64,000 bases of DNA, taken from assembly GCA_037482015.1 (NCBI GenBank), contig JBBFKT010000005.1, forward strand, positions 1-64,000, given 5' to 3'. Numbering within the stretch: position 1 is the first letter of the stretch; the number at the start of each line of letters is the position of its first letter. Source of the DNA: Thermodesulforhabdaceae bacterium. GTDB lineage: Bacteria > Desulfobacterota > Syntrophobacteria > Syntrophobacterales > Thermodesulforhabdaceae. Both the position numbers and the translations under genes were made by a program. Under the pieces are notes generated by a model. The model was not told where the DNA came from. It made no database searches and was given only the letters and a program-made list of their open reading frames with translations. Below, piece by piece: positions 1 through 64,000 of the stretch.

Positions 1-301
1 AAAAAATCCGTAGTGTAGAATGAAAATGACTTATCAAGTAATTACGGTAGTTTACACAAATAAATGACAAACTTGGGTTAAGATTCTTATGCTGATCAAT
101 CAGTAATTTCAATAAGTTAGACTTCCTGAAAAGGTCGAAAATGCTATTTTAGCCCCAAAAAGTGGCAAACTCGGGTTAAGAACCTGCCCTTAAATAATGA
201 TTCCGTTATGGGGAAATTTAAAGGGGGTTTTTAGAACAGCATCCCGTCAGGATTGTCATTGCGATTTTTTGCTAACATCCTTATAGGTAAAACCCAGTCT
301 A
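1..301. other. Non-coding stretch downstream of flgL, with a repeated 22-bp motif
   Basis: No gene is visible here. Two copies of an imperfect 22-bp unit (consensus AAACTyGGGTTAAGA in its core) lie at 66-87 and 164-185 in the same orientation, 98 bp apart. A weaker relative is seen near 53345. No convincing terminator with a T-tract is seen for the leftward flagellar transcript. Confidence 0.4.
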
Positions 302-1213
302 TTACAAGTATTGGAGAAGACTCAGTCCCGCTATTCTAGCCGTGGATTGATAAACAGCCTGTAAGGCAGTTGCTGTAAGCTGGTAGTCCGTAGCAAGCTT
401 TGCCATATCGGTTTCTTCTAGTTCACTAATACGTTCCTGCTGGGAAATCATTATAGCGTCCAGAGAATCACCCCTAGCTTCAAGACGATTTAGATTTGCT
501 CCAACAGTTGTCAGAGCTTCAAGCACTCTGGACTGATCTCTTTCAACTATCCCCATTGCGTCGCTGATTGAATTCGTATCCCCTGATTTGATGGCGTTTT
601 TAAGATCAAGCAGATTTTGTAAGATATTGCTTCCTTGATCATCAAAAAATAGGTTGTATCCATCAACGTTTACCCGAACAGCCGTATTTTCTCCTACGGC
701 TATATCAAGAGCTTCTCCCATTTGTCCAGGATTTGTCGGATTAACGCTAACTATTTCTCCATTTGTTTCTGTGTAGCCAAATACGGGATTTGCAGGATCT
801 GCATTAACCGAGAATATATACCGATTTTGGTATTTAGCATTAGCAATGGTAATGACTTCTCGCAGTATGTGATCAAGCTCCTGAGCGTGACTTGCTATGG
901 TCTCACTTGAGTTTTCCTTTATGGATGCTATGGCGATTTGTCTTGCTTTGGTTAAAAGGTCGTTAAGATGGTTAAGGTAACCTTCGGTGGTGTTGTTCCA
1001 GTTCATCCCGAATTCTATGTTTTTCTTCCATTGTTCAGCTTTCGCCAGAGCTGATTTTAGATTCATTGCGTTTGTCCAGTTTAAGGGATTGTCTGATGGA
1101 TCGAGAAGTCCCTTACCCCGGGATATAGCATCCTGCAGATGTCGTATAGCTTTCTGTTTTTCGAAAATATTTTTTACCGGATTTTCGTAGGTAAGAGCAA
1201 AGCTTACCCGCAT
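302..1213 (-). CDS. flgL: Flagellar hook-associated protein 3 FlgL
   Basis: FlgL is the second hook-filament junction protein, forming a ring between FlgK and the flagellin filament outside the cell. The 303-residue product has the flagellin-like N-terminal helix and a C-terminal helix, about residues 225-300, rich in Ala, Leu and Gln with the motif TATALQAVYQSTARI, typical of the D0/D1 coiled-coil pair. The ATG at 1213 follows AAGGAG. It is the last gene of a tight leftward run after flgK (15-bp gap). Flagellin is the main alternative because of shared ends, but the position after flgK and the family-typical length favour FlgL. Confidence 0.92.
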   Translation of the reverse strand: MRVSFALTYENPVKNIFEKQKAIRHLQDAISRGKGLLDPSDNPLNWTNAMNLKSALAKAEQWKKNIEFGMNWNNTTEGYLNHLNDLLTKARQIAIASIKENSSETIASHAQELDHILREVITIANAKYQNRYIFSVNADPANPVFGYTETNGEIVSVNPTNPGQMGEALDIAVGENTAVRVNVDGYNLFFDDQGSNILQNLLDLKNAIKSGDTNSISDAMGIVERDQSRVLEALTTVGANLNRLEARGDSLDAIMISQQERISELEETDMAKLATDYQLTATALQAVYQSTARIAGLSLLQYL

Positions 1214-1228
1214 AACAACGCTCCTTTT

Positions 1229-2566
1229 TTACACCATATTTACTACTGTATTAAGAAGTTGATCGGCGGTCTGTATGACCTTTGAAGCAGCCTGAAAAAG
1301 ATGTTGGAGTTTTATAAGATCAACTAGTTCTTCATCAATAGACACCCCCGCCACACTCTGTTGCTTTTGTTCCATAGTGCTTCTTAAGGTTGAATAAAAC
1401 TCCTGTTTATCATCAGCAGATTGTTTTACCGTTCCTATGGAGTTTTGTATCTGAGAAAGATATTCTGAAAAGGTCATATTGCCCAACGCTGGTATAGGGG
1501 TGTTTTGAAGTTGAGATATTTGGTATGCTTGTGATGGAGTCGTGCTTGCATTTGCGGTGAGAGAAAGGTCGGCCGTGGTAATACTAACATCAATTGATGC
1601 TGCCGATGGAGATGAGAAGACATCGAGTCCGTTAAATTTGACATTGTTGTATAGTTCAGATGAGAATGTATCAAGGTTGCTAAGAATTCCTTGAATTTGC
1701 TTTTTTGCCTGAGCAAGTCCTGCAAGTTTGCCACCTTGAGGGTCATTTGTGGAGATAGAGCCTATCCCGTTGTTTATCGTTAATGTTCCGGTGTTATCGA
1801 TACTGGCTGTAATGGTTTGGGCTCCTGTTGAGGTTACAAGGTCCAGCGCTGTGCCCCAGAGTGAGTCGTCAGTTGTAATGGTTATGGTTTTCCAGTCATC
1901 GGGTGTGGAGATTTTTATAGGAACATACTGAGAGAGTTCCTGAATAAGAGCATAACGCTGGTCTCTAAGATCGTTTGCTTGAGCTCCCGTTCCCTCAGCA
2001 AGACGTATTTTAGTGTTTAAGTCAGAAATTTGCCCAAGAATATCGTTAATTCTATCGGTTGTTTTTGATAAGTCGTTATCTATATCATTAGAAAGGCTAG
2101 AAAGCTGACTATAATGTTCTCGAATCATCGAAGCCAATGTTTCGGCGCTTTTCACAACATTTTGCTTTTCCGCTGCACCTTCTGGGTTTGCATCAAAACT
2201 ATCCCAACTGTTCCAGAAAACTTTAAGAGCGGCTGAAAGCCCTGTTTCGCCGTCATCCCTTGCGTAGGCCGATAGAAGTTCTAAGTAGGATGATCTCGTT
2301 TTGTAGTCTTCATCAAGAGAAATACTGTTTAAGAAGCGCTGTTCCAGAAGAGGGTCCCATCCCTGGAGTATGTTTTGAATTCTTGCTCCAATGCCCAAAT
2401 AAAATTTTCCATATCTAAGGGGCGGATTTGTCACGAGCTTTACCGTCTGGCGGTGATAGGTTTTGTCGTCCGCTCTGGAAATATTGTGGTTAACCGTCTG
2501 AATTTGGGTCTGAGTATTGAGCAGGGTAAGTTTTCCTGTTTCGAGGGCCTGGATTAACCCTGCCAT
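1229..2566 (-). CDS. flgK: Flagellar hook-associated protein 1 FlgK
   Basis: FlgK caps the hook and forms the first hook-filament junction ring. The N-terminus has the rod/hook/HAP signature (LNTQTQIQTVNHNISRADDK, with the normally conserved N-N-I/A pattern around residue 26). The C-terminus has the matching helix with EELVDLIKLQHLFQAASKVI. At 445 residues it is about 100 shorter than the enterobacterial protein, so the variable middle domain is reduced. It lies between the FlgN-like chaperone gene (2-bp gap) and flgL, the usual order. Confidence 0.93.
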   Translation of the reverse strand: MAGLIQALETGKLTLLNTQTQIQTVNHNISRADDKTYHRQTVKLVTNPPLRYGKFYLGIGARIQNILQGWDPLLEQRFLNSISLDEDYKTRSSYLELLSAYARDDGETGLSAALKVFWNSWDSFDANPEGAAEKQNVVKSAETLASMIREHYSQLSSLSNDIDNDLSKTTDRINDILGQISDLNTKIRLAEGTGAQANDLRDQRYALIQELSQYVPIKISTPDDWKTITITTDDSLWGTALDLVTSTGAQTITASIDNTGTLTINNGIGSISTNDPQGGKLAGLAQAKKQIQGILSNLDTFSSELYNNVKFNGLDVFSSPSAASIDVSITTADLSLTANASTTPSQAYQISQLQNTPIPALGNMTFSEYLSQIQNSIGTVKQSADDKQEFYSTLRSTMEQKQQSVAGVSIDEELVDLIKLQHLFQAASKVIQTADQLLNTVVNMV

Positions 2567-2568
2567 TT

Positions 2569-2952
2569 TTATGCCTCCATGCTTAGATTTATTCCTTTTG
2601 GTGGCAAGAGAGCAGTTTCAGTCTTACCATTCTGGCAGTAATTTTTGGGGAGAAGAACCGAAAGGAAGTCGTTACATAGGGAAAGAGCTTCTTCAACAAA
2701 GGTTTTGTTTGTTTCATTGAGGATTTTGATTTCTGAAAGGATTTCTCTAATGTTAGGGATCTCCAGCAAAGCTTTTGGATCAAGAGTTTCAAGCCTAGCT
2801 ACCTTTTCGATTTGATCCACGAGAAAAAGTTTCCTGGGGAGAAGGTTCATTAATCCTGTTCGGTCCATCTTCTTAAGAAACTGCTTTTCTTCTATAAGCA
2901 CCTGTCGAAATTCCTCTAACAGGGAAAAAATTTCCTCTGGTCTGGGTATCAC
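2569..2952 (-). CDS. flgN: FlgN-like flagellar export chaperone
   Basis: This 127-residue, mostly helical and charged protein sits immediately upstream of flgK, where the FlgK/FlgL chaperone FlgN is normally encoded. It has the FlgN-type pattern of an N-terminal helix with LLEEFRQVLIEEKQFLKKMD followed by a long central helix. It probably keeps FlgK and FlgL unfolded in the cytoplasm before export. Translation appears to start at GTG, overlapping the flgJ stop codon (GTGA), which suggests translational coupling. The call rests on position and helical pattern more than on strong sequence identity. Confidence 0.7.
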   Translation of the reverse strand: MIPRPEEIFSLLEEFRQVLIEEKQFLKKMDRTGLMNLLPRKLFLVDQIEKVARLETLDPKALLEIPNIREILSEIKILNETNKTFVEEALSLCNDFLSVLLPKNYCQNGKTETALLPPKGINLSMEA

Positions 2953-3272
2953 GGTGCTTCCTCCTTTGTTATTTTCTGTCTAAATTCTGCCTCTAGAAGT
3001 GGCTCAAGTTGTTTGTAAATCATGCCGCCTAATCCCAGAGATCCTGAAAGACTGATTTCTCTAGCTACTGCCTCATCCATCATCGCCTCGTAGATTTCTC
3101 TCGCCCTATCCGGAGCTTCGGCTCGCATTATCGTCTCTCTCATGTTTTTCAAAATGTATGCCGTAAAGAGGCTTTCAAATTCCCTGCAGGCTTTTTTTAG
3201 TTCCTCTTTTTTTGCTTCGAACCTTTTTTCTGGAGGAATGGCTATCTTGACATCATTTTTCAAAGCTTCCAT
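2949..3272 (-). CDS. flgJ: Rod-binding protein FlgJ, N-terminal domain only
   Basis: The 107-residue product matches the rod-binding (rod-capping) domain of FlgJ: CREFESLFTAYILKNMRETI around residues 29-48, then a MMDEAVAREISLSGSLGLGG segment. It lacks the C-terminal muramidase domain of the enterobacterial two-domain protein, as is common outside the gamma-/betaproteobacteria, so peptidoglycan must be opened by a separate enzyme. The ATG at 3272 follows GGGGAGAG. It lies between the second motB-like gene and flgN. Confidence 0.88.
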   Translation of the reverse strand: MEALKNDVKIAIPPEKRFEAKKEELKKACREFESLFTAYILKNMRETIMRAEAPDRAREIYEAMMDEAVAREISLSGSLGLGGMIYKQLEPLLEAEFRQKITKEEAP

Positions 3273-3292
3273 CGGCTTCTCTCCCCTGAACT

Positions 3293-4045
3293 TTACACTT
3301 CTTTTGCTGGTTTCAAAGTTATCTCAACTCGACGATTAAGGGCACGCCCGGCAGGTGTTGAATTGTCTCCAAGAGGCAGTCTATCGCCGTAAGCTCCAAT
3401 GGCGAGCTTTTCTGGGGATATTCCATGCTGATTTATCAGATAATCCAAAACCGCTTTTGCTCGAGCAAAGGATAATTCATCGTTTGATGAAAAAGGTCCT
3501 TTTGAACCTGGAGGAGTGTTGTCGGTGTGACCATCGATAAAAGCTTCATACCTGGAGTTCTTAAGAAATAGGGAAATTGAATCCAGAATAGGTAGAGCAG
3601 ATGGTTTTAGCTGAGCGCTCCCTCTCTCGAAAAGAAAGTCATTAGTAAATATCAGTGTAAGTCCTTTGCTTAACTCGTCTTTCTTATACCAGATGAACTT
3701 CCCTGAAGCTATAAGCTGGTCGATTTGTTCTTCCGAGAAGTTTTGAATATCTTCGATATTCTGGATTTCAAGAGACTGTGTTTTTCGAAAGATTTTTTTT
3801 AGAACAACCGATGGAGATTGGGAAACGATTTCTAATTTCTGGAAAAATAAAACTCCTCCAGCCTGGCCGAAGTTTTTCAAAGCTTTCCTTATAGCCTGTG
3901 AGTCGAGAGAAGACATAGAAACAAGCAGCACAAAAAAGGTAAGAAGAAGAGTGCAGAAATCAGCAAAAGTAATCATCCATGCAGTTTTGCTTGATCCACT
4001 AGATATTTTAGCGTCCTTTTTGCTCCATGACCTATTTCTTTCCAT
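3293..4045 (-). CDS. MotB-like OmpA-family stator protein (second of a tandem pair)
   Basis: The protein has a short basic cytoplasmic N-terminus, one membrane helix starting at TAWMITFADFCTLLLTFFVL with the channel Asp of MotB, and a C-terminal OmpA-type peptidoglycan-binding domain with IDGHTDNTPP and FARAKAVLDYL, ending in RRVEITLKP. An upstream TTG at 4063 is open, but the ATG at 4045 is preceded by GGGGGAGAG and is preferred, giving about 250 residues. It overlaps the previous motB-like gene by 14 bp. The only motA in the window is about 17 kb away, so this is an unlinked or second stator subunit. OmpA-family peptidoglycan anchor without stator function is less likely because of the plug/TM motif. 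Confidence 0.85.
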   Translation of the reverse strand: MERNRSWSKKDAKISSGSSKTAWMITFADFCTLLLTFFVLLVSMSSLDSQAIRKALKNFGQAGGVLFFQKLEIVSQSPSVVLKKIFRKTQSLEIQNIEDIQNFSEEQIDQLIASGKFIWYKKDELSKGLTLIFTNDFLFERGSAQLKPSALPILDSISLFLKNSRYEAFIDGHTDNTPPGSKGPFSSNDELSFARAKAVLDYLINQHGISPEKLAIGAYGDRLPLGDNSTPAGRALNRRVEITLKPAKEV

Positions 4046-4856
4046 GACCGGACTCTCCCCCAAAAAGCGGGAAGAAAAAGTGTTTGTATTGAAAGAATGG
4101 TTTTCGCTCGGCTTTCATAGAGTAGATACTTGCTGGAATTGATGGATTCTTTCCCAGAAGGATTTCCACACGACGGTTTTTGTATTTGAGAGAAGGGAAT
4201 TGATCGATATCCACGACGGGGTGAAAATAACTCATACCGTGAGCGCTCATGCGTTGAGGTGCAATACCTAGATTCAGGAAAAGTCTATATACGGCAAAAG
4301 CTCTTTCTGCGGAAATCTTCCATGATAGAGATTCCGAATTGGGTGTCGCCATTACTTCCGTTTTGTCAGTGTATGCTCGTATTTCTACATCTTGAGGATC
4401 GTTTTTTAAGTGCATTCCAAGGTTTGAAAGAAGCTTTTCGGCTAGCGGGGAAAGTTTTGATGATCCTTCGTCGAATAGAAAGGGAGCGTTTAAGCGGATC
4501 ATGAGGCGATCTTCCTCCCGAAGGATGTCGGCTTCTGGTCCGAGCATTCCAGTAGCTGCTAACTGTTTTAGAAGCTTTTCGTCCATAGAAGAGGGCTTTG
4601 TCATGGGAATCGATTGAATTGGAATGTTTTCTGGCTTTTCTTCTCCGCTTAGGCTTTTGCCTGCCGGCAAAAATCCAAATGCACCTATGAGAGAATTTAG
4701 CGCCTTTTTTTCTCTTTCTTCGTCTATAGAGGACATAGAGAAGATGAGCACGAAGAAAGTCAAGAGAAGGGTGCATAGATCTGCATAGGTAATAATCCAG
4801 GCAGGTTTCTTGGTCCCGTAGTCTGGATTATGTTGGGAAGACTTTCTAAGGCTCAT
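4032..4856 (-). CDS. MotB-like OmpA-family stator protein (first of a tandem pair)
   Basis: The 274-residue protein has one transmembrane helix with the stator motif PAWIITYADLCTLLLTFFVL, including the ion-carrying Asp, followed by a plug-like segment (FSMSSIDEEREKK) and a C-terminal OmpA domain (EIRAYTDKTE, ISAERAFAVYRLFL, NRRVEILLGK). It should anchor a MotA ring to peptidoglycan. It overlaps the next motB-like gene, so the two are translated together. The OmpA domain has Y-T-D-K rather than the common G-H-T-D, a small divergence from its neighbour. Confidence 0.85.
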   Translation of the reverse strand: MSLRKSSQHNPDYGTKKPAWIITYADLCTLLLTFFVLIFSMSSIDEEREKKALNSLIGAFGFLPAGKSLSGEEKPENIPIQSIPMTKPSSMDEKLLKQLAATGMLGPEADILREEDRLMIRLNAPFLFDEGSSKLSPLAEKLLSNLGMHLKNDPQDVEIRAYTDKTEVMATPNSESLSWKISAERAFAVYRLFLNLGIAPQRMSAHGMSYFHPVVDIDQFPSLKYKNRRVEILLGKNPSIPASIYSMKAERKPFFQYKHFFFPLFGGESGHGKK

Positions 4857-4922
4857 AAAGGTTGCCTTCCAAAGTAAATTCTCAGACTGTGATATTTCTA
4901 AGTCCTATTTTTATCTTTACCT

Positions 4923-6041
4923 TTAGATGATCTCCAGTTCTGCCTGCAGTGCTCCTGCTGCCTTCATAGCCTGTAAAATGTTTATTAAATCTCTGGGAGT
5001 GGCTCCTAAAGCGTTCAATCCTTCCACCACCTGACTGATGGTTATACCTCCGCCTACAATAGCAAGATGAGCCTTCTGTTCCTTCACTTCGACCTGTGTT
5101 TGAGGCACAACGGCAGTTTGTCCCGGGCTGAATGGGAGAGGTTGGGATACGTAAGGTTGTTCCGTAATAGTTACGGTGAGATTGCCGTGAGCTACGGCCA
5201 CCGGCGCTATACGCACATTTTCTCCCATGACTATCGTTCCGGTTCGTTCGTTTATGACAATCTTGGCAACTGCGTCGGGAACAACTTCAAGCCCTTCAAC
5301 CATGGCTACAAAATCAACCAGCTTTTTCTGATATCCTTCTGGAATTTGAACTTTGACTGTGCTTGCATCTTCAGGTGCAGCGATGGTGCTTCCAAAGTTT
5401 TTGTTAATCGTGTCTGCGATTTTCTTGGATGATGTAAAATCGGGTTGATTGAGGGTCAACGTTAGATGATCTAGGCCTTCGTAAGACACTGGAATGTCTT
5501 TTTCTATCAGGGCTCCGTTTGAGATGTAACCCACTGTAGGATGATTTTGTTGCACGCCACCTCCTGCCTGCCCTCCAAAGGCGAATCCTCCAACCGAGAT
5601 GGGTCCCTGAGCGACTCCATACACCTGTCCGTCAGGCCCCTGTAAAGGTGTCATCAGGAGAGTGCCCCCTACAAGGCTTTTAGCGTCCCCGATTGATGAT
5701 ACCTGAACGTCAACCTTCATTCCCTGCTTTGCAAATGGAGGAAGCTTAGCAGTTACCATTACAGCGGCAACATTTTTAATCTTGATTTGAGCAGGATCTA
5801 CGTGGATGCCCATGTTGTCCAACATATTTGCGAGTGTGCTCACTGTGAACTGGGTCTTTTCTTTATCACCGGTTCCGTTTAACCCCACCACAAGTCCATA
5901 GCCAACAAGCATGTTGGGTCTATCTCCTACGAAATGCGCAATGTCTTTAATGCGAGCAGCTGCGGCTATGCCAGAACCGCTGACGTAAAACGCCAGCAAG
6001 GTGATAAAGAGAATGAGCCATAAACCCTTTGTTTTCCTCAT
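4923..6041 (-). CDS. flgI: Flagellar P-ring protein FlgI
   Basis: FlgI forms the periplasmic P ring around the flagellar rod. The 372-residue protein begins with a Sec signal peptide ending near GIAAAA, followed by the highly conserved family start RIKDIAHFVGDRPNMLVGYG and LVVGLNGTGDK. The C-terminus carries LNALGATPRDLINILQAMKA, also diagnostic. Length and motifs are fully typical. It lies 31 bp downstream of flgH in the order flgF-flgG-flgA-flgH-flgI. Confidence 0.97.
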   Translation of the reverse strand: MRKTKGLWLILFITLLAFYVSGSGIAAAARIKDIAHFVGDRPNMLVGYGLVVGLNGTGDKEKTQFTVSTLANMLDNMGIHVDPAQIKIKNVAAVMVTAKLPPFAKQGMKVDVQVSSIGDAKSLVGGTLLMTPLQGPDGQVYGVAQGPISVGGFAFGGQAGGGVQQNHPTVGYISNGALIEKDIPVSYEGLDHLTLTLNQPDFTSSKKIADTINKNFGSTIAAPEDASTVKVQIPEGYQKKLVDFVAMVEGLEVVPDAVAKIVINERTGTIVMGENVRIAPVAVAHGNLTVTITEQPYVSQPLPFSPGQTAVVPQTQVEVKEQKAHLAIVGGGITISQVVEGLNALGATPRDLINILQAMKAAGALQAELEII

Positions 6042-6072
6042 TTTAACAACCCCCAGGGAAGTCGTTTTTCAA

Positions 6073-6822
6073 CTAAAAGGGAAATAGAAGATCCATAATT
6101 TGTCCAAGCCAGCCTGGGCGTTGCTGTCTGGACACAGGTCCCTTGCCTACAATGAAAATCTTAGCATCAGCTATATTTTGTGACATCACAGTGTTGTTTC
6201 GGGTTATATCTACAGGTCGCACAACGCCTTCCAATATTATCTGGTGCACTTCGTCGTTTACCTTTACCCATCGTGAACCTCGAATCACAAGATTACCGTT
6301 TGGTAGAACATCTACAACCGTTGCCGTCATGTAAGCTTTGACCGTGTTGGTTCTGGTGGTTTTCCCAGATCCTTTAAGTCCCCGACCAAATTCAGCGCCA
6401 TAATCAAGTGCAGTTGAACCACCAAGAAGATTTTTGCCAGCCACAGCTGGATTTGATGCACTGAGTTTCCCGCCCCAACTATGAGTTCGATTAGTCTCTG
6501 TTGTTGCTTCTTCTGACGCATCAGCCGATTCGCTGACGGTTATGGTGATGGTGTCGCCAATGTTTCTAGCTTTGATGTCCCGATAGAGTGAACCAACCTG
6601 ATTGTTCCATATAGAGCCTGATGGCTGAGGAAGTGGCTGAGAAGATGGATGTGATGATGGTATCTCATAAGCTGGAGACTGTGATGGAGCAGGGGGAGGA
6701 ATAAATTGAGAATGAGTGGCTGAATCAGTTCTATCACCCATTGTCGCACAGCCGTAAGCCGTCGCGACAATCAATAAAGTCCCGATAATTTTAATTGCCC
6801 TGCATTCCCAAAATTTAGTCAT
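6073..6822 (-). CDS. flgH: Flagellar L-ring lipoprotein FlgH
   Basis: FlgH forms the L ring in the outer membrane. A lipoprotein signal with a lipobox ending at Cys25 (TAYGC) is followed by a Pro/Ser-rich spacer (about residues 35-75) and then the conserved FlgH domain: SLYRDIKARNIGDTITITVS, NGNLVIRGSRWVKVNDE and VRPVDITRNNTV. Presence of FlgH shows a Gram-negative outer membrane. The gap to flgA is 4 bp, consistent with one transcript. Confidence 0.96.
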   Translation of the reverse strand: MTKFWECRAIKIIGTLLIVATAYGCATMGDRTDSATHSQFIPPPAPSQSPAYEIPSSHPSSQPLPQPSGSIWNNQVGSLYRDIKARNIGDTITITVSESADASEEATTETNRTHSWGGKLSASNPAVAGKNLLGGSTALDYGAEFGRGLKGSGKTTRTNTVKAYMTATVVDVLPNGNLVIRGSRWVKVNDEVHQIILEGVVRPVDITRNNTVMSQNIADAKIFIVGKGPVSRQQRPGWLGQIMDLLFPF

Positions 6823-6826
6823 AGAA

Positions 6827-7840
6827 TTACTCCATTACGATAACTGTTTCCCGATCTTTTATCCATCCTTGAATGATCTTCTTTGATGACAGATTCATTA
6901 CCTTAACTCGATCGCCAATCCTTCCGTCAGTTTTCGCTTCACCCTTGGCGGTTAGATTGAGACCGGGCCTGCTTACAACTAACCTGACTATATCGCCCTT
7001 GTTAACCACAATGGGATTATCAACGTAGGAGATTTTCACAGGTTCGTTGGCGGCGAAGTCTTTCAGGGCTCTCTTTCCCACAGCATCCAGTTCTTTTTTG
7101 GCGTAATCTTTAGGATTATCGGTGACTTTGGCTCTCTTGACCATCAAGTCTTCTGCTTGAATAACCGTGCCTTTTTGAATGTTCTTTACTACATGAAGCA
7201 CATCGTCATAAAGATCAACCGTTCCCGTTACATTGAAGGTTTGGGCTGGGCGTCCGTCCACCATTACTTGAAAAGTCAAGGTGGTATTGCCACCTGTAAG
7301 TTCCTGTGATGCTGAAGACACGTTAATTGTTCTTTCTCCTGCTGGGACTACAGGGATTCCGGCTATTTTTATGTCGTGAATGTCAATATCCTCTGGCTTC
7401 CAAGAAATGTGTTTGATTATGTAATCCTTGAAGGCTTGTTCGATTTCTTCTCGGGGAATATTTACCGATTTTCTTGTCACCATTATTTCTGATGGAATTA
7501 GCAACTGAACCTTATCAAAATTCTGTCCATTTCCTTCGATAATTTTTTTTAGGTAGCTCTTTAGAAGATCCATCTGAACATATTTAACTTCTCCAACTTC
7601 CGGGGCTTCGCCAATGTATAGGGAAGCGAAGTGATCCAGCCAATCGGAAGGAACCGAACCGGGAACGACAAGATCCCCAAGATAGACGCCACCTTTTGCA
7701 ATTTCTACGTGGTCCTTAATTTGTAGAGTAATGAGTTCTGAAAAGGCGAAAGAAGAAGTCGTATAAAGCATCAAGCACAAAGTAATGATGCCCACCAAAA
7801 GATTAGGTCTTTTAAGTATGATAGCGGCCAGGTTTTTCAT
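6827..7840 (-). CDS. flgA: P-ring assembly chaperone FlgA
   Basis: FlgA is a periplasmic chaperone needed to assemble the FlgI P ring. The product has a signal peptide (LLVGIITLCLMLYTTSSFAF), an N-terminal flgA domain, and a C-terminal SAF/ChapFlgA domain with KGTVIQAEDLMVKRAKV, GKRALKDFAANEPVK and the closing GDRVKVMNLSSKKIIQGWI. At 337 residues it is longer than the roughly 220-residue enterobacterial protein because of the larger N-terminal part. It lies between flgG and flgH. Confidence 0.93.
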   Translation of the reverse strand: MKNLAAIILKRPNLLVGIITLCLMLYTTSSFAFSELITLQIKDHVEIAKGGVYLGDLVVPGSVPSDWLDHFASLYIGEAPEVGEVKYVQMDLLKSYLKKIIEGNGQNFDKVQLLIPSEIMVTRKSVNIPREEIEQAFKDYIIKHISWKPEDIDIHDIKIAGIPVVPAGERTINVSSASQELTGGNTTLTFQVMVDGRPAQTFNVTGTVDLYDDVLHVVKNIQKGTVIQAEDLMVKRAKVTDNPKDYAKKELDAVGKRALKDFAANEPVKISYVDNPIVVNKGDIVRLVVSRPGLNLTAKGEAKTDGRIGDRVKVMNLSSKKIIQGWIKDRETVIVME

Positions 7841-7865
7841 AGCTGTATCACCCTCGCATGTATGT

Positions 7866-8648
7866 CTAAGCCTTTACGTTATTGGCGATGTGAAGCATTT
7901 CATCCACTGTTTTGATGATCTTCGAGTTGGCTTCGTAGGCTCGTTGTCCCGCAATCATGTTAACCATTTCTTCGACCACGTTTACATTTGAGTTTTCAAG
8001 AAATCCCTGAAGGATTGTTCCAAGCCCATCCGTTCCAGGGGTTCCTTCTGCGGCTTCCCCTGATGCATCAGATGGCTTGAAGTAGTTTTTTCCTACGCTT
8101 ATAAGTCCGCCGGGATTAGGGAAATCATAGATTGCTATTGTTTGAGTAACCAGGGCTGTCCCGTTTTGATCAAGGGCTGTTAGTTTACCGCCTGCGTCTA
8201 TTGTGATGGTTACAGCTTCTCTAGGGATGCTAACCTCCGGTTGGAGACGGTTTCCTTCGGCGTCACAAAGATAACCGTCCGCATCGAGCTTAAAGGACCC
8301 GCTTCTAGTATAAACTTCTTCGGTGCCTCTTAACACCTTGAAGAAACCTTTGCCTTCTATGGCAATATCAAGAGGATTTTCGGTCTGGACGAAGTTCCCT
8401 TGAGAAAATAGTTTTTGAACGGAGACGGTTTTGACTCCTGTGCCCACCTGTATGCCAGACGCTGTCTTAGTATCGGTTGATGTTTCCGCTCCTGGAGGCA
8501 CTATGGTTTGGTAAATGAGATCTTCAAAATTTGCTCGGCTTTTTTTAAAGCCTGTAGTTTGGGCGTTAGCCAGATTGTGAGCAATAACGTCCATATTTAG
8601 TGACTGAGCAGACATGCCGGTTGCTGCCGTCCATAAACTTCTGATCAT
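7866..8648 (-). CDS. flgG: Flagellar distal rod protein FlgG
   Basis: FlgG builds the distal rod. The 260-residue protein starts MIRSLWTAATGMSAQSLNMD with the NLANAQTTGFKKSRANFEDL motif of rod/hook proteins and ends with NVNVVEEMVNMIAGQRAYEA and VDEMLHIANNV, which are characteristic of FlgG. Length is exactly as expected. It is 19 bp downstream of flgF. Confidence 0.97.
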   Translation of the reverse strand: MIRSLWTAATGMSAQSLNMDVIAHNLANAQTTGFKKSRANFEDLIYQTIVPPGAETSTDTKTASGIQVGTGVKTVSVQKLFSQGNFVQTENPLDIAIEGKGFFKVLRGTEEVYTRSGSFKLDADGYLCDAEGNRLQPEVSIPREAVTITIDAGGKLTALDQNGTALVTQTIAIYDFPNPGGLISVGKNYFKPSDASGEAAEGTPGTDGLGTILQGFLENSNVNVVEEMVNMIAGQRAYEANSKIIKTVDEMLHIANNVKA

Positions 8649-8667
8649 GGCTTTTTACCTCCTCACT

Positions 8668-9348
8668 TTATCTGGTAACCGTTCGCCTTATAAGCTGGCG
8701 GTCTTCTTCGTGTAGAGTCTGAAAGGTTTTCTGGTATGCTTCGAATGCTCGCATTGCATCAATCATTCTTGTCATTTCTTCCACAATGTTGAAGTTGGCT
8801 TCTTCGAGACTGCCCTGCTTAACTATGGTTTTATCGGCGTCCTGCTCCTTGGCATTTTGATCGGATGGCTTGAAAAGGTTAAATCCCACTTTTTCCATTT
8901 TTACCGCTGAGTCAAATCTTACAACAGCCAGTTGGTCGATTTCATTCCCGTTTTCAATTATTCGGCCTTTTTCGTCTATTATTACATCTTCGCTTTTGAG
9001 AGTTATGGGGCGACCGTTTTTGCTCAAAACGAGAGAGCCATCAGGGAGGGATAGTTGTCCAGATGCATTGAGCGTAAAATTTCCTGCTCGGGTGTAAAAA
9101 ATGCCATCCTTGGTTTGAACCTTGAAGTAGCCATCTCCTACCAGAGCTACATCCAGTGAATGCGACGTGGTTTTGACATTTCCCTGAGTCATTTGACTGT
9201 AGGTTTCCTGGTAAATGAAATCCGTAAAGCGAACTTCTTCCTTTTTAAATCCGGGTGTGGATGAGTTCGCCAAATTGTTGCCTATTACTTCAAGTCTTTT
9301 ACCCTGTTCAATAGAACCTAAGGCTACGGCATAAGATCCTATACGCAT
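8668..9348 (-). CDS. flgF: Flagellar proximal rod/basal-body protein FlgF
   Basis: The product begins MRIGSYAVALGSIEQGKRLE, followed by NNLANSSTPGFKKEEVRFTD, and ends NFNIVEEMTRMIDAMRAFEA with a YQKTFQTLHE helix, the FlgF/FlgG pattern. Longer in-frame starts exist at 9363 (GTG) and 9354 (ATG), but GGAGG lies at the right distance only for the ATG at 9348, giving about 226 residues. It is the first gene of the flgFGAHI run, directly downstream of a sigma-54-type promoter sequence at 9376-9390. Confidence 0.93.
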   Translation of the reverse strand: MRIGSYAVALGSIEQGKRLEVIGNNLANSSTPGFKKEEVRFTDFIYQETYSQMTQGNVKTTSHSLDVALVGDGYFKVQTKDGIFYTRAGNFTLNASGQLSLPDGSLVLSKNGRPITLKSEDVIIDEKGRIIENGNEIDQLAVVRFDSAVKMEKVGFNLFKPSDQNAKEQDADKTIVKQGSLEEANFNIVEEMTRMIDAMRAFEAYQKTFQTLHEEDRQLIRRTVTR

Positions 9349-9375
9349 ATTCATCACCTCCACGAATTTGTATAA

Positions 9376-9390
9376 GCAATAAAAATGCCA
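9376..9390 (-). promoter_or_regulatory. Sigma-54 (RpoN)-type promoter upstream of flgF
   Basis: Read on the minus strand this is TGGCATTTTTATTGC. It has GG and GC at the -24/-12 spacing of the sigma-54 consensus TGGCAC-N5-TTGC, with only the sixth base differing. The expected start of transcription falls near 9364, just ahead of the flgF ribosome-binding site. It fits the known sigma-54 control of middle flagellar genes in many proteobacteria. Confidence 0.7.
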
Positions 9391-9452
9391 TCTGGTGTAT
9401 TGGGGAATTAAGATGATGTTCTAAAAAAGGAAAGGTATGGGGCTATATAAAA

Positions 9453-9965
9453 CTAAGAACCTCGCCCTGTCTTAAGAGGATTACGACGGCGATGGCGATA
9501 GAGGTTTATAACAAGTTCTACTTCACCTACAGATTTTTGAACCTGTTGAGCGATAGACTGGACTGTGAAGCCCTTGTTGGCGAGCTGGATAATTCTCTCA
9601 TGTTCTGGATTATTCAGTCCCGTAATAGCACTGCTTTCTACATCGTTTATTCTGTCGATCAGTTGTTCGAGTCTCTCCGCTATTTTTTTCGCTTCAGCAA
9701 TTCTTTGGTCAAGTTGACTTATTAGTTCGTGGATTAGATTTCGTTTGGTATGAAGGTTTGCCTCGAATTGTTTTGCTATTACTTCATGTTCCTTAGCGAT
9801 ATCTGCAAGTGATTGTGCTAAAGCTTCAACTTTTTTGTATTCGTCTTCGTATTGAGAATCTTTATGGGGTTTATTCCGGAAAGCAAGCACTATTAAGAGT
9901 GCTATAAGCGTAGCGTTTAGAGCTAATTGCAAATAGTCTAGCCATGAACCTGCAACGATAGTCAT
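9453..9965 (-). CDS. DUF2802-like membrane-anchored coiled-coil protein
   Basis: The 170-residue protein has one N-terminal membrane helix (about residues 8-28), a long charged coiled coil (about 40-115) and a C-terminal helix-turn-helix-like segment with ERIIQLANKGFTVQSIAQQV and VGEVELVINLYRHRR. That C-terminal pattern resembles the DUF2802 family found in flagellar/chemotaxis loci of proteobacteria. Function is unknown; a membrane-tethered regulatory or structural role near fliA and the FliL-like gene is only a guess. It is separated by 3 bp from the upstream FliL-like gene. Confidence 0.6.
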   Translation of the reverse strand: MTIVAGSWLDYLQLALNATLIALLIVLAFRNKPHKDSQYEDEYKKVEALAQSLADIAKEHEVIAKQFEANLHTKRNLIHELISQLDQRIAEAKKIAERLEQLIDRINDVESSAITGLNNPEHERIIQLANKGFTVQSIAQQVQKSVGEVELVINLYRHRRRNPLKTGRGS

Positions 9966-9968
9966 ATC

Positions 9969-10436
9969 TTAAAACCTTTGGACGGATTCAACAATAATAC
10001 TTGAGACTCTACATCGTCCGGGATTAACAGCCAGATACCGGGAGAGTTGGTTCTTTAATATTTCATTCCATCCCTTGGCTGTATTTCGTTGAGGATGCTG
10101 TTCCTTAAGGAAACGATAGACCACGTCCCGAAATATGGGGTCATTTCTTTCAAAGCATTCCTGTTGATTTATCCCAACAAACTGAAAACTTATGTCGAGT
10201 TTTACGAATTCTTCCGTCTGTCCTGTGTTTACCAGTAAATAAAAGGAACGATTTGACACATAAGGAAGTTTAGGAATTGGCGCTCTGACAGAATATTCAG
10301 CAATGTCTCTACTGGATTTTGCTTTGGTGCTTGCGTGCGTTTTGGATATCTTCATGTCTTCCGCCACCACAATAAAAGATAGGATAATTATCACCGCCAT
10401 GAATGATGCAAACTTCCATCTAAAACCTGTTTTCAT
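9969..10436 (-). CDS. Divergent FliL-like protein
   Basis: The 155-residue protein has a signal anchor (about residues 9-25) and a periplasmic domain whose layout resembles FliL: LPYVSNRSFYLLVNTG, FVKLDISFQFV, DPIFRDVVYRFLKEQ, then a short C-terminal strand with SSIIVESVQ. A canonical FliL is encoded at 20386-20874, so this would be a second, divergent member. FliL proteins support stator function at the basal body. It lies between fliA and the DUF2802-like gene. The assignment rests on pattern and context and could be wrong. Confidence 0.5.
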   Translation of the reverse strand: MKTGFRWKFASFMAVIIILSFIVVAEDMKISKTHASTKAKSSRDIAEYSVRAPIPKLPYVSNRSFYLLVNTGQTEEFVKLDISFQFVGINQQECFERNDPIFRDVVYRFLKEQHPQRNTAKGWNEILKNQLSRYLAVNPGRCRVSSIIVESVQRF

Positions 10437-10503
10437 GTTGTTACCTCTAAGTTTGTTTTAAAAAGTCTCAACCCATGAGCACCTCAATTATGTTCACATT
10501 TTT

Positions 10504-11244
10504 TCAGGGTTTATATTTGGACTGAGTTAGCCTTTTCTTAATTCTAGTTCGCAATTTAAGGATAATCTGGGTATGAAGCTGGGAGATTCGCGATTCGGTA
10601 TAGCCAAGGATTTGCCCGATTTCTTTCATTGTCAATTCTTCCTGGTAGTAAAGTGACAATATGAGTTGTTCTCTTTCAGGAAGCTGAGAGATAAGGTCAG
10701 AGAGTATTGCCACTAGTTCTTCTCTCTGTATTGCGTTAATTGGCTCTTCTCCTGAAGCAATAAGTTCATCAGGATGAGCGCCTCCCTCCAGCATTTCTTC
10801 AAGGGATTGAGATAGTAGGGAGACACTTCTGGTTTCGTCAAGCATTTGACGAAATTCGTCATAGCTAACCCCAAGTTCCTTAACGATTTCGTCTTCTTCC
10901 GGTATCCTACCCAACTTTTTTTCAAGATTTCCTATGGCATCTTCCAGTCTGGCTATATGCGCTCTCACCGTTCTCGGAACCGGATCTCCTGCTCTTATTT
11001 CATCAAGCATTGCGCCCTTAACTCTTATCATGGCGTATTTTTCAAAGGGAATTCCAAGATCCGGATCAAATTTTTCCACCGCATCTATAAGCCCTATGAC
11101 GCCAGCGCTGAAAAGATCGTTAAAGTCAATTCTATTTTGAGGCACTCGATTGATTAATCTAAGAGCACAGTATTTAACCAGATGGAGATGCTCCATTACG
11201 CGCTCATTTCTTTCTGTTAGGGACATATTTTTTTTGCTAATCAC
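10504..11244 (-). CDS. fliA: Flagellar RNA polymerase sigma factor FliA (sigma-28)
   Basis: FliA directs transcription of late flagellar genes. Region 2 appears as LVKYCALRLINRVPQNRIDF, FEKYAMIRVKGAMLDEIRAG and DPVPRTVR; region 4 as LPEREQLILSLYYQEELTMK followed by EIGQILGYTESRISQLHTQI. The 246-residue length is typical. A GTG at 11244 preceded by AAGGAT is the likely start; an ATG six codons on lacks a good ribosome-binding site. It follows flhG in the usual flhF-flhG-fliA order. No anti-sigma FlgM gene is visible in the window. Confidence 0.95.
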   Translation of the reverse strand: MISKKNMSLTERNERVMEHLHLVKYCALRLINRVPQNRIDFNDLFSAGVIGLIDAVEKFDPDLGIPFEKYAMIRVKGAMLDEIRAGDPVPRTVRAHIARLEDAIGNLEKKLGRIPEEDEIVKELGVSYDEFRQMLDETRSVSLLSQSLEEMLEGGAHPDELIASGEEPINAIQREELVAILSDLISQLPEREQLILSLYYQEELTMKEIGQILGYTESRISQLHTQIILKLRTRIKKRLTQSKYKP

Positions 11245-11300
11245 TCTATATCCTTGCTTTTAGAGTGTAGCATAGCCATTTTTCTCCTATCTGGCTCATA

Positions 11301-12137
11301 CTATGAAACTCCCAGAAATTTTTTCCAGAACAGTTTTACACTTCCGTAATCGAGTTGAGGCTGTGTGTTAAGAAGCCTTTTCGCAATATTTATGAAAGCC
11401 TGAGAAGATGGTGACTTGGGGAAAAGTTCAACAACGGCTTTCTGATGCATAATCGACTTTGGAACATGTGGATCCTTAGGAACGGATCCAATGTAGTTTA
11501 GAGCTATTCCGTCAAGAAAATGATCTGCTACCTTGCTGATCTGTTTATAAATTGCTTTTGCCTGGTTTTCGTCTTCCGTATTGTTAACGAGAATATGGAA
11601 GTATCGCTCCCCGTGTCTTTGGAAAAGCACTTTGATTAAAGCATAGCCATCTGTAAGAGAAGTGGGTTCTGGAGTGAGCACAACGATTTTTTCCTGAGCC
11701 ATCAAGTTAAAGTATAAGACCATGTCAGATATGCCTGCGCCGGTATCTATCATAAAAACGTCGAAACTGGTCGGTAAAGATTCAAGGAGATCGAGGAACA
11801 TTACCTTTTGTTCTACAGTGAGCTGGGTAAGTTCCTGAACACCAGAGCTTGCAGGCATTATGGTTATTCCTGCCGGACCTTCAACCAAAATATCTGATAG
11901 CTTTTTTTGCCCATTTAGCACATGACTTATATTATATTGGGGATTCAGGCCCAATAGGACATCTATATTGGCAAGCCCCAGGTCAGCATCTAGAATGAGC
12001 ACTCGCTTGCCAAGCTTGCTCATAGCAATGGCAAGGTTAATAACCACATTGCTTTTTCCCACTCCACCCTTACCACTACTTACTGAAAAGACTCTTATCA
12101 TATTTTCCACTTTTGGATTGGTCACAGGTTTTACCAT
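11301..12137 (-). CDS. flhG: MinD/ParA-family flagellar number regulator FlhG
   Basis: FlhG (YlxH/FleN) is a MinD-type ATPase that limits flagellar number and antagonises FlhF. The deviant Walker A motif SSGKGGVGKSNVVINLA lies at about residues 19-35, followed by VLILDADLGLANIDVLLG and the MIDTGAGIS switch. The C-terminus has an amphipathic tail typical of membrane-binding MinD relatives. The ATG follows AAGGAG. It sits between flhF and fliA. Confidence 0.94.
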   Translation of the reverse strand: MVKPVTNPKVENMIRVFSVSSGKGGVGKSNVVINLAIAMSKLGKRVLILDADLGLANIDVLLGLNPQYNISHVLNGQKKLSDILVEGPAGITIMPASSGVQELTQLTVEQKVMFLDLLESLPTSFDVFMIDTGAGISDMVLYFNLMAQEKIVVLTPEPTSLTDGYALIKVLFQRHGERYFHILVNNTEDENQAKAIYKQISKVADHFLDGIALNYIGSVPKDPHVPKSIMHQKAVVELFPKSPSSQAFINIAKRLLNTQPQLDYGSVKLFWKKFLGVS

Positions 12138-12200
12138 CTAGATCTCCTTGCTCAGATTTTCTGCGTCAATAAACCATTTTTATCAATTCCATTACATATT

Positions 12201-13310
12201 CTAATCTAAACTTTCCCTTTTGGGAAATAAGAGGTTTATGAGCTTTTTCTTCGACGCCTCTTCAAGATCTTCTGGCACTCGCTGTCCTGTTCCAAGGTAA
12301 ACCAGGGGGTAGGGAAATCGCAAAAGTTGATTGATAATGTTTCCGTGTGAGAGAGTTTCATCCAATTTTGTAAAGATAAGGCCATAAATGCCAAGTTGGT
12401 CAAACTGTTGAATAGTCTTTGTAAGATCTTTGTCCTTGGCGGTTGCACTGAGAACCAGAAAATGATTAACTCTGTCCATTTCGGAGAAAATTTCAACAAG
12501 TTCCAGTATGTATTGTGACATAAGAAAATTTCTTCCTGTTGTGTCAACAAAGACAGCAAAGCAATGTTTCATCTGTTTTCTGGCAAATTCGAGTTCTTCT
12601 CGAGTCTGAACGTTAGCAAAGGGAAGATCCAGGACACGGGCATAAGTTGAAATTTGATCAGAAGCTCCTATACGATAGTTGTCAAAACTTACAATACCCA
12701 CGTTTAACCCCATGGTAACCTTAAGGTGTGCAGCTATTTTAGCAAGAGTTGTAGTTTTACCAACCCCGGTTGGGCCCAAAAAAGTGTAAATTGGAGGAAG
12801 TCCAAACCGACCTATCAAGCCGCTCTGGCTTATCGAATTACTGCTAAAAGGATTGGAAACGGAGATAACATTCATAAGTTCTCGGCAAAATGCGGCAATA
12901 ATTTTGGATGGAGATTTTTCATCTTTCAGGTGCTTGATGGCTCTTGTTAGCAATAGATAGACTTTTTTTTCATCCAGTTCCTGCATCAAAAGATAATGAT
13001 AAATCCTGGATAGGGATTCATGGCTGTGAAGACTTGCAAATTGTTCTTTGGTGGATACCAGAAGGGATAAAAAGTGAGTGATTTCTTCTATTTTCCCTTC
13101 GATTTGCTTCAATTGATTTGCTGAATTTTTGAAAGACAGAGATGTTTCATCCGGTTTGTGATCAATAGCTGCCTGGACCTCAAAAACGGCTTCTCCTGAG
13201 GTATCCGCGACCTTGCCGCTTTTGAGGATCACGGCATCCGGTCCCAATTCCTTCTTGATCATGTCCATGGCTTCCGCCATTGTGCGAGCTCTGAAGGTTT
13301 TAATCTTCAT
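12201..13310 (-). CDS. flhF: Flagellar SRP-type GTPase FlhF
   Basis: FlhF is an SRP-family GTPase that recruits early flagellar proteins to the site of assembly, often a cell pole. The N-terminus (MKIKTFRARTMAEAMDMIKK) and GPDAVILKSG are family-typical. The NG domain has TFLGPTGVGKTTTLAKIAA, VGIVSFDNYRIGASDQ, VDTTGR and FTKLDET. The start ATG at 13310 overlaps the end of flhA by about 11 bp, indicating coupling. Confidence 0.94.
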   Translation of the reverse strand: MKIKTFRARTMAEAMDMIKKELGPDAVILKSGKVADTSGEAVFEVQAAIDHKPDETSLSFKNSANQLKQIEGKIEEITHFLSLLVSTKEQFASLHSHESLSRIYHYLLMQELDEKKVYLLLTRAIKHLKDEKSPSKIIAAFCRELMNVISVSNPFSSNSISQSGLIGRFGLPPIYTFLGPTGVGKTTTLAKIAAHLKVTMGLNVGIVSFDNYRIGASDQISTYARVLDLPFANVQTREELEFARKQMKHCFAVFVDTTGRNFLMSQYILELVEIFSEMDRVNHFLVLSATAKDKDLTKTIQQFDQLGIYGLIFTKLDETLSHGNIINQLLRFPYPLVYLGTGQRVPEDLEEASKKKLINLLFPKRESLD

Positions 13311-15414
13311 CACTTAATCGCACCATTCCTATAGATTTTATTTCCACAGGCCCCGTAAGCTCATTATGACTTATTATTACGACATCGGGTATAAAACGTT
13401 CAAGGATTCTTCTTACATGTCTTCGGGTTGCGGCAGAACAAAGTATTACCGGATGAAAACCCTGTTGTATAACTTTACGCACTTCGCTGTTTACCTGCTG
13501 CACGAACTTATGGAGAAATCCTGGTTCAAGGCTTATAAATGTGCCCTGGTCGGTTTTTTGAATACCCTTTTTAAGCCTGTCTTCAAGAAGTGGATGTAGA
13601 GTTATCACGTATAACTTTCCGTCTTCGGTTTCGTATGGTTGAGTAATGGTTCTTCCAAGAGCCTGACGAACGTATTCTGCAAGAGTATCAGGGTCTTTGG
13701 TAAGTTGAGCGTAATCGGCAAGAGTTTCACAGATGGTTTGCAAGTCCCGTATAGAAACCTGTTCTCTTACCAGACTTTGCAGCACTCTTTGGATTGTTCC
13801 TACGTTAAGAAGGTTAGGAACAAGTTCTTCAACCAGCCGAGGTTGAGTTTCAGCCAGATGATCTAAAAGTTGCTGGACTATTTGGCGACTTAGGAGTTGG
13901 TCGGCGTATTTTTTGAAAAGTTCTGTCAGGTGAGTGGCCATAATTGTCGAATGATCTATCAAAGTGTAACCAGCTTTTATGGCTTCATCTCGCTTGCTTT
14001 CGGGAATCCACAGAGCCGGAATACCAAAAGCAGGATCTGTTGTTGGGATGCCTTTTACTTCAGTCTTTCCCTCTTCAGGGCTTAACGCAAGCAAGTGTCC
14101 AGTGATGAGTTCGTAACGTCCTACCACGGCTCCTTTAAGCAAGAGCTGATATTCCATGGGTTTTAGCTGGAGATTGTCTCGTATGTGAAGAGGTGGCACT
14201 ACAATGCCTCTTTCAAGTGCAAGCTGTCTCCGAATTGCTTTAATTCTCTGTAGTATATCTCCCCCTTGAGATTCATCAATCAGCGGAATAAGCCCATAGC
14301 CTACTTCAAGTTGGAGTGGCTCAACGGGGGGAGGCAATTCTTGAATCTCACGCTGAGGTGTAGGTTGAGGTTCTGAAGGTGTTGGTTCTTCTGGTCTTTC
14401 TTCCGTCTTTCGAACTCGCTTCATAAGACGCCATCCAACTCCAATCAATGCCGACCCCACGAGAAATAGAGGTAGTGCAGGAAAGCCAGGCACTAGAGCC
14501 AGTCCATAAAGCATCAAGCCGGCTATGGCAATAGGTCTTGGCTGGAAACGAAACTGTTTTACGAAAGATCTTCCCAGACCCATCTCTGTTTCTGCTCGGC
14601 TTACAAGAATACCGGCTGAAGTTGAAATGATAAGAGCAGGTATTTGAGACACCAGCCCATCACCCACGGTCAGGATGGTATAGGTCTGAAGAGCTTCACG
14701 AATAGGCATCCCTTTCATTAGAACGCCTATAGCTATACCACCAAATATGTTTATAAAGGTGATCACAATGCCAGCTATAGCATCACCTCGCACGAATTTA
14801 CTTGCTCCGTCCATTGTGCCGTAAAAATCGGCTTCTCGAGCGATCATTTCTCGGCGTTTGCGGGCTTCGGCTTCGCTTATAAGTCCTGCGTTCAGATCTG
14901 CATCAATACTCATCTGTTTTCCTGGCATAGCATCCAGAGTAAAACGGGCTGCCACTTCAGAAATTCTTTCTGTTCCTTTGGTGATAACCACGAAGTTCAC
15001 AACTACCAGGATAATGAAAATAACAAGCCCAACAACGTAATTTCCTCCAACAACAAATTGTCCAAAAGCTTGAATGATGTATCCCGCTGCTGACGTGCCT
15101 TCGTGACCGTGAAGCAATACAAGCCTTGTGCTTGCCACATTTAGAGCCAGTCGGAAAAGGGTGGTTATTAGAAGTAGAGAAGGGTAAATAATGAAATCCA
15201 GTGGTTTAAGAGTATAGATAGCGGTTAGTAAGGTCACCATAGCGAAGGAAATATTGATGCTAAGAAAAACGTCAAGAACTGATCCAGGAAGTGGCAAAAG
15301 CATGACGGAGAGAATCGCCACCACGGCGATTCCCATCATAGCATCGCTATCTGAGATGTTTCTTATTCGCTGGGACAGCATGCTTGAAAGAGAGATTTGA
15401 GTAGCCTCTGCCAT
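13300..15414 (-). CDS. flhA: Flagellar type III export gate protein FlhA
   Basis: FlhA forms the nonameric ring of the flagellar export gate. The 704-residue protein has an N-terminal block of about eight membrane helices with the conserved loop GTERISEVAARFTLDAMPGK and MSIDADLNAGLI, then a linker rich in Pro/Glu (about 340-370) and the cytoplasmic domain with GYGLIPLIDE and ILCSAATRRHVRRILER. Length and motifs are complete. Confidence 0.97.
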   Translation of the reverse strand: MAEATQISLSSMLSQRIRNISDSDAMMGIAVVAILSVMLLPLPGSVLDVFLSINISFAMVTLLTAIYTLKPLDFIIYPSLLLITTLFRLALNVASTRLVLLHGHEGTSAAGYIIQAFGQFVVGGNYVVGLVIFIILVVVNFVVITKGTERISEVAARFTLDAMPGKQMSIDADLNAGLISEAEARKRREMIAREADFYGTMDGASKFVRGDAIAGIVITFINIFGGIAIGVLMKGMPIREALQTYTILTVGDGLVSQIPALIISTSAGILVSRAETEMGLGRSFVKQFRFQPRPIAIAGLMLYGLALVPGFPALPLFLVGSALIGVGWRLMKRVRKTEERPEEPTPSEPQPTPQREIQELPPPVEPLQLEVGYGLIPLIDESQGGDILQRIKAIRRQLALERGIVVPPLHIRDNLQLKPMEYQLLLKGAVVGRYELITGHLLALSPEEGKTEVKGIPTTDPAFGIPALWIPESKRDEAIKAGYTLIDHSTIMATHLTELFKKYADQLLSRQIVQQLLDHLAETQPRLVEELVPNLLNVGTIQRVLQSLVREQVSIRDLQTICETLADYAQLTKDPDTLAEYVRQALGRTITQPYETEDGKLYVITLHPLLEDRLKKGIQKTDQGTFISLEPGFLHKFVQQVNSEVRKVIQQGFHPVILCSAATRRHVRRILERFIPDVVIISHNELTGPVEIKSIGMVRLSDED

Positions 15415-15545
15415 AATCTTTTACTCCCTCTTATCAATATTCAGCTGAATTGAAGAAGTAAAACGTTGCTATAATTGTTCACTTCTCCCTTTATTCATTC
15501 CACCAGTTTCTGAAAGAAGTTCAGAAAGATAAAAAACCAACAACT

Positions 15546-16619
15546 TCATAGAACCTGCCTTCTTTTTTGCTGGTAAATATAAGCCAGCACTTTTGCTACC
15601 GCTTTGTAAAGAGCCACCGGTATAAACCCTTCCAGGGGAACATATTTATACAAGGCTCGTGCCAGCGGAGGATTGTGAACAATTGGAACGCCGTAATGAC
15701 GAGCAATCTTTATTATCTTCTGCGCCATGTAGTCTAATCCTTTAGCCACCACCTTAGGGGCTTCCATTTCTTTTGGTTTGTAAAGAAGAGCTACAGCAAA
15801 GTGAGTTGGGTTGGTGATAACAACTGTTGCTTTGGGGACTTGAGCCAGCATTCGACGGCGTGCAAGTTCCATCTGTTTTGACCTGATTCGCGCCTTTACT
15901 CTCGGATCTCCTTCAGCCTGGCGATGTTCTTCCTTTACTTCTTGCTTTGTCATCATCAGGTCTTTAATATATTGCCATTTTTGGTATCGCATGTCCAAAT
16001 AGGAGAGTATCAGCATAATAAGGATGACCCGAATAAACATCAACGCACTTGCATGTCCAGCAGTTTTTGCGATTTCTATGGGTTCCTGCATGATGGTTGG
16101 AATGAAAAGATGAGATTCGCCGAGAAAAACTGAATAAAGCGCATATGCTACAGCTCCGAATTTTATGACCGATTTCAAAAATTCAACGGAAGATCTCAAA
16201 CTGAAAAGGCGTTTCAAACCATTTATCAGGTCCAACTGACTTAAGTCGAATTTAAAAAGATTTTTCCAGACTAGCACTAATCCTTTGTTCTGATAAACGT
16301 TAGCACCTACGGCAAACAGCAGGCTCATAAACATGGGCAGAGCTATCATGATGCTGAAATGTTTAACCGCACCAATTACGAGAGCGTTGGTGAAGTCTTC
16401 TCTAATAGCGAGGGAGAAACCGTTAGCCCATAAAGTTTCCAGCATGGTTTTAGTTGAATGATATATGATGATTAGCCCTATCCATAGCCCGATTGCACCG
16501 CCAGCTAGAGAAGCAAGATTTATGATTTCCCGGCTTTTATCAAGGCGACCTTCAGAGCGAGCTTTCTGGATTTTTTTAGGGGTCGGTTTTTCTGTTCGTT
16601 CTTGAGCTCCAGCGGCCAT
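15546..16619 (-). CDS. flhB: Flagellar type III export switch protein FlhB
   Basis: FlhB is the export-gate substrate-specificity switch. The N-terminus GAQERTEKPTPKKIQKARSE is diagnostic, followed by four membrane helices and the cytoplasmic domain with the self-cleavage site NPTH (about residue 269, within VVITNPTHFAVALLY). The C-terminal ALYKYVPLEGFIPVALYKAV is also typical. It lies upstream of flhA with a 130-bp gap. Confidence 0.96.
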   Translation of the reverse strand: MAAGAQERTEKPTPKKIQKARSEGRLDKSREIINLASLAGGAIGLWIGLIIIYHSTKTMLETLWANGFSLAIREDFTNALVIGAVKHFSIMIALPMFMSLLFAVGANVYQNKGLVLVWKNLFKFDLSQLDLINGLKRLFSLRSSVEFLKSVIKFGAVAYALYSVFLGESHLFIPTIMQEPIEIAKTAGHASALMFIRVILIMLILSYLDMRYQKWQYIKDLMMTKQEVKEEHRQAEGDPRVKARIRSKQMELARRRMLAQVPKATVVITNPTHFAVALLYKPKEMEAPKVVAKGLDYMAQKIIKIARHYGVPIVHNPPLARALYKYVPLEGFIPVALYKAVAKVLAYIYQQKRRQVL

Positions 16620-16717
16620 AGGCTTATATCCTTATAAAACAGCAATGCGTTCTTGTTTTAATTATCTATACCAGCATTTTGGAATTGATGATTGATAGGC
16701 TGTTTGAGGTGGTCAGG

Positions 16718-17500
16718 TTATTGACGCTTAGTAAAGAGTTCCATAGTAACGGTAAAGGCTTCTTTGAAGGCTCTTGAGACCACCTCCACCCAGCCTCCAA
16801 CAGAAAGGTAGGCAAAAAAGATTCCAACCAGGATGGTGACCGCAAAACCTACTACCAGTATATTGATTTGGGGAGCAAATTTGACAATAAGCCCCATCCC
16901 AACTTCTGTTAAGAAAAGCACCACAATTACTGGAGCAGCTATTTTGATGGCTAGACTTAGACAGGTTGCAGATAAGTTAATAAGTTTATAAGACAATGGT
17001 TCATTGTAAAAAGCTATCAGGGAGCCAATAGGGAAGGCTTCAAAGCTTTTATAAATAGCCGTTATTATGAAGTGATGGCCATCAATGGAAAAGAAAATGA
17101 GCGTTGCAAGGAATTGTAGAAAACGGCTTATGATGGTGATTTGAACACCAGTTAAGGGATCGGCAACCTGAGCAAAGCCGAAACCCATTTGAAAACTTAC
17201 AATTTCACCCGCCAGCTCAAAGGCACCAAGAATCAGCAATAGCGAGAAAGAAAGCAAAATACCAAAAATAGTCTCCTCAATTATAATGCCACCTAAGAGT
17301 ATTGGATCGGTGGGTATTGGAGTGACGCGGGATGCTAATGGAAGATAAAAAATAAGACTTACGAAAAAGGCCATCAAAGCCTTAAATGTTGCTGGTATTT
17401 CAACAGCTCGAAAAAACGGAAAAACCGAAACTGCAATACCTACTCGAAGAAACACTGCTAAAAAAACGAGAACATCTTGAAAAAGCAAGGTAAACTTCAT
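16718..17500 (-). CDS. fliR: Flagellar export gate protein FliR
   Basis: FliR is a membrane component of the FliPQR export gate. The 260-residue product has about six hydrophobic helices and the conserved segments VFPFFRAVEIPATFKALMAF, EIVSFQMGFGFAQVADP and KFAPQINILVVGFAVTILVG. It lies 5 bp after fliQ in the order fliO-fliP-fliQ-fliR-flhB. Confidence 0.95.
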   Translation of the reverse strand: MKFTLLFQDVLVFLAVFLRVGIAVSVFPFFRAVEIPATFKALMAFFVSLIFYLPLASRVTPIPTDPILLGGIIIEETIFGILLSFSLLLILGAFELAGEIVSFQMGFGFAQVADPLTGVQITIISRFLQFLATLIFFSIDGHHFIITAIYKSFEAFPIGSLIAFYNEPLSYKLINLSATCLSLAIKIAAPVIVVLFLTEVGMGLIVKFAPQINILVVGFAVTILVGIFFAYLSVGGWVEVVSRAFKEAFTVTMELFTKRQ

Positions 17501-17505
17501 GGTGA

Positions 17506-17775
17506 CTAGCGGATCCAGAATGGGATATTTTGAAAAATTTCTCGCGTCAGGTATGAAATTCGATTTATCATCCAGCCTCCGAAAATGAGGAGGGCAATAA
17601 AGGTAGCAACAATCTTTGGTACGAAAGTAATCGTTGCTTCCTGAATCTGAGTTACTGCCTGGAAGATACTAACTATTATTCCCACGATGAGACTTACCAT
17701 CAAAACCGGAAGGCTCACCATAAGCATTGTTTCTAAGGCTTGGCGTCCAAGCCCAATTATGAATTCAGTGGTCAC
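17506..17775 (-). CDS. fliQ: Flagellar export gate protein FliQ
   Basis: FliQ is a small two-helix gate component. The sequence has GLGRQALETMLMVSLPVLMV, the conserved IFQAVTQIQEATITFVPKI and a closing helix. An ATG at 17799 is open in frame, but the GTG at 17775 is preceded by AGGAG at good spacing and gives the usual 89 residues, starting MTTEF. That start is therefore chosen. Confidence 0.94.
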   Translation of the reverse strand: MTTEFIIGLGRQALETMLMVSLPVLMVSLIVGIIVSIFQAVTQIQEATITFVPKIVATFIALLIFGGWMINRISYLTREIFQNIPFWIR

Positions 17776-17903
17776 GGCTTTTTCTCCTGTGCCTAACATT
17801 ATGGTGAATAACCTGGGGATAGGGATTTTAGTCCCTTACATCTTTTTTTGATTGTTACTACTTCTTTTTCATGTGTTTGTAAAAAGATAACCACGGCTAC
17901 TTC

Positions 17904-18674
17904 CTACAACGGCGAAAAGCTCTTTATTAGTGATTCCACCAGAAGACTCCACCCATCAACCAATATGAAAAGCATAATTTTAAACGGAAGGGAGATCATT
18001 ACAGGAGGAAGCATCATCATACCCATAGATAAAAGAATACTTGCTACCACCATATCCAATATGAGAAAGGGAACATAAATTAAAAATCCAATCTCAAAAG
18101 CGGTTTTAATTTCGCTTACAGCGAAGGCTGGAATGATGGTGGTTAGGGAAAGATTTTCGGGTGTTTCGGGTTTTTCGCCGCCTGTTGAAAGAGAAGCAAA
18201 AAGAGCTAGATCTTTTTTCCTGGTATTTTTAAGCATGAAATCTTTGAATGGCTTTACAAAGTTGTCGAGAAATTCCTCATCGGTAATTTCTCCTTCTTTG
18301 TAAGGAAGATATGCTTTTTCGTAAGCTTGGTTCCATACCGGCTTCATTATGAAGAAGGTTAGAAATAGAGCCAGTGATACAAGGATCTGGTTTGGAGGGG
18401 CCTGCTGGGTTCCAAGGGCATGGCGAAGAAAAGAAAAAACCACAACGATGCGTGTAAACGATGTCATAAGAAGCAAAATTGCTGGGGCTACGGATACGAC
18501 CGTTAAAACCAAGGCAATTTTAAGAACTGTGGAAAGTTGATCGGCTCCTTGAGGTGATTTAAGATCCAGTGTGAGCGGAGGTATTTTTAATTCCACCGCA
18601 AAAGCAGAAGAAAAAAACGTCAACAAAATGAACAAAGCTGTCAAAAAAACTGTAATCCAATGCTTTTGGTTCAT
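17904..18674 (-). CDS. fliP: Flagellar export gate protein FliP
   Basis: FliP is the core gate protein. It has a cleavable signal peptide (hydrophobic stretch about residues 9-25, ending near SSAFA), then TSFTRIVVVFSFLRHALGTQ with QAPPNQILVSLALFLTFFIM, and the C-terminal AFAVSEIKTAFEIGFLIYVP and MVVASILLSMGMMMLPPVMI. All are FliP hallmarks; the length is typical at 256 residues. It overlaps the end of fliO by 4 bp. Confidence 0.97.
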   Translation of the reverse strand: MNQKHWITVFLTALFILLTFFSSAFAVELKIPPLTLDLKSPQGADQLSTVLKIALVLTVVSVAPAILLLMTSFTRIVVVFSFLRHALGTQQAPPNQILVSLALFLTFFIMKPVWNQAYEKAYLPYKEGEITDEEFLDNFVKPFKDFMLKNTRKKDLALFASLSTGGEKPETPENLSLTTIIPAFAVSEIKTAFEIGFLIYVPFLILDMVVASILLSMGMMMLPPVMISLPFKIMLFILVDGWSLLVESLIKSFSPL

Positions 18675-18991
18675 AGATTGGCTTCGTTATTTAAGATAGG
18701 GGCTTCTCTATTACCCCCGCTGGTGGAAGAAGATTTCTCGTTTATAACTATGTTTTGAGGACCTATGCCCACTAGAAATTGAATTCCATCGATCTCAACC
18801 AGAACCAGTGAGTGTTTTGGGGAGAGAGAACATCTTTCTATAACCTTTATTTGTCTCTCACTGCTATATTTACGAAGTAGTGTGGGAGAATATCTTCGTA
18901 GCAAAAAAACGAGGAAAAACATCAATGCAATTATTAGAACTAAAACTCCAGCCGTTTTAAGCAAAAGATAACCAAAAGATGGCTGTTCCAC
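18671..18991 (-). CDS. fliO: Flagellar export assembly protein FliO
   Basis: FliO is a small bitopic membrane protein that helps assemble the FliP ring. The 106-residue product has one membrane helix (about residues 9-29) followed by KVIERCSLSPKHSLVLVEID and a LVGIGPQNI strand, the FliO pattern. It is coupled to fliN by a 1-bp overlap and to fliP by a 4-bp overlap. Confidence 0.88.
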   Translation of the reverse strand: MEQPSFGYLLLKTAGVLVLIIALMFFLVFLLRRYSPTLLRKYSSERQIKVIERCSLSPKHSLVLVEIDGIQFLVGIGPQNIVINEKSSSTSGGNREAPILNNEANL

Positions 18992-19329
18992 TAGTCAGAC
19001 CCCAGTTGTTTTACTCGTTCAATAGGACTTATTATGTCAGTTATTCTCACACCGAACTTTTCATTAACCACCACAGGTTCACCTCTGGCAATAAGCTTGC
19101 CATTAACGAGAATTTCCAGAGGCTCTCCGGCGAGCTTTGTTAATTCGATGACAGATCCCTGACCTAGCTGAAGAAGATCATTTATGAGAATAGTTGCTCG
19201 TCCCAATTCAACAGAGACTTCCAAAGGAATATCAAGCAAAAAGTCCAAATCACGACGTTTAGTCTCACCCGCAGACTCTTGAAGATCAGGAAAATGAACA
19301 TCTTTGTTTTCTACAACCGTTGTTGTCAT
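18991..19329 (-). CDS. fliN: Flagellar motor switch protein FliN
   Basis: FliN forms the outer part of the C ring. The 112-residue protein is almost entirely a SpoA/FliN domain: LLDIPLEVSVELGRATILIN, LLQLGQGSVIELTKLAGEPL, VNGKLIARGEPVVVNEKFGV and RITDIISPIERVKQLG. It follows fliM (33-bp gap). Confidence 0.97.
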   Translation of the reverse strand: MTTTVVENKDVHFPDLQESAGETKRRDLDFLLDIPLEVSVELGRATILINDLLQLGQGSVIELTKLAGEPLEILVNGKLIARGEPVVVNEKFGVRITDIISPIERVKQLGSD

Positions 19330-19361
19330 ATTTTATACTCCTTTTTTCTTTGGATAGTTTG

Positions 19362-20354
19362 TTACTCAGTTTCTGGATAGACAAATTCTGCAATCTTTAC
19401 TGCTTTACTCCCATGGTAAGTTCCTGGGAATCCGAGAAATTTTTTAACTCCCTGGACTCTTACTACTATTGGTTTTCCCACATCTTGATTTAAAACAAGC
19501 ACATCACCCTTTTCAAGTTTAAGTAAGTCCTTGGGTTTTATCTGAGTTCGACCGAGTTCTGCTACGATGTTTACACTGATTTCGCTAATACGTTTCTTGA
19601 GCCTTCGTATCCACGTTTCATCAATTTCCAATTGGTCGCTCTGATAGCTTGCGTGAAGCCTCTGTCTGATGGGTTCTATGGTAGAATAGGGCAGGCATAA
19701 GATCATCTTCCCAATGGATTGATCTAGCTCAAATTCGAAATGAATTACAATCACCAAATCGCTAGGCGGAACAATAGCTGCAAATTGAGGATTTACTTCT
19801 GATCTGACATATTGAAACTGCACTGGAATTACCGGTTTCCAGGCATTGTCCAGCTCGGTTATAACAGACTGAACGAGCCGCATGATTACTCTGTTTTCTA
19901 TAGACGTGAAATCACGCCCTTCAATCTTAAATCGGCTTTTTCCTGTGCCCCCGAAGAAACAATCGAGCAGGTTAAATATTAGCTTACTTTCAATCACCAG
20001 TAGGACGTGCCCTCTAAGAGGATCCATTTTGATTATGTGTAAACTTGTCGGCACAGGGAGAGTTTTTAGAAATTCGCCAAACTTAAGCATTTCTGTAGTA
20101 GTCGTTGATACATCAACGACTCGTCTTAGTGCACCGGAAATATTTACTCGGTAAAGGCGTGCGAAACGCTCGTTTATGATTTCCAGAGTCGGCATGCGAC
20201 CGCGAATAATGCGATCCTGAGCAGTTAAATCGTAAGGTCTTATACCACTTTCATCATAATCAACCTTTGCTGTTTCTGCCGATTCGATTTCACCGTCACT
20301 TAACCCTCTTAAAAGGGCATCAACTTCTTCTTGTGAAAGAATTTTATCTACCAT
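19362..20354 (-). CDS. fliM: Flagellar motor switch protein FliM
   Basis: FliM links the C ring to the chemotaxis signal. The N-terminus (MVDKILSQEEVDALLRGL) contains the short CheY-P-binding motif; the middle domain has PYDLTAQDRIIRGRMPTLEI and INERFARLYRVNISGALRR; the C-terminal SpoA domain has ELGRTQIKPKDLLKLEKGDV. Length (330) is as expected. It is 31 bp downstream of fliL. Confidence 0.97.
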   Translation of the reverse strand: MVDKILSQEEVDALLRGLSDGEIESAETAKVDYDESGIRPYDLTAQDRIIRGRMPTLEIINERFARLYRVNISGALRRVVDVSTTTTEMLKFGEFLKTLPVPTSLHIIKMDPLRGHVLLVIESKLIFNLLDCFFGGTGKSRFKIEGRDFTSIENRVIMRLVQSVITELDNAWKPVIPVQFQYVRSEVNPQFAAIVPPSDLVIVIHFEFELDQSIGKMILCLPYSTIEPIRQRLHASYQSDQLEIDETWIRRLKKRISEISVNIVAELGRTQIKPKDLLKLEKGDVLVLNQDVGKPIVVRVQGVKKFLGFPGTYHGSKAVKIAEFVYPETE

Positions 20355-20385
20355 AACCCATTTTACTCATTATCGGTTTAAACCA

Positions 20386-20874
20386 TTATTGCACCAAGAA
20401 TTCGGTAAAATATATATTGATTACCGTGCCAGTTTTAAGTGAAGCGTTAATTTTTGTAATTAATTCTTTTTTAAGCGTCATTTTTCCAGGCAGTGTAGAA
20501 ATTTCGTCGAACTCTTTGCTAGACAAAACTGTAAGAATTACATCTCTAATTCTAGGGGTTTCTTTAGAGATTTCTTCAACTACTTTCTGATTATCAAGCT
20601 CCAGTTCCATAGTTACCTTTAGATAACGCTTTCCCCCAGGATCTGCTAGGTTTACGAGAAAAGTATCGAGCTTATGTGTTATAACCTGAGCTGGTTTTTT
20701 CGCTTTTTCTGGTTTAGGAGCTGCTCCCTCTTCGCCTTCGCTCTTCTTAAAGAACTTTGTATAGGCAAAAAATCCGCCTCCCCCCAGGACGACAACAACA
20801 ATAAGGAGAAGGATTATAAGTTTCATTTTTGATTTTTTCTTTGGCTGTTCCTGTTTTTCTTCAGCTTCCGCCAT
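20386..20874 (-). CDS. fliL: Flagellar basal-body-associated protein FliL
   Basis: FliL is an inner-membrane protein that surrounds and supports the stator. It has a Lys/Glu-rich cytoplasmic start, one membrane helix (about residues 17-37), a charged linker, and the periplasmic domain ending KINASLKTGTVINIYFTEFL, which is diagnostic. The ATG follows AGGAGG. It lies between motA and fliM, where motB would often be; there is no motB here. Confidence 0.94.
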   Translation of the reverse strand: MAEAEEKQEQPKKKSKMKLIILLLIVVVVLGGGGFFAYTKFFKKSEGEEGAAPKPEKAKKPAQVITHKLDTFLVNLADPGGKRYLKVTMELELDNQKVVEEISKETPRIRDVILTVLSSKEFDEISTLPGKMTLKKELITKINASLKTGTVINIYFTEFLVQ

Positions 20875-20897
20875 TGGGATTTCCTCCTGCCAGAGTT

Positions 20898-21662
20898 TTA
20901 CTGAAATCGGCTTATTCTTTTACTCGATGGCACAAATGAATGCAGCTTTTGTTCCAAAATTCTAGGGTTTTCACCCATTGTAAGGGAAATTACCCCGACA
21001 ATAATCATCTCCTTTATGATGGTTTCTTCTTTGCTTCTAGCTCTCAATTTACCCGCCATAGGAAGACATATCAAATTGGCTCCCACCGCTCCATAAAAAG
21101 TTGTGAGCAAAGCCACAGCCATAGCTGGACCTATTGTTGATGGGTCAGACATGGTTCTTAGCATCTGCACTAATCCTATAAGAGTTCCAATCATTCCCAT
21201 GGCTGGGAAGAATGTGCCCATAGTGTCTAAAATTTCGGCTCCCGAATGATGCCGTTCCTGGAGATAGTCAATTTCCCGCTCAAGGATTTCTTTGATAGAT
21301 TCCGGATCCATTCCATCGATAGCCATCTGCAGAGATTTAGTGAGAAATTCGTCTTTCAGGTATTGAAGGTCATCTTCTAAAGCGAGAATGCCTTCTTTTC
21401 TTGCTTTGTGAGCAAAGTCTAAAAAAAGATTAATAACATAATCGTAGCTCCACATCTTTACGAAAAATGCATTTTTTACCACTTTAGCCATACCAACAAC
21501 TTCGTTGAGAGAATGTCGAATTAAAGTTATTCCCAGTGTTCCTCCAAATACTATCATAGCCGCTGGAAGATTAAAGAAAATATCTATGCCGCCACCGAAC
21601 ATGATTGCTATGAGAACAAGAGAAAACCCAACAATGATACCCATGAAGGTCGCTGCATCCAT
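20898..21662 (-). CDS. motA: Flagellar stator protein MotA
   Basis: MotA forms the ring of the ion-driven stator. The 254-residue product has four membrane helices (two near the N-terminus, two around residues 145-200), a cytoplasmic loop with ILALEDDLQYLKDEFLTKSL, GTFFPAMGMIGTLIGLVQML and the conserved TTFYGAVGANLICLPMAGKL. No motB is adjacent; the candidate partners are the two motB-like genes at 3293-4856. Ion type (H+ or Na+) cannot be told from sequence by eye. Confidence 0.93.
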   Translation of the reverse strand: MDAATFMGIIVGFSLVLIAIMFGGGIDIFFNLPAAMIVFGGTLGITLIRHSLNEVVGMAKVVKNAFFVKMWSYDYVINLFLDFAHKARKEGILALEDDLQYLKDEFLTKSLQMAIDGMDPESIKEILEREIDYLQERHHSGAEILDTMGTFFPAMGMIGTLIGLVQMLRTMSDPSTIGPAMAVALLTTFYGAVGANLICLPMAGKLRARSKEETIIKEMIIVGVISLTMGENPRILEQKLHSFVPSSKRISRFQ

Positions 21663-21850
21663 ACGAACTTTGTCCTTTTAAGGGTAAATAAGAAGCGATT
21701 AATAGGATCACAGAAAATTTTTAAATCTTCGATTCTTTACATGCAAGAAATAAATGTGTGCAGGTTGTTTTTGTGTGGTTTGTGTATTCGGGAGCGCAGC
21801 ATGCCGCATTTCGATTGAGAAGCGGCTTTTACGAGAGACGTATTCGGATG

Positions 21851-21884
21851 GGTAGGAGCGCATATAAAGCCTTACGCTCCTACC
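21851..21884. repeat. Palindromic repeat between flgE-like gene and motA
   Basis: A perfect 10-bp inverted repeat, GGTAGGAGCG at 21851-21860 and CGCTCCTACC at 21875-21884, with a 14-bp loop. It lies 9 bp beyond the stop codon of the flgE-like gene and could stabilise or attenuate that transcript. No T-tract follows on the minus strand, so it is not a standard terminator. It resembles the GTAGGGGCG palindromes seen near 45227-45701. Confidence 0.6.
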
Positions 21885-21892
21885 GCCATAAA

Positions 21893-22684
21893 TTACCTGA
21901 CGATGTTAACCGCCGTATTTAACATATCGGCTGAAGTAGTAATTACTTTGGAATTAGCATTGAAGTCAGCTTGATAGATAATCATGTTTACCAATTCTTC
22001 GGAGAGATCTACATTGGAACCTTCCAGAGCGTAACTCATTATGGTGCCCATCCCCTCGGTTCCAGGTTGTTTAGGTCCTACCTTGCCTGCGTTTGGTCCC
22101 TCACGCCATAAATTCCCTCCTACTCGAACAAGACCGTTTGGATCGTTAAAATAGTAGAGTCCGAGAGTAGCTAAGGCGTTTTGTGAGATTTCACCTGTTT
22201 GTTTGTTAATACCGTAAATCTCACCATTATCTCTCACTACAAAGTCACTATATGTGTTAATATCGAGTGTGATCTCATTTCCGTCTTTGTCTAACACCGA
22301 CATGCCGAGGTAGTTGACGAGCTTTCCATCCTTGTTGAGATAGAATCCGCCATCTCGAGTATAGTAAATATTCCCTGATGCATCTTTCACTCCAAAGAAG
22401 CCCTTACCGTTTATTGCCAGGTCAGACCAGTTTGCAGTATTGATTATCGGACCTTGAGCAAAGTTTGTTAAAACTGCAAGAGGTCTTGATCCAGAACCTT
22501 CCCTATCATTAAATGAAGACACCGTTGAATAATAGCCCGCTACAAAATCACAAAATCTTATGGAATTTGCCTTAAACCCAATAGTATTAGCATTGGCTAT
22601 ATTGTCGCTTACTACCGACACCGCTGTGCTAAAACTTCTTAGTCCGTTTACTCCATTATATAAAGCTGTGCCGATGCCCGCCAT
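21893..22684 (-). CDS. flgE: Compact FlgE-like flagellar hook protein
   Basis: The product has the hook/rod start GIGTALYNGVNGLRSFSTAV with SDNIANANTIGFKANSIRF, a central GFFGVKDASGNIYYTRDGGF, and the closing helix SNVDLSEELVNMIIYQADFN with NSKVITTSADMLNTAVNIV. That C-terminal pattern is FlgE-like rather than FlgG-like. At 263 residues it is much shorter than usual FlgE (about 400 or more) and seems to lack the outer D2/D3 domains. Its position after flgD and fliK supports hook protein. It could also be a hook-related paralogue, with the main FlgE elsewhere. Confidence 0.75.
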   Translation of the reverse strand: MAGIGTALYNGVNGLRSFSTAVSVVSDNIANANTIGFKANSIRFCDFVAGYYSTVSSFNDREGSGSRPLAVLTNFAQGPIINTANWSDLAINGKGFFGVKDASGNIYYTRDGGFYLNKDGKLVNYLGMSVLDKDGNEITLDINTYSDFVVRDNGEIYGINKQTGEISQNALATLGLYYFNDPNGLVRVGGNLWREGPNAGKVGPKQPGTEGMGTIMSYALEGSNVDLSEELVNMIIYQADFNANSKVITTSADMLNTAVNIVR

Positions 22685-22705
22685 TTTTATCCCTCCTTTC
22701 TATTT

Positions 22706-23446
22706 TTAACCATTTGTGTTTGATGAAGATTCCTGAGTATTACTACTAGCCGCTTTGTGATCTTCATTCCATATTTGCAGAACAAAGCCCGCAGGCATTT
22801 TTAGTCCTTCGTCATCATCCAGCACCAGATATGGAAGCCCGTTTATGAACTTAAGGCTTGTTACTTTACCTTCGGCATCAGGATATATTGTTTGCTTCTG
22901 ACCTTTTTCGTTAACAACCTCAATTTCAATTCGGTAATCTCCATCCGGAACTTTGTTGCCCTGGTTGTCCAGTCCATCCCAATCGACAGAGTAGGATCCT
23001 TTATCAAGCTGACCCTTATCAATGGATCTGACGAGTTTACCTGATTGGTCATAAATCTTTATTGTGACTAGTCCTTTGCTTTCCATGGTGAAGTTTAGAT
23101 TTTTGGGGACGCCGTCCTTAACCGTTATGAGATCAGTAAAACCCTTTACATATTTTCCAATAAGACCAACAACTTCCAAGTTGTTTATGGATGACAAATA
23201 CTGCGTACCTTCCTCGAGATATTTGTTCGCTCTGATTAGTTGTTCTACGGTGCTGAATTGAGCTAGTTGCGCTGCCAATTCGTAGGACTGCATAGGATTT
23301 AATGGGTCCTGGTGCTCTAATTGAGTCGTGAACATTGTAAGAAAGGCATTTAGATCCAGAACCTTGTTTTTTTGCAAATCGATTAGAGTTTTATCCTGAT
23401 TTGCAAAGGGTGGAATGCCAAGTATATAAGGTTCACCAACTATCAT
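22706..23446 (-). CDS. flgD: Flagellar hook cap/assembly protein FlgD
   Basis: FlgD caps the growing hook. The N-terminal domain has the hallmark FLTMFTTQLEHQDPLNPMQS followed by AAQLAQFSTVEQLIRANKYL; the C-terminal part carries a Tudor-like region and the FlgD Ig-like fold with KIYDQSGKLVRSIDKGQLDK and VDWDGLDNQGNKVPDGDYRI. The ATG follows AGGAGG. It lies between fliK and the flgE-like gene. Confidence 0.96.
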   Translation of the reverse strand: MIVGEPYILGIPPFANQDKTLIDLQKNKVLDLNAFLTMFTTQLEHQDPLNPMQSYELAAQLAQFSTVEQLIRANKYLEEGTQYLSSINNLEVVGLIGKYVKGFTDLITVKDGVPKNLNFTMESKGLVTIKIYDQSGKLVRSIDKGQLDKGSYSVDWDGLDNQGNKVPDGDYRIEIEVVNEKGQKQTIYPDAEGKVTSLKFINGLPYLVLDDDEGLKMPAGFVLQIWNEDHKAASSNTQESSSNTNG

Positions 23447-23455
23447 GGTGTCCTC

Positions 23456-25072
23456 CTATGCGTAGAAGTATATAAGGTGTCCACCTGGATAACTGGATGT
23501 GCTTATGGTTGTTGTCCTGTGGAAGATCAGGTTGTTAATATTGAGTGTTGATTCATCATTACTAGAAGAAAAAGCTGTTTTATAGCTGTCTTGCCTGTTG
23601 AATTCATTACCGCCGCTGTTTTCTGTTTCCACAGAGAATTCATCCAGCAAAAGCCCTTGTTCCTCCAGGTATTGCTTTAGAGCTTCGCTATTTTTCCGAA
23701 GAAGATCGCTTACTTCTTCTTGCTCTGTTTTTATGATAGTTGAAATTTTATTATCATTTGCGCTCAACTTCACTACTATTCTCCCTAATTCTTTAGGTTC
23801 AAGCTGGATGATAAGCTGATTAGTGCCTTCTTGTCTCATCTGCTGTATATAACTGGCGAGTTGCGGCGCTACCGCTGTCTGAGAGATGAGTTGAGTGATT
23901 TGGAACGGTTGACTCTGAACCTGGTTTAAGGTTTGGCTGAAGGTGCCAACTGTGCCAGGCATCGGAATTTGCGTGTCTGCCACTTGAATTACATTTGCAT
24001 TGGGTTGTTGAGAAAATGAAAAGCTTTGAGATGATCTCCCACCATCTCCAAAACCAGAGGATGTGTCAGAGTTGATACTTTTTATCGCAGTATGGGTTTC
24101 CAATACCTGGTCAGATTCTGAAAACAATCGAGATGATGAACCTTCCGAGATTTCCCCATCGATTTTTTCCACTAAGTTACCCGGTTTCGCTTGCGATAGC
24201 GAATCGTAATTTCCGGCTAGTCTTTCTGCAGCATCAATTGTTTTTATAGTGGTAAAGTTTTTATCTTGTGAAATAATTGTATTAGCGAAGGAATCTTTAG
24301 CATCTCTTTGGTAAACTTCTGGTTGTCCTACTTTACCTGTGTCTTGAGTGGAAGAAATCTCAGATGACAGAATGGTTTCAGATGGTTTCTGTAGAGTATT
24401 TTTTATAAAATCTTCCTTCATTTCCTGGGGAAGCTGATCTACTCGGGCAAGAATATTTTTGATTTCATCGAGAGAAAACCGTTTCCCCTGATCCAGAGAA
24501 AAATGGAGAGCTTCGCCGTTAAAGAGAATGCCCGAAAGTATCTTGGAGAGTTCGTCTCCTTGTATTGTTACTCCTTCTTGAGTAGGTGCGTGGGAAGAAA
24601 GAAAATTTATAAGTGTTTCAAGATCAACATTTCCGTCATCACTTGCCTGTAGCTGGAGAGAGTTTATATCATCCGAAGAAAATCCAAGTTTTGCAAGCAG
24701 CTGTGATGCATCCTGCAAATTTATTGATAGTTCCCCCTTAGTTTCCAGTGTGACCCTGCTTAGTTCTTGATTTTCGACTTCTTCCTGAAGCACAAAGAAG
24801 TAGGAAAGTCCCATTTCATTTACAACGTTATCGACTTTTGCCTCCTGAGCGTTATCAATTTTCTTTTTAACCTTTTTGTCGTCAGAAGAGCTTTCCCGGC
24901 TTGAAGATGTTTGTTCCATTGTCTTGCTGTTCCTGTCGTTTTGCTCCATGAGGGATAGCAGGAAATTTTTTCCCTCTGGCTTTGTGCCATCCTTGTTGAT
25001 TTTGTCTGACCTAGCCATGCTCCTTCCAGATTGACCTACTGAAACAATCCTTGAAACATCAGGCATCATCAT
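23456..25072 (-). CDS. fliK: Flagellar hook-length control protein FliK
   Basis: FliK measures the hook and switches export specificity through FlhB. The 538-residue protein has a long low-complexity, Ser/Gln/Asp-rich N-terminal region and a conserved C-terminal domain with LIIQLEPKELGRIVVKLSAN, TEQEEVSDLLRKNSEALKQY and LEEQGLLLDEFSVE, the Flg_hook domain. The variable N-terminal two thirds show no recognisable fold, as is normal. It heads the fliK-flgD-flgE run behind a sigma-54-like sequence. Confidence 0.92.
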   Translation of the reverse strand: MMMPDVSRIVSVGQSGRSMARSDKINKDGTKPEGKNFLLSLMEQNDRNSKTMEQTSSSRESSSDDKKVKKKIDNAQEAKVDNVVNEMGLSYFFVLQEEVENQELSRVTLETKGELSINLQDASQLLAKLGFSSDDINSLQLQASDDGNVDLETLINFLSSHAPTQEGVTIQGDELSKILSGILFNGEALHFSLDQGKRFSLDEIKNILARVDQLPQEMKEDFIKNTLQKPSETILSSEISSTQDTGKVGQPEVYQRDAKDSFANTIISQDKNFTTIKTIDAAERLAGNYDSLSQAKPGNLVEKIDGEISEGSSSRLFSESDQVLETHTAIKSINSDTSSGFGDGGRSSQSFSFSQQPNANVIQVADTQIPMPGTVGTFSQTLNQVQSQPFQITQLISQTAVAPQLASYIQQMRQEGTNQLIIQLEPKELGRIVVKLSANDNKISTIIKTEQEEVSDLLRKNSEALKQYLEEQGLLLDEFSVETENSGGNEFNRQDSYKTAFSSSNDESTLNINNLIFHRTTTISTSSYPGGHLIYFYA

Positions 25073-25126
25073 AGATATGCCTCCCAGGAGCTTTACTAAT
25101 TGTTAATCTGCCGCTTAGGGATAGAA

Positions 25127-25141
25127 ACAAAATTAATGCCA
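25127..25141 (-). promoter_or_regulatory. Sigma-54-like promoter upstream of fliK
   Basis: On the minus strand this is TGGCATTAATTTTGT. The -24 element is good; the -12 element is TTGT where TTGC is expected, so it is one important base off. It lies 55 bp upstream of the fliK start in the right orientation, and its first six bases (TGGCAT) are the same as in the promoter sequence ahead of flgF. Confidence 0.45.
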
Positions 25142-25279
25142 GAGTAGGATTGCCCATGATTTCTTAGATTTTGGTTACTTTAATGGTATTAGTTCCAATA
25201 TGTAGGGAGGAAATTTTTTCCTGAAGGGGCTTTAATTGTCCTAGTTTGGTTCGGTATTTTGCTGGCGAGTAGCCTTAAA

Positions 25280-26056
25280 CTAACCGAACCTTCCCGTGAT
25301 ATAGTCTTCGGTGAGTTTTTTTGATGGCTTTGTAAAAATTTCCTCGGTGGGACCTATTTCAATCATACTTCCCAAATGGAAAAAAGCCGTTCTGTGGGAT
25401 ACTCTTGCCGCTTGCTGAAGGGAATGAGTCACTATCACAATTGCGTATTCTTTGCTTAGTTCGGCAATAAGTTCTTCTATACGAGCGGTTGCGATGGGAT
25501 CCAGAGCGGAACAGGGTTCATCCATCAGAATAACTTCCGGATTTACGGCAATAGTTCTTGCTATGCACAATCTTTGCTGCTGGCCTCCGGATAGGCTTAA
25601 ACCAGAATGAGATAATCTATCCTTAACTTCATCCCACAGCCAGGCTCTTCTCAATGCCATCTCAACGATTTCGTCAAGTTCACTTTTAGTTTGGGCTAGT
25701 CCATGAATCCTAGGACCGTAAGCCACGTTTTCATATATGGATTTAGGAAATGGATTTGGCTTTTGAAAAACCATCCCCACACGAGCTCGAAGAAGCACTA
25801 CATCGGCATCTTTGCTGTATATATCAATTCCATCAAAAATAATCTGACCTGTAACTCGGCAGCCTTCAATGGTGTCGTTCATTCTATTGAGACACCTTAT
25901 GAAAGTCGATTTCCCACAACCAGAAGCTCCAATGATTGCCAGAACTTCCTGTCTGTAAATGTCAAGGGAAACGTCCTTTATGGCGTGTTTGGATCCATAA
26001 AACACATTAACGTCCCGACATATTATGCACGGTTCTTTGGATTCTTCATGAGACAT
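25280..26056 (-). CDS. pstB: Phosphate ABC transporter ATP-binding protein PstB
   Basis: PstB powers high-affinity phosphate uptake through PstCA. The 258-residue protein has Walker [20 protein letters not shown], the PstB-typical Q-loop region [20 protein letters not shown], signature [16 protein letters not shown], Walker [14 protein letters not shown] and the H-loop [20 protein letters not shown]. It is the last gene of the leftward pst operon, behind pstS and an intercistronic hairpin. Confidence 0.97.
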
Positions 26057-26088
26057 AGCCGTTTGAAACCCCGCACGATTCAGTTCGC

Positions 26089-26109
26089 CCGCCCCATTTC
26101 GCGGGGCGG
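26089..26109 (-). other. GC-rich intercistronic hairpin between pstS and pstB
   Basis: A perfect 7-bp inverted repeat, CCGCCCC at 26089-26095 and GGGGCGG at 26103-26109, with a 7-base loop, just after the pstS stop codon. It has no T-tract, so it is more likely a 3'-end-stabilising or partial attenuating structure that lets pstS be expressed above pstB. Confidence 0.55.
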
Positions 26110-26128
26110 ACAGTCACCTTTCTATTTT

Positions 26129-27181
26129 TTATTTAATTAACTGCATTACTTCACTTCGAACTTTTTCACGCTCTGCTTTAGGAAGAGGAATTAATCCTTT
26201 TCCCGCGAGATATCCTTCGTCTCCAAGGGCTTTTTCGCTAAGAAATTCTTCAACGTATTCTTTAATGCCCGGGATGACTCCCAGGTGAGCTTTTTTTACA
26301 TAAAAAAAGATCGGTCTTGCAAGAGGATAGGAACCCGAGGCTATGGCTTCAAAGGTTGGTGCTACTCCGTTTATCAAAGAGCCCTGAAGTTTGTCCAGAT
26401 TATTGTCTAGAAAGCTGAAACCAAAGATACCCAAAGCTTTTGGATTTGCTTCCAGCTTTTGCACAATAAGATTGTCATTTTCTCCAGCGTCTATATAGGC
26501 TCCGTCTTCTCTAATTACGTGAGCAATTGCTTTGAATTGCTTTGCGTCTTTTTGTGCCAGTTCTTTAAGTTCCGGAATACTTTTTGCTCCAGGTTCCATG
26601 GCAAGCTCCAGAAATGCATCTCTTGTTCCAGATGTGGGTGGAGGACCGTAAACTTCTATCTTTACATCAGGAAGGGAAGGATTGACGTCTTTCCACGTTT
26701 TGTAAGGATTGGCTATAATGTTACCCGGGTTTTTTGGATCAGGAACCTGTTTTGCCAGAGCCAGGAAAATATCCTTTGTGGTAAGATTCAGGAGTTGCCC
26801 TTTTTTGCTTACGGCTAAAACAATACCATCAAAACCGATTTTGACTTCTATGATGTCTTTTACTCCGTTCTGAGCACAAAGATTTTTTTCCGATTCTGTG
26901 ATTGGACGAGAAGCATTGCTGATGTCCGGGTGAGCTTCCCCTATACCTCCACAGAAGATCTTAAATCCTCCTCCTGTTCCGGTAGATTCAACCTTGGGGG
27001 TTTTAAATCCTTTCTTGCCCAGATGTTCCGAGACAGTAATGGCAAAAGGGTAAACCGTTGAAGATCCAACGATGTAAAGAGTATCCCTGGCTGCCATGGC
27101 TGAATTGATTCCAAAAGCCAGACAAACAACTGCCACCATTACGCTAATTGCCGCAATTTTTTTGCCAAGCTTAAAATTCAT
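26129..27181 (-). CDS. pstS: Periplasmic phosphate-binding protein PstS
   Basis: PstS captures phosphate for the Pst transporter. The 350-residue protein has a signal peptide ending near NSAMA and the binding-protein pattern TLYIVGSSTVYPFAITVSEH, ESTGTGGGFKIFCGG, DISNASRPITESEKNLCAQN and PPPTSGTRDAFLELAMEPGA. The TGSST and SGTRD loops are the usual phosphate-contacting elements; here the first reads VGSST. It lies third in the operon, after pstC and pstA, which is unusual. Confidence 0.95.
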   Translation of the reverse strand: MNFKLGKKIAAISVMVAVVCLAFGINSAMAARDTLYIVGSSTVYPFAITVSEHLGKKGFKTPKVESTGTGGGFKIFCGGIGEAHPDISNASRPITESEKNLCAQNGVKDIIEVKIGFDGIVLAVSKKGQLLNLTTKDIFLALAKQVPDPKNPGNIIANPYKTWKDVNPSLPDVKIEVYGPPPTSGTRDAFLELAMEPGAKSIPELKELAQKDAKQFKAIAHVIREDGAYIDAGENDNLIVQKLEANPKALGIFGFSFLDNNLDKLQGSLINGVAPTFEAIASGSYPLARPIFFYVKKAHLGVIPGIKEYVEEFLSEKALGDEGYLAGKGLIPLPKAEREKVRSEVMQLIK

Positions 27182-27359
27182 AACATTCCCCCCTCTTTTA
27201 ATTGATTTACCTTTAACGCTTTGCTTTTTTATCCTGGGCTTTTACGTCAACTTTTTTAATTTTGATCACCTCCTTCCTGGGTATTTTCGCCCGCTATTTT
27301 GGAAAATCGGTATAGGTCGGTCGGTTAATTTCAAAAAAACCATCAGCTTCACATTTAAG

Positions 27360-28628
27360 TTACATAAACTTGGATTCATATTTTTTCCGGAGCCATATAG
27401 CGGCACCATTCATGAGAATCATGAATAAAAGAAGAACAATTATTGCCGCTGCAGCCTTTCCAGCAAAGGCTCGTTCTGGTTGATCAGACCATAGATAAAT
27501 CTGGACTGGTAAAGCTGTTGAGGGATCTGTGAGCTTTTTAGGAATATCCACAATAAAAGCCACCATGCCCACCATGAGAAGAGGAGCCGTCTCACCTATA
27601 GCTCTAGCCATTCCTACAATAGCTCCTGTAAGCATTCCCGGTAGAGCCAGAGGAACCACATGATGAAATATGGTTTGAATCTTCGATGCTCCCACACTTA
27701 AAGCCGCTTCCCGTATCGAAGGAGGAACGCTACTTAGAGCACTTCTCGATGCTATAACGATTACCGGAATAGTCATTAAAGACAGCACCAGTCCGCCCAC
27801 AAGAGGAGATGATCGGGGGAGATGAAAGAAGTTCAGGAAGATAGCCAGTCCAATAAGTCCAAATATTATCGACGGAACGGCTGTAAGGTTGTTTATATTT
27901 ATATCGATGAAGTCTTTGAATTTTGATCTTCTGGCGCATTCTTCCAGATATATTGCGGCACCAGTCCCCAATGGAAATGATAGGGTAATTGTAACAAGCA
28001 CAAGGTAAAAAGATCCCACAATGGCTCCACCTATACCTGCTGTGCTGGGATTATTGGAATCCCCCGATGTAAAAAATCGCCAGTTAAAACTGACTGATAC
28101 TCTGTTTTCGTTTTCCAGTTGCTCAAATCTTTTCAGGTTTTTTTCAGTGACAAGTCCTGCTTGCAAAGCCTTTTCCGGGGAAATAACCCCCTTTTTGACC
28201 ATATCTATTCCATCCCCAGCCGGAAGCCATAGTTCTGCTGAAGATCCCACAACTTCTGGATGTGCTTTCGCAAAACTTCTGATTACTTCCACTGCTCCGG
28301 GGCTTAAGAGCTTATTAAGTTCCTTCTTTTCCTGTCTTGTTCTGGTATCGGGGAAAACGGTTAATAAAGTTCTTGCAAGAACAGCTTCGTAATCGCTTTC
28401 TTCAATGTTATAAGGAGAAACAAACTGGGGATCGAAGTAAACCGTCAATCTAATGCGAGTTTCCAAAAAGGCATGCCACCCCATCCTGAAAATGCCCATC
28501 AGGAAAATACCCAGGAAGAGAAAGCAAAAAAGGATGCTTAAAAATCCATAGATGGCAAAACGCTTTTCCCTCTGGTATCTTTTTTTAAGGGTTCTGCGGA
28601 CTTTTTCTGCTGTGGTTAGGTTATTCAT
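27360..28628 (-). CDS. pstA: Phosphate ABC transporter permease PstA
   Basis: PstA is one of the two channel subunits. The C-terminal half is a standard permease domain (GTGAAIYLEECARRSKFKDF, NINNLTAVPSIIFGLIGLAI, VGMARAIGETAPLLMVGMVA). The first half contains a membrane helix (about residues 26-48) and a periplasmic insertion of roughly 140 residues, so the 422-residue protein is longer than the about 290-residue enterobacterial version. It overlaps pstC by 8 bp. Confidence 0.95.
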   Translation of the reverse strand: MNNLTTAEKVRRTLKKRYQREKRFAIYGFLSILFCFLFLGIFLMGIFRMGWHAFLETRIRLTVYFDPQFVSPYNIEESDYEAVLARTLLTVFPDTRTRQEKKELNKLLSPGAVEVIRSFAKAHPEVVGSSAELWLPAGDGIDMVKKGVISPEKALQAGLVTEKNLKRFEQLENENRVSVSFNWRFFTSGDSNNPSTAGIGGAIVGSFYLVLVTITLSFPLGTGAAIYLEECARRSKFKDFIDININNLTAVPSIIFGLIGLAIFLNFFHLPRSSPLVGGLVLSLMTIPVIVIASRSALSSVPPSIREAALSVGASKIQTIFHHVVPLALPGMLTGAIVGMARAIGETAPLLMVGMVAFIVDIPKKLTDPSTALPVQIYLWSDQPERAFAGKAAAAIIVLLLFMILMNGAAIWLRKKYESKFM

Positions 28629-30012
28629 ACTGTTCCCTGTATCTTTTTACGATCATAAAGGCGATGAGATTTAAGGTTAGTGTCACCACAAACAGAACTA
28701 ACCCAAGCGCAAAGGCTGCCAGGGTTTTGGGACTGTCAAATTCCTGGTCACCGGTAAGAAGGCTGACAATTTGAACCGTAACAGTGGTTACAGCATCAAA
28801 GGGGTTCAGCGTCAGTTTTGCTCTAAGACTGGCAGCCATAACCACAATCATTGTCTCGCCGATAGCTCTTGAGACAGCAAGGAGCACTCCAGCAGCAATG
28901 CCGGGCAGAGCCGCAGGAAGAAGCACCTTCTGAATCATTTCTGACTTGGTAGATCCTAAAGCATAGGCTCCGTCTCTAAGAGATTGTGGAACTGCGTTCA
29001 TAGCATCGTCTGAGAGAGAAGAAATGTAGGGGATGATCATTATGCCCATTACAAGCCCTGCAGCAAGAGCACTTTCAGAGGGAATGCCAAACCCGAACCG
29101 CTCTGCCATATATCGAACGAATGGACCTACAATAAGCGCTGCAAAGAATCCATATACGACCGTGGGAATCCCAGCCAGAATCTCAAGCGTGGGTTTGATA
29201 ACCGCTCGTAATTTGGGATGAGCATACTCGGAGGTGAAGATCGCCGCGAAAAGCCCAATGGGAACTGCTATACTTAGGGCTATGGCTGATATAAGAAACG
29301 TCCCCACAAAAACAGGCACGGCTCCAAAAGATCCGGTGGTTGCCATCTGATCTGAACGAATAGCAATGTGAGGGCTCCAGTGAGTTCCCGTGAGGAATTC
29401 CAGGATGGAAACACTTTTGAAAAATCTAACAGATTCTGAAAAGACCGAAACGACAATACTTAGAGTTGTGAAAATAGCGAGAAGAGCGCAGGTTCCCAAA
29501 AGAGCCGTGACAATTGCTTCTACTCTGTGCCGAGCTCGAAGACCAGGAGAGATGCGCTGACTGAAAAAAGCCGCTGTCCCCAGCCCTACTGTGACCACAA
29601 CAGCAAAAAGAGCCCATCGACTTAAATGTTTCAAGTTGGAATAAACAGGGACTAGATGTTTTAGAGATTCGTCAATTTTGAAAAAGCCTGTTTCTCCTTC
29701 GGCAACTGCTTTAATTCTGTCAAGCCACAGGGAAATCTCAGCTCCAGAAAGAGATGGCATGGCCTTTCGAATGTGTTCAGCCATAATATGTGAAATTATG
29801 AATGGCTCCGCAGCAAGCCACAAGAAAGCTATAACCACACACGGGAGCGCAGCCTGCAAAGCCACATAAGCGCCGTGGTAAGCTGGCTGAGAGTGGAATT
29901 TTCTCAGGGGAATTTGTTCCTTTTTGGCTATTCTGAGAGCTTTTCTGGTTCCTGCCACGTAGCAAACTGAAATAAGGGTTAAGATGAAAATAAAGATAAT
30001 AGACAGACTCAC
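28621..30012 (-). CDS. pstC: Phosphate ABC transporter permease PstC
   Basis: PstC pairs with PstA. The permease core has IALSIAVPIGLFAAIFTSEY, PTLEILAGIPTVVYGFFAAL and AVSRAIGETMIVVMAA. Like PstA it is long (463 residues), with extra membrane helices and a periplasmic segment before the core. It is the first gene of the pstC-A-S-B operon, divergent from phoB, with a Pho-box-like element about 100 bp upstream. Confidence 0.94.
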   Translation of the reverse strand: MSLSIIFIFILTLISVCYVAGTRKALRIAKKEQIPLRKFHSQPAYHGAYVALQAALPCVVIAFLWLAAEPFIISHIMAEHIRKAMPSLSGAEISLWLDRIKAVAEGETGFFKIDESLKHLVPVYSNLKHLSRWALFAVVVTVGLGTAAFFSQRISPGLRARHRVEAIVTALLGTCALLAIFTTLSIVVSVFSESVRFFKSVSILEFLTGTHWSPHIAIRSDQMATTGSFGAVPVFVGTFLISAIALSIAVPIGLFAAIFTSEYAHPKLRAVIKPTLEILAGIPTVVYGFFAALIVGPFVRYMAERFGFGIPSESALAAGLVMGIMIIPYISSLSDDAMNAVPQSLRDGAYALGSTKSEMIQKVLLPAALPGIAAGVLLAVSRAIGETMIVVMAASLRAKLTLNPFDAVTTVTVQIVSLLTGDQEFDSPKTLAAFALGLVLFVVTLTLNLIAFMIVKRYREQYE

Positions 30013-30106
30013 TTCTTCCCCTTTCGCTTATACGCAAGACACTGAGACTTTTAACTTTCCATTGCGATGGTTAAAATAGGATTGTTGAGGATGGATTTCA
30101 GAAAAG

Positions 30107-30124
30107 TTACATTATTGTGACAAA
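30107..30124 (-). promoter_or_regulatory. Putative Pho box upstream of pstC
   Basis: On the minus strand the repeats TTTGTCA and AATGTAA are 11 bp apart, the spacing of PhoB half-sites (consensus CTGTCAT repeated at 11 bp). It faces the pst operon. The match is partial. Confidence 0.45.
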
Positions 30125-30221
30125 CCGCTTTTGTAACGCATACTAATTGTTCTTTCTGCTGGAGCCTTGCCCAATTTATAAGTTCATTTAGCCAATGATC
30201 GTAATCACAAATTGACGTTTA

Positions 30222-30273
30222 TTTGTAAAAAATTTGTAACATCAGGATGATGTTATCGGTAACGCAATTGTAA
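30222..30273 (+). promoter_or_regulatory. Putative Pho boxes upstream of phoB
   Basis: Two pairs of 11-bp-spaced direct repeats face phoB: TTTGTAA at 30222 and 30233, and CGGTAA at 30257 with TTGTAA at 30268. The phoB start codon at 30317 follows within 45 bp. The arrangement suggests autoregulation by PhoB. Half-sites differ from the enterobacterial consensus at one or two bases. Confidence 0.5.
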
Positions 30274-30316
30274 TGCAATTTCGGGATGCGACTTTGCAGA
30301 TTTTAAGGATGGGGCC

Positions 30317-31000
30317 ATGAAAGAGAAAATCTTGGTGATAGAAGACGATGAAGATATCCTGAACCTGGTTTCTTACCATTTTGAATCTAACCAATTTGTT
30401 GTAATGAAAGCTCAAACTGGACAAGAAGGACTTGAGATAGCATGGCGAGAACATCCAGATCTTATCATTCTGGACATCATGCTTCCGGATATGGATGGCT
30501 TTGAGATTTGTAAAAGATTAAAACGATATGATGAAACCATGAATATTCCAGTAATTATGCTTACAGCAAAAGGAGAAGAAATAGACCGGGTTTTGGGATT
30601 CGAATTAGGTGCTGATGACTATGTGGTAAAACCTTTCAGCCCGAGAGAACTTGTTCTTCGTGCCAGAGCAATTCTTAAACGACGTGACTCCCTCTCTCCA
30701 GATCAAAAAATATGGCGGCGTGACGGAGTCATGTTCAACATCGAAGCCCACAGTCTTACAGTGGACGGTGAGGAAATCCCTCTTACAGCAACAGAATTCA
30801 ACCTTTTCCTTGCTTTTATAAGGAACGAAGGAAGAGTGCTTACTCGCGAGATTCTTCTTGATCGTGTATGGGGATACAGCTTTGATGGGTATGCCCGCAC
30901 AGTAGATACTCATATTCGGAGACTGAGAAAAAAACTTGGTCCTTACAGTGATTGGATTCAGACTGTAAGGGGATTTGGATATAAATTTGAAGTAAAATGA
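30317..31000 (+). CDS. phoB: Phosphate regulon response regulator PhoB
   Basis: The receiver domain has the acidic pair near residues 9-11 (VIEDDED), phospho-acceptor Asp53 in LDIMLPDMDGFE, and the conserved Lys in DDYVVKPFSPREL. The C-terminal winged helix is of the OmpR/PhoB type (EIPLTATEFNLFLAFIRNEG, RTVDTHIRRLRKKLG, TVRGFGYKFE). It is followed 11 bp later by phoR and is divergent from pst, so PhoB rather than another OmpR-family regulator is well supported. Confidence 0.94.
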   Translation: MKEKILVIEDDEDILNLVSYHFESNQFVVMKAQTGQEGLEIAWREHPDLIILDIMLPDMDGFEICKRLKRYDETMNIPVIMLTAKGEEIDRVLGFELGADDYVVKPFSPRELVLRARAILKRRDSLSPDQKIWRRDGVMFNIEAHSLTVDGEEIPLTATEFNLFLAFIRNEGRVLTREILLDRVWGYSFDGYARTVDTHIRRLRKKLGPYSDWIQTVRGFGYKFEVK

Positions 31001-31011
31001 CGGAGCTTTGA

Positions 31012-32823
31012 GTGATTCTACAAAAGCGATCTAACTTTCATGTAAAACTTTTTGCCTATTTCTGGGCTGTCCTGATTTTTGCTTTTATTTTTTCTGCTTA
31101 TTTTTATGTCGTTACTGTAAGACAAACCTTGATCAACGAAAATTTTCGTAATGTGGAAGAAAAACTGGAGATTATTATTTCCCTGTTAGGGCAATATCTA
31201 CCTTTTGACGAGGAACAAACTTTTCAGGAACGCCTTAAATCTTTGGGGCTAATTTTTCGAGTTCGAATCACATACATTGATAAAACTGGAAGAGTGATAG
31301 GGGATTCGGAAGTGCCCTTTGAAAAAATTCCTTATATGGAAAACCACAGTGATAGACCAGAATTCCATGAAGCCTGGAAGAATGGAACTGGAAGGTCCAT
31401 TCGTCCTAGCACAACTATTAGAAGACATCTACTTTACGTTGCTAAGCGGTGCGATGTATTGATAGGTTCAAGGTATTATGAAGGTGTTATGAGACTTTCC
31501 GAGTCGCCAGAGCCATCTCCTATCGGATTTGGACATCTACTTACCAGATTCGGATTAATTCTTGCCTTTGGCTTCGTTTTTTCCAGCATTCTTGCTTATT
31601 GGTTGATAGGACGACTTTACGGTTCTATTGAAGAAGTTGTGGGTTTTGTTCATGAGATAATCAAAGGAAACATCAAACGAAGGCTTATTGCGTCTCCTCG
31701 CCATGAGTTTCCCGAACTCGTAGAAACTCTGAATTCAATGGCTGATGCCATGGAAGAACAGCTCAACAAAGCTACCAAAACCACAGAAGAACTTGAAACC
31801 ATCCTGGAAGGCATGAGAGAAGGTGTCCTCTTACTTAGTGAGGAAGGAAAGATCGTTATGGCAAATCCCTTTCTGATAAAGACGTTAATAAAATCTTCTT
31901 CCTGGAAAGGCAGGTATCCCATAGAACTAATTCCCTCCGTCGATCTTCATAACGCCTGTGGCGATGTAGTGCGCGGAAGAGTAAGAAACACTAATTTACG
32001 AATTTCTTTCAAAGACGGAGATATTGTGTATGACGTTAGTATTTCCCGGCTTGAAAGACAGGGTAAGTTTTTAGGTGCATTGGCTGTATTTCATGACGTT
32101 TCCGAAGCGGCTCGAGTTGAGAAAATAAGAAGGGATTTTGTCGCTAATGTTTCTCACGCTCTTCGCACTCCTCTTACGTCAATAAAAGGCTATGCCGAAA
32201 CGGTTATGGACATCCTGTCTGGACGGGAAGAATTTCATCAAGCACGAACATTTATTGATGTGGTTTTACGAAATGCAGAGTATATGATGAAGTTGGTGGA
32301 CAAATTGCTTAAACTTGCAGAAATTGAATCTTCTTCAGGAAAAGAGACTTTTGAACCGGTTAATGTTGTAGATATTGCGATCAAAGCTTGGGATGTATGC
32401 AGTTATCTTGCTTCAGAAAAGCAGGTTCAGCTTGAAAGAAGTGTGGAAATTAACTTCCCGATTGTGAAGGGACAGAGAGAACAGCTTTTTACATTGTTTC
32501 AGAACCTTTACGAAAACGCTCTCCGCTATCAACCCCATGGAGTTCCTTTGAAGCTTACCGTAACTGCTCAGAGTGATGAAGAGATTAAAGTTTGCCTTGA
32601 AGACAGTGGACCGGGGATTGATGAGACCTACAGAGAAAGAATTTTTGAACGGTTCTTCAGAATAGAAAGAGTCGGAGAAAAAGAGAAAAATTCTGCTCAT
32701 ACGGGATTGGGACTTGCGATTTGTAAACATATCGTGAAAAACCATGGTGGAAAGATATGGGTAGAAGGAGAAAAGGGAGCACGTTTTTGTTTTACTCTCC
32801 CAAGGTATAAAGAGAAAGGATAG
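31012..32823 (+). CDS. phoR: Phosphate sensor histidine kinase PhoR
   Basis: This 603-residue kinase has two membrane helices (about residues 13-34 and 176-198) flanking a periplasmic sensor region, then a HAMP-like segment, a PAS domain (about 255-350), a HisKA domain with the phosphorylated His382 in FVANVSHALRTPLTSIKGYA, and an ATPase domain with NLYENALRYQP, EDSGPGIDETYRERIFERFF and GLGLAICKHIVKNHGG. Translation starts at GTG. E. coli PhoR lacks such a large periplasmic domain; the longer form is common in other phyla. phoU follows by 6 bp. Confidence 0.93.
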   Translation: MILQKRSNFHVKLFAYFWAVLIFAFIFSAYFYVVTVRQTLINENFRNVEEKLEIIISLLGQYLPFDEEQTFQERLKSLGLIFRVRITYIDKTGRVIGDSEVPFEKIPYMENHSDRPEFHEAWKNGTGRSIRPSTTIRRHLLYVAKRCDVLIGSRYYEGVMRLSESPEPSPIGFGHLLTRFGLILAFGFVFSSILAYWLIGRLYGSIEEVVGFVHEIIKGNIKRRLIASPRHEFPELVETLNSMADAMEEQLNKATKTTEELETILEGMREGVLLLSEEGKIVMANPFLIKTLIKSSSWKGRYPIELIPSVDLHNACGDVVRGRVRNTNLRISFKDGDIVYDVSISRLERQGKFLGALAVFHDVSEAARVEKIRRDFVANVSHALRTPLTSIKGYAETVMDILSGREEFHQARTFIDVVLRNAEYMMKLVDKLLKLAEIESSSGKETFEPVNVVDIAIKAWDVCSYLASEKQVQLERSVEINFPIVKGQREQLFTLFQNLYENALRYQPHGVPLKLTVTAQSDEEIKVCLEDSGPGIDETYRERIFERFFRIERVGEKEKNSAHTGLGLAICKHIVKNHGGKIWVEGEKGARFCFTLPRYKEKG

Positions 32824-32829
32824 CTTTGT

Positions 32830-33537
32830 ATGACCGACAGAGTAAGATCCAGGTATGTGAGAGAACTCGAAGATCTTAAAAATGAAACATTAAAAATGGG
32901 CACTTTTGCTCTTGATGCACTTAAAAGCGCTGTAATGGCTTTTCTTGGTTATTCTACCGATGAAGCCAAAAAAATTATTGAGCAGGACGTTGTGTTGGAT
33001 CGATGGGAAGTGGATATAGATCGTCGAGCCTTAAATCTTCTTGCTCTGGAACAACCCGTAGCCAAGGATCTTAGACTTATTGTTTCTTGTCTGCGGATGA
33101 GTGTTGACATTGAACGAATAGGCGATCAAGCCGTCAATATCGCTCAACGAACCATACGTCTTGCTAAACTTCCCGCTATTTGCCAGCCTCCCCCTTTCGA
33201 AACGCTCTACAAAGTGGCTGTAAAAATGATCGAGCAAGCCTTAAAGGCTTTCGCTGACGAGGATGTGAGCCTGGCTCAGCAGGTCTGCAGTATGGATGAC
33301 GAAGCCGACGAAGCAAACTTTGCCGTCATGAGAGATTCTTTGAAATATATGACCGAACATCCTGCCTGCGCAGAACAGGCTCTACAGACCATAATTGTAG
33401 CTAGATGCCTTGAAAGATCTGCTGATATTGCAACCAATATAGCAGAGAGTGTTATCTTTATAGTGGAAGGTAAGAACGTTAAACACGTCTTCCCGGATAA
33501 AGAGAAAGAAAAAACAAGAAAACATTGGGATGTTTGA
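32830..33537 (+). CDS. phoU: Phosphate signalling protein PhoU
   Basis: PhoU links Pst transport state to PhoR. The 235-residue helical protein has two PhoU repeats, each with the acidic metal-binding motif E/D-x-x-D: VDIERIGDQAVNIAQRTI and LERSADIATNIAESVIFIVE. It is the third gene of phoB-phoR-phoU. Here phoU is with the regulators, whereas in E. coli it ends the pst operon. Confidence 0.95.
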   Translation: MTDRVRSRYVRELEDLKNETLKMGTFALDALKSAVMAFLGYSTDEAKKIIEQDVVLDRWEVDIDRRALNLLALEQPVAKDLRLIVSCLRMSVDIERIGDQAVNIAQRTIRLAKLPAICQPPPFETLYKVAVKMIEQALKAFADEDVSLAQQVCSMDDEADEANFAVMRDSLKYMTEHPACAEQALQTIIVARCLERSADIATNIAESVIFIVEGKNVKHVFPDKEKEKTRKHWDV

Positions 33538-33708
33538 TTTTCTGTTCCATCTCGTTTTTTAGCTTTCTCATAAAAACTTCTGCTATCCCGAACGTTCTTA
33601 ACTGAGAACTCGGGAAAGTGCCGCCCATTATCAGTTAATTCCGTGGCTTACTGTTTGCGATCTGACGCAAAAGGGATTATTTTCTTCCTTCGGTTAAATA
33701 TAAATTAA

Positions 33709-33753
33709 GGGCACGGTGTGCCCTGTTCTGTACGGATTTTGTTTTTAAATCCG
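33709..33753. other. Two small hairpins in the leader upstream of the YchF-like gene
   Basis: GGGCAC/GTGCCC form a 6-bp inverted repeat at 33709-33723 with a 3-base loop, and CGGATTT/AAATCCG form a 7-bp repeat at 33733-33753 with a 7-base loop. Both precede the ribosome-binding site (AAGGAG) of the YchF-like gene. They could be leader structure or remnants of a small palindromic repeat. Confidence 0.35.
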
Positions 33754-33772
33754 AATAGAAGGAGAATATTAG

Positions 33773-34834
33773 ATGAAGCTTGGTATAGTAGGTCTTCCAA
33801 GATCGGGAAAGACAACCCTTTTTTCGGCTCTAACCGGTCGTCCCTATCATGAGCTTGCATCCTCTTCAAAACCTGGTAGTGTGCAGGGCGTGGTTTCGGT
33901 TCCTGACGATCGACTGGACTGGTTGGGTGAAGAATACCATCCTCGTAAGATAACCCCAGCCACAGTAGTATATTTTGATTTTCATGCTGGAACCCAGCTC
34001 GATCCCGACGATCGTAAAAGTTATATATCTTTACTTCTTACCAACATTCGCCCCCTTGATGCTCTTATAATGGTGTTAAGAAACTTTCAGGATCCAGTTC
34101 TTGGAATTCCTGATCCGGCTCGAGATTTTCAAACCCTGGAAGAAGAATTTCTCATTGCCGATCTTGCCACAGTAGAAAAGCGCCTTGAAAAAATTGAACA
34201 GGAGCGAAAAAAGGGACGAAAAGGATTAGATCATGAAGCAGAACTTCTATACGAGTGTAACCGTATCCTTAACAATGAAGAGCCGCTTAGAAACTATCCT
34301 GATATTGCAAAAGCTCCGGAGCTTAGAGGATTTACCTTCCTCACGGCAAAGCCGCTCTTGGTTGTTGTGAATAACGAAGATTCTGATGATGCTATGCCTT
34401 CCATCCATTTGCGAGGCGTTGAAGCTATAGCCGTTAGAGCTCGCCTTGAGATGGAAATTGTTCAACTTCCTCCCGACGAAGTTGAAACATTTAAGCAGAG
34501 CTTTGGAGTGAGCACTCTAGCTAGAGACCTCGTTATTAAAAAATCTTATGCGCTTCTCAGACTCATCACATTTTTTACTGTTGGAGATGATGAGGTCAAA
34601 GCCTGGACTATACCTGAGAATACAACGGCTGTGAAAGCCGCAGGAACAATACATTCCGATATGGAAAAGGGTTTCATACGAGCGGAAGTAGTTGCTTATG
34701 AAGATCTAAGGCGAGTTGGCAGTTATGCCGCAGCTCGAAAAGAAGGTCTTGTTAGGTTAGAAGGCAAAGATTACATTGTCCGTGATGGTGATATATTACA
34801 TATCCGGTTTGGTTCTTCAGGAGCCAAAAAATAA
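33773..34834 (+). CDS. YchF-family (Obg-like) GTPase/ATPase, divergent
   Basis: The N-terminal G domain begins MKLGIVGLPRSGKTTLFSAL (P-loop), and the C-terminal TGS/DUF933 domain carries GTIHSDMEKGFIRAEVVAYE, LRRVGSYAAARKEGLVRLEG and KDYIVRDGDILHIRFG, which are strongly YchF-like. The 353-residue length fits. It departs from classical YchF (G-x-P-N-V-G-K-S-T P-loop) with PRSGKTT, and the base-recognition motif reads VVNNEDSDD rather than the usual N-x-x-E form, so it may be a paralogous subgroup. Likely cytoplasmic, ribosome- or stress-linked. Confidence 0.82.
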   Translation: MKLGIVGLPRSGKTTLFSALTGRPYHELASSSKPGSVQGVVSVPDDRLDWLGEEYHPRKITPATVVYFDFHAGTQLDPDDRKSYISLLLTNIRPLDALIMVLRNFQDPVLGIPDPARDFQTLEEEFLIADLATVEKRLEKIEQERKKGRKGLDHEAELLYECNRILNNEEPLRNYPDIAKAPELRGFTFLTAKPLLVVVNNEDSDDAMPSIHLRGVEAIAVRARLEMEIVQLPPDEVETFKQSFGVSTLARDLVIKKSYALLRLITFFTVGDDEVKAWTIPENTTAVKAAGTIHSDMEKGFIRAEVVAYEDLRRVGSYAAARKEGLVRLEGKDYIVRDGDILHIRFGSSGAKK

Positions 34835-34894
34835 AATATGCAGAACGAAAATTTTTCTATCCTGTCTGAAAAACTCAAATAGAGCGGTGGAGTA

Positions 34895-37800
34895 TTGATG
34901 ATTCACCTTCGAGGAGTCACTCAACATAATCTCGCCAGCATAGATCTAGACATCCCATTGGGAAAAATGATTGGGATTTGTGGGGTAAGCGGATCAGGCA
35001 AATCCACTCTTGCCTTCCATGTTATCCATGCAGAAGGGCAGCGCCGATACGTGGAGACCTTTTCGCCTTACGTGCGCCAGTTTTTGGAAAGACTTACTGC
35101 TCCCTCTGCTCAATCCATAGAAAACATTCCTCCCACAATAGCCCTTGAATCGGGAACAACGGTAAAAAATGCCAGATCAACCGTTGGCACATTGACCGAC
35201 ATTAATGACTATTTAAAGCTCCTTTATTCACTCGACATGTCCCTTGAAGATTCGTCCAGCTCGCCGGAAGCTATTAGGTCTCTTGTTGAAGCTGTCTGTC
35301 CTAATTGCAATATTCCCATTCGCTCAGCCACGGTGGAATCAATTCTTTCTTGGCTCAAGGTCGAAAAGATCGGTGAACGTTTTCTTATTCTTGCCCCCCT
35401 TAATCTTGATAAATATGGTTTTAACCCTCGAGAACTTATCTACAGAGGTTTTGTAAGGATTTACACCGGCGGTCGCCAAATTCACCTAGAAGAAGATCCT
35501 ATAACCGAAAATATTTCACCCCCGGTGTTCGTTGTGGTTGATCGAGTGGCTTATAACGGTCAGGAAGATGAAACCCGTATTGCTGAATCTCTCAGAGTTG
35601 CCATGCAGGTAGGGGAAGGCATTGTGGAGCTGGCTTTCCCGAAGAATGATGAATCTGGATCTTACTTCCATTACAGCTTTAACGCTAAAAAAACCTGTCC
35701 CCAATGTGGCTTTGTTGTGCCAGTTCGACGACCTGAACTCTTTTCCTTCAACAGTCCTTTGGGAGCTTGTCCTGAGTGTAAAGGGTTCGGGAGAATTATT
35801 GGCGTAAATCCTGATCTTGTCGTGCCGGATAAGACTCTTAGCCTGTCCGATGGAGCCATTAAACCCTGGCCACCTGGAACCTATGAATATCGGGATCTCA
35901 TGAAATTTTGCTGGCGAGAAAGGATTCCGACGGACGTGCCATTTGAAGAACTTTCTCAGGATGCACGAGATAAAATCTTTAATGGCACAGCAGATTTTTA
36001 CGGCGTTAAAGGTTTTTTTGAGTGGCTGGAAGAAAAACGTTATAAGGTGCATGTAAGGGTCTTTCTATCTCGTTATAGAGCTTTTATTACATGTCCGGTG
36101 TGTGGTGGAACACGCTACCGTAAAGAGACCGGCATATTTAGATTGTTAGGAACACCCATTTATGAACTGCAGTCCTGGAGCATAACAAAGTGTCTCGATT
36201 TTTTTAAGGCTCACCGAGAAATTCTTTGTTCTTCTCAGTCTTCGTCGGTTTTATCAAACGAGATCATTCGACGACTCAAACTTCTCGATTCTCTTCGACT
36301 TGGCTACTTGTCACTAGATCGTTCATCTAGAACACTTTCTGGCGGAGAGGTTCAGAGAGTCCATCTTGTGCGGGTGCTGGGAAGTGGCTTGAGCAACGTG
36401 CTTTACATCATGGATGAACCAAGCACGGGCTTACATCCCCGGGATCAGGAACATCTTGTGAAAGCTCTAAGACGCTTTGTCGAACAGGGCAATACTGTGC
36501 TCGTTGTGGATCATGATCCTGATATTTTAAGCGCCTGTGATGAACTCATAGAACTGGGTCCCGGTGGAGGAAAAAAGGGAGGGCGAATTATTGCGCGAGG
36601 AACTCCTCCCGAACTTGCTTCAAACCCTGAAAGCATTACAGGAAGATACCTTTTAGGCTGTTCAGCAATAGGAGAATTGTTTTCGGTTCAGTCCGAGCGA
36701 GATAGAATGGGGGCATTACCGTGTGTTCCTGTGCCAGACGACCAGGCTCGAATGCTTATTGTAAAAGATACACGGGTTAATAACTTGAAAAACATCTCAG
36801 TTCGCTTTCCGTTGGGACGTCTTATTGGTGTTAGCGGTGTGTCTGGAGCCGGAAAGACAACCTTAGTTCGCACTGTGCTTTATTCGAGCTGGCTTAAACA
36901 TAAGAGATTGCCCGTAGAAGATGAAATCCCGCCCGGAAGCTGGAAAATGGAGGGACTTAAGTGGATCGATAATATGATGTTTGTGGATCATCGCCCTGTT
37001 GCTCGCACCCCCAGAGCAAACCTCATGTCCTACGCCGGTATTATGTCCATAGTAAGAAACCTTCTTGCAAATACTGATGAAGCCCGAGAGAAAGGTTATG
37101 GACCCGGTTTCTTTTCTTTTAACCAACCTGGGGGGCGCTGTGAAGTCTGTCAGGGTGAAGGATACGAGCATCACGAGATGCAGTTCCTTGCCGATGTCTA
37201 TTCTGAATGTCCTGCCTGCCACGGAAAGCGATTCAAAAAGGAAGCTCTGGAAATTCGCTACAAGGGCTGGAATATAGCCGATTTTCTTGATGCAACAGCT
37301 GAAGATGTGGCATCTCATTTCTCAGATCACCCAACGATTATGCAATTTCTAAAGCCCTTTTTCCTGCTTCAACTTCATCATCTAAAACTCGGACAGCCTC
37401 TTGCAACCCTTTCTGCTGGTGAATCGCAGAGACTTAAGCTTGTGCCGTTTGTTAGAGAAATGCTGGCACTGGAAAAAGCTGGAACTCGTAGTTCTGGAAA
37501 GAGCTGCCTTATTCTTGACGAACCCTCAAGAGGACTTCACCCGCTGGATCTCGAAAATCTGTCATCAGTTCTTCGGATGCTCGTTGATCGAGGACATACG
37601 GTTATAATGGTGGAACACAACCTACAGCTCCTTTCTCTCTGTGATTGGATCATTGATCTGGGTCCAGGCTCGGGTGATGAAGGTGGCAAACTGGTTTACG
37701 AAGGTTCGGTAGCTGGATTGATGGAATGTGCCGAGAGCGCTACCGGTTTAGCCATGAAAAACTTCATTGAACGTAGATTGCGGGGGCAAATAGACCAATC

Positions 37801-40453
37801 TTTCAGGTTTGCTAGCGTTGTTTCCAATGTTAAACCAAGTCTTGACGGTTTTACCAAGTCCTCTGGTAGTGAAAAAAACAAATTGTCAAGAGAAACAAAG
37901 GTTCGTGATGTAATCCTTAAAGGTGTCCGTCATCATAGCCTGAACATTGAAGAGTTGAAGCTACCGCTTGGTGCTATGATAGCTATCACAGGTGTAAGTG
38001 GCTCCGGGAAGTCCACTCTCGCCTTCGATGTGTTATTTAGCGAAGGGCAGAGGCGATATCTGGAATGTCTATCCAGTTATGTGAGAAACTATTTTCCTCT
38101 TCCTGAACGCCCCACCATTGATCTGTTAGAAGGACTCCCGCCAACGGTTGCGGTTGAACAAAGGTTAAGCCGTTTGGGTAACAAGTCCACAGTGGGAACA
38201 GTTACAGAAATTTACCATTTTCTGAGAGTCCTTTTTGCCAAAGCAGGAGAGCAGCATTGCCCCGGCTGTGGTCATCCAGTGGAAGCTCTAACCGAAGATG
38301 AACTGATTGCCAGGATAGAACACGAACTCAGTAGCCCCAATCCGCCTCTGGTGCTTTCACCGGTGGTTTACAGGCGCAAAGGAGTATATCGAGATCTGGC
38401 TAATAAGCTGGATCGCATGGGTTTTCAAGAACTTCGGGTTGACGGAGTGTGGATGAAGCCGTCTGAACTGGCTTCTTCTCTACTTTCTCGATTTACGGAT
38501 CATACGATTGAAGGTAAAGTTCCGCTATCGATTCCCTTCGGGGATGAGGCTATTGAATGGCTCCGTAAGGCTCTTAAACTAAGCGATGGTCTTTTTATGT
38601 TGGTTTACGATGATGGCAAAGAAGAAATGCTGAGCCTGAGGTTTTTCTGTCACCGCTGTCAGCGTAGCTTTATGCCTCTTGAACCGAGACTTTTTTCCTT
38701 TAACAGCCCTTATGGGGCTTGTCTGCGGTGCGATGGGACTGGAGGGGACGAAAACGGCAGTGTGTGTCCAGCTTGTGGAGGGAGTCGCTTAAACGAGCAG
38801 GCACGGGCGGTTAAATGGGCTGGGAGAGCAATACATGAATGGACAGCTCTTAGCGTTGATGAGTCTCTCCAGCTCTGGGAAAATATCGAGCAAAAACTTA
38901 ACTCTGTAGAATTTTCCAGATGGCGTGAGGTGTTGGAAGCTGTCAAAACCGAGATTATCAGCAGGTTGAGATTTCTTATGGATGTGGGACTTGGCTATCT
39001 AACTCTTGACCGATCTGGCGATACTTTGTCTGGAGGCGAAGTTCAGCGGATCAGGCTTGCGGCACACCTTGGCTCCAACCTCTGCGGAGTCTTTTACGTT
39101 CTGGATGAACCAACCATCGGACTTCATCCTTCCGACAACCATAAATTGCTCCAGTGTCTGAAGAAATTGCGTGATCGTGGCAATACGGTGTTGGTTGTAG
39201 AACATGATCAAGAAACTCTTAGAGCCGCAGACGTGGTGGTTGAACTGGGACCTGGCGCAGGACGGAATGGCGGACGGGTTGTTGCTAAGGGTAGATTTGA
39301 AGATCTTTTGGTGCAGGATGGAACTCTTACCGGAAGATCCTTTGGCAATGAGTTGTGTTTTGAAGAACTTGAAACTAGAAGACGACCGGTGAACTCTTCT
39401 CATAAGAACTGGCTTACCGTAAGATCTATTTCCATAAGGAATTTCAACGGCGTGGACGTATCAATACCTTTAGGAACGCTTACCTGCATTACCGGGGTTT
39501 CCGGCTCAGGAAAAAGCACTCTGCTTTTCGATGTTGTAAAAGTTGGACTTGAACGGGCGCTTTCTGATAAAGGTGACAGGGTCAGGAGTGGACACCTTCC
39601 TTTTTCTTATATTGAAGGTTACGAAGGTATTTCGCGAGTTCAGGAAGTGGATCATCAGCCGATAGGCCGAACATCCCGCTCCATCCCTGCAACATATATT
39701 GGTATATGGGATGAAATCCGTAAGATTTTTGCATCTCTTCCGGCAGCTAAAGCTCTCGGTTTTACTCCCGCTCACTTTTCCTTTAACATCGATGGTGGTA
39801 GATGTGAAATGTGCAAAGGGCAGGGAGTGGTTGTGGAAAAAATGGGCTTTTTACCGGATGTTACCAGAACATGCCCTGCCTGTGGCGGGACTAGATTCAA
39901 ATCTGATGTGCTTTCAGTTCGCCATCGAGGTTGCTCCATTGCTGATGTTCTTGCTATGACTTTCGATGAAGCAGGAGAACATTTTAAAGCTTACGGGCTT
40001 ATTGCTAAACCTGTAGAAATAGTCAGAAAGCTGGGACTTGGGTATCTAACTCTCGGACAGCCGAGTTCAACCCTTTCGGGTGGAGAAGCTCAGCGTATAA
40101 AACTTGTTAAGGAGTTGCAGAAGCAGAGCCGCCCGACTGTTTTTATGCTGGATGAACCAACCACGGGACTTCATAGGTCGGATATTGTGAAGTTAGTGGC
40201 TGTGCTGAGGGATTTGGTCGATCGAGGGCATACAGTGTTGGTTATTGAGCACAATATGGATTTCGTTAGACTAAGCGATTACATTATTGATATTGGTCCT
40301 GAGGGAGGCATACATGGAGGAAATATTGTAGCCTGTGGAACTCCAGAAGAAATGAAGGCTTTTGTAAATGTTTCCAGGACGGCAAGGGCTCTCTGGGGTT
40401 TGGGCGAAAGTGATGTAAGAAGAAGTGTGACGGCGATGCATTCCTGTGCATAA
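34895..40453 (+). CDS. uvrA: Double-length excinuclease ABC subunit UvrA (two UvrA halves fused)
   Basis: UvrA detects bulky DNA lesions and loads UvrB. This 1852-residue protein is two UvrA units in one chain: Walker A motifs lie near residues 30, 647, 1032 and 1533 (three GVSGSGKST, one GVSGAGKTT), and signature motifs near 482, 838, 1377 and 1725. Zinc-module Cys pairs (CPQCG/CPECKG, CEVCQG/CPACHG, CHRCQ/CPACGG, CEMCKG/CPACGG) occur in each half. The second signature reads LSAGESQR instead of LSGGE. Normal UvrA is about 940 residues and works as a dimer; double-length UvrA is known from Chlamydiae. The gene is intact, with no frame disruption. Confidence 0.93.
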   Translation: MMIHLRGVTQHNLASIDLDIPLGKMIGICGVSGSGKSTLAFHVIHAEGQRRYVETFSPYVRQFLERLTAPSAQSIENIPPTIALESGTTVKNARSTVGTLTDINDYLKLLYSLDMSLEDSSSSPEAIRSLVEAVCPNCNIPIRSATVESILSWLKVEKIGERFLILAPLNLDKYGFNPRELIYRGFVRIYTGGRQIHLEEDPITENISPPVFVVVDRVAYNGQEDETRIAESLRVAMQVGEGIVELAFPKNDESGSYFHYSFNAKKTCPQCGFVVPVRRPELFSFNSPLGACPECKGFGRIIGVNPDLVVPDKTLSLSDGAIKPWPPGTYEYRDLMKFCWRERIPTDVPFEELSQDARDKIFNGTADFYGVKGFFEWLEEKRYKVHVRVFLSRYRAFITCPVCGGTRYRKETGIFRLLGTPIYELQSWSITKCLDFFKAHREILCSSQSSSVLSNEIIRRLKLLDSLRLGYLSLDRSSRTLSGGEVQRVHLVRVLGSGLSNVLYIMDEPSTGLHPRDQEHLVKALRRFVEQGNTVLVVDHDPDILSACDELIELGPGGGKKGGRIIARGTPPELASNPESITGRYLLGCSAIGELFSVQSERDRMGALPCVPVPDDQARMLIVKDTRVNNLKNISVRFPLGRLIGVSGVSGAGKTTLVRTVLYSSWLKHKRLPVEDEIPPGSWKMEGLKWIDNMMFVDHRPVARTPRANLMSYAGIMSIVRNLLANTDEAREKGYGPGFFSFNQPGGRCEVCQGEGYEHHEMQFLADVYSECPACHGKRFKKEALEIRYKGWNIADFLDATAEDVASHFSDHPTIMQFLKPFFLLQLHHLKLGQPLATLSAGESQRLKLVPFVREMLALEKAGTRSSGKSCLILDEPSRGLHPLDLENLSSVLRMLVDRGHTVIMVEHNLQLLSLCDWIIDLGPGSGDEGGKLVYEGSVAGLMECAESATGLAMKNFIERRLRGQIDQSFRFASVVSNVKPSLDGFTKSSGSEKNKLSRETKVRDVILKGVRHHSLNIEELKLPLGAMIAITGVSGSGKSTLAFDVLFSEGQRRYLECLSSYVRNYFPLPERPTIDLLEGLPPTVAVEQRLSRLGNKSTVGTVTEIYHFLRVLFAKAGEQHCPGCGHPVEALTEDELIARIEHELSSPNPPLVLSPVVYRRKGVYRDLANKLDRMGFQELRVDGVWMKPSELASSLLSRFTDHTIEGKVPLSIPFGDEAIEWLRKALKLSDGLFMLVYDDGKEEMLSLRFFCHRCQRSFMPLEPRLFSFNSPYGACLRCDGTGGDENGSVCPACGGSRLNEQARAVKWAGRAIHEWTALSVDESLQLWENIEQKLNSVEFSRWREVLEAVKTEIISRLRFLMDVGLGYLTLDRSGDTLSGGEVQRIRLAAHLGSNLCGVFYVLDEPTIGLHPSDNHKLLQCLKKLRDRGNTVLVVEHDQETLRAADVVVELGPGAGRNGGRVVAKGRFEDLLVQDGTLTGRSFGNELCFEELETRRRPVNSSHKNWLTVRSISIRNFNGVDVSIPLGTLTCITGVSGSGKSTLLFDVVKVGLERALSDKGDRVRSGHLPFSYIEGYEGISRVQEVDHQPIGRTSRSIPATYIGIWDEIRKIFASLPAAKALGFTPAHFSFNIDGGRCEMCKGQGVVVEKMGFLPDVTRTCPACGGTRFKSDVLSVRHRGCSIADVLAMTFDEAGEHFKAYGLIAKPVEIVRKLGLGYLTLGQPSSTLSGGEAQRIKLVKELQKQSRPTVFMLDEPTTGLHRSDIVKLVAVLRDLVDRGHTVLVIEHNMDFVRLSDYIIDIGPEGGIHGGNIVACGTPEEMKAFVNVSRTARALWGLGESDVRRSVTAMHSCA

Positions 40454-40637
40454 AGAATCAGACAGGTATGCTACACAGGGTTGTTTGGTTTCTTACGGAT
40501 TGGTTTATAAATCAACCGCCAAGGAAGGGAAGGTTACACGGTAATTTATCGATGGAGGCGTAATTAAAGGGGGATAATACGATATATCAGCACTGTGACT
40601 TTACAAAAGATGATCAACATTGCGGGGGGATAAAGAT

Positions 40638-42017
40638 ATGCCGATAAGAGGAGTTCCTCAACTTATAGAAATAGTTAAGCGATGTGAAAATATAATGGCT
40701 AAGTTGGAGAAAGGCGAAATTGGACCGAAAGAAGGACTTGCAGAAGTAGCAAAGTTCATGGTGCATTTCCAAAAGATTGCGGAGCAGGCTGGTCTTGTAG
40801 CTTTAAGGCGACTCGGAAGGGAAATGGAAAAGTTTGTTAAGAATCCAGACCTCAACCCGGAGGAGTTGACCGCTCTCGCTTTTGTTTTTCCGACCATACG
40901 TGGCGGTTTGGAAGCAGAAACAATAGAGGACATTAGAGTGGCTGTGCTTGAGTCTTTCGAACTGCTTAATCTTCCTGTTCCTACTGACTGGCAAACAAGC
41001 ACTTTTGTTGTGGTTGAGGAGAAAGAAAAAAAGCCGGAACAAAAAGTTGTTGAAAAGCCTGCTCCTGCACCAGAAGAGCAAAAGAAAGTGGAAAAACCAG
41101 CAGAAAAACCAGAGTCAGTTAAGGGAATAGAACGGGAAGTGGAATCAGTCGATCGGGCTGTGAAAAATATAGGTGGAGTTGTTAAAACGGATGAAAGAGG
41201 TAATGTAACTATTACACTTCCACCTGATCAACTTCCCAAACTGCAACGACTTGTCGCTCCTGCGGATCCAGAAATCGATTTTTCAGAAACTATTCCGGTA
41301 GAGACGGAAACCGAAAAAGAAGTTATTGCCAAGATAAAAGAGTTCATGGCAGCTTTTTCTCAGGGAGATTTTGAGAAAGCTCAAGAAATTCTGGAAGATC
41401 TTTCGCAAGTTAAGGAAGGAAGCGAACTTTTCAAGGAAATCGGTCAAGTTGCTAGACAACTTCATTCTGCATTCAAGGAATTTATGCAGGCTTTAGATCC
41501 TGCTCTTAAGGAACTTGCTCTGGATTACCTGCCGGATTCCGAAAGTCGTCTCCAGCACCTTATGAAGCTTACAGAAGAAGCTGCCAATACAACTCTGGAC
41601 TGCACTGAGCGAATGACTGAACGGAACGCTCGAGACATGGAGCTTATTGACCGTCTAAAGCATCACATCGCTCGTCTAAAGCCCATCGGAAAAGGTGCAG
41701 AAAGCCGTATGGAGGAAATTGAAGCAATTATTGCAACCCTTGAAGAATCCAGATTATCAGATAAAGATGATATTAAGACTATCCTTTCGGCTCAGAATTT
41801 CCAGGATCTTAGTGGTCAAACAGTAATGAAGGTTATGGAGATTATGCGAAATCTACAGGATCGACTCATTGGGATCATCAAGAGCTTTGGTATGAAAACA
41901 GAAAAGAAGACAAAGAAGAAGGATGAGCTACTCCAAGGCCCTGCTCATGAAAAGATGGAAGGGGCGTTGAAGTCTCAGGATGAGGTGGATGCTTTGCTAG
42001 CTCAATTTGGATTTTGA
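40638..42017 (+). CDS. cheZ: Long CheZ-type chemotaxis phosphatase
   Basis: CheZ dephosphorylates CheY-P. The C-terminal part has the catalytic Asp and Gln in NFQDLSGQTVMKVMEIM (about residues 386-402) and the CheY-binding tail SQDEVDALLAQFGF at the very end. At about 459 residues it is twice the E. coli length: an extra N-terminal helical domain (about 1-120, HPt-like in appearance but with no obvious phosphorylatable His motif) and a Lys/Pro/Glu-rich linker (about 128-165) precede the CheZ four-helix region. A TTG at 40620 is open, but the ATG at 40638 behind GGGGGGA is the better start. Confidence 0.85.
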   Translation: MPIRGVPQLIEIVKRCENIMAKLEKGEIGPKEGLAEVAKFMVHFQKIAEQAGLVALRRLGREMEKFVKNPDLNPEELTALAFVFPTIRGGLEAETIEDIRVAVLESFELLNLPVPTDWQTSTFVVVEEKEKKPEQKVVEKPAPAPEEQKKVEKPAEKPESVKGIEREVESVDRAVKNIGGVVKTDERGNVTITLPPDQLPKLQRLVAPADPEIDFSETIPVETETEKEVIAKIKEFMAAFSQGDFEKAQEILEDLSQVKEGSELFKEIGQVARQLHSAFKEFMQALDPALKELALDYLPDSESRLQHLMKLTEEAANTTLDCTERMTERNARDMELIDRLKHHIARLKPIGKGAESRMEEIEAIIATLEESRLSDKDDIKTILSAQNFQDLSGQTVMKVMEIMRNLQDRLIGIIKSFGMKTEKKTKKKDELLQGPAHEKMEGALKSQDEVDALLAQFGF

Positions 42018-42028
42018 TGGCAGATTAA

Positions 42029-42967
42029 ATGACCATGCTTCGAGTTTTCGTAGACACTATTCTTCCGCTTTTTTTGGTTATTATTTTAGGGTTTATTCTA
42101 AACAGAAAGGGTATTCTAGGGCAGGGATGGGCTGGCCCTGCGAATAAAATCACTTATTATATTGCAGTCCCAGCAATTCTTTTTAAGTCTCTGGTTGAAC
42201 AGGACATTAGAAGTCTTTTATCTCTCCATCTGGTTATTGCAGTAATAGTGCCTATTTTGGTAACCACTTTTATAGCCTGGTTCACTGTGATTATTTTTTT
42301 TAATCGCCTTCCAAACAACATTAAGGGCACCTTTATTCATTCTAGCATCCACGGAAACATTGGTTATATGGCTTACGCGGTTTCTTACTACGCTCTGGGA
42401 GAGCGTCTTTTTTCCAACGTCGTTATCTTCAGCTCGATTTTGATTCTGGTTCAGAACATTTTTGGAGTTATTATTCTTACGCTTCACAGCCGATCGTGGT
42501 CCTGTCGGGAATCTTTCAGGATTCTCTGGTTATCGCTATTCACAAATCCCATTATTATTTCTGTGTTTGTGGGTATTGTTGTGTCCCTTGTGGGACTTAA
42601 GCTACCGGTCTCTTTTATGAGGCTTATAAAGATTCTTTCCGATATGGGTCTTCCAACCGCTCTTATACTTGTTGGGGCTGGGCTGGTTTTTGGTGACGTC
42701 CGCCATCTTTGGAAAGAAATGTTCGCCATTGGGGCTCTTAAGCTGGTTTTTATGCCCCTTTTAGGTGCTCTTGTTGCCCATTTTATGGGCTTTCCTCAGC
42801 AGTTAGCTCTTCCTCTCCTTATTCTTCTTGCTTCTCCCACTGCAACGGTTACCTATGTTATGGCTACCCAGCTTGGAGGTTCTCCCAGTCTGGCTTCAGC
42901 CGTTGTTTCAGTCCAGACCATAGCCTGTGCTCTGTCTTACAGCTTCGTGCTTGGATTATACTCATAA
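42029..42967 (+). CDS. AEC-family (auxin efflux carrier-like) permease
   Basis: The 312-residue protein has about ten hydrophobic helices in two five-helix blocks, starting FVDTILPLFLVIILGFILNR and including IHGNIGYMAYAVSYYALG and LPTALILVGAGLVFGD, the pattern of AEC transporters that move small carboxylates such as malate. The substrate cannot be deduced. It lies 11 bp after cheZ, so it may be cotranscribed, but a functional link is unclear. The following reductase gene is 139 bp away. Confidence 0.82.
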   Translation: MTMLRVFVDTILPLFLVIILGFILNRKGILGQGWAGPANKITYYIAVPAILFKSLVEQDIRSLLSLHLVIAVIVPILVTTFIAWFTVIIFFNRLPNNIKGTFIHSSIHGNIGYMAYAVSYYALGERLFSNVVIFSSILILVQNIFGVIILTLHSRSWSCRESFRILWLSLFTNPIIISVFVGIVVSLVGLKLPVSFMRLIKILSDMGLPTALILVGAGLVFGDVRHLWKEMFAIGALKLVFMPLLGALVAHFMGFPQQLALPLLILLASPTATVTYVMATQLGGSPSLASAVVSVQTIACALSYSFVLGLYS

Positions 42968-43105
42968 CACTCACCAATTTATTAACCCGCCTCGCATTAT
43001 ACTAACCTATTTGCCAGGTCTGGTTTTGCCCGAGTATCTAAATACTTCCTGGAAATCATTCCGGTATCTTGGTGATTTCTAACATGGTCAGAGAAAGGAG
43101 AGCCT

Positions 43106-44383
43106 ATGAAAAGCGTTTATGACGCCATGTGGGAACGTTTGAATCTTGACCTTGACGCTCACGCCGCCCTCTTGGAAGTGCTTGGAAAATTCTACGGCGA
43201 TATTTATCTGAGTCAGCAGGGACGTCTTAAAGGAATGGAATATATCGATTTTGTGATTTCCGAAATTCACGGTCTTCGCATCAAGGAACTTCAGGAAGCA
43301 AAGGCTCAGGGGCGAAAAGTTGTCGGCACTTTTTGTGTCTTTGTTCCGGAGGAAATTATCTGGGCGGCAGATGCTATTGCTGTAGGACTTTGCGCTGGAG
43401 CCGAAGCTGGTAAAGAACGAGCAGAAGAAATTCTTCCGAGAAATCTCTGTTCGCTTATAAAATCTTTCGTGGGTTTTAAACTAGCCAGGCTTTGCCCCTT
43501 TTTCGAATCCTGTGATCTTGTAGTTGGTGAAACCACATGCGACGGCAAAAAGAAGACATATGAAATCTTCGGAGAGCATGTGCCGATGTATGTTATGGAA
43601 ATTCCCCAGATGAAGCATGAGGCTGATAAAGAGTTGTGGCGGAAGGAAATACTCAGGTTCAAGGAAAAAATTGAATCACTTACGGGTAATACCGTTACTT
43701 TTGAAAAACTCAAAAAAGCCGTGAAAATGCTAAATGATAGAAGACGTGTTTTGCAACGGCTTAACGACCTTCGCCGTCATCATCCCGCTCCAATATCTGG
43801 TCGTGATGCTCTATTGGTAAACCAGATAAGCTTTTATGATGACCCCGAACGGTTTACTCAGCAAATAAACAAGCTTTGCGATGAACTTGAAAATCGCATT
43901 CAGAAAGGCAATGGAGCGGTTCCTGAGAATGCCGTTCGAGTAATGATTTCAGGTTGCCCCATGGCTATACCTAACTGGAAGCTTCCTTATGTGGTGGAAT
44001 CTTCCGGGGCTGTGGTGGTTTTTGAAGAGTCCTGCGTGGGAAGCCGAAACACCCGAGACCTTGTTGACGAATCAGCAGAGACAATGGATGAACTGATCGA
44101 CGCTCTTGTGGATCGATATTCTCGTATAGACTGCGCCTGTTTTACTCCCAATGAGGAACGGATTGCTCATATCATTGATGCTGCGAGAAAATGGAATGTC
44201 AAAGGAGTCATCCACTATCATCTTAATTTCTGCCAGCCTTACGAAATTGAGAGCTTCCGGGTTGAAAAAGCTCTGGCTCGGGAAGGCATACCCTTCATAA
44301 GCATCGGGACGGATTACAGTATGGAAGATCTTGAACAACTGAAAACCAGAGTTCAGGCATTCATTGAGATGATAAGTGCCTAG
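43106..44383 (+). CDS. Double-cubane-cluster-type reductase (2-hydroxyacyl-CoA dehydratase D-like)
   Basis: This 425-residue protein belongs to the HgdB/HgdC-associated dehydratase superfamily. Cysteines are at 77, 96, 115, 130, 136 and 145 (RLCPFFESCD, GETTCDGKKK), with others at 284 (ISGCPMAIPNWKL), 310 (ESCVG) and 376 (NFCQP). A single dehydratase-type subunit with TTCDGKKK, next to one activase and without a second subunit gene, is the arrangement of double-cubane [8Fe-9S] proteins and of E. coli yjiM-yjiL. These carry out low-potential reduction of small molecules in vitro; the natural substrate is unknown. A true 2-hydroxyacyl-CoA dehydratase is less likely because its partner subunit is missing. 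Confidence 0.8.
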   Translation: MKSVYDAMWERLNLDLDAHAALLEVLGKFYGDIYLSQQGRLKGMEYIDFVISEIHGLRIKELQEAKAQGRKVVGTFCVFVPEEIIWAADAIAVGLCAGAEAGKERAEEILPRNLCSLIKSFVGFKLARLCPFFESCDLVVGETTCDGKKKTYEIFGEHVPMYVMEIPQMKHEADKELWRKEILRFKEKIESLTGNTVTFEKLKKAVKMLNDRRRVLQRLNDLRRHHPAPISGRDALLVNQISFYDDPERFTQQINKLCDELENRIQKGNGAVPENAVRVMISGCPMAIPNWKLPYVVESSGAVVVFEESCVGSRNTRDLVDESAETMDELIDALVDRYSRIDCACFTPNEERIAHIIDAARKWNVKGVIHYHLNFCQPYEIESFRVEKALAREGIPFISIGTDYSMEDLEQLKTRVQAFIEMISA

Positions 44384-44396
44384 GGGTTTATAGAAG

Positions 44397-45170
44397 ATGT
44401 TTTGGGGAATTGATATCGGGTCGCGCTCTATTGAGCTTGTGGGAATAGATGAAAATGGGAGAGTGAAAGTTACAAAACTTATGCCGACTGCTTATAACCC
44501 AATTGGGCAGATGGAACTGATACTTAAAGATGTGCCTGAAAGCGACCCGATAGTGTCCACAGGCTATGGAAGAAATCTTTTTATGGAACACTTTCCCTGG
44601 GAAGGAAAAAGAAAATCTGTCACGGAAATACAGGCTTACGCAAAGGGAGCGCTGGCTCTATACCCTGAAGTTAGAATGATTCTAGACATTGGCGGACAGG
44701 ATACCAAAGCGATTGCTCTGGATGATCGAGGACAGATTGTTAAATTCGAAATGAACGATCGTTGTGCGGCTGGGACAGGAAAATTTCTGGAATTCATGGC
44801 AGCGGCTCTTCATGTTCCGCTGGAGGAATTTGGGGAGTTTGCCATGAAAGCCACGAAGAAACTGAAAGTAGCAAGTTTATGCACGGTTTTTGCCGAGTCT
44901 GAAGCCACTTCTCTTATGGCAAGAGGGGAGAAGCCAGAGGACATAGCCAGAGCACTTCATGAATCTATTGTTTCAAGAACGGTTGCTATGGTAAAACGGG
45001 TGGGCTTTAAGAAACCTCTTCTATTTGGAGGCGGAGTAGCTCGAAATATATGTGTGGTTAATCTTATCACTGAAGCCTTGAATTGTGAGCCAATTATTCC
45101 TGATAATCCCGAAGCTGTTGGCGCTCTAGGGGCTGCATTGATTGCAAGGGAAAATTATATTGCGCTCTGA
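44397..45170 (+). CDS. ATP-dependent activase/reductase of the dehydratase/double-cubane family
   Basis: The 257-residue protein is an ASKHA-fold ATPase: phosphate loop GIDIGSRSIELVGID, second loop ILDIGGQDTKAIAL, and adenosine-binding FGGGVARN. Cys123 (NDRCAAGTGKFLEF) and Cys162 (ASLCTVFAESEA) should bridge one [4Fe-4S] cluster across a homodimer. It is expected to hydrolyse ATP to push an electron into the adjacent reductase. The gap is 13 bp, so the two genes form an operon. Length is typical. Confidence 0.9.
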   Translation: MFWGIDIGSRSIELVGIDENGRVKVTKLMPTAYNPIGQMELILKDVPESDPIVSTGYGRNLFMEHFPWEGKRKSVTEIQAYAKGALALYPEVRMILDIGGQDTKAIALDDRGQIVKFEMNDRCAAGTGKFLEFMAAALHVPLEEFGEFAMKATKKLKVASLCTVFAESEATSLMARGEKPEDIARALHESIVSRTVAMVKRVGFKKPLLFGGGVARNICVVNLITEALNCEPIIPDNPEAVGALGAALIARENYIAL

Positions 45171-45226
45171 TTTAACAGCATAGGTTTTGTGATCAAATGC
45201 ATAGAGCCTCGTGATCTTACCATATC

Positions 45227-45254
45227 GTAGGGGCATGGTATGCCATGCTCCTGC
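45227..45254. repeat. GTAGGGGC-type palindromic repeat
   Basis: GTAGGGGCATGG at 45227-45238 pairs with CCATGCTCCTGC at 45243-45254 across a 4-base loop, with two mismatches. It begins with the same GTAGGGGC as the perfect palindrome at 45668-45701. Confidence 0.55.
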
Positions 45255-45359
45255 AGTATAGTAACCATGAGAGTTATCATCGCAATCTTTCCTGCACATC
45301 CTTTTGGAAGCTATGAGAGTGTTTGAAAATTTTTTCCATGCAGGGTTGTCCTGGCGATA

Positions 45360-45381
45360 GGCTCACATGTTTATGTGGGCC
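45360..45381 (+). other. Strong hairpin just upstream of the intron-like segment
   Basis: GGCTCACAT and ATGTGGGCC form a 9-bp stem (one G-T pair) with a GTTT loop. It lacks a T-tract. Some bacterial group II introns insert next to stem-loops, so its position 25 bp before the intron-like start at 45406 may be meaningful. Confidence 0.5.
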
Positions 45382-45563
45382 ACGCATACGTCGCCCCTAC
45401 ATTCAGTGCGCCCAGCATGTGCGTGCTCCTGGAGGTGAAAGTCCTCCCGTGAGTTGATCACAGCGAGCGAAGGGAAGCACAACTGCACGAGGGTGACCGA
45501 GTGTGGGGAGGAAGCGTCGAACGAAACTGCGAGCCGATGGACAAGAACCGGACCCCTCCCCAG

Positions 45564-45585
45564 CCCTCCCCGTTGACGGGGAGGG
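45564..45585. repeat. GC-rich palindrome nested in the intron-like segment
   Basis: CCCTCCCCG at 45564-45572 and CGGGGAGGG at 45577-45585 form a perfect 9-bp stem with a TTGA loop, within a longer GC-rich block (45550-45608). Such GGGGAGGG-type palindromes occur as dispersed repeats in many genomes; here it interrupts what should be domain I. Confidence 0.55.
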
Positions 45586-45667
45586 GGTGCGGAGCGGGGC
45601 GAGCGGGCTAGAGTCCGAGAAGCTCTCGTGATCAAGGTGAAGTGGCGTAAATTCGGCGGTTGTGCAT

Positions 45668-45701
45668 CATGTAGGGGCGACACATGCGTCGCCCCTACAT
45701 G
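45668..45701. repeat. Perfect 14-bp GTAGGGGCGAC palindrome nested in the intron-like segment
   Basis: CATGTAGGGGCGAC at 45668-45681 and GTCGCCCCTACATG at 45688-45701 flank ACATGC. It is the clearest copy of the GTAGGGGCG palindrome family in this window. Confidence 0.7.
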
Positions 45702-45995
45702 CACCTGAAAAGGGTGACGGTGGTGAGTCGGAGCGAGAAGTCAGCAGAGGCCGTAGTAGCTGCTTGCTCAACTTTTCGAACCGCCCGGTGCGGACCCGCA
45801 TGCCGGGTGGTGTGGAATGGGATCGGTCAAACTGACCGCCCCTATCCCAATTCTGTCAAATCACATGTTGAGTGGTTTCTTAGCTACTCACGTCTGGAAA
45901 GGTCCCCAAAGTTGAGATCCATCCATGCGTTTTCTGCGGTTTATATTACTTGACCATCCTATAAGGGAAGTTTTCGAACACCCTTTCGGAATCTA

Positions 45996-46024
45996 TTGAC
46001 TTTTACTAAGTCTTAGAGTATGTT
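45996..46024 (+). promoter_or_regulatory. Sigma-70-type promoter of tRNA-Lys
   Basis: TTGACT (45996-46001), 17 bp, TATGTT (46019-46024). Transcription would start near 46031, about 30 bp before the mature tRNA. Confidence 0.55.
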
Positions 46025-46060
46025 GTCAAAGAACTCGCCGAAGTTTAGAATCAATCTAAC

Positions 46061-46137
46061 GGGCCGTTAACTCAGATAGGTAGAGTATCTGCCTTTTAAG
46101 CAGAGAGTCGCTGGTTCGAGTCCAGCACGGCCCACCA
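46061..46137 (+). tRNA. tRNA-Lys (anticodon TTT)
   Basis: The acceptor stem pairs GGGCCGT (46061-46067) with ACGGCCC (46127-46133), followed by discriminator A and an encoded CCA. The anticodon arm TCTGC-CTTTTAA-GCAGA exposes TTT, and the T arm contains GGTTCGAGTCC. All arms fold normally. It is a lone tRNA gene. Confidence 0.96.
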
Positions 46138-46242
46138 AGTATCCTAAAACAGCTACCTAAGGTCTTTTGATTGTGCTTTCCCTTCATAACCTGTATCTTC
46201 ATAACCTAGCAAATATAGAAAGCTTTCCTAATATTAAGGTTC

Positions 46243-47112
46243 TTATAGTCTTTTAGTGTTACCAATGTATGACAAAGCAGTTAAATTTTGGCGATAGATT
46301 TCTTGTGCTCTTTGGAGTTGTTCTGGTGTATCCACCCCAAGAACTTCTTCTTCCCCGGCTTCTACAAATGAAATCATAAAGCCATTCTGGTTCAGAATTT
46401 CTACAACGTCCGTTAGGAAAAACTCTTCAAAAGTAACAGGTCTGCCATCTATGTTTTTCTGAACTAGATGAGGTTTTGCTGAAAGATGTGAAAGACATTC
46501 CAGTAGTAAATTTCTTCGAAAAGCATAGACTCCTGCATTGCATAGTTCTGAAACTGGTTCGCCTTTAGTTTCAAGTTCTTTCCAGTATTTCCATTCAATT
46601 ATTGCTTTTACACTATCGCCTTCAGTGATTAAACAACCATATTGCCCTTTGTTTGCTGGGCGAAAGGCAAGCACTGTGCCTGCTGAACCGGTATCTATAG
46701 TTTTTTCTAAAAGAAGACAGTAAGTATTTCTGGAAATAAGTGGCACATCTCCCATTGTAATAAGGCACAACTCTGAAGATACCGACTGAAGAAACGGCTT
46801 TCCCGCAAGAACAGCTCCCCCTGTGCCGTTAAGTTCTGGTTGCCATATAAAAACCGGCTGCAGGTTCTCCGGTAGATTAGATTTGACAACTTTTTGAATG
46901 CGATCGGCATCGTGGTGAATCACTATGGCTTTTGGACCCAGAGGAAGCTGGTTGAGAATTTCAAGTATAAATGGATGGGTTCCTTCGTAAATTGTGGGAA
47001 CAGGCCTTTGGCTTTGTTCCGATGGAATGAGGGGAAGTAAAGCTTTACATCCTCCATATCCTGTCATTCTTGTGCCTCGCCCTGCTGCAAGAATCAGGCT
47101 TGCCACTTCCAT
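46243..47112 (-). CDS. Sugar-phosphate nucleotidyltransferase (GlmU N-domain-like)
   Basis: The 289-residue protein starts with the nucleotidyltransferase motif SLILAAGRGTRMTGYGGCKA and has LCLITMGDVPLISRNTYCLL (the UTP/metal site region) and SELCNAGVYAFRRNLLLECL, as in N-acetylglucosamine-1-phosphate uridylyltransferases. The C-terminal left-handed beta-helix acetyltransferase domain of full GlmU is absent. The substrate sugar is not certain. Its ATG overlaps the mltG stop by one base, so it is cotranslated with mltG. Confidence 0.82.
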   Translation of the reverse strand: MEVASLILAAGRGTRMTGYGGCKALLPLIPSEQSQRPVPTIYEGTHPFILEILNQLPLGPKAIVIHHDADRIQKVVKSNLPENLQPVFIWQPELNGTGGAVLAGKPFLQSVSSELCLITMGDVPLISRNTYCLLLEKTIDTGSAGTVLAFRPANKGQYGCLITEGDSVKAIIEWKYWKELETKGEPVSELCNAGVYAFRRNLLLECLSHLSAKPHLVQKNIDGRPVTFEEFFLTDVVEILNQNGFMISFVEAGEEEVLGVDTPEQLQRAQEIYRQNLTALSYIGNTKRL

Positions 47113-48197
47113 CAGTTTTTACTCCCCGGATTCTGGTTTATTTCAGCGGCGATTTCTCTAATAGCTTTAAGATGGTCTTCGTATGTGGTGGAAAATCTGT
47201 GACCTCCTTGACGATCGCTTACAAAGTAAAGATAAGTAACATCAGCAGGGTAGAGCACAGCCTTTATTGAAGCAATACCCGGATTACAAATAGGACCTGG
47301 GGGAAATCCCTTGATCAAATAAGTATTGTAAGGTGAAGGGCGTGCTAAGTGGCTTTTCAATACAGGTCCTTTGAAATTTTCCAGATCATAAACCGCTGTT
47401 GGATCGCTTTGAAGCGGCATACCTATTTTTAGTCTGTTAAAAAAAACAGCGGCAATAACAGCACGTTCTTCATCCTTCACGGCTTCCTTTTCAACCATGG
47501 AGGCAAGAGTTACGATCTGATGAAGAGAAAGATTCATGTCCTTTGCCCGCTGAAGCCATTCAGGTTTGAATCGCTTTTTGAATTCTCTCGCCATTCTCTT
47601 AAGAGCCGTATCGGCTGTGTCTTTTTTTGTAAAATCATAAGTTGCGGGAAACAGATAGCCTTCCAGGCTTGGGGCATCATGAAATCCAAGAGACTCAACA
47701 AAATTTCTATCTTTGGCTAGTTTGATTACGTCATCTTTTTTTGCGATACCGGATCGATCAAGCGCTTCAGCCACATCAAAAATTGTTGCTCCCTCAACCA
47801 CCGTAACAAAGTGGCGAACGACGTCTCCTCGAACAATTTTTTTCCACACATCGATGTGATTCATAGGAAAGTGAAAAGCATATTCACCACTTTTCAGCAG
47901 GTTGTGCCATTTCATGAAAAATACTAGAGCAAGGGGTCGGTATGGATCCGATTCCACCCCTTTTTCTACAAGAAGGTTAACGACATCAAATACTCCTGTT
48001 CCCTGGGGAATATTAATGTATAAGCAATTTTCGGGCTGGCATTCTTTCTTATTTTTTTGAATAAAATTGCCACCTTTGATGGGTATAGGTTCATGAGCCC
48101 AGAAAAAGATGGGAATTGTTACGAGATTAACCACCACGGGAAGAGTTGTTAGTAAAACGACCACCAACCAGATGATTCCCCGAAGTATGACCTTCAT
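47112..48197 (-). CDS. mltG: Endolytic murein transglycosylase MltG (YceG)
   Basis: MltG cleaves nascent peptidoglycan and helps terminate glycan strands. The protein has one N-terminal membrane helix (about residues 4-30), a LysM-like region and the catalytic domain with LASMVEKEAVKDEERAVIAA (catalytic Glu), LQSDPTAVYDL, ARPSPYNTYLIKGFPPGPIC and PADVTYLYFVSDRQGGHRFS. The 361-residue length is typical. It overlaps the DUF523/DUF1722 gene by 4 bp. Confidence 0.94.
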   Translation of the reverse strand: MKVILRGIIWLVVVLLTTLPVVVNLVTIPIFFWAHEPIPIKGGNFIQKNKKECQPENCLYINIPQGTGVFDVVNLLVEKGVESDPYRPLALVFFMKWHNLLKSGEYAFHFPMNHIDVWKKIVRGDVVRHFVTVVEGATIFDVAEALDRSGIAKKDDVIKLAKDRNFVESLGFHDAPSLEGYLFPATYDFTKKDTADTALKRMAREFKKRFKPEWLQRAKDMNLSLHQIVTLASMVEKEAVKDEERAVIAAVFFNRLKIGMPLQSDPTAVYDLENFKGPVLKSHLARPSPYNTYLIKGFPPGPICNPGIASIKAVLYPADVTYLYFVSDRQGGHRFSTTYEDHLKAIREIAAEINQNPGSKN

Positions 48198-49186
48198 ACG
48201 TGGTTCCTTAGTCGAAGCTCAATAGGATGAGGGTTCAAGTAATACTGGCTTTCTAGATAAGAAGGTTTGTACTTTCTCACGTAATGATTTATCAGCGTAA
48301 TTGGAACGATTAGAGGGACGTGGCCTGCTCGGTAGGCTTCTATAATTTCTATCATTTCCTGTTTTTCATCGGGTGTTAGGTTTTTCTTAAAGAAGCCCAT
48401 ACAATGGTAAAGAACATTTGAATGTTTTCTAGGAGTTGCCAGGAGTTTCATTCCTTTCCAGAGTAAATCTTCATATTCTTTGAGGACGGTTTTTCCGAAG
48501 GATCGGTCTGAGGATGAAGCTACTATGCGTCCCAGTTTACGGAGTATTTCCGGGCTATGAGCCATTAGAATGAGCTTATGACGTTCGTGAAATTCGATAA
48601 GGTTTTTTAAGCTGCGCCCCGAATTTGATACTTTTTGCCATCGGTGAAACACAAAGATTCGTTCTATAAAATTTTCTCGCAGCTTGGGATCGTTAAGCCT
48701 TCCTTCATCTTCCACGGGAATGTAGGGAAAGCAATCCATAAACATTCTGGCAAAAATACCGGATCCCTGCCCAACAACGGCTCCTGACTTATTGTAAATC
48801 TTCACTCTTTCAATACCACAACTTGGAGAGCGGCTTTTGAATATGAAACCGCAAAGGTTTTTTCCTTCGAGTTCAATAAGCTTACCTCGAGCCCATTCGA
48901 CCATACGATTGGTAAAATCCTTTCGGGATTTATGAGGAACCAGTAGCGGCAGAGGTGAATTTTCTTCAAGCTTCATGGATTCTCGCGGCACTCCCATCCC
49001 GCATTCCACTTCGGGACATGCCGGCACATATTCCACAAATGCCCCAAGCATGTCCACAACGAAGGGATCACGTTGATGCGATCCATCATAACGAACCTTG
49101 TGCCCTAACAAGCAGGCACTAACGCCCAGTCTTATTTTTTCTTCTTCAACGGTTTTTGTTTCTGCCTTTAGATCAAGCTTCGCCAT
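48194..49186 (-). CDS. DUF523 and DUF1722 domain protein (YbgA-like)
   Basis: The N-terminal DUF523 part has cysteine motifs GVSACLLGHKVRYDG, CPEVECGMGVPRESM and SRSPSCGIERV; the C-terminal DUF1722 part (about residues 200-320) has RHKLILMAHSPEILRKLGRI and YRAGHVPLIVPITLINHYV. Function is unknown; the clustered Cys residues may bind metal. An in-frame start at 49237 would overlap the upstream gene by 44 bp, whereas the ATG at 49186 follows GAGGAAAC and begins just past that gene's stop, so it is preferred (about 330 residues). Confidence 0.88.
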   Translation of the reverse strand: MAKLDLKAETKTVEEEKIRLGVSACLLGHKVRYDGSHQRDPFVVDMLGAFVEYVPACPEVECGMGVPRESMKLEENSPLPLLVPHKSRKDFTNRMVEWARGKLIELEGKNLCGFIFKSRSPSCGIERVKIYNKSGAVVGQGSGIFARMFMDCFPYIPVEDEGRLNDPKLRENFIERIFVFHRWQKVSNSGRSLKNLIEFHERHKLILMAHSPEILRKLGRIVASSSDRSFGKTVLKEYEDLLWKGMKLLATPRKHSNVLYHCMGFFKKNLTPDEKQEMIEIIEAYRAGHVPLIVPITLINHYVRKYKPSYLESQYYLNPHPIELRLRNHV

Positions 49187-49193
49187 GGTTTCC

Positions 49194-49532
49194 TCAACTT
49201 CTTTCCGGCACCGTTGGTATAAGAAGTTTGTAATCACCTTCGTCTATTAAGTCATATTCTCTTCCGCCTACGCTGAAGTGATTTTCGTATCCGAAAGGCA
49301 CATGTAGATCTTCTGTTACTGACATAGCTTCAAGAAGCCATCCGATCACGTGAGCATAATCTTCAAGTCTAGTAAGAAAATCGCCAGGGCGAATTTTTAT
49401 CTCCTTTACATGAAAAAGATCCTTCAATCCTTTGGTAACAAAGGTTCCCATTTCTTCATCCCAGTTGACCTCCACTACCTGGGTGGGATCTTTGCTGTTC
49501 TGGATTCTTAAAATAATATTAGAGTTTTGCAT
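49194..49532 (-). CDS. Small protein of unknown function
   Basis: A 112-residue acidic, apparently soluble protein with no signal peptide or membrane helix. Visible features are a strand-rich start (IILRIQNSKDPTQVVEVNWD), a central GDFLTRLEDYAHVIGWLLEA helix and a C-terminal GGREYDLIDEGDYKLLIP. I do not recognise the family. It is placed between gpmI and the DUF523/DUF1722 gene with short gaps on the same strand, so it is probably part of that transcript. It has a good AAGGAG-like site before its ATG. Confidence 0.7.
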   Translation of the reverse strand: MQNSNIILRIQNSKDPTQVVEVNWDEEMGTFVTKGLKDLFHVKEIKIRPGDFLTRLEDYAHVIGWLLEAMSVTEDLHVPFGYENHFSVGGREYDLIDEGDYKLLIPTVPERS

Positions 49533-49588
49533 GGTTTATTCTCCTTTATTTATGTTTTTGCCCAATTTTGATCCCACCCGCTACCCTT

Positions 49589-51253
49589 TTATTGCTCTTC
49601 GAAGGGGAGTAGTAAAGATGGATCGCAGAAAGATGGCGGATCAAAACCAAGCAATTGAAAACAGGTAGATGCTATATTAGTCAATCCAGGAGTTTTCACA
49701 TCAGAGTTGAATTTAATAACCTGTTTTCCCTGTTTAATGCCCACCGGATCGTAAATAATGAACGGAACAGGATTCAAAGTATGGGCTGTTTTGGGTTTTG
49801 GCTTTCCTTCGTCGTTTAACTTTACTTTGCCAGTTTTTTTGTCAATCTCATACATTTCTTCAAGATTGCCATGATCGGCGGTTACTATGAGTATTCCGCT
49901 GGTTTCTTCTACGACAGGAATGATCCTTCCCAGGCATAAATCAACTGTCTCTCCAGCGATCAGTGCTGCTTGATAGACTCCAGTGTGTCCAACCATATCA
50001 CCGTTAGCGTAGTTGACTCGGATGAAATCAAATGATCCTGATCGAATACCTTCAATGAGCTTATCGGTTACTTCCGCCGCCTTCATCCATGGTCTCTGTT
50101 CAAATGGCACTATGTCGGAAGGTATTTCGATATAAGTTTCAAGTTGCTCGTCGAACTTTCCCGAACGATTTCCATTCCAGAAGTAAGTAACGTGACCGAA
50201 CTTTTGAGTCTCAGCAATTGCCATCTGACGAACACCTCTATGGCAAAGTAGTTCCCCCATTGTTTGTTCGATATGAGGTGGTTCCACCAGGTAGAGCTTA
50301 GGGATATGAAGATCTCCATCATATTCCATCATACCAGCATACATTACTTTTGGGTAAGGTTTGCGGTCGAATTTAGAAAAGTTTTCTTCTTCAAAGGCTC
50401 GAGATATTTCGATGGCTCGATCGCCCCTGAAGTTGAAAAACACCACTGAGTCGCCATCCTTAATAGGCCCTACCGGTTTCCCGCTTTCATCGACTATAAC
50501 AAACGGCGGAAGATCCTGATCTATAACACCCGGTATTTCCTGACGATAGGTTTCAATTGCTTCTTGAGCAGATCGGAAGCCCCGACCTTCACCGGCAACA
50601 TGAGTTTTCCACCCTAGATCTACCATGTTCCAGTTGGCTTCGTAACGGTCCATAGTAATAAACATTCGTCCCCCGCCGCTTGCTATCCTGTGGTCTCCCC
50701 CAGTTCTACTTCGAAGATCAGCTAAAAAGGCTTCAAAAGGGATAACGTATTCGAGGGCAGATGTTTCACCCACGTCTCGACCATCCAGCAAAGTATGAAT
50801 ACGAATCCGTTTTATACCGTCCTGCGTGGCAGCGTGTTCCAGCATTTTCTTTAAATGATCAATATGACTGTGAACATTTCCGTCGGAAAGCAGACCGATA
50901 AAGTGAAGGGTGCCGTTATGGCTTTTACAAAACTCAACAATGGTGCGCCATCCTTTGCCGCTAAAAAGCCTTCCAGACTCAAGCGCTTCATTCACAAGTC
51001 TGGCTCCCTGAGCGTAAATTCGACCTGCTCCGATGGCGTTATGCCCTACCTCGGAATTTCCCATATCACCATCTGAAGGAAGACCTACAGCCGTACCGTG
51101 AGCTTTCAAGAGAATGTGAGGGCAGTTGTTCCATAGAAAATCGAAATGCGGAGTGAACCCATTACGAAAAGCATTTCCTTCTTCGGCTTCCCGATAGCCG
51201 ATTCCATCCATAATGACCATAACTAGAGGTCCAGGTCGGAGCCTTTTGCTCAT
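49589..51253 (-). CDS. gpmI: 2,3-bisphosphoglycerate-independent phosphoglycerate mutase
   Basis: GpmI interconverts 3- and 2-phosphoglycerate in glycolysis/gluconeogenesis using two Mn ions. Visible are VMVIMDGIGYREAEEGNAF (metal Asp), SDGDMGNSEVGHNAIGAGRI (phosphorylated Ser), HSHIDHLKKML, and the C-terminal metal site VTADHGNLEEMYE. An in-frame start at 51304 exists, but the ATG at 51253 follows AAGGAG and fits the family start (MSKRLRPGPLVMVIMDG), giving 554 residues. Confidence 0.96.
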   Translation of the reverse strand: MSKRLRPGPLVMVIMDGIGYREAEEGNAFRNGFTPHFDFLWNNCPHILLKAHGTAVGLPSDGDMGNSEVGHNAIGAGRIYAQGARLVNEALESGRLFSGKGWRTIVEFCKSHNGTLHFIGLLSDGNVHSHIDHLKKMLEHAATQDGIKRIRIHTLLDGRDVGETSALEYVIPFEAFLADLRSRTGGDHRIASGGGRMFITMDRYEANWNMVDLGWKTHVAGEGRGFRSAQEAIETYRQEIPGVIDQDLPPFVIVDESGKPVGPIKDGDSVVFFNFRGDRAIEISRAFEEENFSKFDRKPYPKVMYAGMMEYDGDLHIPKLYLVEPPHIEQTMGELLCHRGVRQMAIAETQKFGHVTYFWNGNRSGKFDEQLETYIEIPSDIVPFEQRPWMKAAEVTDKLIEGIRSGSFDFIRVNYANGDMVGHTGVYQAALIAGETVDLCLGRIIPVVEETSGILIVTADHGNLEEMYEIDKKTGKVKLNDEGKPKPKTAHTLNPVPFIIYDPVGIKQGKQVIKFNSDVKTPGLTNIASTCFQLLGFDPPSFCDPSLLLPFEEQ

Positions 51254-51272
51254 GGTTTTTCTCCTTGATTTA

Positions 51273-52349
51273 TTAATATCCACCGTCGGCGCGGCGTTCC
51301 CCAAGTTGAACGGTTATTCGAGAGGAACCACCGTTCCAATGGACAACATCAAAGGTTACTTTGTCTCCGGGTCGGAACTGCCTAATAAACCTTATAACTT
51401 CCTCGGCGTCTTTTACAGGCTTTCCGTTTACCTTTGTTATGATGTCGCCCCCAACGAGTACCACCGTGTTTCCAATTATAGCTTTTCTATTTCCGCCTTT
51501 TAGACCGGCTCGATCTGCAGGCCCTCCTGGAACCACTTCCAGCACTAAAGCGCCTTGATCTACAGCAAGCTTAAATGCTCCAGCAATGTCAGGAAGTAGA
51601 GTCATTAAAGTTGCTCCCATCCACGGATGACCATAATAGCCCTTAGCTATCAGGTTGTTGACCACCTGTTTGACGGTATTAACTGGAATGGCAAAGCCTA
51701 TTCCTACACTGGCTCCCGTAGGACTAAAAATAGCTGTGGTTATACCAATTATGTTGCCGGAAGTATCGATAAGAGGACCGCCAGAATTTCCAGGATTTAT
51801 TGCCGCATCGGTTTGAATAATATCTTCTACCAGTGCCCCTGTGGGTGATTTGAGAGTTCTACCAAGAGAACTGATTACGCCGGTTGTTAAAGTTTGTCCC
51901 AGCCCGAAAGGATTTCCTATAACCATAACTCTCTGTCCCACTTTAAGCCTGCTTGAATCACCCATAGTAAGCACAGTAAGACGCGCATTGCCGGGGTTGA
52001 TTTTTATAACGGCTATGTCTGTGTCTGGGTCAGAACCTACAAGATGAGCAGTATATTTTTTGCCGTTGGCGAGGGTGACTTCTAGCTTCCGAGCATCCTC
52101 TATGACATGATGATTGGTAACAATATAGCCTCGAGCATCGATAATAGCGCCGGATCCTACTCCACGCTTAGGAATTACGTTTAGGAAAAAATCTCGTTCA
52201 AGAACAGTACTGGTGATATTTACCACTCCCGGCGCAAGCTTTTCGTATAGGGAAATAATGGTCTCTTCTTCCGAAGTGAGAGCCATTGCATTAGGGCTAC
52301 AGAAAATTAACATTGCTACCACCAAAAGAAATCTGGTTATCTTTTTCAT
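51273..52349 (-). CDS. HtrA/DegP-family serine protease with one PDZ domain
   Basis: A periplasmic trypsin-like protease. After a signal peptide (ITRFLLVVAMLIFCSPNAMA) come the catalytic His (GYIVTNHHVIEDA), Asp (DPDTDIAVIKINP) and Ser (INPGNSGGPLIDTSG), then one PDZ domain with ALVLEVVPGGPADRAGLKGG. One PDZ domain suggests a DegS/HhoA-like enzyme rather than two-PDZ DegP. The ATG at 52349 has AAGGAGAAGG upstream and gives about 358 residues; an ATG ten codons earlier lacks this. It is 19 bp upstream of gpmI. Confidence 0.94.
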   Translation of the reverse strand: MKKITRFLLVVAMLIFCSPNAMALTSEEETIISLYEKLAPGVVNITSTVLERDFFLNVIPKRGVGSGAIIDARGYIVTNHHVIEDARKLEVTLANGKKYTAHLVGSDPDTDIAVIKINPGNARLTVLTMGDSSRLKVGQRVMVIGNPFGLGQTLTTGVISSLGRTLKSPTGALVEDIIQTDAAINPGNSGGPLIDTSGNIIGITTAIFSPTGASVGIGFAIPVNTVKQVVNNLIAKGYYGHPWMGATLMTLLPDIAGAFKLAVDQGALVLEVVPGGPADRAGLKGGNRKAIIGNTVVLVGGDIITKVNGKPVKDAEEVIRFIRQFRPGDKVTFDVVHWNGGSSRITVQLGERRADGGY

Positions 52350-52508
52350 ACGGCTATCCTTCTCCTTGGGTAATGTCAAAAATTGTATAAGACACCATCA
52401 TCTATGTCTTGTCTTTTCCTTTATAAGGATTATTTGCCCTTCAGGGAAGATTATAAATCGCCGCTATGTAAAACACGCGATTTGGGAGATCTAATATCTT
52501 ATGGGAAA

Positions 52509-53180
52509 TCATTTATCCGTTGCGAGTTCTATATCGCCGTAAAAGCCTATTGATTGATCAACAACAGCGACAAGAGCTGTGACTTTAGGGTGAGCCTTCC
52601 AGCGGTTAAAAACTGGCTCGATGTCTGAAGAGCTTTTTAGTGCATTGGCTATAGCCGTTGCAGCAGCATCAGCAAAAGCCCCATCTTTTGAAAAAACTGT
52701 TGCAGCATGGGCTCTGCCGAAACTCAGCGAATGCCCAATAAAAGACGATGACGTGCAAACGGAGATAGGAAGCTGATCTTTACGGAGTTTAACCATGATC
52801 GGCTTTTTGAGCCTGGCCTGTTTCCCGCCGTAAATACCCACGATAACGTTTTCTGTAGAGTAAATAAAACAATCTCCCCCATTTTCGACCACAACTTCTG
52901 ATGGACTTAGCTCGATAAGGTTCATGCCTACTCGTTCAGCAATTGCTCCCGCAACCGCTGCCATAGGTCCTACACCTGCTTCTATGGCTGCACGGAGCAT
53001 TGTTTTTACTATGGAAGGAGCTGTGTCGTCGAATGGAAGAGGGGTTAGAGAACTCAAAAACCTGGGTTCGCGAGATGCATAGCTTAAAATCTCATTATGA
53101 TTTTTAATTACAAGAGCGAGAACTTCTTGTTGAAAGATTCCCTGAGTGCGCACCCACAGGTTAGTCTGTCTATATTGCAC
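52509..53180 (-). CDS. UPF0280 family protein
   Basis: The 223-residue product matches the UPF0280 (ApbE-related) family: MQYRQTNLWVRTQGIFQQEV near the start, GVGPMAAVAGAIAERVGMNL, VENGGDCFIYS and CTSSSFIGHSLSFGRAHAAT. Function is not established; the fold relation to flavin-transferring ApbE is from family knowledge. It starts with GTG. It lies upstream of the htrA-gpmI run with a 160-bp gap. Confidence 0.87.
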   Translation of the reverse strand: MQYRQTNLWVRTQGIFQQEVLALVIKNHNEILSYASREPRFLSSLTPLPFDDTAPSIVKTMLRAAIEAGVGPMAAVAGAIAERVGMNLIELSPSEVVVENGGDCFIYSTENVIVGIYGGKQARLKKPIMVKLRKDQLPISVCTSSSFIGHSLSFGRAHAATVFSKDGAFADAAATAIANALKSSSDIEPVFNRWKAHPKVTALVAVVDQSIGFYGDIELATDK

Positions 53181-53508
53181 TTCATAGGAATCTATCGCAA
53201 ATTTTTCCGATGTTTTTGGTTTGGACTTACGATGCCAGTAACGGTAAAATCGTTCTTCGTATATGGCTTACTCCCAAAACATGATAAAAAGTCCGACAGT
53301 GAAAATTATGTCTCTGTCACGTTGCTCTTTAGCAAGTATAAACTCGTGGGTCAAGATTCTTGGTAATCGCACAAAAAGGTTTTAAGGGATTAGAACAACA
53401 ACATTTTGCCAGTGGTGTGCTTTTAATGTATTAAAGAAAAGACCTTTGTTGTGTTCTTTTGGGATGTTCGAAATCAGAGCGTAGTAACAGTTGTGTCTCT
53501 ACGTCAAA
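53181..53508. other. Divergent intergenic region with a promoter for the Omp85-like gene
   Basis: No gene is seen. TTGCCA at 53406-53411 and TATTAA at 53429-53434 are 17 bp apart on the plus strand, a moderate sigma-70-type promoter for the outer-membrane protein gene. A segment at about 53345-53366 resembles the AAACTyGGGTTAAGA motif found twice at the left end of the window. Confidence 0.4.
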
Positions 53509-55506
53509 ATGCGAGGAATCACCGAAGTGATTAAAAGGCTTAGTAATTTTAAATCCAGTGCGTTTTTTCTAATTATTTGCTTTGCTGGGATAGTGATTCC
53601 TTCCGCTCTGATCGCTGCTTCTGAACAATATCACGAAAACACTAACCATAGCCTTTGGGATAAAATAACAAGTAGTATTTCTTCTCTTTGCCCAAACTGC
53701 ACTAAGAAATCTTCTAAAACCGATACTACCAAACCTGATCGGCAAAAACCTTCTATCGATGTTCAGGAAATTCACTTTAAAGGTAATTCCTCCTTTTCAG
53801 ACTCTCGTCTTAAAGAACTTATGGATACAAAGGAAAAGAGCCTTCTTCATCCATTTCGTGAAACCCCCTTTGATGAAAACGTGCTTAAGGAGGATGTTGA
53901 ACGCTTACAGCAGTTTTATAATAGCGAAGGATTTTATGAGGCAGTTGTGACCTACAAAGTGGAAAAACCGGCTCCCAATCTCGCTTGGGTAAAGATCAGC
54001 GTTTCTGAGGGTGAGCCGACAAGAGTTGTTAATGTGTTACTAAATATGAAAGGAAAAGGGATTGAACTGGAAAAGTGGAAAAGCGAGATAGAGAGACTTC
54101 TTCCGTTGAAGGAAGGCAATATCTTCAGAACTGAGGACTACAGGGAATGTGAGAAGCTGATTCTTCGTTATCTTGCCGAAGAAGGATATCCAAAAGCGAA
54201 AGTTGAAACACTTGCTAGAGTTTTCAAGGAAGAGCACAAAGCTTTTGTATGGCTTGATGTGGATATAGGTCAGAAGTGCACATTTGGCGACCTGAAAATC
54301 GAGGGCATCCAATCAGTAAATTCCAGAGAAGTAAAGCGGCTTTTGACTTTTCACAGGGGTGAACCCTTTAAGGCATCTAAAATCAAGGAAAGCCAGAGAC
54401 GTCTGTGGGATTCACAGCTTTTTTCTTTCGTCGATGTAACCGTTCAGGAACTTGATTCAGATAAGACTGAACTTCCCATTGTGATTAATCTCAAAGAAGC
54501 CAAGCCTTATACAGTTAAAGCCGGTGCTGGTTATGGAACAGAAGATGGTCTTAGAGGTAAAGTAAGCTTTGAAGCTCGCAGGTTTTTGGGGGACGCTAGA
54601 CGGTTAAGCCTTCAAGCAAAAGCCAGCAGCCTTACGCAACAACTGGAAACCCAGTTCCTTCAGCCTCATTTTCTATTTGATCCATGGTGGTTCGATCTGC
54701 GAGGTGGAATCGGGCACAACGATGAAAAAAGCTATGAAACAGAGACTCTGTTTGTAACTCCTCAAATCAACATTCCCATTACTTCTACTCTAAAAGGGTT
54801 TGTGGGTCCCAATGTGGAAACAAATAAGATTACCAAACTTAATATTTATCCCTACAATTCCGATATTCCTGACAGACAGAAAGACAATTACTTTATTTCT
54901 TCGCTTATATTTGGTCTTGCCAATGAGAAAGTGGATGATATCCTGGATCCAAAAAAAGGGTTCAGAGCATTTGCTACCACAGAGTGGGCCTCAGATCTTG
55001 TGGGGTCAGATATAAACTACGTAAAAGCTGACCTGGAACTGAGGACTTATGTGCCTATCTTCAAAAAAGATTGGGTTCTTGCTAACAGATTTCACTGGGG
55101 AGTTATATCAAATCCCGAGCAGGATTCCAGCATTCCCATATTTAAGAGGTTTTTTGCAGGAGGGAGCAATAGCAACCGTGGCTATGCCTACCATAAGCTG
55201 GGACCGCTTGATGAATGGGGAAATGCCCTTGGAGGAAGAAGCATTATAGAATTTAACACAGATCTAAGATTTCCCCTACAGTTCATCACCAAAGACCTTG
55301 AAGGTGTGATTTTCTTTGACGTTGGACAAGTTTTTCCGAAAGAAGAGATATTTATGGACGAACTAAGGTATGCTGTAGGAGCTGGTTTGCGTTATAAAAC
55401 CATAATAGGGCCAGTTAGAGTGGATTTGGGCTATGCTATTAATCCTCCCGAAAACAATCCATCTGGCTCTATCCAGTTTTTCTTGAGCATAGGTCAGGCG
55501 TTTTGA
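53509..55506 (+). CDS. BamA/TamA-family (Omp85) outer-membrane protein
   Basis: After a signal peptide (FFLIICFAGIVIPSALIAAS) there are POTRA domains: VQEIHFKGNSSFSDSRLKEL, then a second with GEPTRVVNVLL, and a third with GDLKIEGIQSVNSREVKRLL. A 16-strand-type barrel follows from about residue 330, starting YTVKAGAGYGTEDGLRGKVS, with the conserved barrel motif GGSNSNRGYAY and the C-terminal strand ending in F. Three POTRA domains and about 665 residues suggest TamA-like rather than five-POTRA BamA. A TTG at 53491 is also possible as start; neither has a clear ribosome-binding site. No tamB is adjacent. Confidence 0.88.
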   Translation: MRGITEVIKRLSNFKSSAFFLIICFAGIVIPSALIAASEQYHENTNHSLWDKITSSISSLCPNCTKKSSKTDTTKPDRQKPSIDVQEIHFKGNSSFSDSRLKELMDTKEKSLLHPFRETPFDENVLKEDVERLQQFYNSEGFYEAVVTYKVEKPAPNLAWVKISVSEGEPTRVVNVLLNMKGKGIELEKWKSEIERLLPLKEGNIFRTEDYRECEKLILRYLAEEGYPKAKVETLARVFKEEHKAFVWLDVDIGQKCTFGDLKIEGIQSVNSREVKRLLTFHRGEPFKASKIKESQRRLWDSQLFSFVDVTVQELDSDKTELPIVINLKEAKPYTVKAGAGYGTEDGLRGKVSFEARRFLGDARRLSLQAKASSLTQQLETQFLQPHFLFDPWWFDLRGGIGHNDEKSYETETLFVTPQINIPITSTLKGFVGPNVETNKITKLNIYPYNSDIPDRQKDNYFISSLIFGLANEKVDDILDPKKGFRAFATTEWASDLVGSDINYVKADLELRTYVPIFKKDWVLANRFHWGVISNPEQDSSIPIFKRFFAGGSNSNRGYAYHKLGPLDEWGNALGGRSIIEFNTDLRFPLQFITKDLEGVIFFDVGQVFPKEEIFMDELRYAVGAGLRYKTIIGPVRVDLGYAINPPENNPSGSIQFFLSIGQAF

Positions 55507-55530
55507 AAGGTTAAGTATGTTGGATTAAGA

Positions 55531-57165
55531 ATGGATCTTGAAGGTTTTTTTGACCAGGTTTGTTCGACTCCACAGCACAAATGGTGGATTCCGGTGCCTC
55601 GATCGATTCAAGAGATTCTAATCGCGCTTTCTTTATCCGTGCCTTCATCCCGTGCTGTTCCTAAACCTTCTGCGCCTTATATCCAGCGGTTGGGACGAAG
55701 GCTAATGTTATGTGAAGATAACGATTCCTGCATTTTCGAACTTCCAAAAAGAAGTTTAGATGAACTCCAAAATAGCGCCCTGAGACTAATAAGTCTTGGT
55801 TTAGAAGTAATCTATTTGGAGCAAGCGAAATGTCCTTTGGCTGCCGACCCCCCTTCCGGATTTGATGGCATCTTTCTTTTTACAAAAAATGCAAAACTTC
55901 TACCTTCTTTACCTGCACCTAGAGTAGCTTTTTTTCAGTCTCGGACACCTCGCCGAATAAGACCTTATTGTGACTGGCTTCAAGCTTTCATTTATGCCCT
56001 GAATGTTTCTCTTAAAGTTAGCCCAACTTACGTTTCAAGTAGCGGGACTTTGGGGTATGATATTATTACAACATGGTTTATGGATTATCTCAGAAAAAAT
56101 CCAAAATCTGGATCGATCCCACCGTTTATCATGGTTCACTCTAAACCTTTGCCTTTGAATTTCGATAAGCCAGACGGCGAGGTCCCTCCTTTTGTTGAAG
56201 TATCCTGTTCTTTAGGTCCTGCTTCCTGCCACAGGTGGCAGTTCCCAGCTTGTCGAGATTTTATAGTTGCTGCTATTAGTTCCCATATTGTAGCGATAAA
56301 GCTAAGATCTGGGGGTATTCTTTCACGCCTTTTGACTTTTCAACCAGAGATTGCTTCAAAACCTAAAGCCTTCTGGATCGGTTCGATAAAATCTGTTGTA
56401 AACTCGATACGTAAAGATATGGTGCATCAAGTTTCTACGCCAGAAAGTTCCAATGTTTTCTGGGATGTGCCTTCTGATTGGAAGTCACGAACTACCTTTG
56501 AGGCAAATCGTCCAGTTGTTCCCCCTAAGCAAGTGAAATTGGTAGAACGTCAGGTTGATTGGTTCAGGTATTTGTATCATTACACAAGGGGATCTATGGG
56601 ACCCATGAATGGGCAAACCAGTATTGAATACGTGAAAAAGCTTATTTCCATGGATCCTCTTGCAGGCAACGAAGCCATTGATGTTTTGATAAACATCGCA
56701 AGGGAAGGGAGATTGAGAGCCTCTCAAGGCATGCAGGAAAAGCCTATTGTTAGGGGCGGGATTCAAGTAGTGTGCTGGACATCCGTTCCGCCTGTTAACA
56801 TCCACCTGTTAAAACGCTGGAACAAGGCTCTAATTAGATGGACTGTTGAACCGTACGGGATAGCTGTTTTGAAAACTGTTTTGAAGAAGCTTGGAACCAA
56901 ACCAGTTTGCTATCTTCCTCCTGAAGCTTTCAACCGTTTGTCAGAGTTCGATAAGTATCGTTTCCAGAAGCATAAACATCCAGGGTCAACCTGGAAACAT
57001 GAGCGTGAATGGCGTATTCCTTCTGACGTTCAAATTTCTAGCTTAAAACAAGACGAGGCTTTTTGGTTTGTGGATAAGTTAGATGATGCGCTTAAGTTTA
57101 CCACTTTTGTTTCAACTCGCTTCCCAATCTATGTGCTGGAGCACAATAAATTTCTATTTGTTTAA
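55531..57165 (+). CDS. Unrecognised 544-residue protein
   Basis: I do not recognise the family. The protein appears soluble (no signal peptide or membrane helix). The first two thirds contain no familiar motif. The C-terminal third, about residues 340-510, starts VDWFRYLYHYTRGSMGPMNG, has VVCWTSVPPVN, then VEPYGIAVLKTVLKKLGTKP and closes with STWKHEREWRIPSDV. The order H-Y-T ... Y-G-I-A ... W-x-x-E-R-E-W-R resembles DUF2971/AbiGi-type domains, which occur in phage-defence settings, but this is only a pattern resemblance. It is 24 bp downstream of the Omp85 gene and probably cotranscribed. Confidence 0.75.
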   Translation: MDLEGFFDQVCSTPQHKWWIPVPRSIQEILIALSLSVPSSRAVPKPSAPYIQRLGRRLMLCEDNDSCIFELPKRSLDELQNSALRLISLGLEVIYLEQAKCPLAADPPSGFDGIFLFTKNAKLLPSLPAPRVAFFQSRTPRRIRPYCDWLQAFIYALNVSLKVSPTYVSSSGTLGYDIITTWFMDYLRKNPKSGSIPPFIMVHSKPLPLNFDKPDGEVPPFVEVSCSLGPASCHRWQFPACRDFIVAAISSHIVAIKLRSGGILSRLLTFQPEIASKPKAFWIGSIKSVVNSIRKDMVHQVSTPESSNVFWDVPSDWKSRTTFEANRPVVPPKQVKLVERQVDWFRYLYHYTRGSMGPMNGQTSIEYVKKLISMDPLAGNEAIDVLINIAREGRLRASQGMQEKPIVRGGIQVVCWTSVPPVNIHLLKRWNKALIRWTVEPYGIAVLKTVLKKLGTKPVCYLPPEAFNRLSEFDKYRFQKHKHPGSTWKHEREWRIPSDVQISSLKQDEAFWFVDKLDDALKFTTFVSTRFPIYVLEHNKFLFV

Positions 57166-57172
57166 GCAAGGA

Positions 57173-57186
57173 CGCACAAAAGTGCG
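57173..57186. other. Small hairpin between convergent genes
   Basis: CGCAC-AAAA-GTGCG, followed by CCCCTA, lies between the 544-residue gene and cheW, which converge. It may be a weak bidirectional terminator, or part of a GTAGGGGCG-type palindrome, since the minus strand reads TAGGGGCGCAC. Confidence 0.4.
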
Positions 57187-57210
57187 CCCCTATAAAGCTA
57201 TGGAAGCATG

Positions 57211-57729
57211 CTAAAAAGATTTTTCCAGAGACTCCAGTTCTTCCTGGGTGAGAACTTGGTCAATATCAAGTAAGATTTTTACCGAATTGTCTGTTTTTGC
57301 CATGCCCAGTATGTAGTTTGTGTCTAGCGATGTGCCAAAGGATGGGGTCGCTTCAATATCTTCTTCTTTAATTTGAGAAACTTCCGAGACCGCATCGACC
57401 ACAATGCCTATCGATATGGGTTCATTGGCTACTTTGACTTCCACCACAATGATACAGGTTCGCTCAGTGTATGGAACTTCTGGCATTCGGAATCTTAGCC
57501 TCAGATCAATTACCGGAATGACTTTGCCTCTAAGGTTAATAACGCCTTTGATGTATTCGGGGGTTTGAGGGATAGGGGTGATTGGCATCATGCCGATAAT
57601 TTCTTTAACTTTGAGAATTTCGATACCATATTCTTCTTCACCAAGCCGGAAGGTTAAGTATTTTCCCGGCTTAGCTCTTTTTGCTGTTGCTTCTGTTCTT
57701 TCAAGCGCCTGAGCTGCCGATGAGACCAT
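57211..57729 (-). CDS. cheW: Chemotaxis coupling protein CheW
   Basis: CheW links chemoreceptors to the CheA kinase. The 172-residue protein has YLTFRLGEEEYGIEILKVKE, IIGMMPITPIPQTPEYIKGV, INLRGKVIPVIDLRLRFRMP and GIVVDAVSEVSQIKEEDIEA, all diagnostic. An N-terminal extension of about 25 residues (Ala/Arg-rich) precedes the domain. No receptor or cheA gene is nearby; it stands alone. Confidence 0.95.
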   Translation of the reverse strand: MVSSAAQALERTEATAKRAKPGKYLTFRLGEEEYGIEILKVKEIIGMMPITPIPQTPEYIKGVINLRGKVIPVIDLRLRFRMPEVPYTERTCIIVVEVKVANEPISIGIVVDAVSEVSQIKEEDIEATPSFGTSLDTNYILGMAKTDNSVKILLDIDQVLTQEELESLEKSF

Positions 57730-58050
57730 AACTAGACCTCCTTTTAATTTTTACTGTCACCCCTGAACTAGCATTCGAGGAATCTCTCACGTATGAGAAA
57801 CCAATATAGCCAGAGATTCCTCGAAGATTTTATTTTCCAGGATGACAGCCTCACCTAAGGCTAAGGATACTATTTTGCCAAGTGATGCATGCCATCCTGA
57901 AGACTTACAAATGGTTTGTTTTCAAAATACGAAAAACGAACTTTGCAGGTCAAGAAGTTGTTTATTGTTACTAGATTTTTTTCTTGTTATGCCGAATTTA
58001 GAAAGTGTAGCCTATAAAAGACCGGTTAGTCATTTGAGGAGGGGAATGTA
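57730..58050. other. Intergenic region with a 95-bp palindromic element
   Basis: Between divergent cheW and panE. The left part carries the palindromic element at 57754-57848; the remainder is AT-rich and holds the panE leader. No small gene is convincing. Confidence 0.5.
57754..57848. repeat. 95-bp palindromic (MITE-like) element
   Basis: Outer arms CTGTCACCCCTGAA (57754-57767) and TTCCAGGATGACAG (57835-57848) match at 11 of 14 bases. Inner arms TTCGAGGAATCTCT (57774-57787) and AGAGATTCCTCGAA (57812-57825) match perfectly over 14 bp. A small hairpin, TCTCA-CGTA-TGAGA, lies in the central loop and would compete with the inner arm. Confidence 0.65.
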
Positions 58051-58989
58051 ATGAAAATTTTTATTATAGGCACTGGTGCTATAGGTGGTCTTTTGGGCGC
58101 CAGGTTTATAGAAGCAGGTGAAGAAGTCTATTTCTGCGACATAAAACCTAGTCTTGTAGAACAGCTTCTTTCGCAAGGAATTGTGGTGCGAGAAATTAAC
58201 GGGCAAGAAAGGACTTTTTTTCCTAAAGGTGCATACGTTGATCCGGTATATTTGAAAGATCCCTGCGATATTTTCATATTCACGGTTAAGAGCTATGCTA
58301 CCCGGGTTGCCGCTGAACGTGCCGTTTTGAGTCCTGCTCTGAGTCATGAAACTCTTATTCTTACGCTCCAGAATGGTCTTGGCAATCCCGAAATCTTAGA
58401 GAACATATTTGGCTCAGAACGGCTCATCGTAGGAACCACAGCCCAGGGGGCTACCTTACTTGAACCAGGTGTGATTCGCCATGGAGGAACAGGCCCCACT
58501 TTTATTGGTCCCTGGAAACAGGAAAATACAGCCATTGTCGAACCGGTTGTTGATATGTTTAATAAAGCCGGTCTGGAAGCTTACGTAAGAAACGATGTAA
58601 AAACTCTCATCTGGGAAAAGCTTCTTGTTAACGTAGGTATTAACGCTATCACCGCTCTTACGGGTATTTTGAATGAAGGAGTGTATCGTTTCAAACCCGC
58701 TAGCGAACTCTCAAGACAAGCTGTTAGAGAAGCAGTTGGTGTGGCTAAAAAGCTTGGGATTCCAGTGCGAGATGATATTGAAGATCATGTGCTCAAAGTT
58801 GCTCAATCTACGGGACGGAATCGATCTTCCATGGGGCAAGATGTAGATCGTAAGCATCGCACAGAAATTGACGCCATAAATGGAGCTATAGTTAACTTGG
58901 GGCAGGAGTATGGCATTTCTACCCCAGTTAACTGGACACTTGTGCAGCTTGTTAAAACCCTTGAGCTTGGATATGGTGCTGGCGAGTAA
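58051..58989 (+). CDS. panE: 2-dehydropantoate 2-reductase (ketopantoate reductase)
   Basis: PanE reduces ketopantoate to pantoate with NADPH, the second step to vitamin B5. The N-terminal Rossmann motif is IFIIGTGAIGGLLGARFIEA; further hallmarks are TVKSYATRVAAERA, LTLQNGLGNPEILENIFGSE, IWEKLLVNVGINAITALTGI (catalytic Lys region) and STGRNRSSMGQDVDRKHRTE. Length is typical at 312 residues. panB follows by 19 bp. Confidence 0.93.
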   Translation: MKIFIIGTGAIGGLLGARFIEAGEEVYFCDIKPSLVEQLLSQGIVVREINGQERTFFPKGAYVDPVYLKDPCDIFIFTVKSYATRVAAERAVLSPALSHETLILTLQNGLGNPEILENIFGSERLIVGTTAQGATLLEPGVIRHGGTGPTFIGPWKQENTAIVEPVVDMFNKAGLEAYVRNDVKTLIWEKLLVNVGINAITALTGILNEGVYRFKPASELSRQAVREAVGVAKKLGIPVRDDIEDHVLKVAQSTGRNRSSMGQDVDRKHRTEIDAINGAIVNLGQEYGISTPVNWTLVQLVKTLELGYGAGE

Positions 58990-59008
58990 ACACAAACCTT
59001 AGGGGAGC

Positions 59009-59842
59009 ATGTCGATGAAGAAAGTTACGGTTCCCGACGTTATGGCCGCCAAAGGCCAAAGAAAACTAACTATGGTAACCGCTTACGATTATGCCACCGC
59101 CGTGTGGATAGATCGGAGTGGTATTGACATGATTCTGGTGGGAGACTCTCTGGCAATGGTCATGCTAGGTCATGAAGATACGCTATCGGTGGGAATGGAT
59201 GAGATGATACATCATACTCGGGCTGTGACTCGTGCAGTTAAACGAGCTCTCGTAATAGGTGATATGCCTTTTATGTCCTATCAGGCTAGCGTTGAACAGG
59301 CGGTTATCAATGCGGGAAGATTTTTGAAAGAGGGACGAGCTCAAGCGGTGAAGCTTGAGGGAGGAGCATCAGTAATCGAGCAGGTTAGGGCTATTGTTAA
59401 AGCAGGTATACCCGTTCAGGGGCATCTGGGGCTTACTCCCCAGAGTATTGCTCAACTCGGGGGATTCAAAGTTCAAGGTAAAAATGCAGAAACAGCAAAG
59501 CGGCTTATAGATGACGCTCTTGCTCTTGCCGATGCGGGCTGTTTTAGCATTGTTCTGGAACTTATACCAGCACCAATTGCTGAACGCATAACCGAAGCTG
59601 TTCCTGTTCCTACCATTGGAATTGGAGCTGGTTCTAAGTGTGATGGGCAGGTTCTTGTGTTTCACGACATGGTGGGACTTTTCGATCGTTTCGTTCCTCG
59701 CTTCGTTAAGCAGTATGTTCATCTGGGACAAAAAATCGTTGAAGTTCTGGAACAATACAGACGTGAAATTGAAGAAGGTATTTTCCCGGGCCCGGAACAT
59801 AGCTTTAGCATGCCTGAAGACGAACTGAAAAAATTGGAGTAA
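59009..59842 (+). CDS. panB: 3-methyl-2-oxobutanoate hydroxymethyltransferase
   Basis: PanB makes ketopantoate from 2-oxoisovalerate and methylenetetrahydrofolate, the step just before PanE. It has MVTAYDYATAVWIDRSGIDM, LVGDSLAMVMLGHEDTLSVG, VKLEGGASVIEQV, GIPVQGHLGLTPQSI (catalytic region) and IGIGAGSKCDGQVLVFHDM. Length (277) is typical. Two closely spaced ATGs (59009 and 59015) share one AGGGGAG site; the second has the better spacing. Confidence 0.96.
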   Translation: MSMKKVTVPDVMAAKGQRKLTMVTAYDYATAVWIDRSGIDMILVGDSLAMVMLGHEDTLSVGMDEMIHHTRAVTRAVKRALVIGDMPFMSYQASVEQAVINAGRFLKEGRAQAVKLEGGASVIEQVRAIVKAGIPVQGHLGLTPQSIAQLGGFKVQGKNAETAKRLIDDALALADAGCFSIVLELIPAPIAERITEAVPVPTIGIGAGSKCDGQVLVFHDMVGLFDRFVPRFVKQYVHLGQKIVEVLEQYRREIEEGIFPGPEHSFSMPEDELKKLE

Positions 59843-59857
59843 AGGGAATTGACCTCG

Positions 59858-60355
59858 ATGAAGACTCAAACCCGTAAAAACCTGGAAGTTGCTTTTGTTG
59901 GGGAAAGCAAAGCCTACTTTAGATTGCTTAGCTTTGCGAAAAAGGCTGAAGAAGAAGGCTATCCCCAAATAGCTCTGCTCTTTCGAGCTGTGGCAGAGGC
60001 GGAAGCTGTGCATGCAAGAAACTATTTTTCTCTTTTGGAAGATGTAGGATCAACTGAAGAAAATCTCAAAAGATCATTTGAGAATGAGACTTTTGCAAGC
60101 GAACTTGCCTATCCCGACATGATAAAACAGGCGTGGCAGGATGAAGATAAAGCGGCTATATGGTGGTTTACTGCGGCAAGGAATGCTGATGAACGGCATG
60201 CCAAGCTTTACAAATACGCTCTCGATCATGTGATCTCGGAGAGAATGACGGTTTACCATGTATGCACCCACTGCGGCTGGATAGAGGACGGGTTTTTACC
60301 GGAAACGTGTCCAAACTGCGGAAAGAGCAGAGAATGGTTTAAGAAGATCGAATAG
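59858..60355 (+). CDS. rbr: Rubrerythrin
   Basis: Rubrerythrin reduces hydrogen peroxide in anaerobes. The N-terminal four-helix domain contains the di-iron glutamates (LEVAFVGESKAYFRLLSFAK, AVAEAEAVHARNYFSLLEDV, ARNADERHAKLYKYALDHVI), and the C-terminal rubredoxin domain has HVCTHCGWIEDG and PETCPNCGKSREWFKKIE. A TTG at 59849 is possible, but the ATG at 59858, about 10 bp after AAGGGA, is preferred (165 residues). A degraded copy of its 3' end lies at about 61301-61460. Confidence 0.95.
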   Translation: MKTQTRKNLEVAFVGESKAYFRLLSFAKKAEEEGYPQIALLFRAVAEAEAVHARNYFSLLEDVGSTEENLKRSFENETFASELAYPDMIKQAWQDEDKAAIWWFTAARNADERHAKLYKYALDHVISERMTVYHVCTHCGWIEDGFLPETCPNCGKSREWFKKIE

Positions 60356-60465
60356 TAGTAGTTATTGAATAGTGGCTAAACTTTTGGCCATTAGCAATAT
60401 GGCAGTTGGGCTTCCATTCGCTCCCAAGGGGTAAGAAGAGGCTTTCCTCCTGGCGAGTAAGGGTA

Positions 60466-60564
60466 TTATGGAGAGGGGACTGTGGGGGGATTGTCCATCA
60501 GTTCCTTAAACCAATTTATAGCTGCCTGTTCGACCATGTAGTCTTCGGTAAGTTGTGCGTTCAT
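60466..60564 (-). pseudogene. 5' fragment of a type I restriction endonuclease (hsdR)
   Basis: A 32-codon frame begins MNAQLTEDYMVEQAAINWFK and EL, the N-terminal signature of HsdR subunits (T-E-D-x-x-V-E-Q-x-A-I ... F-x-E-L). It then runs into unrelated sequence and stops. HsdR proteins are about 1000 residues, so only the first about 22 codons remain. It lies 16 bp downstream of the DUF2283 gene on the same strand. Confidence 0.6.
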
Positions 60565-60579
60565 ATCTTTTCACTATTA

Positions 60580-60801
60580 TCATACTTCTTTTATCGCTTC
60601 TTTTAGTTGAGAAGCCAAAGACTTTGCAACCATTTTTGTGATGTTATGAATTTCCACTCCTAAAATTTCCCTTTCTTTTCCATACTCAACACGCAGGTCT
60701 TCCGCTATTTCCTCTGAATCAAGCGCAGGTCCTTCTTTCAAGGAAACATAAAGTATATCCATCTCATCATCGTACCAGACTTTTATTTTATTCTTATCCA
60801 T
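60580..60801 (-). CDS. DUF2283 protein, putative antitoxin
   Basis: The 73-residue product has the DUF2283 pattern: VWYDDEMDILYVSLKEGPAL, EEIAEDLRVEYGKEREILGV and EIHNITKMV. DUF2283 proteins are often encoded beside DUF4258 proteins and are treated as antitoxin-like partners. The ATG follows AAGGAG inside the upstream gene, which it overlaps by 19 bp, so the two are translated together. Confidence 0.8.
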   Translation of the reverse strand: MDKNKIKVWYDDEMDILYVSLKEGPALDSEEIAEDLRVEYGKEREILGVEIHNITKMVAKSLASQLKEAIKEV

Positions 60802-61064
60802 TTCAATCTCTCCTTCCTTTTAATTTCTTTATCTATATTTTTACATGGATAAGCAGTTATTATTTTTATTTCATCATCTTCTTTTTTGTGCACCACAATT
60901 AAATTTGTTTCCATTTCTCCAATTTTAATTTTTCCAATTGAAACAAAGCTTTTTGAGATGATGTCATAAAATATGAGTTCAGCATTTTTAAGTACTTTCT
61001 CTATATTCTCCAAATCAATTCTTCTTTCTTCAATTTTTAATTTCGCGTGTTTTGAAAGTTTCAA
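60783..61064 (-). CDS. DUF4258 protein, putative RelE/BrnT-like toxin
   Basis: The 93-residue basic protein starts LSKHAKLKIEERRIDLENIE, has a central KSFVSIGKIKIGEMETNLIV strand pair and ends with DDEIKIITAYPC, the DUF4258 pattern related to RelE/BrnT-like toxins. It starts at TTG, with GGTGGAG upstream, and that TTG overlaps the stop codon of the hsdS remnant (TTGA). Toxic activity is inferred from family context only. Confidence 0.75.
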   Translation of the reverse strand: MKLSKHAKLKIEERRIDLENIEKVLKNAELIFYDIISKSFVSIGKIKIGEMETNLIVVHKKEDDEIKIITAYPCKNIDKEIKRKERLKWIRIK

Positions 61065-61174
61065 TTTCGTATCTCCACCACCCTTAACTTATCAAAAACA
61101 AGTTTTGGAAGCAAAGCATCGCGTAATTTTTGCATAAGCATAATCTGTTGAGGATGATTTTTTGAAATAACAGC
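61061..61174 (-). pseudogene. 3' fragment of a type I restriction specificity subunit (hsdS)
   Basis: A 37-codon frame without its own start reads SKNHPQQIMLMQKLRDALLP then KLVFDKLRVVEIRN and stop. The L-x-x-L-R-D-x-L-L-P-K-L ending is characteristic of the C-terminal coiled coil of HsdS proteins. An in-frame stop precedes it at 61175, so the rest of hsdS is missing. Its stop overlaps the start of the DUF4258 gene. Confidence 0.6.
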
Positions 61175-61300
61175 TCAACGAGGGAGTAGAAGCAATGTAG
61201 GATGGGGAAGAGGGAGCAGAAATTTTTTTAAAACTTTATCTGTATTTGACATACTTCACTTTATCAAAAAATCCTACCGAAGTGGAGTTTTCGCCACAGG

Positions 61301-61460
61301 CTTTGCAAATACGCCCTCGATCACGTGATCTCCGAAAGAATGACGATTTACTATGTATGAAGCCACTGCGTCTGAATGTCTGAATAGAGGACGCGGAGAT
61401 TTACCGGAAACGTGTCCAAACTGCGGAAAGAACAGAGAATGGTTTAAGAAGATCGCGTAA
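61301..61460 (+). pseudogene. Degraded duplicate of the rubrerythrin 3' end
   Basis: The segment aligns with the end of the rubrerythrin gene (about 60206-60355). The last about 55 bp, from TTACCGGAAACGTGTCC on, differ at a single base up to the final codon, while the middle has a stop codon and small indels. It includes the rubredoxin-domain codons (PETCPNCGK region). Its end overlaps the last codons and stop of the opposite-strand M20 peptidase. Confidence 0.85.
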
Positions 61461-62823
61461 TAGCCAGCTCTTCAAGAAAGATAGCCGCCGCTCTTGTGCC
61501 GTTTCTGAAGTTTTCTACAGCAAAGTGTTCATTAGGGCCATGAGGACCATCGTCAGGATTGCCCCATCCAAGTAAAAGTATTGAGTTTATACCGAGAAGT
61601 TCTTTGAACGTAGAAACCACGGGTATTGATCCTCCTTCGCGAATGAACACGGGCTCCCGACCAAATCCTTTTTGAAGAGCCCTTTTGGCTGCATCAACCT
61701 CGGGTAGGTCTCTCGGGACTATTACTGGATCTGTACCGTGGAGGGATTTTACAGAGACTTTCACTCCTGATGGCGCTTTTTTTACGAGAAAATCGGTAAC
61801 AAGAGAGTCTATTCGCTTTGAGGACTGATTAGGCACAAGCCTCATGCTTAACTTTGCTCCCGCTCTGGATGGAATAACCGTTTTCGCTCCTTCTCCCTGA
61901 TATCCACCCCATATGCCGTTTATATCAAGAGTGGGGCGAGCGGCTTTACGTTCCAGGGCAGAATAGCCTTCTTCGCCAAAAAGTTCATCCACCCCAAGGT
62001 ATGACTTGAGTTCGTCTTCATTTATGGCAAGTCTAGCCATTTCTTCACGTTCCCAGGGTTCTAGGGGCAACACGTCATCATAAAACCCTGGTATGGTTAT
62101 GCGTCCTTTATCGTCTTTAAGTTGAGCTAGGAGTTGAACCAGAGTGTTTATCGGGTTTCTAACGATTCCACCGTAGCTTCCCGAATGGAGGTCAATCCGT
62201 GGTCCTACTACTTCGACTTCCAGGTAAGAAAGACCCCTGAGCCCGTAGGTTATAGCTGGAATGTCGTGGGAGTACTTTGACCCATCAGATATAGCTATAG
62301 TATCTGCAGAAAGAAGTTCTTTATGTTCCAGAATAAAACCGTGAAGGTTGGGACTTCCTATTTCTTCCTCACCTTCTATGAGGATTTTTACATTAATAGG
62401 GATGTTACCTGTTACTTCTTTTACTGTCTCCAGAGCCTTAATCCAGGTAAATAACTGTCCCTTATCGTCCGTTGCTCCTCGAGCGTAGATTAAACCGTTA
62501 CGGATTGATGGTTCAAATGGTGGGGTTTCCCACTCCTCCAGTGGATCCTCAGGTTGGACATCATAATGTCCGTAGATCATAAGAGTCGGACGGTCAGAAT
62601 ATTGGCACAGCGAAGCAAAAAGGATGGGATGCCCCTTAGTTTGATAAATGTTGGTTTTCATACCCAGAGAGTCAAGCTTATTTTTTAGCCATTGAGCGGC
62701 GTTAAGAATATCGGCTCGGTGTTCAGATTTAGCACTTATGCTGGGAATTCTAAGGAATTCGCAAAGTTCTCCTATGAATTTATCAAGGTTTAAATCGATC
62801 GCTTTCAAAATTTTATCTTCCAT
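61444..62823 (-). CDS. M20-family dipeptidase/metallopeptidase
   Basis: A cytoplasmic zinc exopeptidase of the ArgE/DapE/carnosinase group. It has MIYGHYDVQPEDPLEEWETP (metal His and Asp), YARGATDDKGQLFTWIKALE (bridging Asp), ILIEGEEEIGSPNLHGF (catalytic and metal Glu), SDGSKYSHDIPAITYGLRGL and a dimerisation domain beginning VVGPRIDLHSGSYGG. The final His is in DDGPHGPNEHFAVENF. At 459 residues it fits the PepV-like/cysteinylglycine dipeptidase group. Its last six codons lie inside the duplicated rubrerythrin fragment, so the C-terminus may have been altered. Confidence 0.93.
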   Translation of the reverse strand: MEDKILKAIDLNLDKFIGELCEFLRIPSISAKSEHRADILNAAQWLKNKLDSLGMKTNIYQTKGHPILFASLCQYSDRPTLMIYGHYDVQPEDPLEEWETPPFEPSIRNGLIYARGATDDKGQLFTWIKALETVKEVTGNIPINVKILIEGEEEIGSPNLHGFILEHKELLSADTIAISDGSKYSHDIPAITYGLRGLSYLEVEVVGPRIDLHSGSYGGIVRNPINTLVQLLAQLKDDKGRITIPGFYDDVLPLEPWEREEMARLAINEDELKSYLGVDELFGEEGYSALERKAARPTLDINGIWGGYQGEGAKTVIPSRAGAKLSMRLVPNQSSKRIDSLVTDFLVKKAPSGVKVSVKSLHGTDPVIVPRDLPEVDAAKRALQKGFGREPVFIREGGSIPVVSTFKELLGINSILLLGWGNPDDGPHGPNEHFAVENFRNGTRAAAIFLEELAITRSS

Positions 62824-62871
62824 GATTGCTCCTTCGTTCGTAAAGTTCCTGCTTGCATGTGCTTTGTCTGA

Positions 62872-64000
62872 TCATTGCGGAATAACCGCTACCGTTTCTT
62901 CTCTTGGGCGGACTTTATCAATTTTTACAGGCACAATTTGCCCGAGAGCTAGAGATCTAAAAGCCTTTTTGGGAATGAAAGTTTCCAGCATAAAATCCGG
63001 TAGAACTACGTGAACGCTTCGGTCGTTGTAATCCAGTATCAGCGCAGATGTTTCACGAATGCTTTCTTGTTCAATATAACGGAGGAGCCAGTATCGGTTC
63101 CATCGTCGAGTGATCTGAAAGGCTTTAGGGATGATGTCGTTCATTTCAGTGATGATGGTTTCGAGTTCGTCCATGGTGTAAGCTGGATGTTGTCCTAAAA
63201 AGTAAGATCTAAACTGTCTTTGAAGCACAAGGTCCATGTATCTTCGAATAGGGGATGTGATGCTGGAGTAGTATTCTACTCCAAGGTTACAGTGTCGTTC
63301 TGGTGTTGTAGAGAGTTCGGCTCTGGCAAAAAGTCGTCTCTGCCGAAGGAGAACAAACAGAGGATGCACATTATCTCCGTAAGATTCATCTTCCTGCTTG
63401 GCTTCTCCCTGAGTTCGATACAGGGCAGGGATGTCATGTTCCGCGAAAAATTTTGCCGCCATAGCGTTCGCTGCAATCATGCACTCAGAAACAATTGTCT
63501 GGCTAGGTTCTTCTTGACTGTATTTTTTTAGGTGTATTAACCCCTGATCATCAACCATAGCATACACTTCGGGCACGTGAAGAATAATGGCGCCATGGCC
63601 TTTCCGTTCTTCTCTAAGAACGCTTGTCACTTTGTGAAGAAAATTAAGACGTTCGTCGCCAAGATTGAGCCTTTCGTTGACTTCTTCGTAGGTTAGTCTC
63701 TCCTTTACTTGAATGAATGAGGGCGTTATTCGAGTTTCCAAAACGGAGCCGTGATGATCCACGGTGATGAAGAAAGTGATAGCTCGTTTGTTTTCGTGGG
63801 CTATCAGGCTACAGAGATTTTCTGAAATGATGGGCGGGAGCATGGGAATTTTTTCGTCGGGTAAATATATTGAGGTCATGCGAGTTCTCGCTTCAGCGTC
63901 CAGAGGATCACCCTGTTCAATATAAGCCGCCACATCTGTGATGTGAATTCCGATACGAAATAGCCCGGAATCAAGTTCTTCTAGTGAGATAGCATCATCA
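62872..64000 (-). CDS. RNB-domain exoribonuclease (RNase II/R family), 5' end outside the window
   Basis: The reading frame is open to the right edge; the visible part begins DDAISLEELDSGLFRIGIHI then TDVAAYIEQGDPLDAEARTR, TSIYLPDEKIPMLPPIISEN, the HYTSPIRRY-like EYYSSITSPIRRYMDLVLQR, and ends without a long S1 domain. D-D-A-I is the catalytic metal site. It hydrolyses RNA 3' to 5'. About 376 residues are visible, so the missing part would include the rest of the N-terminal region. RNase R normally carries a C-terminal S1 domain; here the protein ends soon after a short strand-rich tail, which favours an RNase II-like or shortened form. Confidence 0.9.
   Translation of the reverse strand, partial: DDAISLEELDSGLFRIGIHITDVAAYIEQGDPLDAEARTRMTSIYLPDEKIPMLPPIISENLCSLIAHENKRAITFFITVDHHGSVLETRITPSFIQVKERLTYEEVNERLNLGDERLNFLHKVTSVLREERKGHGAIILHVPEVYAMVDDQGLIHLKKYSQEEPSQTIVSECMIAANAMAAKFFAEHDIPALYRTQGEAKQEDESYGDNVHPLFVLLRQRRLFARAELSTTPERHCNLGVEYYSSITSPIRRYMDLVLQRQFRSYFLGQHPAYTMDELETIITEMNDIIPKAFQITRRWNRYWLLRYIEQESIRETSALILDYNDRSVHVVLPDFMLETFIPKKAFRSLALGQIVPVKIDKVRPREETVAVIPQ

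Follow-up and report, generated by a model that had tools for sequence, protein, structure and literature searches.

The closest described counterparts of the gene pair considered here are the double-cubane cluster protein (DCCP) and the DCCP reductase (DCCP-R) of structures 6eno, 7yyl and 7yzm, which we take to be those of Carboxydothermus hydrogenoformans. With 531 bits, the YjiM protein of Escherichia coli likewise clears the DCCP cut-off; 9 bp separate its gene from yjiL downstream. Members of the same superfamily include HadC of 2-hydroxyisocaproyl-CoA dehydratase (3o3m chain B), which needs HadB, and the class I benzoyl-CoA reductase subunit BzdN (8s02 chain B), which works with the substrate-binding BzdO and carries an [8Fe-9S] double cubane on six cysteines (PMC11971306). 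The accessible text of PMC11971306 gives the physiological function of DCCP as unknown, reports in vitro activities with acetylene, hydrazine and azide, and counts the desulfidase TudS as a one-domain relative. Expression of DCCP in C. maritimus is reported to fall under CO (PMC7306483).

A connection to selenium has been raised in several places. In its accessible part, PMC10418091 describes DCCP as "provisionally linked to selenium metabolism," and a figure there places DCCP and its reductase among the selenium genes of clostridial methyl-selenium gene clusters. Among the STRING partners of YedE, YedF, a LysR-like protein and DUF3343, Table 1 of Lin 2015 (PMC5322559) names an activase and a "2-hydroxyglutaryl-CoA dehydratase subunit," without discussion in the text accessible to us. 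One anaerobic iModulon of E. coli holds yjiLM, yedEF and ynj genes, for which molybdenum and selenium usage was suggested (PMC7888660), and a table in the YgfI (DhfA) section of PMC9068703 gives values of -6.9 for yjiM and -5.3 for yjiL. The literature that we searched, mostly non-subscription papers, yielded neither a test of DCCP on selenium compounds nor linkage statistics comparable to those presented below.

The DCCP gene and its activase

The window, a stretch of 64,000 nucleotides, is part of contig C5 of the 2.72-Mb assembly of a Thermodesulforhabdaceae bacterium. It contains the following two genes:

43106..44383, + strand: DCCP, 425 aa (NF040772, matches to 6eno and 7yyl, structural model)
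44397..45170, + strand: DCCP-R or activase, 257 aa, an ASKHA-type ATPase (TIGR00241, DCCP-R of 7yyl)

Both open reading frames start with ATG, that of DCCP preceded by the sequence GGAGAG, and 13 bp separate the stop codon of the first from the start codon of the second. The inferred product of the first gene scored 499.1 bits against NF040772 ("double-cubane-cluster-containing anaerobic reductase"; cut-off 350) and 422.8 bits against PF06050 (HGD-D), and its best solved relatives were 7yyl (E 1.8e-141) and 6eno (E 3e-141). The second product scored 204.9 bits against TIGR00241 (acyl-CoA dehydratase activase; cut-off 125.4) and matched the DCCP-R of 7yyl with an E value of 9.2e-48; activators of 2-hydroxyacyl-CoA dehydratases were also related. 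Of 38 further genomes from its order, family or genus, 31 carry an orthologue (58-82% identity), and the finding is therefore not due to chance. A scan for promoters and terminators gave no signal above that of shuffled sequences.

The original prediction had been of a stand-alone DCCP with its own activase, bearing a TTCDGKKK motif and having no second subunit. The motif was found at residues 143-150. No second subunit turned up anywhere in the assembly (2.72 Mb, 32 contigs, 95.45% complete), in which the window DCCP was the only PF06050 match; hence no dehydratase partner was seen. A single HGD-D subunit with an activase gene 13 bp downstream points to a DCCP homodimer, the dimer being predicted, that is served by a dedicated activase. 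The pair is a DCCP:DCCP-R system of a known kind and is otherwise ordinary.

The resemblance to the C. hydrogenoformans system extends over the full-length fold, the N-terminal extension and the family of the activase. An AlphaFold model of the window DCCP (pLDDT 92.4, pTM 0.93) superimposed on the solved DCCP 6eno with a TM score of 0.95 and an rmsd of 1.3 at 48% identity; the TM score against both HadC and BzdN was 0.78. Unlike the C. hydrogenoformans protein, the window DCCP sits on a different branch of the DCCP tree and is known here from its sequence and model. E. coli YjiM, 39% identical to it, is a short form that lacks the N-terminal extension. In the tree, which was built with quick IQ-TREE runs and left out four duplicate loci and rows with a blastp score below 100, the window protein and 6eno fell on the DCCP side, and HadC, BzdN and their like fell across a branch with an SH-aLRT of 99; long branches make any finer placing of the reference proteins unsure. 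The window DCCP therefore lies outside the 2-hydroxyacyl-CoA dehydratases and benzoyl-CoA reductases, and the prediction, which clustering with them would have overturned, survives this check.

To examine the cysteines, we aligned the window DCCP with 80 named relatives (n = 81). The codons of the putative cluster ligands, all cysteine in 81/81 sequences, are as follows:

43334..43336, + strand: Cys77, putative double-cubane ligand; Cys in 6eno and BzdN, Pro in HadC
43448..43450, + strand: Cys115, putative ligand; Cys in DCCP, BzdN and HadC
43532..43555, + strand: TTCDGKKK motif with Cys145, putative ligand
44033..44035, + strand: Cys310, putative double-cubane ligand; Cys in DCCP and BzdN, Ala in HadC
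44132..44134, + strand: Cys343, putative ligand; alignment with BzdN ambiguous between 343 and 345
44231..44233, + strand: Cys376, putative ligand; Cys in DCCP, BzdN and HadC

Eight of the 12 cysteines of the window protein are invariant, namely these six together with Cys96 and Cys130; the variable ones are Cys136 (55/81), Cys258 (77/81), Cys284 (73/81) and Cys345 (65/81). An earlier list of candidate ligands included the invariant 77, 115, 130, 145, 310 and 376, but it also contained 136 and 284, which vary, and omitted 96 and 343, which do not. Residues C145, D146, G147, K148, K149 and K150 of the motif are all invariant in the DCCP alignment (A1). As in the window protein, all six candidate positions are cysteine in 6eno. 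BzdN has cysteines aligned with 77, 115, 145, 310 and 376 and one more between 343 and 345, and thus agrees at five of six positions with the sixth within two residues, but it is only 22% identical and works with BzdO, for which there is no counterpart in the window assembly. HadC shares the fold and the type of activase but has no cysteine at positions 77 and 310, in addition to its need for HadB. Because of the invariance, the alignment of the BzdN cysteines and the replacement of 77 and 310 by Pro and Ala in HadC, we infer that Cys77, 115, 145, 310, 343 and 376 are the ligands of an [8Fe-9S] cluster in the window DCCP.

A tblastn search found an activase gene downstream of DCCP, on the same strand and within 300 bp, in 73 of the 80 named loci; it was 301 bp away in L101 and 6 kb off in L060. 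No activase was found near DCCP in the available stretch of L033, L071, L076, L087 or L105, the genomes of which have activases elsewhere (best identity 45, 44, 51, 40 and 39%, respectively). Two cysteines of the window activase stand out, for which we assume the cluster-ligand role of their counterparts in HgdC:

44763..44765, + strand: Cys123, putative ligand of a [4Fe-4S] cluster shared by the dimer; Cys in 74/74 downstream activases
44880..44882, + strand: Cys162, putative second ligand; Cys in 73/73 activases covered at this position

Sequence comparison and modeling thus establish the activase, the DCCP, its six cysteines and its predicted fold. Apparent DCCP-activase fusions in four relatives, with DCCP-family open reading frames of 628-737 aa, proved to be an upstream extension of the reading frame in three cases; in the remaining one, a second, independent protein of the HGD-D family was present.

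Genes in the neighborhood of DCCP

The gene for an AEC transporter ends 138 bp upstream of DCCP on the same strand and had been put forward as a possible clue to the substrate. It begins just 11 bp after a CheZ-like gene, however, and hence more likely belongs with that gene. The AEC and CheZ genes were next to DCCP in only 1 of 29 relatives from the order (1.5-kb flanks), the sister species L003 (69% identity), and none of the 80 named loci had a CheZ-like protein, AEC transporter, NTP transferase, MltG or TudS-DUF1722 near DCCP. The clue is therefore a local one, and we discarded the transporter as a guide to the substrate of DCCP. What recurs near DCCP in relatives is not this context but selenium genes. 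The flanks available for such comparisons were unequal: 1.5 kb for L003-L031 and up to 10 kb for the named loci, many of which were cut off by contig ends.

In 9 of the 80 named loci, no more than 3.4 kb separate the DCCP start from a gene for a protein similar to YedF, which NCBIfam describes as a "sulfurtransferase-like selenium metabolism protein." We then turned to 247 genomes of the phylum, in which DCCP scored over the cut-off in 89 (99 genes), YedF in 161 and SelD in 220. At least 22 of the 99 DCCP genes, from at least 20 of the 89 genomes and at least 12 families, lay within 5 kb of YedF, as compared with a chance expectation of about 0.36 genes (assuming one randomly placed YedF gene per 3.2-Mb genome and ignoring contig ends). 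At least eight genes, in at least 7 of the 89 genomes, were within 5 kb of SelD. These linkage counts are lower bounds drawn from the 150 matches listed for each protein, which cover 146 of the 161 genomes for YedF and 144 of the 220 for SelD. As a control, the 51 HGD-D proteins among the matches listed below the DCCP cut-off, DCCP fragments included, yielded one case near YedF, itself a partial DCCP (G200), and none near SelD.

Co-occurrence pointed in the same direction. YedF was over the cut-off in 85 of 89 DCCP genomes versus 76 of the remaining 158 (Fisher p 5e-16), and the association persisted when stratified by family (CMH odds ratio 14.8, p 3e-5), with none of 5000 within-family shuffles reaching the observed value. 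SelD was present in 84 of 89 DCCP genomes versus 136 of 158 others (Fisher p 0.055; within-family CMH p 0.23); being nearly universal in the phylum (220/247), it makes a weak test, and its mere presence is no sufficient argument for selenium. A second control was nifH, found over the cut-off in 52 genomes: its raw association with DCCP (p 0.001) was not sustained within families (p 0.18), and no nifH gene lay within 5 kb of any of the 99 DCCP genes. The description of the system as nitrogenase-like accordingly stands for its chemistry but finds no counterpart in linkage or within-family co-occurrence with nifH. The genomic context of DCCP points to selenium, not to nitrogenase. None of the 99 DCCP genes over the cut-off had an in-frame stop codon that would mark DCCP itself as a selenoprotein.

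On the DCCP tree, DCCPs with and without such linkage are intermingled, with at least 17 changes of label, 11 of them forced by well-supported branches; the tree used for this mapping additionally omitted 21 rows of paralogues and two of the references, and its island rows had been picked for their linkage. DCCP is evidently not essential for the use of selenium, since 136 of the 220 SelD genomes have no DCCP over the cut-off. Conversely, seven DCCP genomes, mostly draft assemblies, had no SelD over the cut-off (5 of 89 in the phylum and 2 of 16 outside it); five of the seven had SelB over the cut-off, and G159 and G300 did not.

Selenium islands

On contig C1, the genome that contains the window carries YedF and, at a distance of 92 bp, a SelD gene that includes an in-frame TGA; its SelB is over the cut-off. 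No selenium gene was found beside the window pair, which, unlike the islands described here, stands away from selD-yedF, and most DCCP genes of the window's order likewise had no selenium neighbor in the available flanks. The nearest neighbor of the window DCCP in the tree, that of L033 (75% identity, SH-aLRT 99), is part of a DCCP-SelD-YedF row, with SelB on the same contig.

Around linked DCCPs we recognized SelD, YedF, SelB, YedE, a PLP enzyme similar to selenocysteine lyase, the PF11823 "Se/S carrier" and a kinase-like protein. DCCP recurs in the selenium islands of at least 12 phylum families and also belongs to one in a Bacteroidota genome. The YedE protein of an island scored 500 bits against TIGR04112 (cut-off 200); the SclA-like PLP enzymes reached 322 and 380 bits with the SclA model, under its cut-off of 525 but above that of a cysteine desulfurase family. 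No corrinoid or methyltransferase gene was recognized among the island proteins scanned, part of the island open reading frames being annotated. In the Bacteroidota genome (G335, locus L124), SelB, SclA-like, YedF, the PF11823 Se/S carrier, SelD, DCCP and activase genes follow each other on a single strand, neighbors being no more than about 110 bp apart. Outside the phylum, SelD was over the cut-off in 14 of 16 searchable DCCP genomes (L108 left out). Among 286 Bacteroidales genomes, 127 had SelD and 4 had DCCP. SelD was present in each of these four, but two of them had been chosen for having DCCP, and the numbers are too few to weigh.

A possible role in selenium assimilation

To our knowledge, it has not been settled how anaerobes produce selenide for SelD and keep it separate from plentiful sulfide. 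We consider that DCCP probably has a role in selenium assimilation. As a whole explanation of the findings, we lean toward a DCCP:DCCP-R system that would use ATP to free selenide reductively upstream of SelD. Our assignment of the exact reaction, help in the release of selenide for SelD, is more tentative. Judging from the sequences and from solved homologues, the activase dimer, with one intersubunit [4Fe-4S] cluster, would accept an electron supplied by a low-potential donor and hydrolyze ATP; it would then dock on the DCCP homodimer and push electrons onto the six-cysteine [8Fe-9S] double cubane. Such ATP-driven electron transfer onto the double cubane is proposed by analogy with the solved homologues. 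The gene context suggests the remaining steps, in which the double cubane would reductively free HSe- from a carrier-bound perselenide, elemental selenium or an alkyl selenide, and SelD would convert the selenide to selenophosphate for selenocysteine. The bridging chalcogenide, or a site close to it, might be where the selenium species binds before it leaves as selenide. Two observations sit uneasily with selenide release: the need for ATP-driven electrons is unexplained, since thiols could reduce perselenide or Se(0), and the activities reported in the accessible text of PMC11971306 are silent on selenium.

A more specific version, possible but doubtful, is that anaerobes have in this system a reductase dedicated to forming selenide and driven by ATP, in which selenium from YedF or the Se/S carrier would bind at a bridging chalcogenide without any protein ligand, be reduced and leave as HSe- to SelD. 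If so, reduction at the bridge site would set traces of selenium apart from sulfide in large excess, and a nitrogenase-like cluster would serve trace-element assimilation in organisms from sulfate reducers to E. coli. The provisional link in the literature becomes a testable claim with controls, in the form of YedF linkage and within-family co-occurrence, no nifH signal and the full run of genes in the Bacteroidota. The interest of the system is that the substrate question can now be put to the test, also through E. coli yjiML.

Other readings start from the same context. DCCP could be tied to selenium through an ATP-powered reductive cleavage of C-Se (or C-S) bonds, for example in methylselenol or dimethyl selenide, which would open up organic selenium. 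Such a reaction would explain the need for ATP better than reduction of Se(0) does, and it would suit both the clostridial methyl-selenium gene clusters (PMC10418091) and the kinship to TudS (PMC11971306); nonetheless, we think it unlikely, as the islands scanned offered no recognizable corrinoid or methyltransferase gene and their complement of SelD, SelB, SclA-like enzyme, YedE, YedF and Se/S carrier fits inorganic or selenocysteine-derived selenium. Also improbable, in our estimate, is that DCCP is a general low-potential helper that reduces or protects some other enzyme or cofactor, or that detoxifies a molecule resembling azide, hydrazine or acetylene, and that its selenium neighbors merely reflect the need of selenoenzyme-using anaerobes for such help. 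The in vitro activities (PMC11971306), the response to CO in C. maritimus (PMC7306483) and the DCCP genomes G300 and G159, without SelD and SelB over the cut-off, would all be in keeping with a helper. Yet a helper leaves it unaccounted for that the association with YedF survives within families when that with nifH does not, that close YedF linkage recurs in at least 12 families, and that the Bacteroidota, too, have runs with SelD and YedF.

Two further readings set selenium aside. That DCCP belongs to a 2-hydroxyacyl-CoA dehydratase or benzoyl-CoA reductase as one subunit, with the gene for its partner located elsewhere, is suggested by the common superfamily and by the alignment of BzdN and HadC over about 350 residues. 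It is very improbable in view of the sole PF06050 protein in the assembly, scores far under the cut-offs of the HadC model (135.2 versus 700) and the BzdN/BcrC-type models (96.6 versus 453.8 for BzdN and 76.7 versus 421.15), the separation in the tree (SH-aLRT 99) and the fact that the closest structure is a DCCP. We give hardly any credence to a carboxylate-handling reductase whose substrate would be imported by the AEC transporter: the transporter gene is close by, on the same strand and in an order kept in the sister species, but it is near DCCP in 0/80 named and 1/29 order relatives and, at 11 bp from the CheZ-like gene, is more likely the partner of the latter.

Finally, we note that in one genome (G231) the neighbor of DCCP is ExtI, a "selenite/tellurite reduction operon porin," with a score of 168.5 bits (cut-off 150).

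Activase and short DCCP genes at related loci

At L033, the locus that carries the closest relative of the window's double-cubane cluster protein (DCCP), SelD and YedF occupy the place expected for the activase, and the genome's nearest activase, which exhibits an identity of only 45%, lies on another contig.

A second DCCP subfamily (loci L038, L040, L044, and L049; L118, L151, and L152) is short, showing approximately 36% identity and being devoid of the N-terminal extension. Its members are located in tandem with a long DCCP in Syntrophobacteraceae and in the selenium islands of three genomes (G098, G211, and G258).

Other proteins near selenium genes

We also note that a kinase-like protein (YjeF C-terminal/Carb_kinase) was found repeatedly, in six selenium islands, several of them with YedE or the Se/S carrier. 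Examples, and a protein adjoining selD–yedF on contig C1 of the window genome, are as follows:

L116:9446-10405, kinase-like protein
L118:11728-12843, kinase-like protein
L115:9468-11030, DUF4301 protein (537.7 bits; contig C1)

Additional features of the window

34895-40453, +, UvrA-like protein of 1852 aa
45377-45703, repeat copies (GC-rich, palindromic) in the stretch that separates the activase from the following gene
48194-49237, -, TudS/DUF523 (2-thiouracil desulfurase) domain and DUF1722 in a single protein of 347 aa

As judged by eye, the UvrA-like protein looks like a tandem of two UvrA proteins. The open reading frame called over the palindromic repeats (45363-45704) is probably spurious. 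PMC11971306 describes TudS as related to the DCCP family and as having one domain.

Follow-up and report, generated by a model that had tools for sequence, protein, structure and literature searches.

A survey published in 2025 lists DUF4258 (PF14076) among the BECR toxins, with activity unknown and in modules of antitoxin-first order (PMC11980606). A small toxin-like protein of predicted BECR fold with a small, overlapping partner gene recalls BrnT–BrnA and other type II modules of the RelE/ParE superfamily, and this is also the pattern of the locus described here. Unlike in those modules, the partner, DUF2283, has no antitoxin match, and in contrast to the DUF4258 modules of the survey, the toxin-like gene comes first. 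Nothing on DUF2283, alone or with DUF4258, was found among the papers searched.

A nuclease is also known inside a type I restriction operon, EcoprrI, whose anticodon nuclease PrrC is kept in check by the active restriction complex (PMC3874165). Our locus likewise links a nuclease-type gene to such an operon, but it has a toxin–antitoxin-like pair and encodes no restriction complex. Its restriction sequences match the HsdS C-terminus and the HsdR N-terminus of the type I operon found on Methanocaldococcus jannaschii pDSM2661_1 and in G003, a genome from the same bacterial family as ours; only about 35 and 22 codons are kept, with no hsdM and no function.

The window, the whole stretch of 64,000 nucleotides analysed here, is the beginning of contig C5 of a Thermodesulforhabdaceae genome (2.7 Mb, 32 contigs). 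We conclude that it probably carries horizontally acquired DNA behind a rubrerythrin gene, and that the core of this DNA probably stems from a type I restriction operon with DUF4258 and DUF2283, a putative toxin–antitoxin pair, between hsdS and hsdR.

The insertion site

The features of the locus are as follows.

59849–60355, plus strand: rubrerythrin gene, intact, insertion target (Pfam Rubrerythrin, 1.3e-16; G001 orthologue 81% identical)
60202–60358, plus strand: rubrerythrin 3′ end, functional copy 1 of a 157-bp direct repeat
60359–60498, no strand: spacer of host-like base composition, with scraps of two dispersed repeats (60385–60423, 60427–60464)
60499–60564, minus strand: hsdR 5′ stub, first 22 codons (similarity to HsdR of G003 and M. 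jannaschii)
60580–60801, minus strand: DUF2283 gene, 73 aa, putative antitoxin, AGGAGAG ribosome site upstream (Pfam, 1.2e-12; AlphaFold pLDDT 89.9)
60783–61064, minus strand: DUF4258 gene, 93 aa, TTG start preceded by GGTGGAG, putative BECR-fold RNase toxin (Pfam, 2.3e-9; AlphaFold pLDDT 93.7)
61061–61174, minus strand: hsdS 3′ stub, last ~35 codons, stop overlapping the DUF4258 start (PADLOC, tblastn, alignment to relatives)
61175–61296, no strand: spacer between hsdS stub and rubrerythrin copy 2 (no match found)
61297–61463, plus strand: rubrerythrin 3′ end, copy 2, decayed (8-bp and 2-bp insertions, stops), abutting the M20 gene as ancestrally
61444–62823, minus strand: M20 peptidase gene, right border of the insertion (Pfam Peptidase_M20, 3.7e-32; same neighbour in G001)

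The insert measures 1.1 kb and lies between the convergent rubrerythrin and M20-peptidase genes, the ends of which are only 18 bp apart in the same-genus genome G001, an empty site. Its G+C content of 25–37%, against ~46%, marks a foreign composition; the core (60499–61174, ~0.7 kb) is in part at 25%. On the minus strand, the core reads HsdS C-terminal stub, DUF4258, DUF2283 and HsdR N-terminal stub, an order and positions that the preliminary description had given correctly, together with the rubrerythrin direct repeats that bracket the insert (60202–60358 and 61297–61463).

The two repeat copies differ at 16 of 145 ungapped bases, and copy 2 has two insertions. Synonymous changes account for several of the differences, and one codon of copy 2 agrees with the relatives, so that some of this divergence may predate the event. 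The rubrerythrin 3′ end is restored on one side, a displaced copy stands on the other and the G001 site is empty, as around the att sites of an integrase-borne element at a gene 3′ end, but the 1.1-kb insert holds no recombinase, nor any further gene. No intrinsic terminator, sigma-70-like promoter or RNA family was found in the insert, and in the light of the missing promoter, expression of the pair is unproven.

Two dispersed genome repeats meet at the insert's left edge (60385–60464); contigs C1, C4, C7, C8, C12 and C20 have further copies of them. Elsewhere in the window, a group II intron D1–D4 match (45465–45683; RF02001, 35.7 bits) lies beside another copy of the scrap present at 60402–60423.

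Restriction stubs

The HsdS stub gave 11 PADLOC matches, all Specificity_I and all to the C-terminal end of the models (best 1.3e-4). In a tblastn search of plasmids, M. jannaschii HsdS was the best match (3e-4), and 18 of 20 among the records listed are annotated as restriction subunit S. The HsdR stub, the ATG of which lies at 60564, 15 bp past the DUF2283 stop, is too short for profiles and had no match in Pfam, NCBIfam, PADLOC or the PDB. Direct comparison was more informative. The stub, AQLTEDYMVEQAAINWFKEL, is identical at 14/20 positions to the start of the intact G003 HsdR, AELTEDYLVEQSAIGWLKNL, with a score of 78 against at most 40 for shuffles (0/5000), and at 11/20 positions to the M. 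jannaschii HsdR N-terminus (0/20000 shuffles as good). A chance likeness was therefore rejected, real HsdR N-termini scoring far above shuffles. The comparison sequences were selected by similarity to M. jannaschii HsdR, itself chosen via the HsdS stub, and the HsdR match is thus a fairly independent confirmation. G003, G137 and G067 share one HsdR group, and in G003 and G137 the HsdS ends match as well.

Two other leads were discarded. Three plasmid tblastn matches to the HsdR stub (E 1–2) were set aside; one of them, H3 (Azospirillum), shows no HsdR-like sequence when read in frame. The type I system of the genome itself is not the source of the stubs, as its HsdR and HsdS ends differ.

These sequence comparisons support both stubs as genuine HsdS and HsdR ends from a single type I family; the restriction-operon origin of the core is well supported. 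The search of both fragments against HsdS and HsdR, which the preliminary description had proposed, thus bore out its assignments. Its hsdR fragment of 60466–60564 does begin at the HsdR start at 60564, but homology ends after 22 codons, at 60499; the rest of the open frame, down to 60466, shows none. The site has the end stubs of hsdS and hsdR only and no hsdM, not a complete type I restriction–modification system. Its earlier portrayal as a decayed locus presumes that the whole operon formerly stood here, rather than a captured piece of ~0.7 kb, which would be a guess.

The DUF4258–DUF2283 pair

The genome has one DUF4258 and one DUF2283 gene only, both in the insert, and both pass their Pfam cut-offs (37.8 against 25 bits for PF14076; 48.2 against 23 bits for PF10049). 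As a BrnT toxin (PF04365), the DUF4258 protein fails, with 20.9 against 34.5 bits, and the similarity is one of fold alone. The stop of the HsdS stub (61061–61063) overlaps the TTG start of DUF4258 (61062–61064) as TTGA, as noticed earlier from the sequence, the DUF4258 and DUF2283 genes overlap by 19 bp, and good ribosome sites precede both.

The closest structural matches of the DUF4258 model were 7vd7 (Z 8.1) and BrnT (Z 8.0), followed by RelE, YoeB and colicin E5 folds at Z 5–6.5; HigB was also matched. A Z near 8 is moderate, and nearly all the rows listed have the BECR fold. In the DUF4258 protein, His6 and Arg14 are invariant. The DUF2283 model consists of a five-strand sheet plus a helix, and neither sequence nor fold comparison found a clear counterpart among solved structures, antitoxins included. 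No convincing relative of the pair was found by sequence in the PDB.

The nearest relatives found are archaeal, with up to 49% identity (DUF2283) and the same gene order and overlap. No close relatives turned up in plasmids or viral contigs, and a first scan of genome contigs with DUF4258 likewise gave none. The locus thus shows what is expected of a type II module, namely two small overlapping genes, kept so in relatives, and a toxin-like gene of a known toxin fold. Because of the predicted BrnT/RelE (BECR) fold, the 19-bp overlap and the order kept in archaeal relatives, a type II toxin–antitoxin module is the best reading, and on these predictions a toxin–antitoxin function appears likely. 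From the pairing alone, we infer DUF2283 to be the antitoxin.

The hsdS–hsdR gap in related operons

The gap between hsdS and hsdR of this HsdR family often holds variable cargo. It contains a gene for a 217-aa protein in G003, a gene for a 548-aa protein in G067 and an MNT–HEPN toxin–antitoxin pair in G137 (Pfam 3e-16 and 1e-31), and several further loci, read with 1.5-kb flanks, have genes of ~0.6–0.75 kb there. A type I system on a Picosynechococcus plasmid carries vapBC between hsdS and hsdR. Like our pair, the MNT–HEPN and VapBC pairs are of toxin–antitoxin type and lie in the gap, on the same strand in G137 and on the opposite strand in Picosynechococcus; unlike ours, they stand in intact operons, and their toxin families are unrelated to that of the window. 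The earlier proposal of an operon with the pair between hsdS and hsdR is therefore sustained by the genuine stubs and the toxin–antitoxin pairs in the gap of relatives, but an intact hsdS–DUF4258–DUF2283–hsdR operon was found in none of the loci fetched and examined, the coverage of which was limited.

Three further arrangements were seen. A REP-type transposase-like gene, identified by eye, separates hsdS from hsdR in the intact type I locus elsewhere in this genome (L073 2108–2812, G000:C1). The G137 type I operon (L212 3324–5969; also L182) has a Thoeris ThsB-like TIR gene ahead of hsdS, in addition to the MNT–HEPN pair. In G112 (L042 2572–6527), a type IIG-like restriction gene is followed, ~80 bp past its stop, by the start of a DUF4258-like/DUF2283 pair.

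Direct repeats around related pairs

We compared the upstream with the downstream flanks of related pairs by blastn (E 1e-6). A direct repeat was present at 12/51 related pairs against 4/142 control positions in the same loci (p 3e-5) and, in the sets from the phylum, at 9/42 against 2/43 control loci that had a rubrerythrin or HsdR gene at their centre (p 0.026). Pooled, the counts are 21/93 and 6/185 (p 9e-7), p-values that overstate the case, since repeats had already been noticed in locus L121 and in the window when the test was designed, the loci are partly interrelated and flank lengths were unequal between the two runs. Loci L079–L141 came from a scan with an alignment (A6) in which one row is a natural protein and the other four are invented variants of a motif, attached to the ends of real homologues; the scan is biased towards pairs with YD[DEP]ExDILY, and its yield does not amount to a census. 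These loci are real relatives, since they were confirmed by tblastn with the window protein alone.

The repeats were classified by eye, and at several loci they are the 3′ end of a neighbouring gene. In the closest relative, L079 (Baldrarchaeota), the pair lies between two 53-bp stretches of the 3′ end of the relE-like gene upstream (3097–3149 and 4195–4247, 96% identical). The L130 pair stands between 3′ ends of a UDP-glucose dehydrogenase-like gene (120 bp; 5445–5564 and 6288–6398), and the DUF2283 pair of L053 between those of a GCPSCVG gene (108 bp; 1094–1201 and 1994–2100). The repeat is a restriction-gene 3′ end in L110, L112 and L121, most of a small gene in L105/L108 and a gene start in L101 and L045, and is non-coding or ambiguous in the other loci. 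In Nitrospirae, toxin–antitoxin-like modules are separated by an Eco57I-type restriction-gene tail, TSALEKQIDEMVYALYGLTPEEIAIVEGKK, of which 12 kb can hold up to seven copies (L121 4840–12195). Repeats of this tail were also seen in L110, L123, L126, L127, L106, L118, L125, L132, L137, L138 and L152. No published description of such a gene-tail bracket was found.

Discussion

We propose that a type I operon once carried the pair in its hsdS–hsdR gap and that a piece of this operon would have been acquired horizontally; within the captured piece, only the pair is still complete. The insertion and the doubling of the 157-bp rubrerythrin tail may have been one event, which would have left both convergent neighbours intact, the displaced tail decaying afterwards. 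DUF4258 would most likely be BrnT/RelE-like and cut RNA, while DUF2283 would most likely bind and neutralise it, the 19-bp overlap keeping their translation in step. Selection may then have retained the pair, as loss of the antitoxin would free the toxin.

The direct repeats allow another account of the same DNA, in which the pair would move by itself, as a small cassette that lodges behind genes and doubles their 3′ ends, and would have brought the restriction stubs along as flank from a previous site. That repeats are commoner around related pairs than around controls, and are gene 3′ ends at L079, L130, L053, L110, L112, L121 and the window, speaks for it. On the other hand, the window insert has no recombinase, about three quarters of related pairs lack a repeat, and the loci are neither fully independent nor free of a test designed after the pattern was seen; the repeats may also stem from ordinary tandem duplication or from recombination of circles. 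For the window, we regard this account as possible but rather doubtful. More generally, the duplication of gene ends around related pairs, in unrelated genes and phyla, hints at a shared, unexplained insertion route. We suggest, tentatively, that DUF4258–DUF2283 and other small toxin–antitoxin pairs might be cassettes of 0.6–1 kb without a recombinase of their own that duplicate the last 50–230 bp of a gene. Reuse of the tail would then produce arrays as in Nitrospirae, and the rubrerythrin bracket would be one instance.

Alternatively, a random operon piece of ~0.7 kb could have been captured recently, its small frames being open by chance and the pair idle here. The decayed rubrerythrin copy serves as a rough clock: it is 11% different from copy 1 and has two insertions and stops in 167 bp, whereas the 485 bp of the pair have none. 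In neutral simulations, which depend on this poorly known clock, both frames stayed open in 0.7–22% of runs at 3–5.5% change with 1–7 indels per 485 bp; without indels they did so in 39% and 20%, and at 11% change in 4.6%. Simulation thus leaves about 1–20% for open frames at low divergence, the insert has no promoter-like site, and the divergence of the rubrerythrin copies, being partly synonymous, may predate the event, all of which would suit an idle relic. Against it stand the contrast between copy 2 and the pair and the good ribosome sites ahead of both genes, and we consider it unlikely. Selection on the pair, as suggested in the preliminary description, agrees with the two open frames, but given what neutral change allows, its support is weak and the evidence suggestive only.

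A complete type I operon may instead have inserted, with the pair as a PrrC-like guard, and deletions may have taken hsdM and most of hsdS and hsdR; the pair does occupy the correct slot between the stubs and PrrC is a known nuclease embedded in a type I operon (PMC3874165), but the site holds no further remains of an operon, the deletions would have had to stop within ~110 bp of the pair on both sides, and no restriction enzyme is left to guard. We hold this account to be improbable, and the guard role, raised in the preliminary description, would be a guess.

Read as a captured piece of a type I operon, the locus would be a natural case of a toxin–antitoxin-like pair outlasting its carrier restriction operon, and in the related operons the space between hsdS and hsdR emerges as a place where such pairs can be carried. 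More surprising as a lead is the recurrent gene-tail bracket. If upheld in a larger test, this repeat signature would explain the spread of modules too small for a recombinase.
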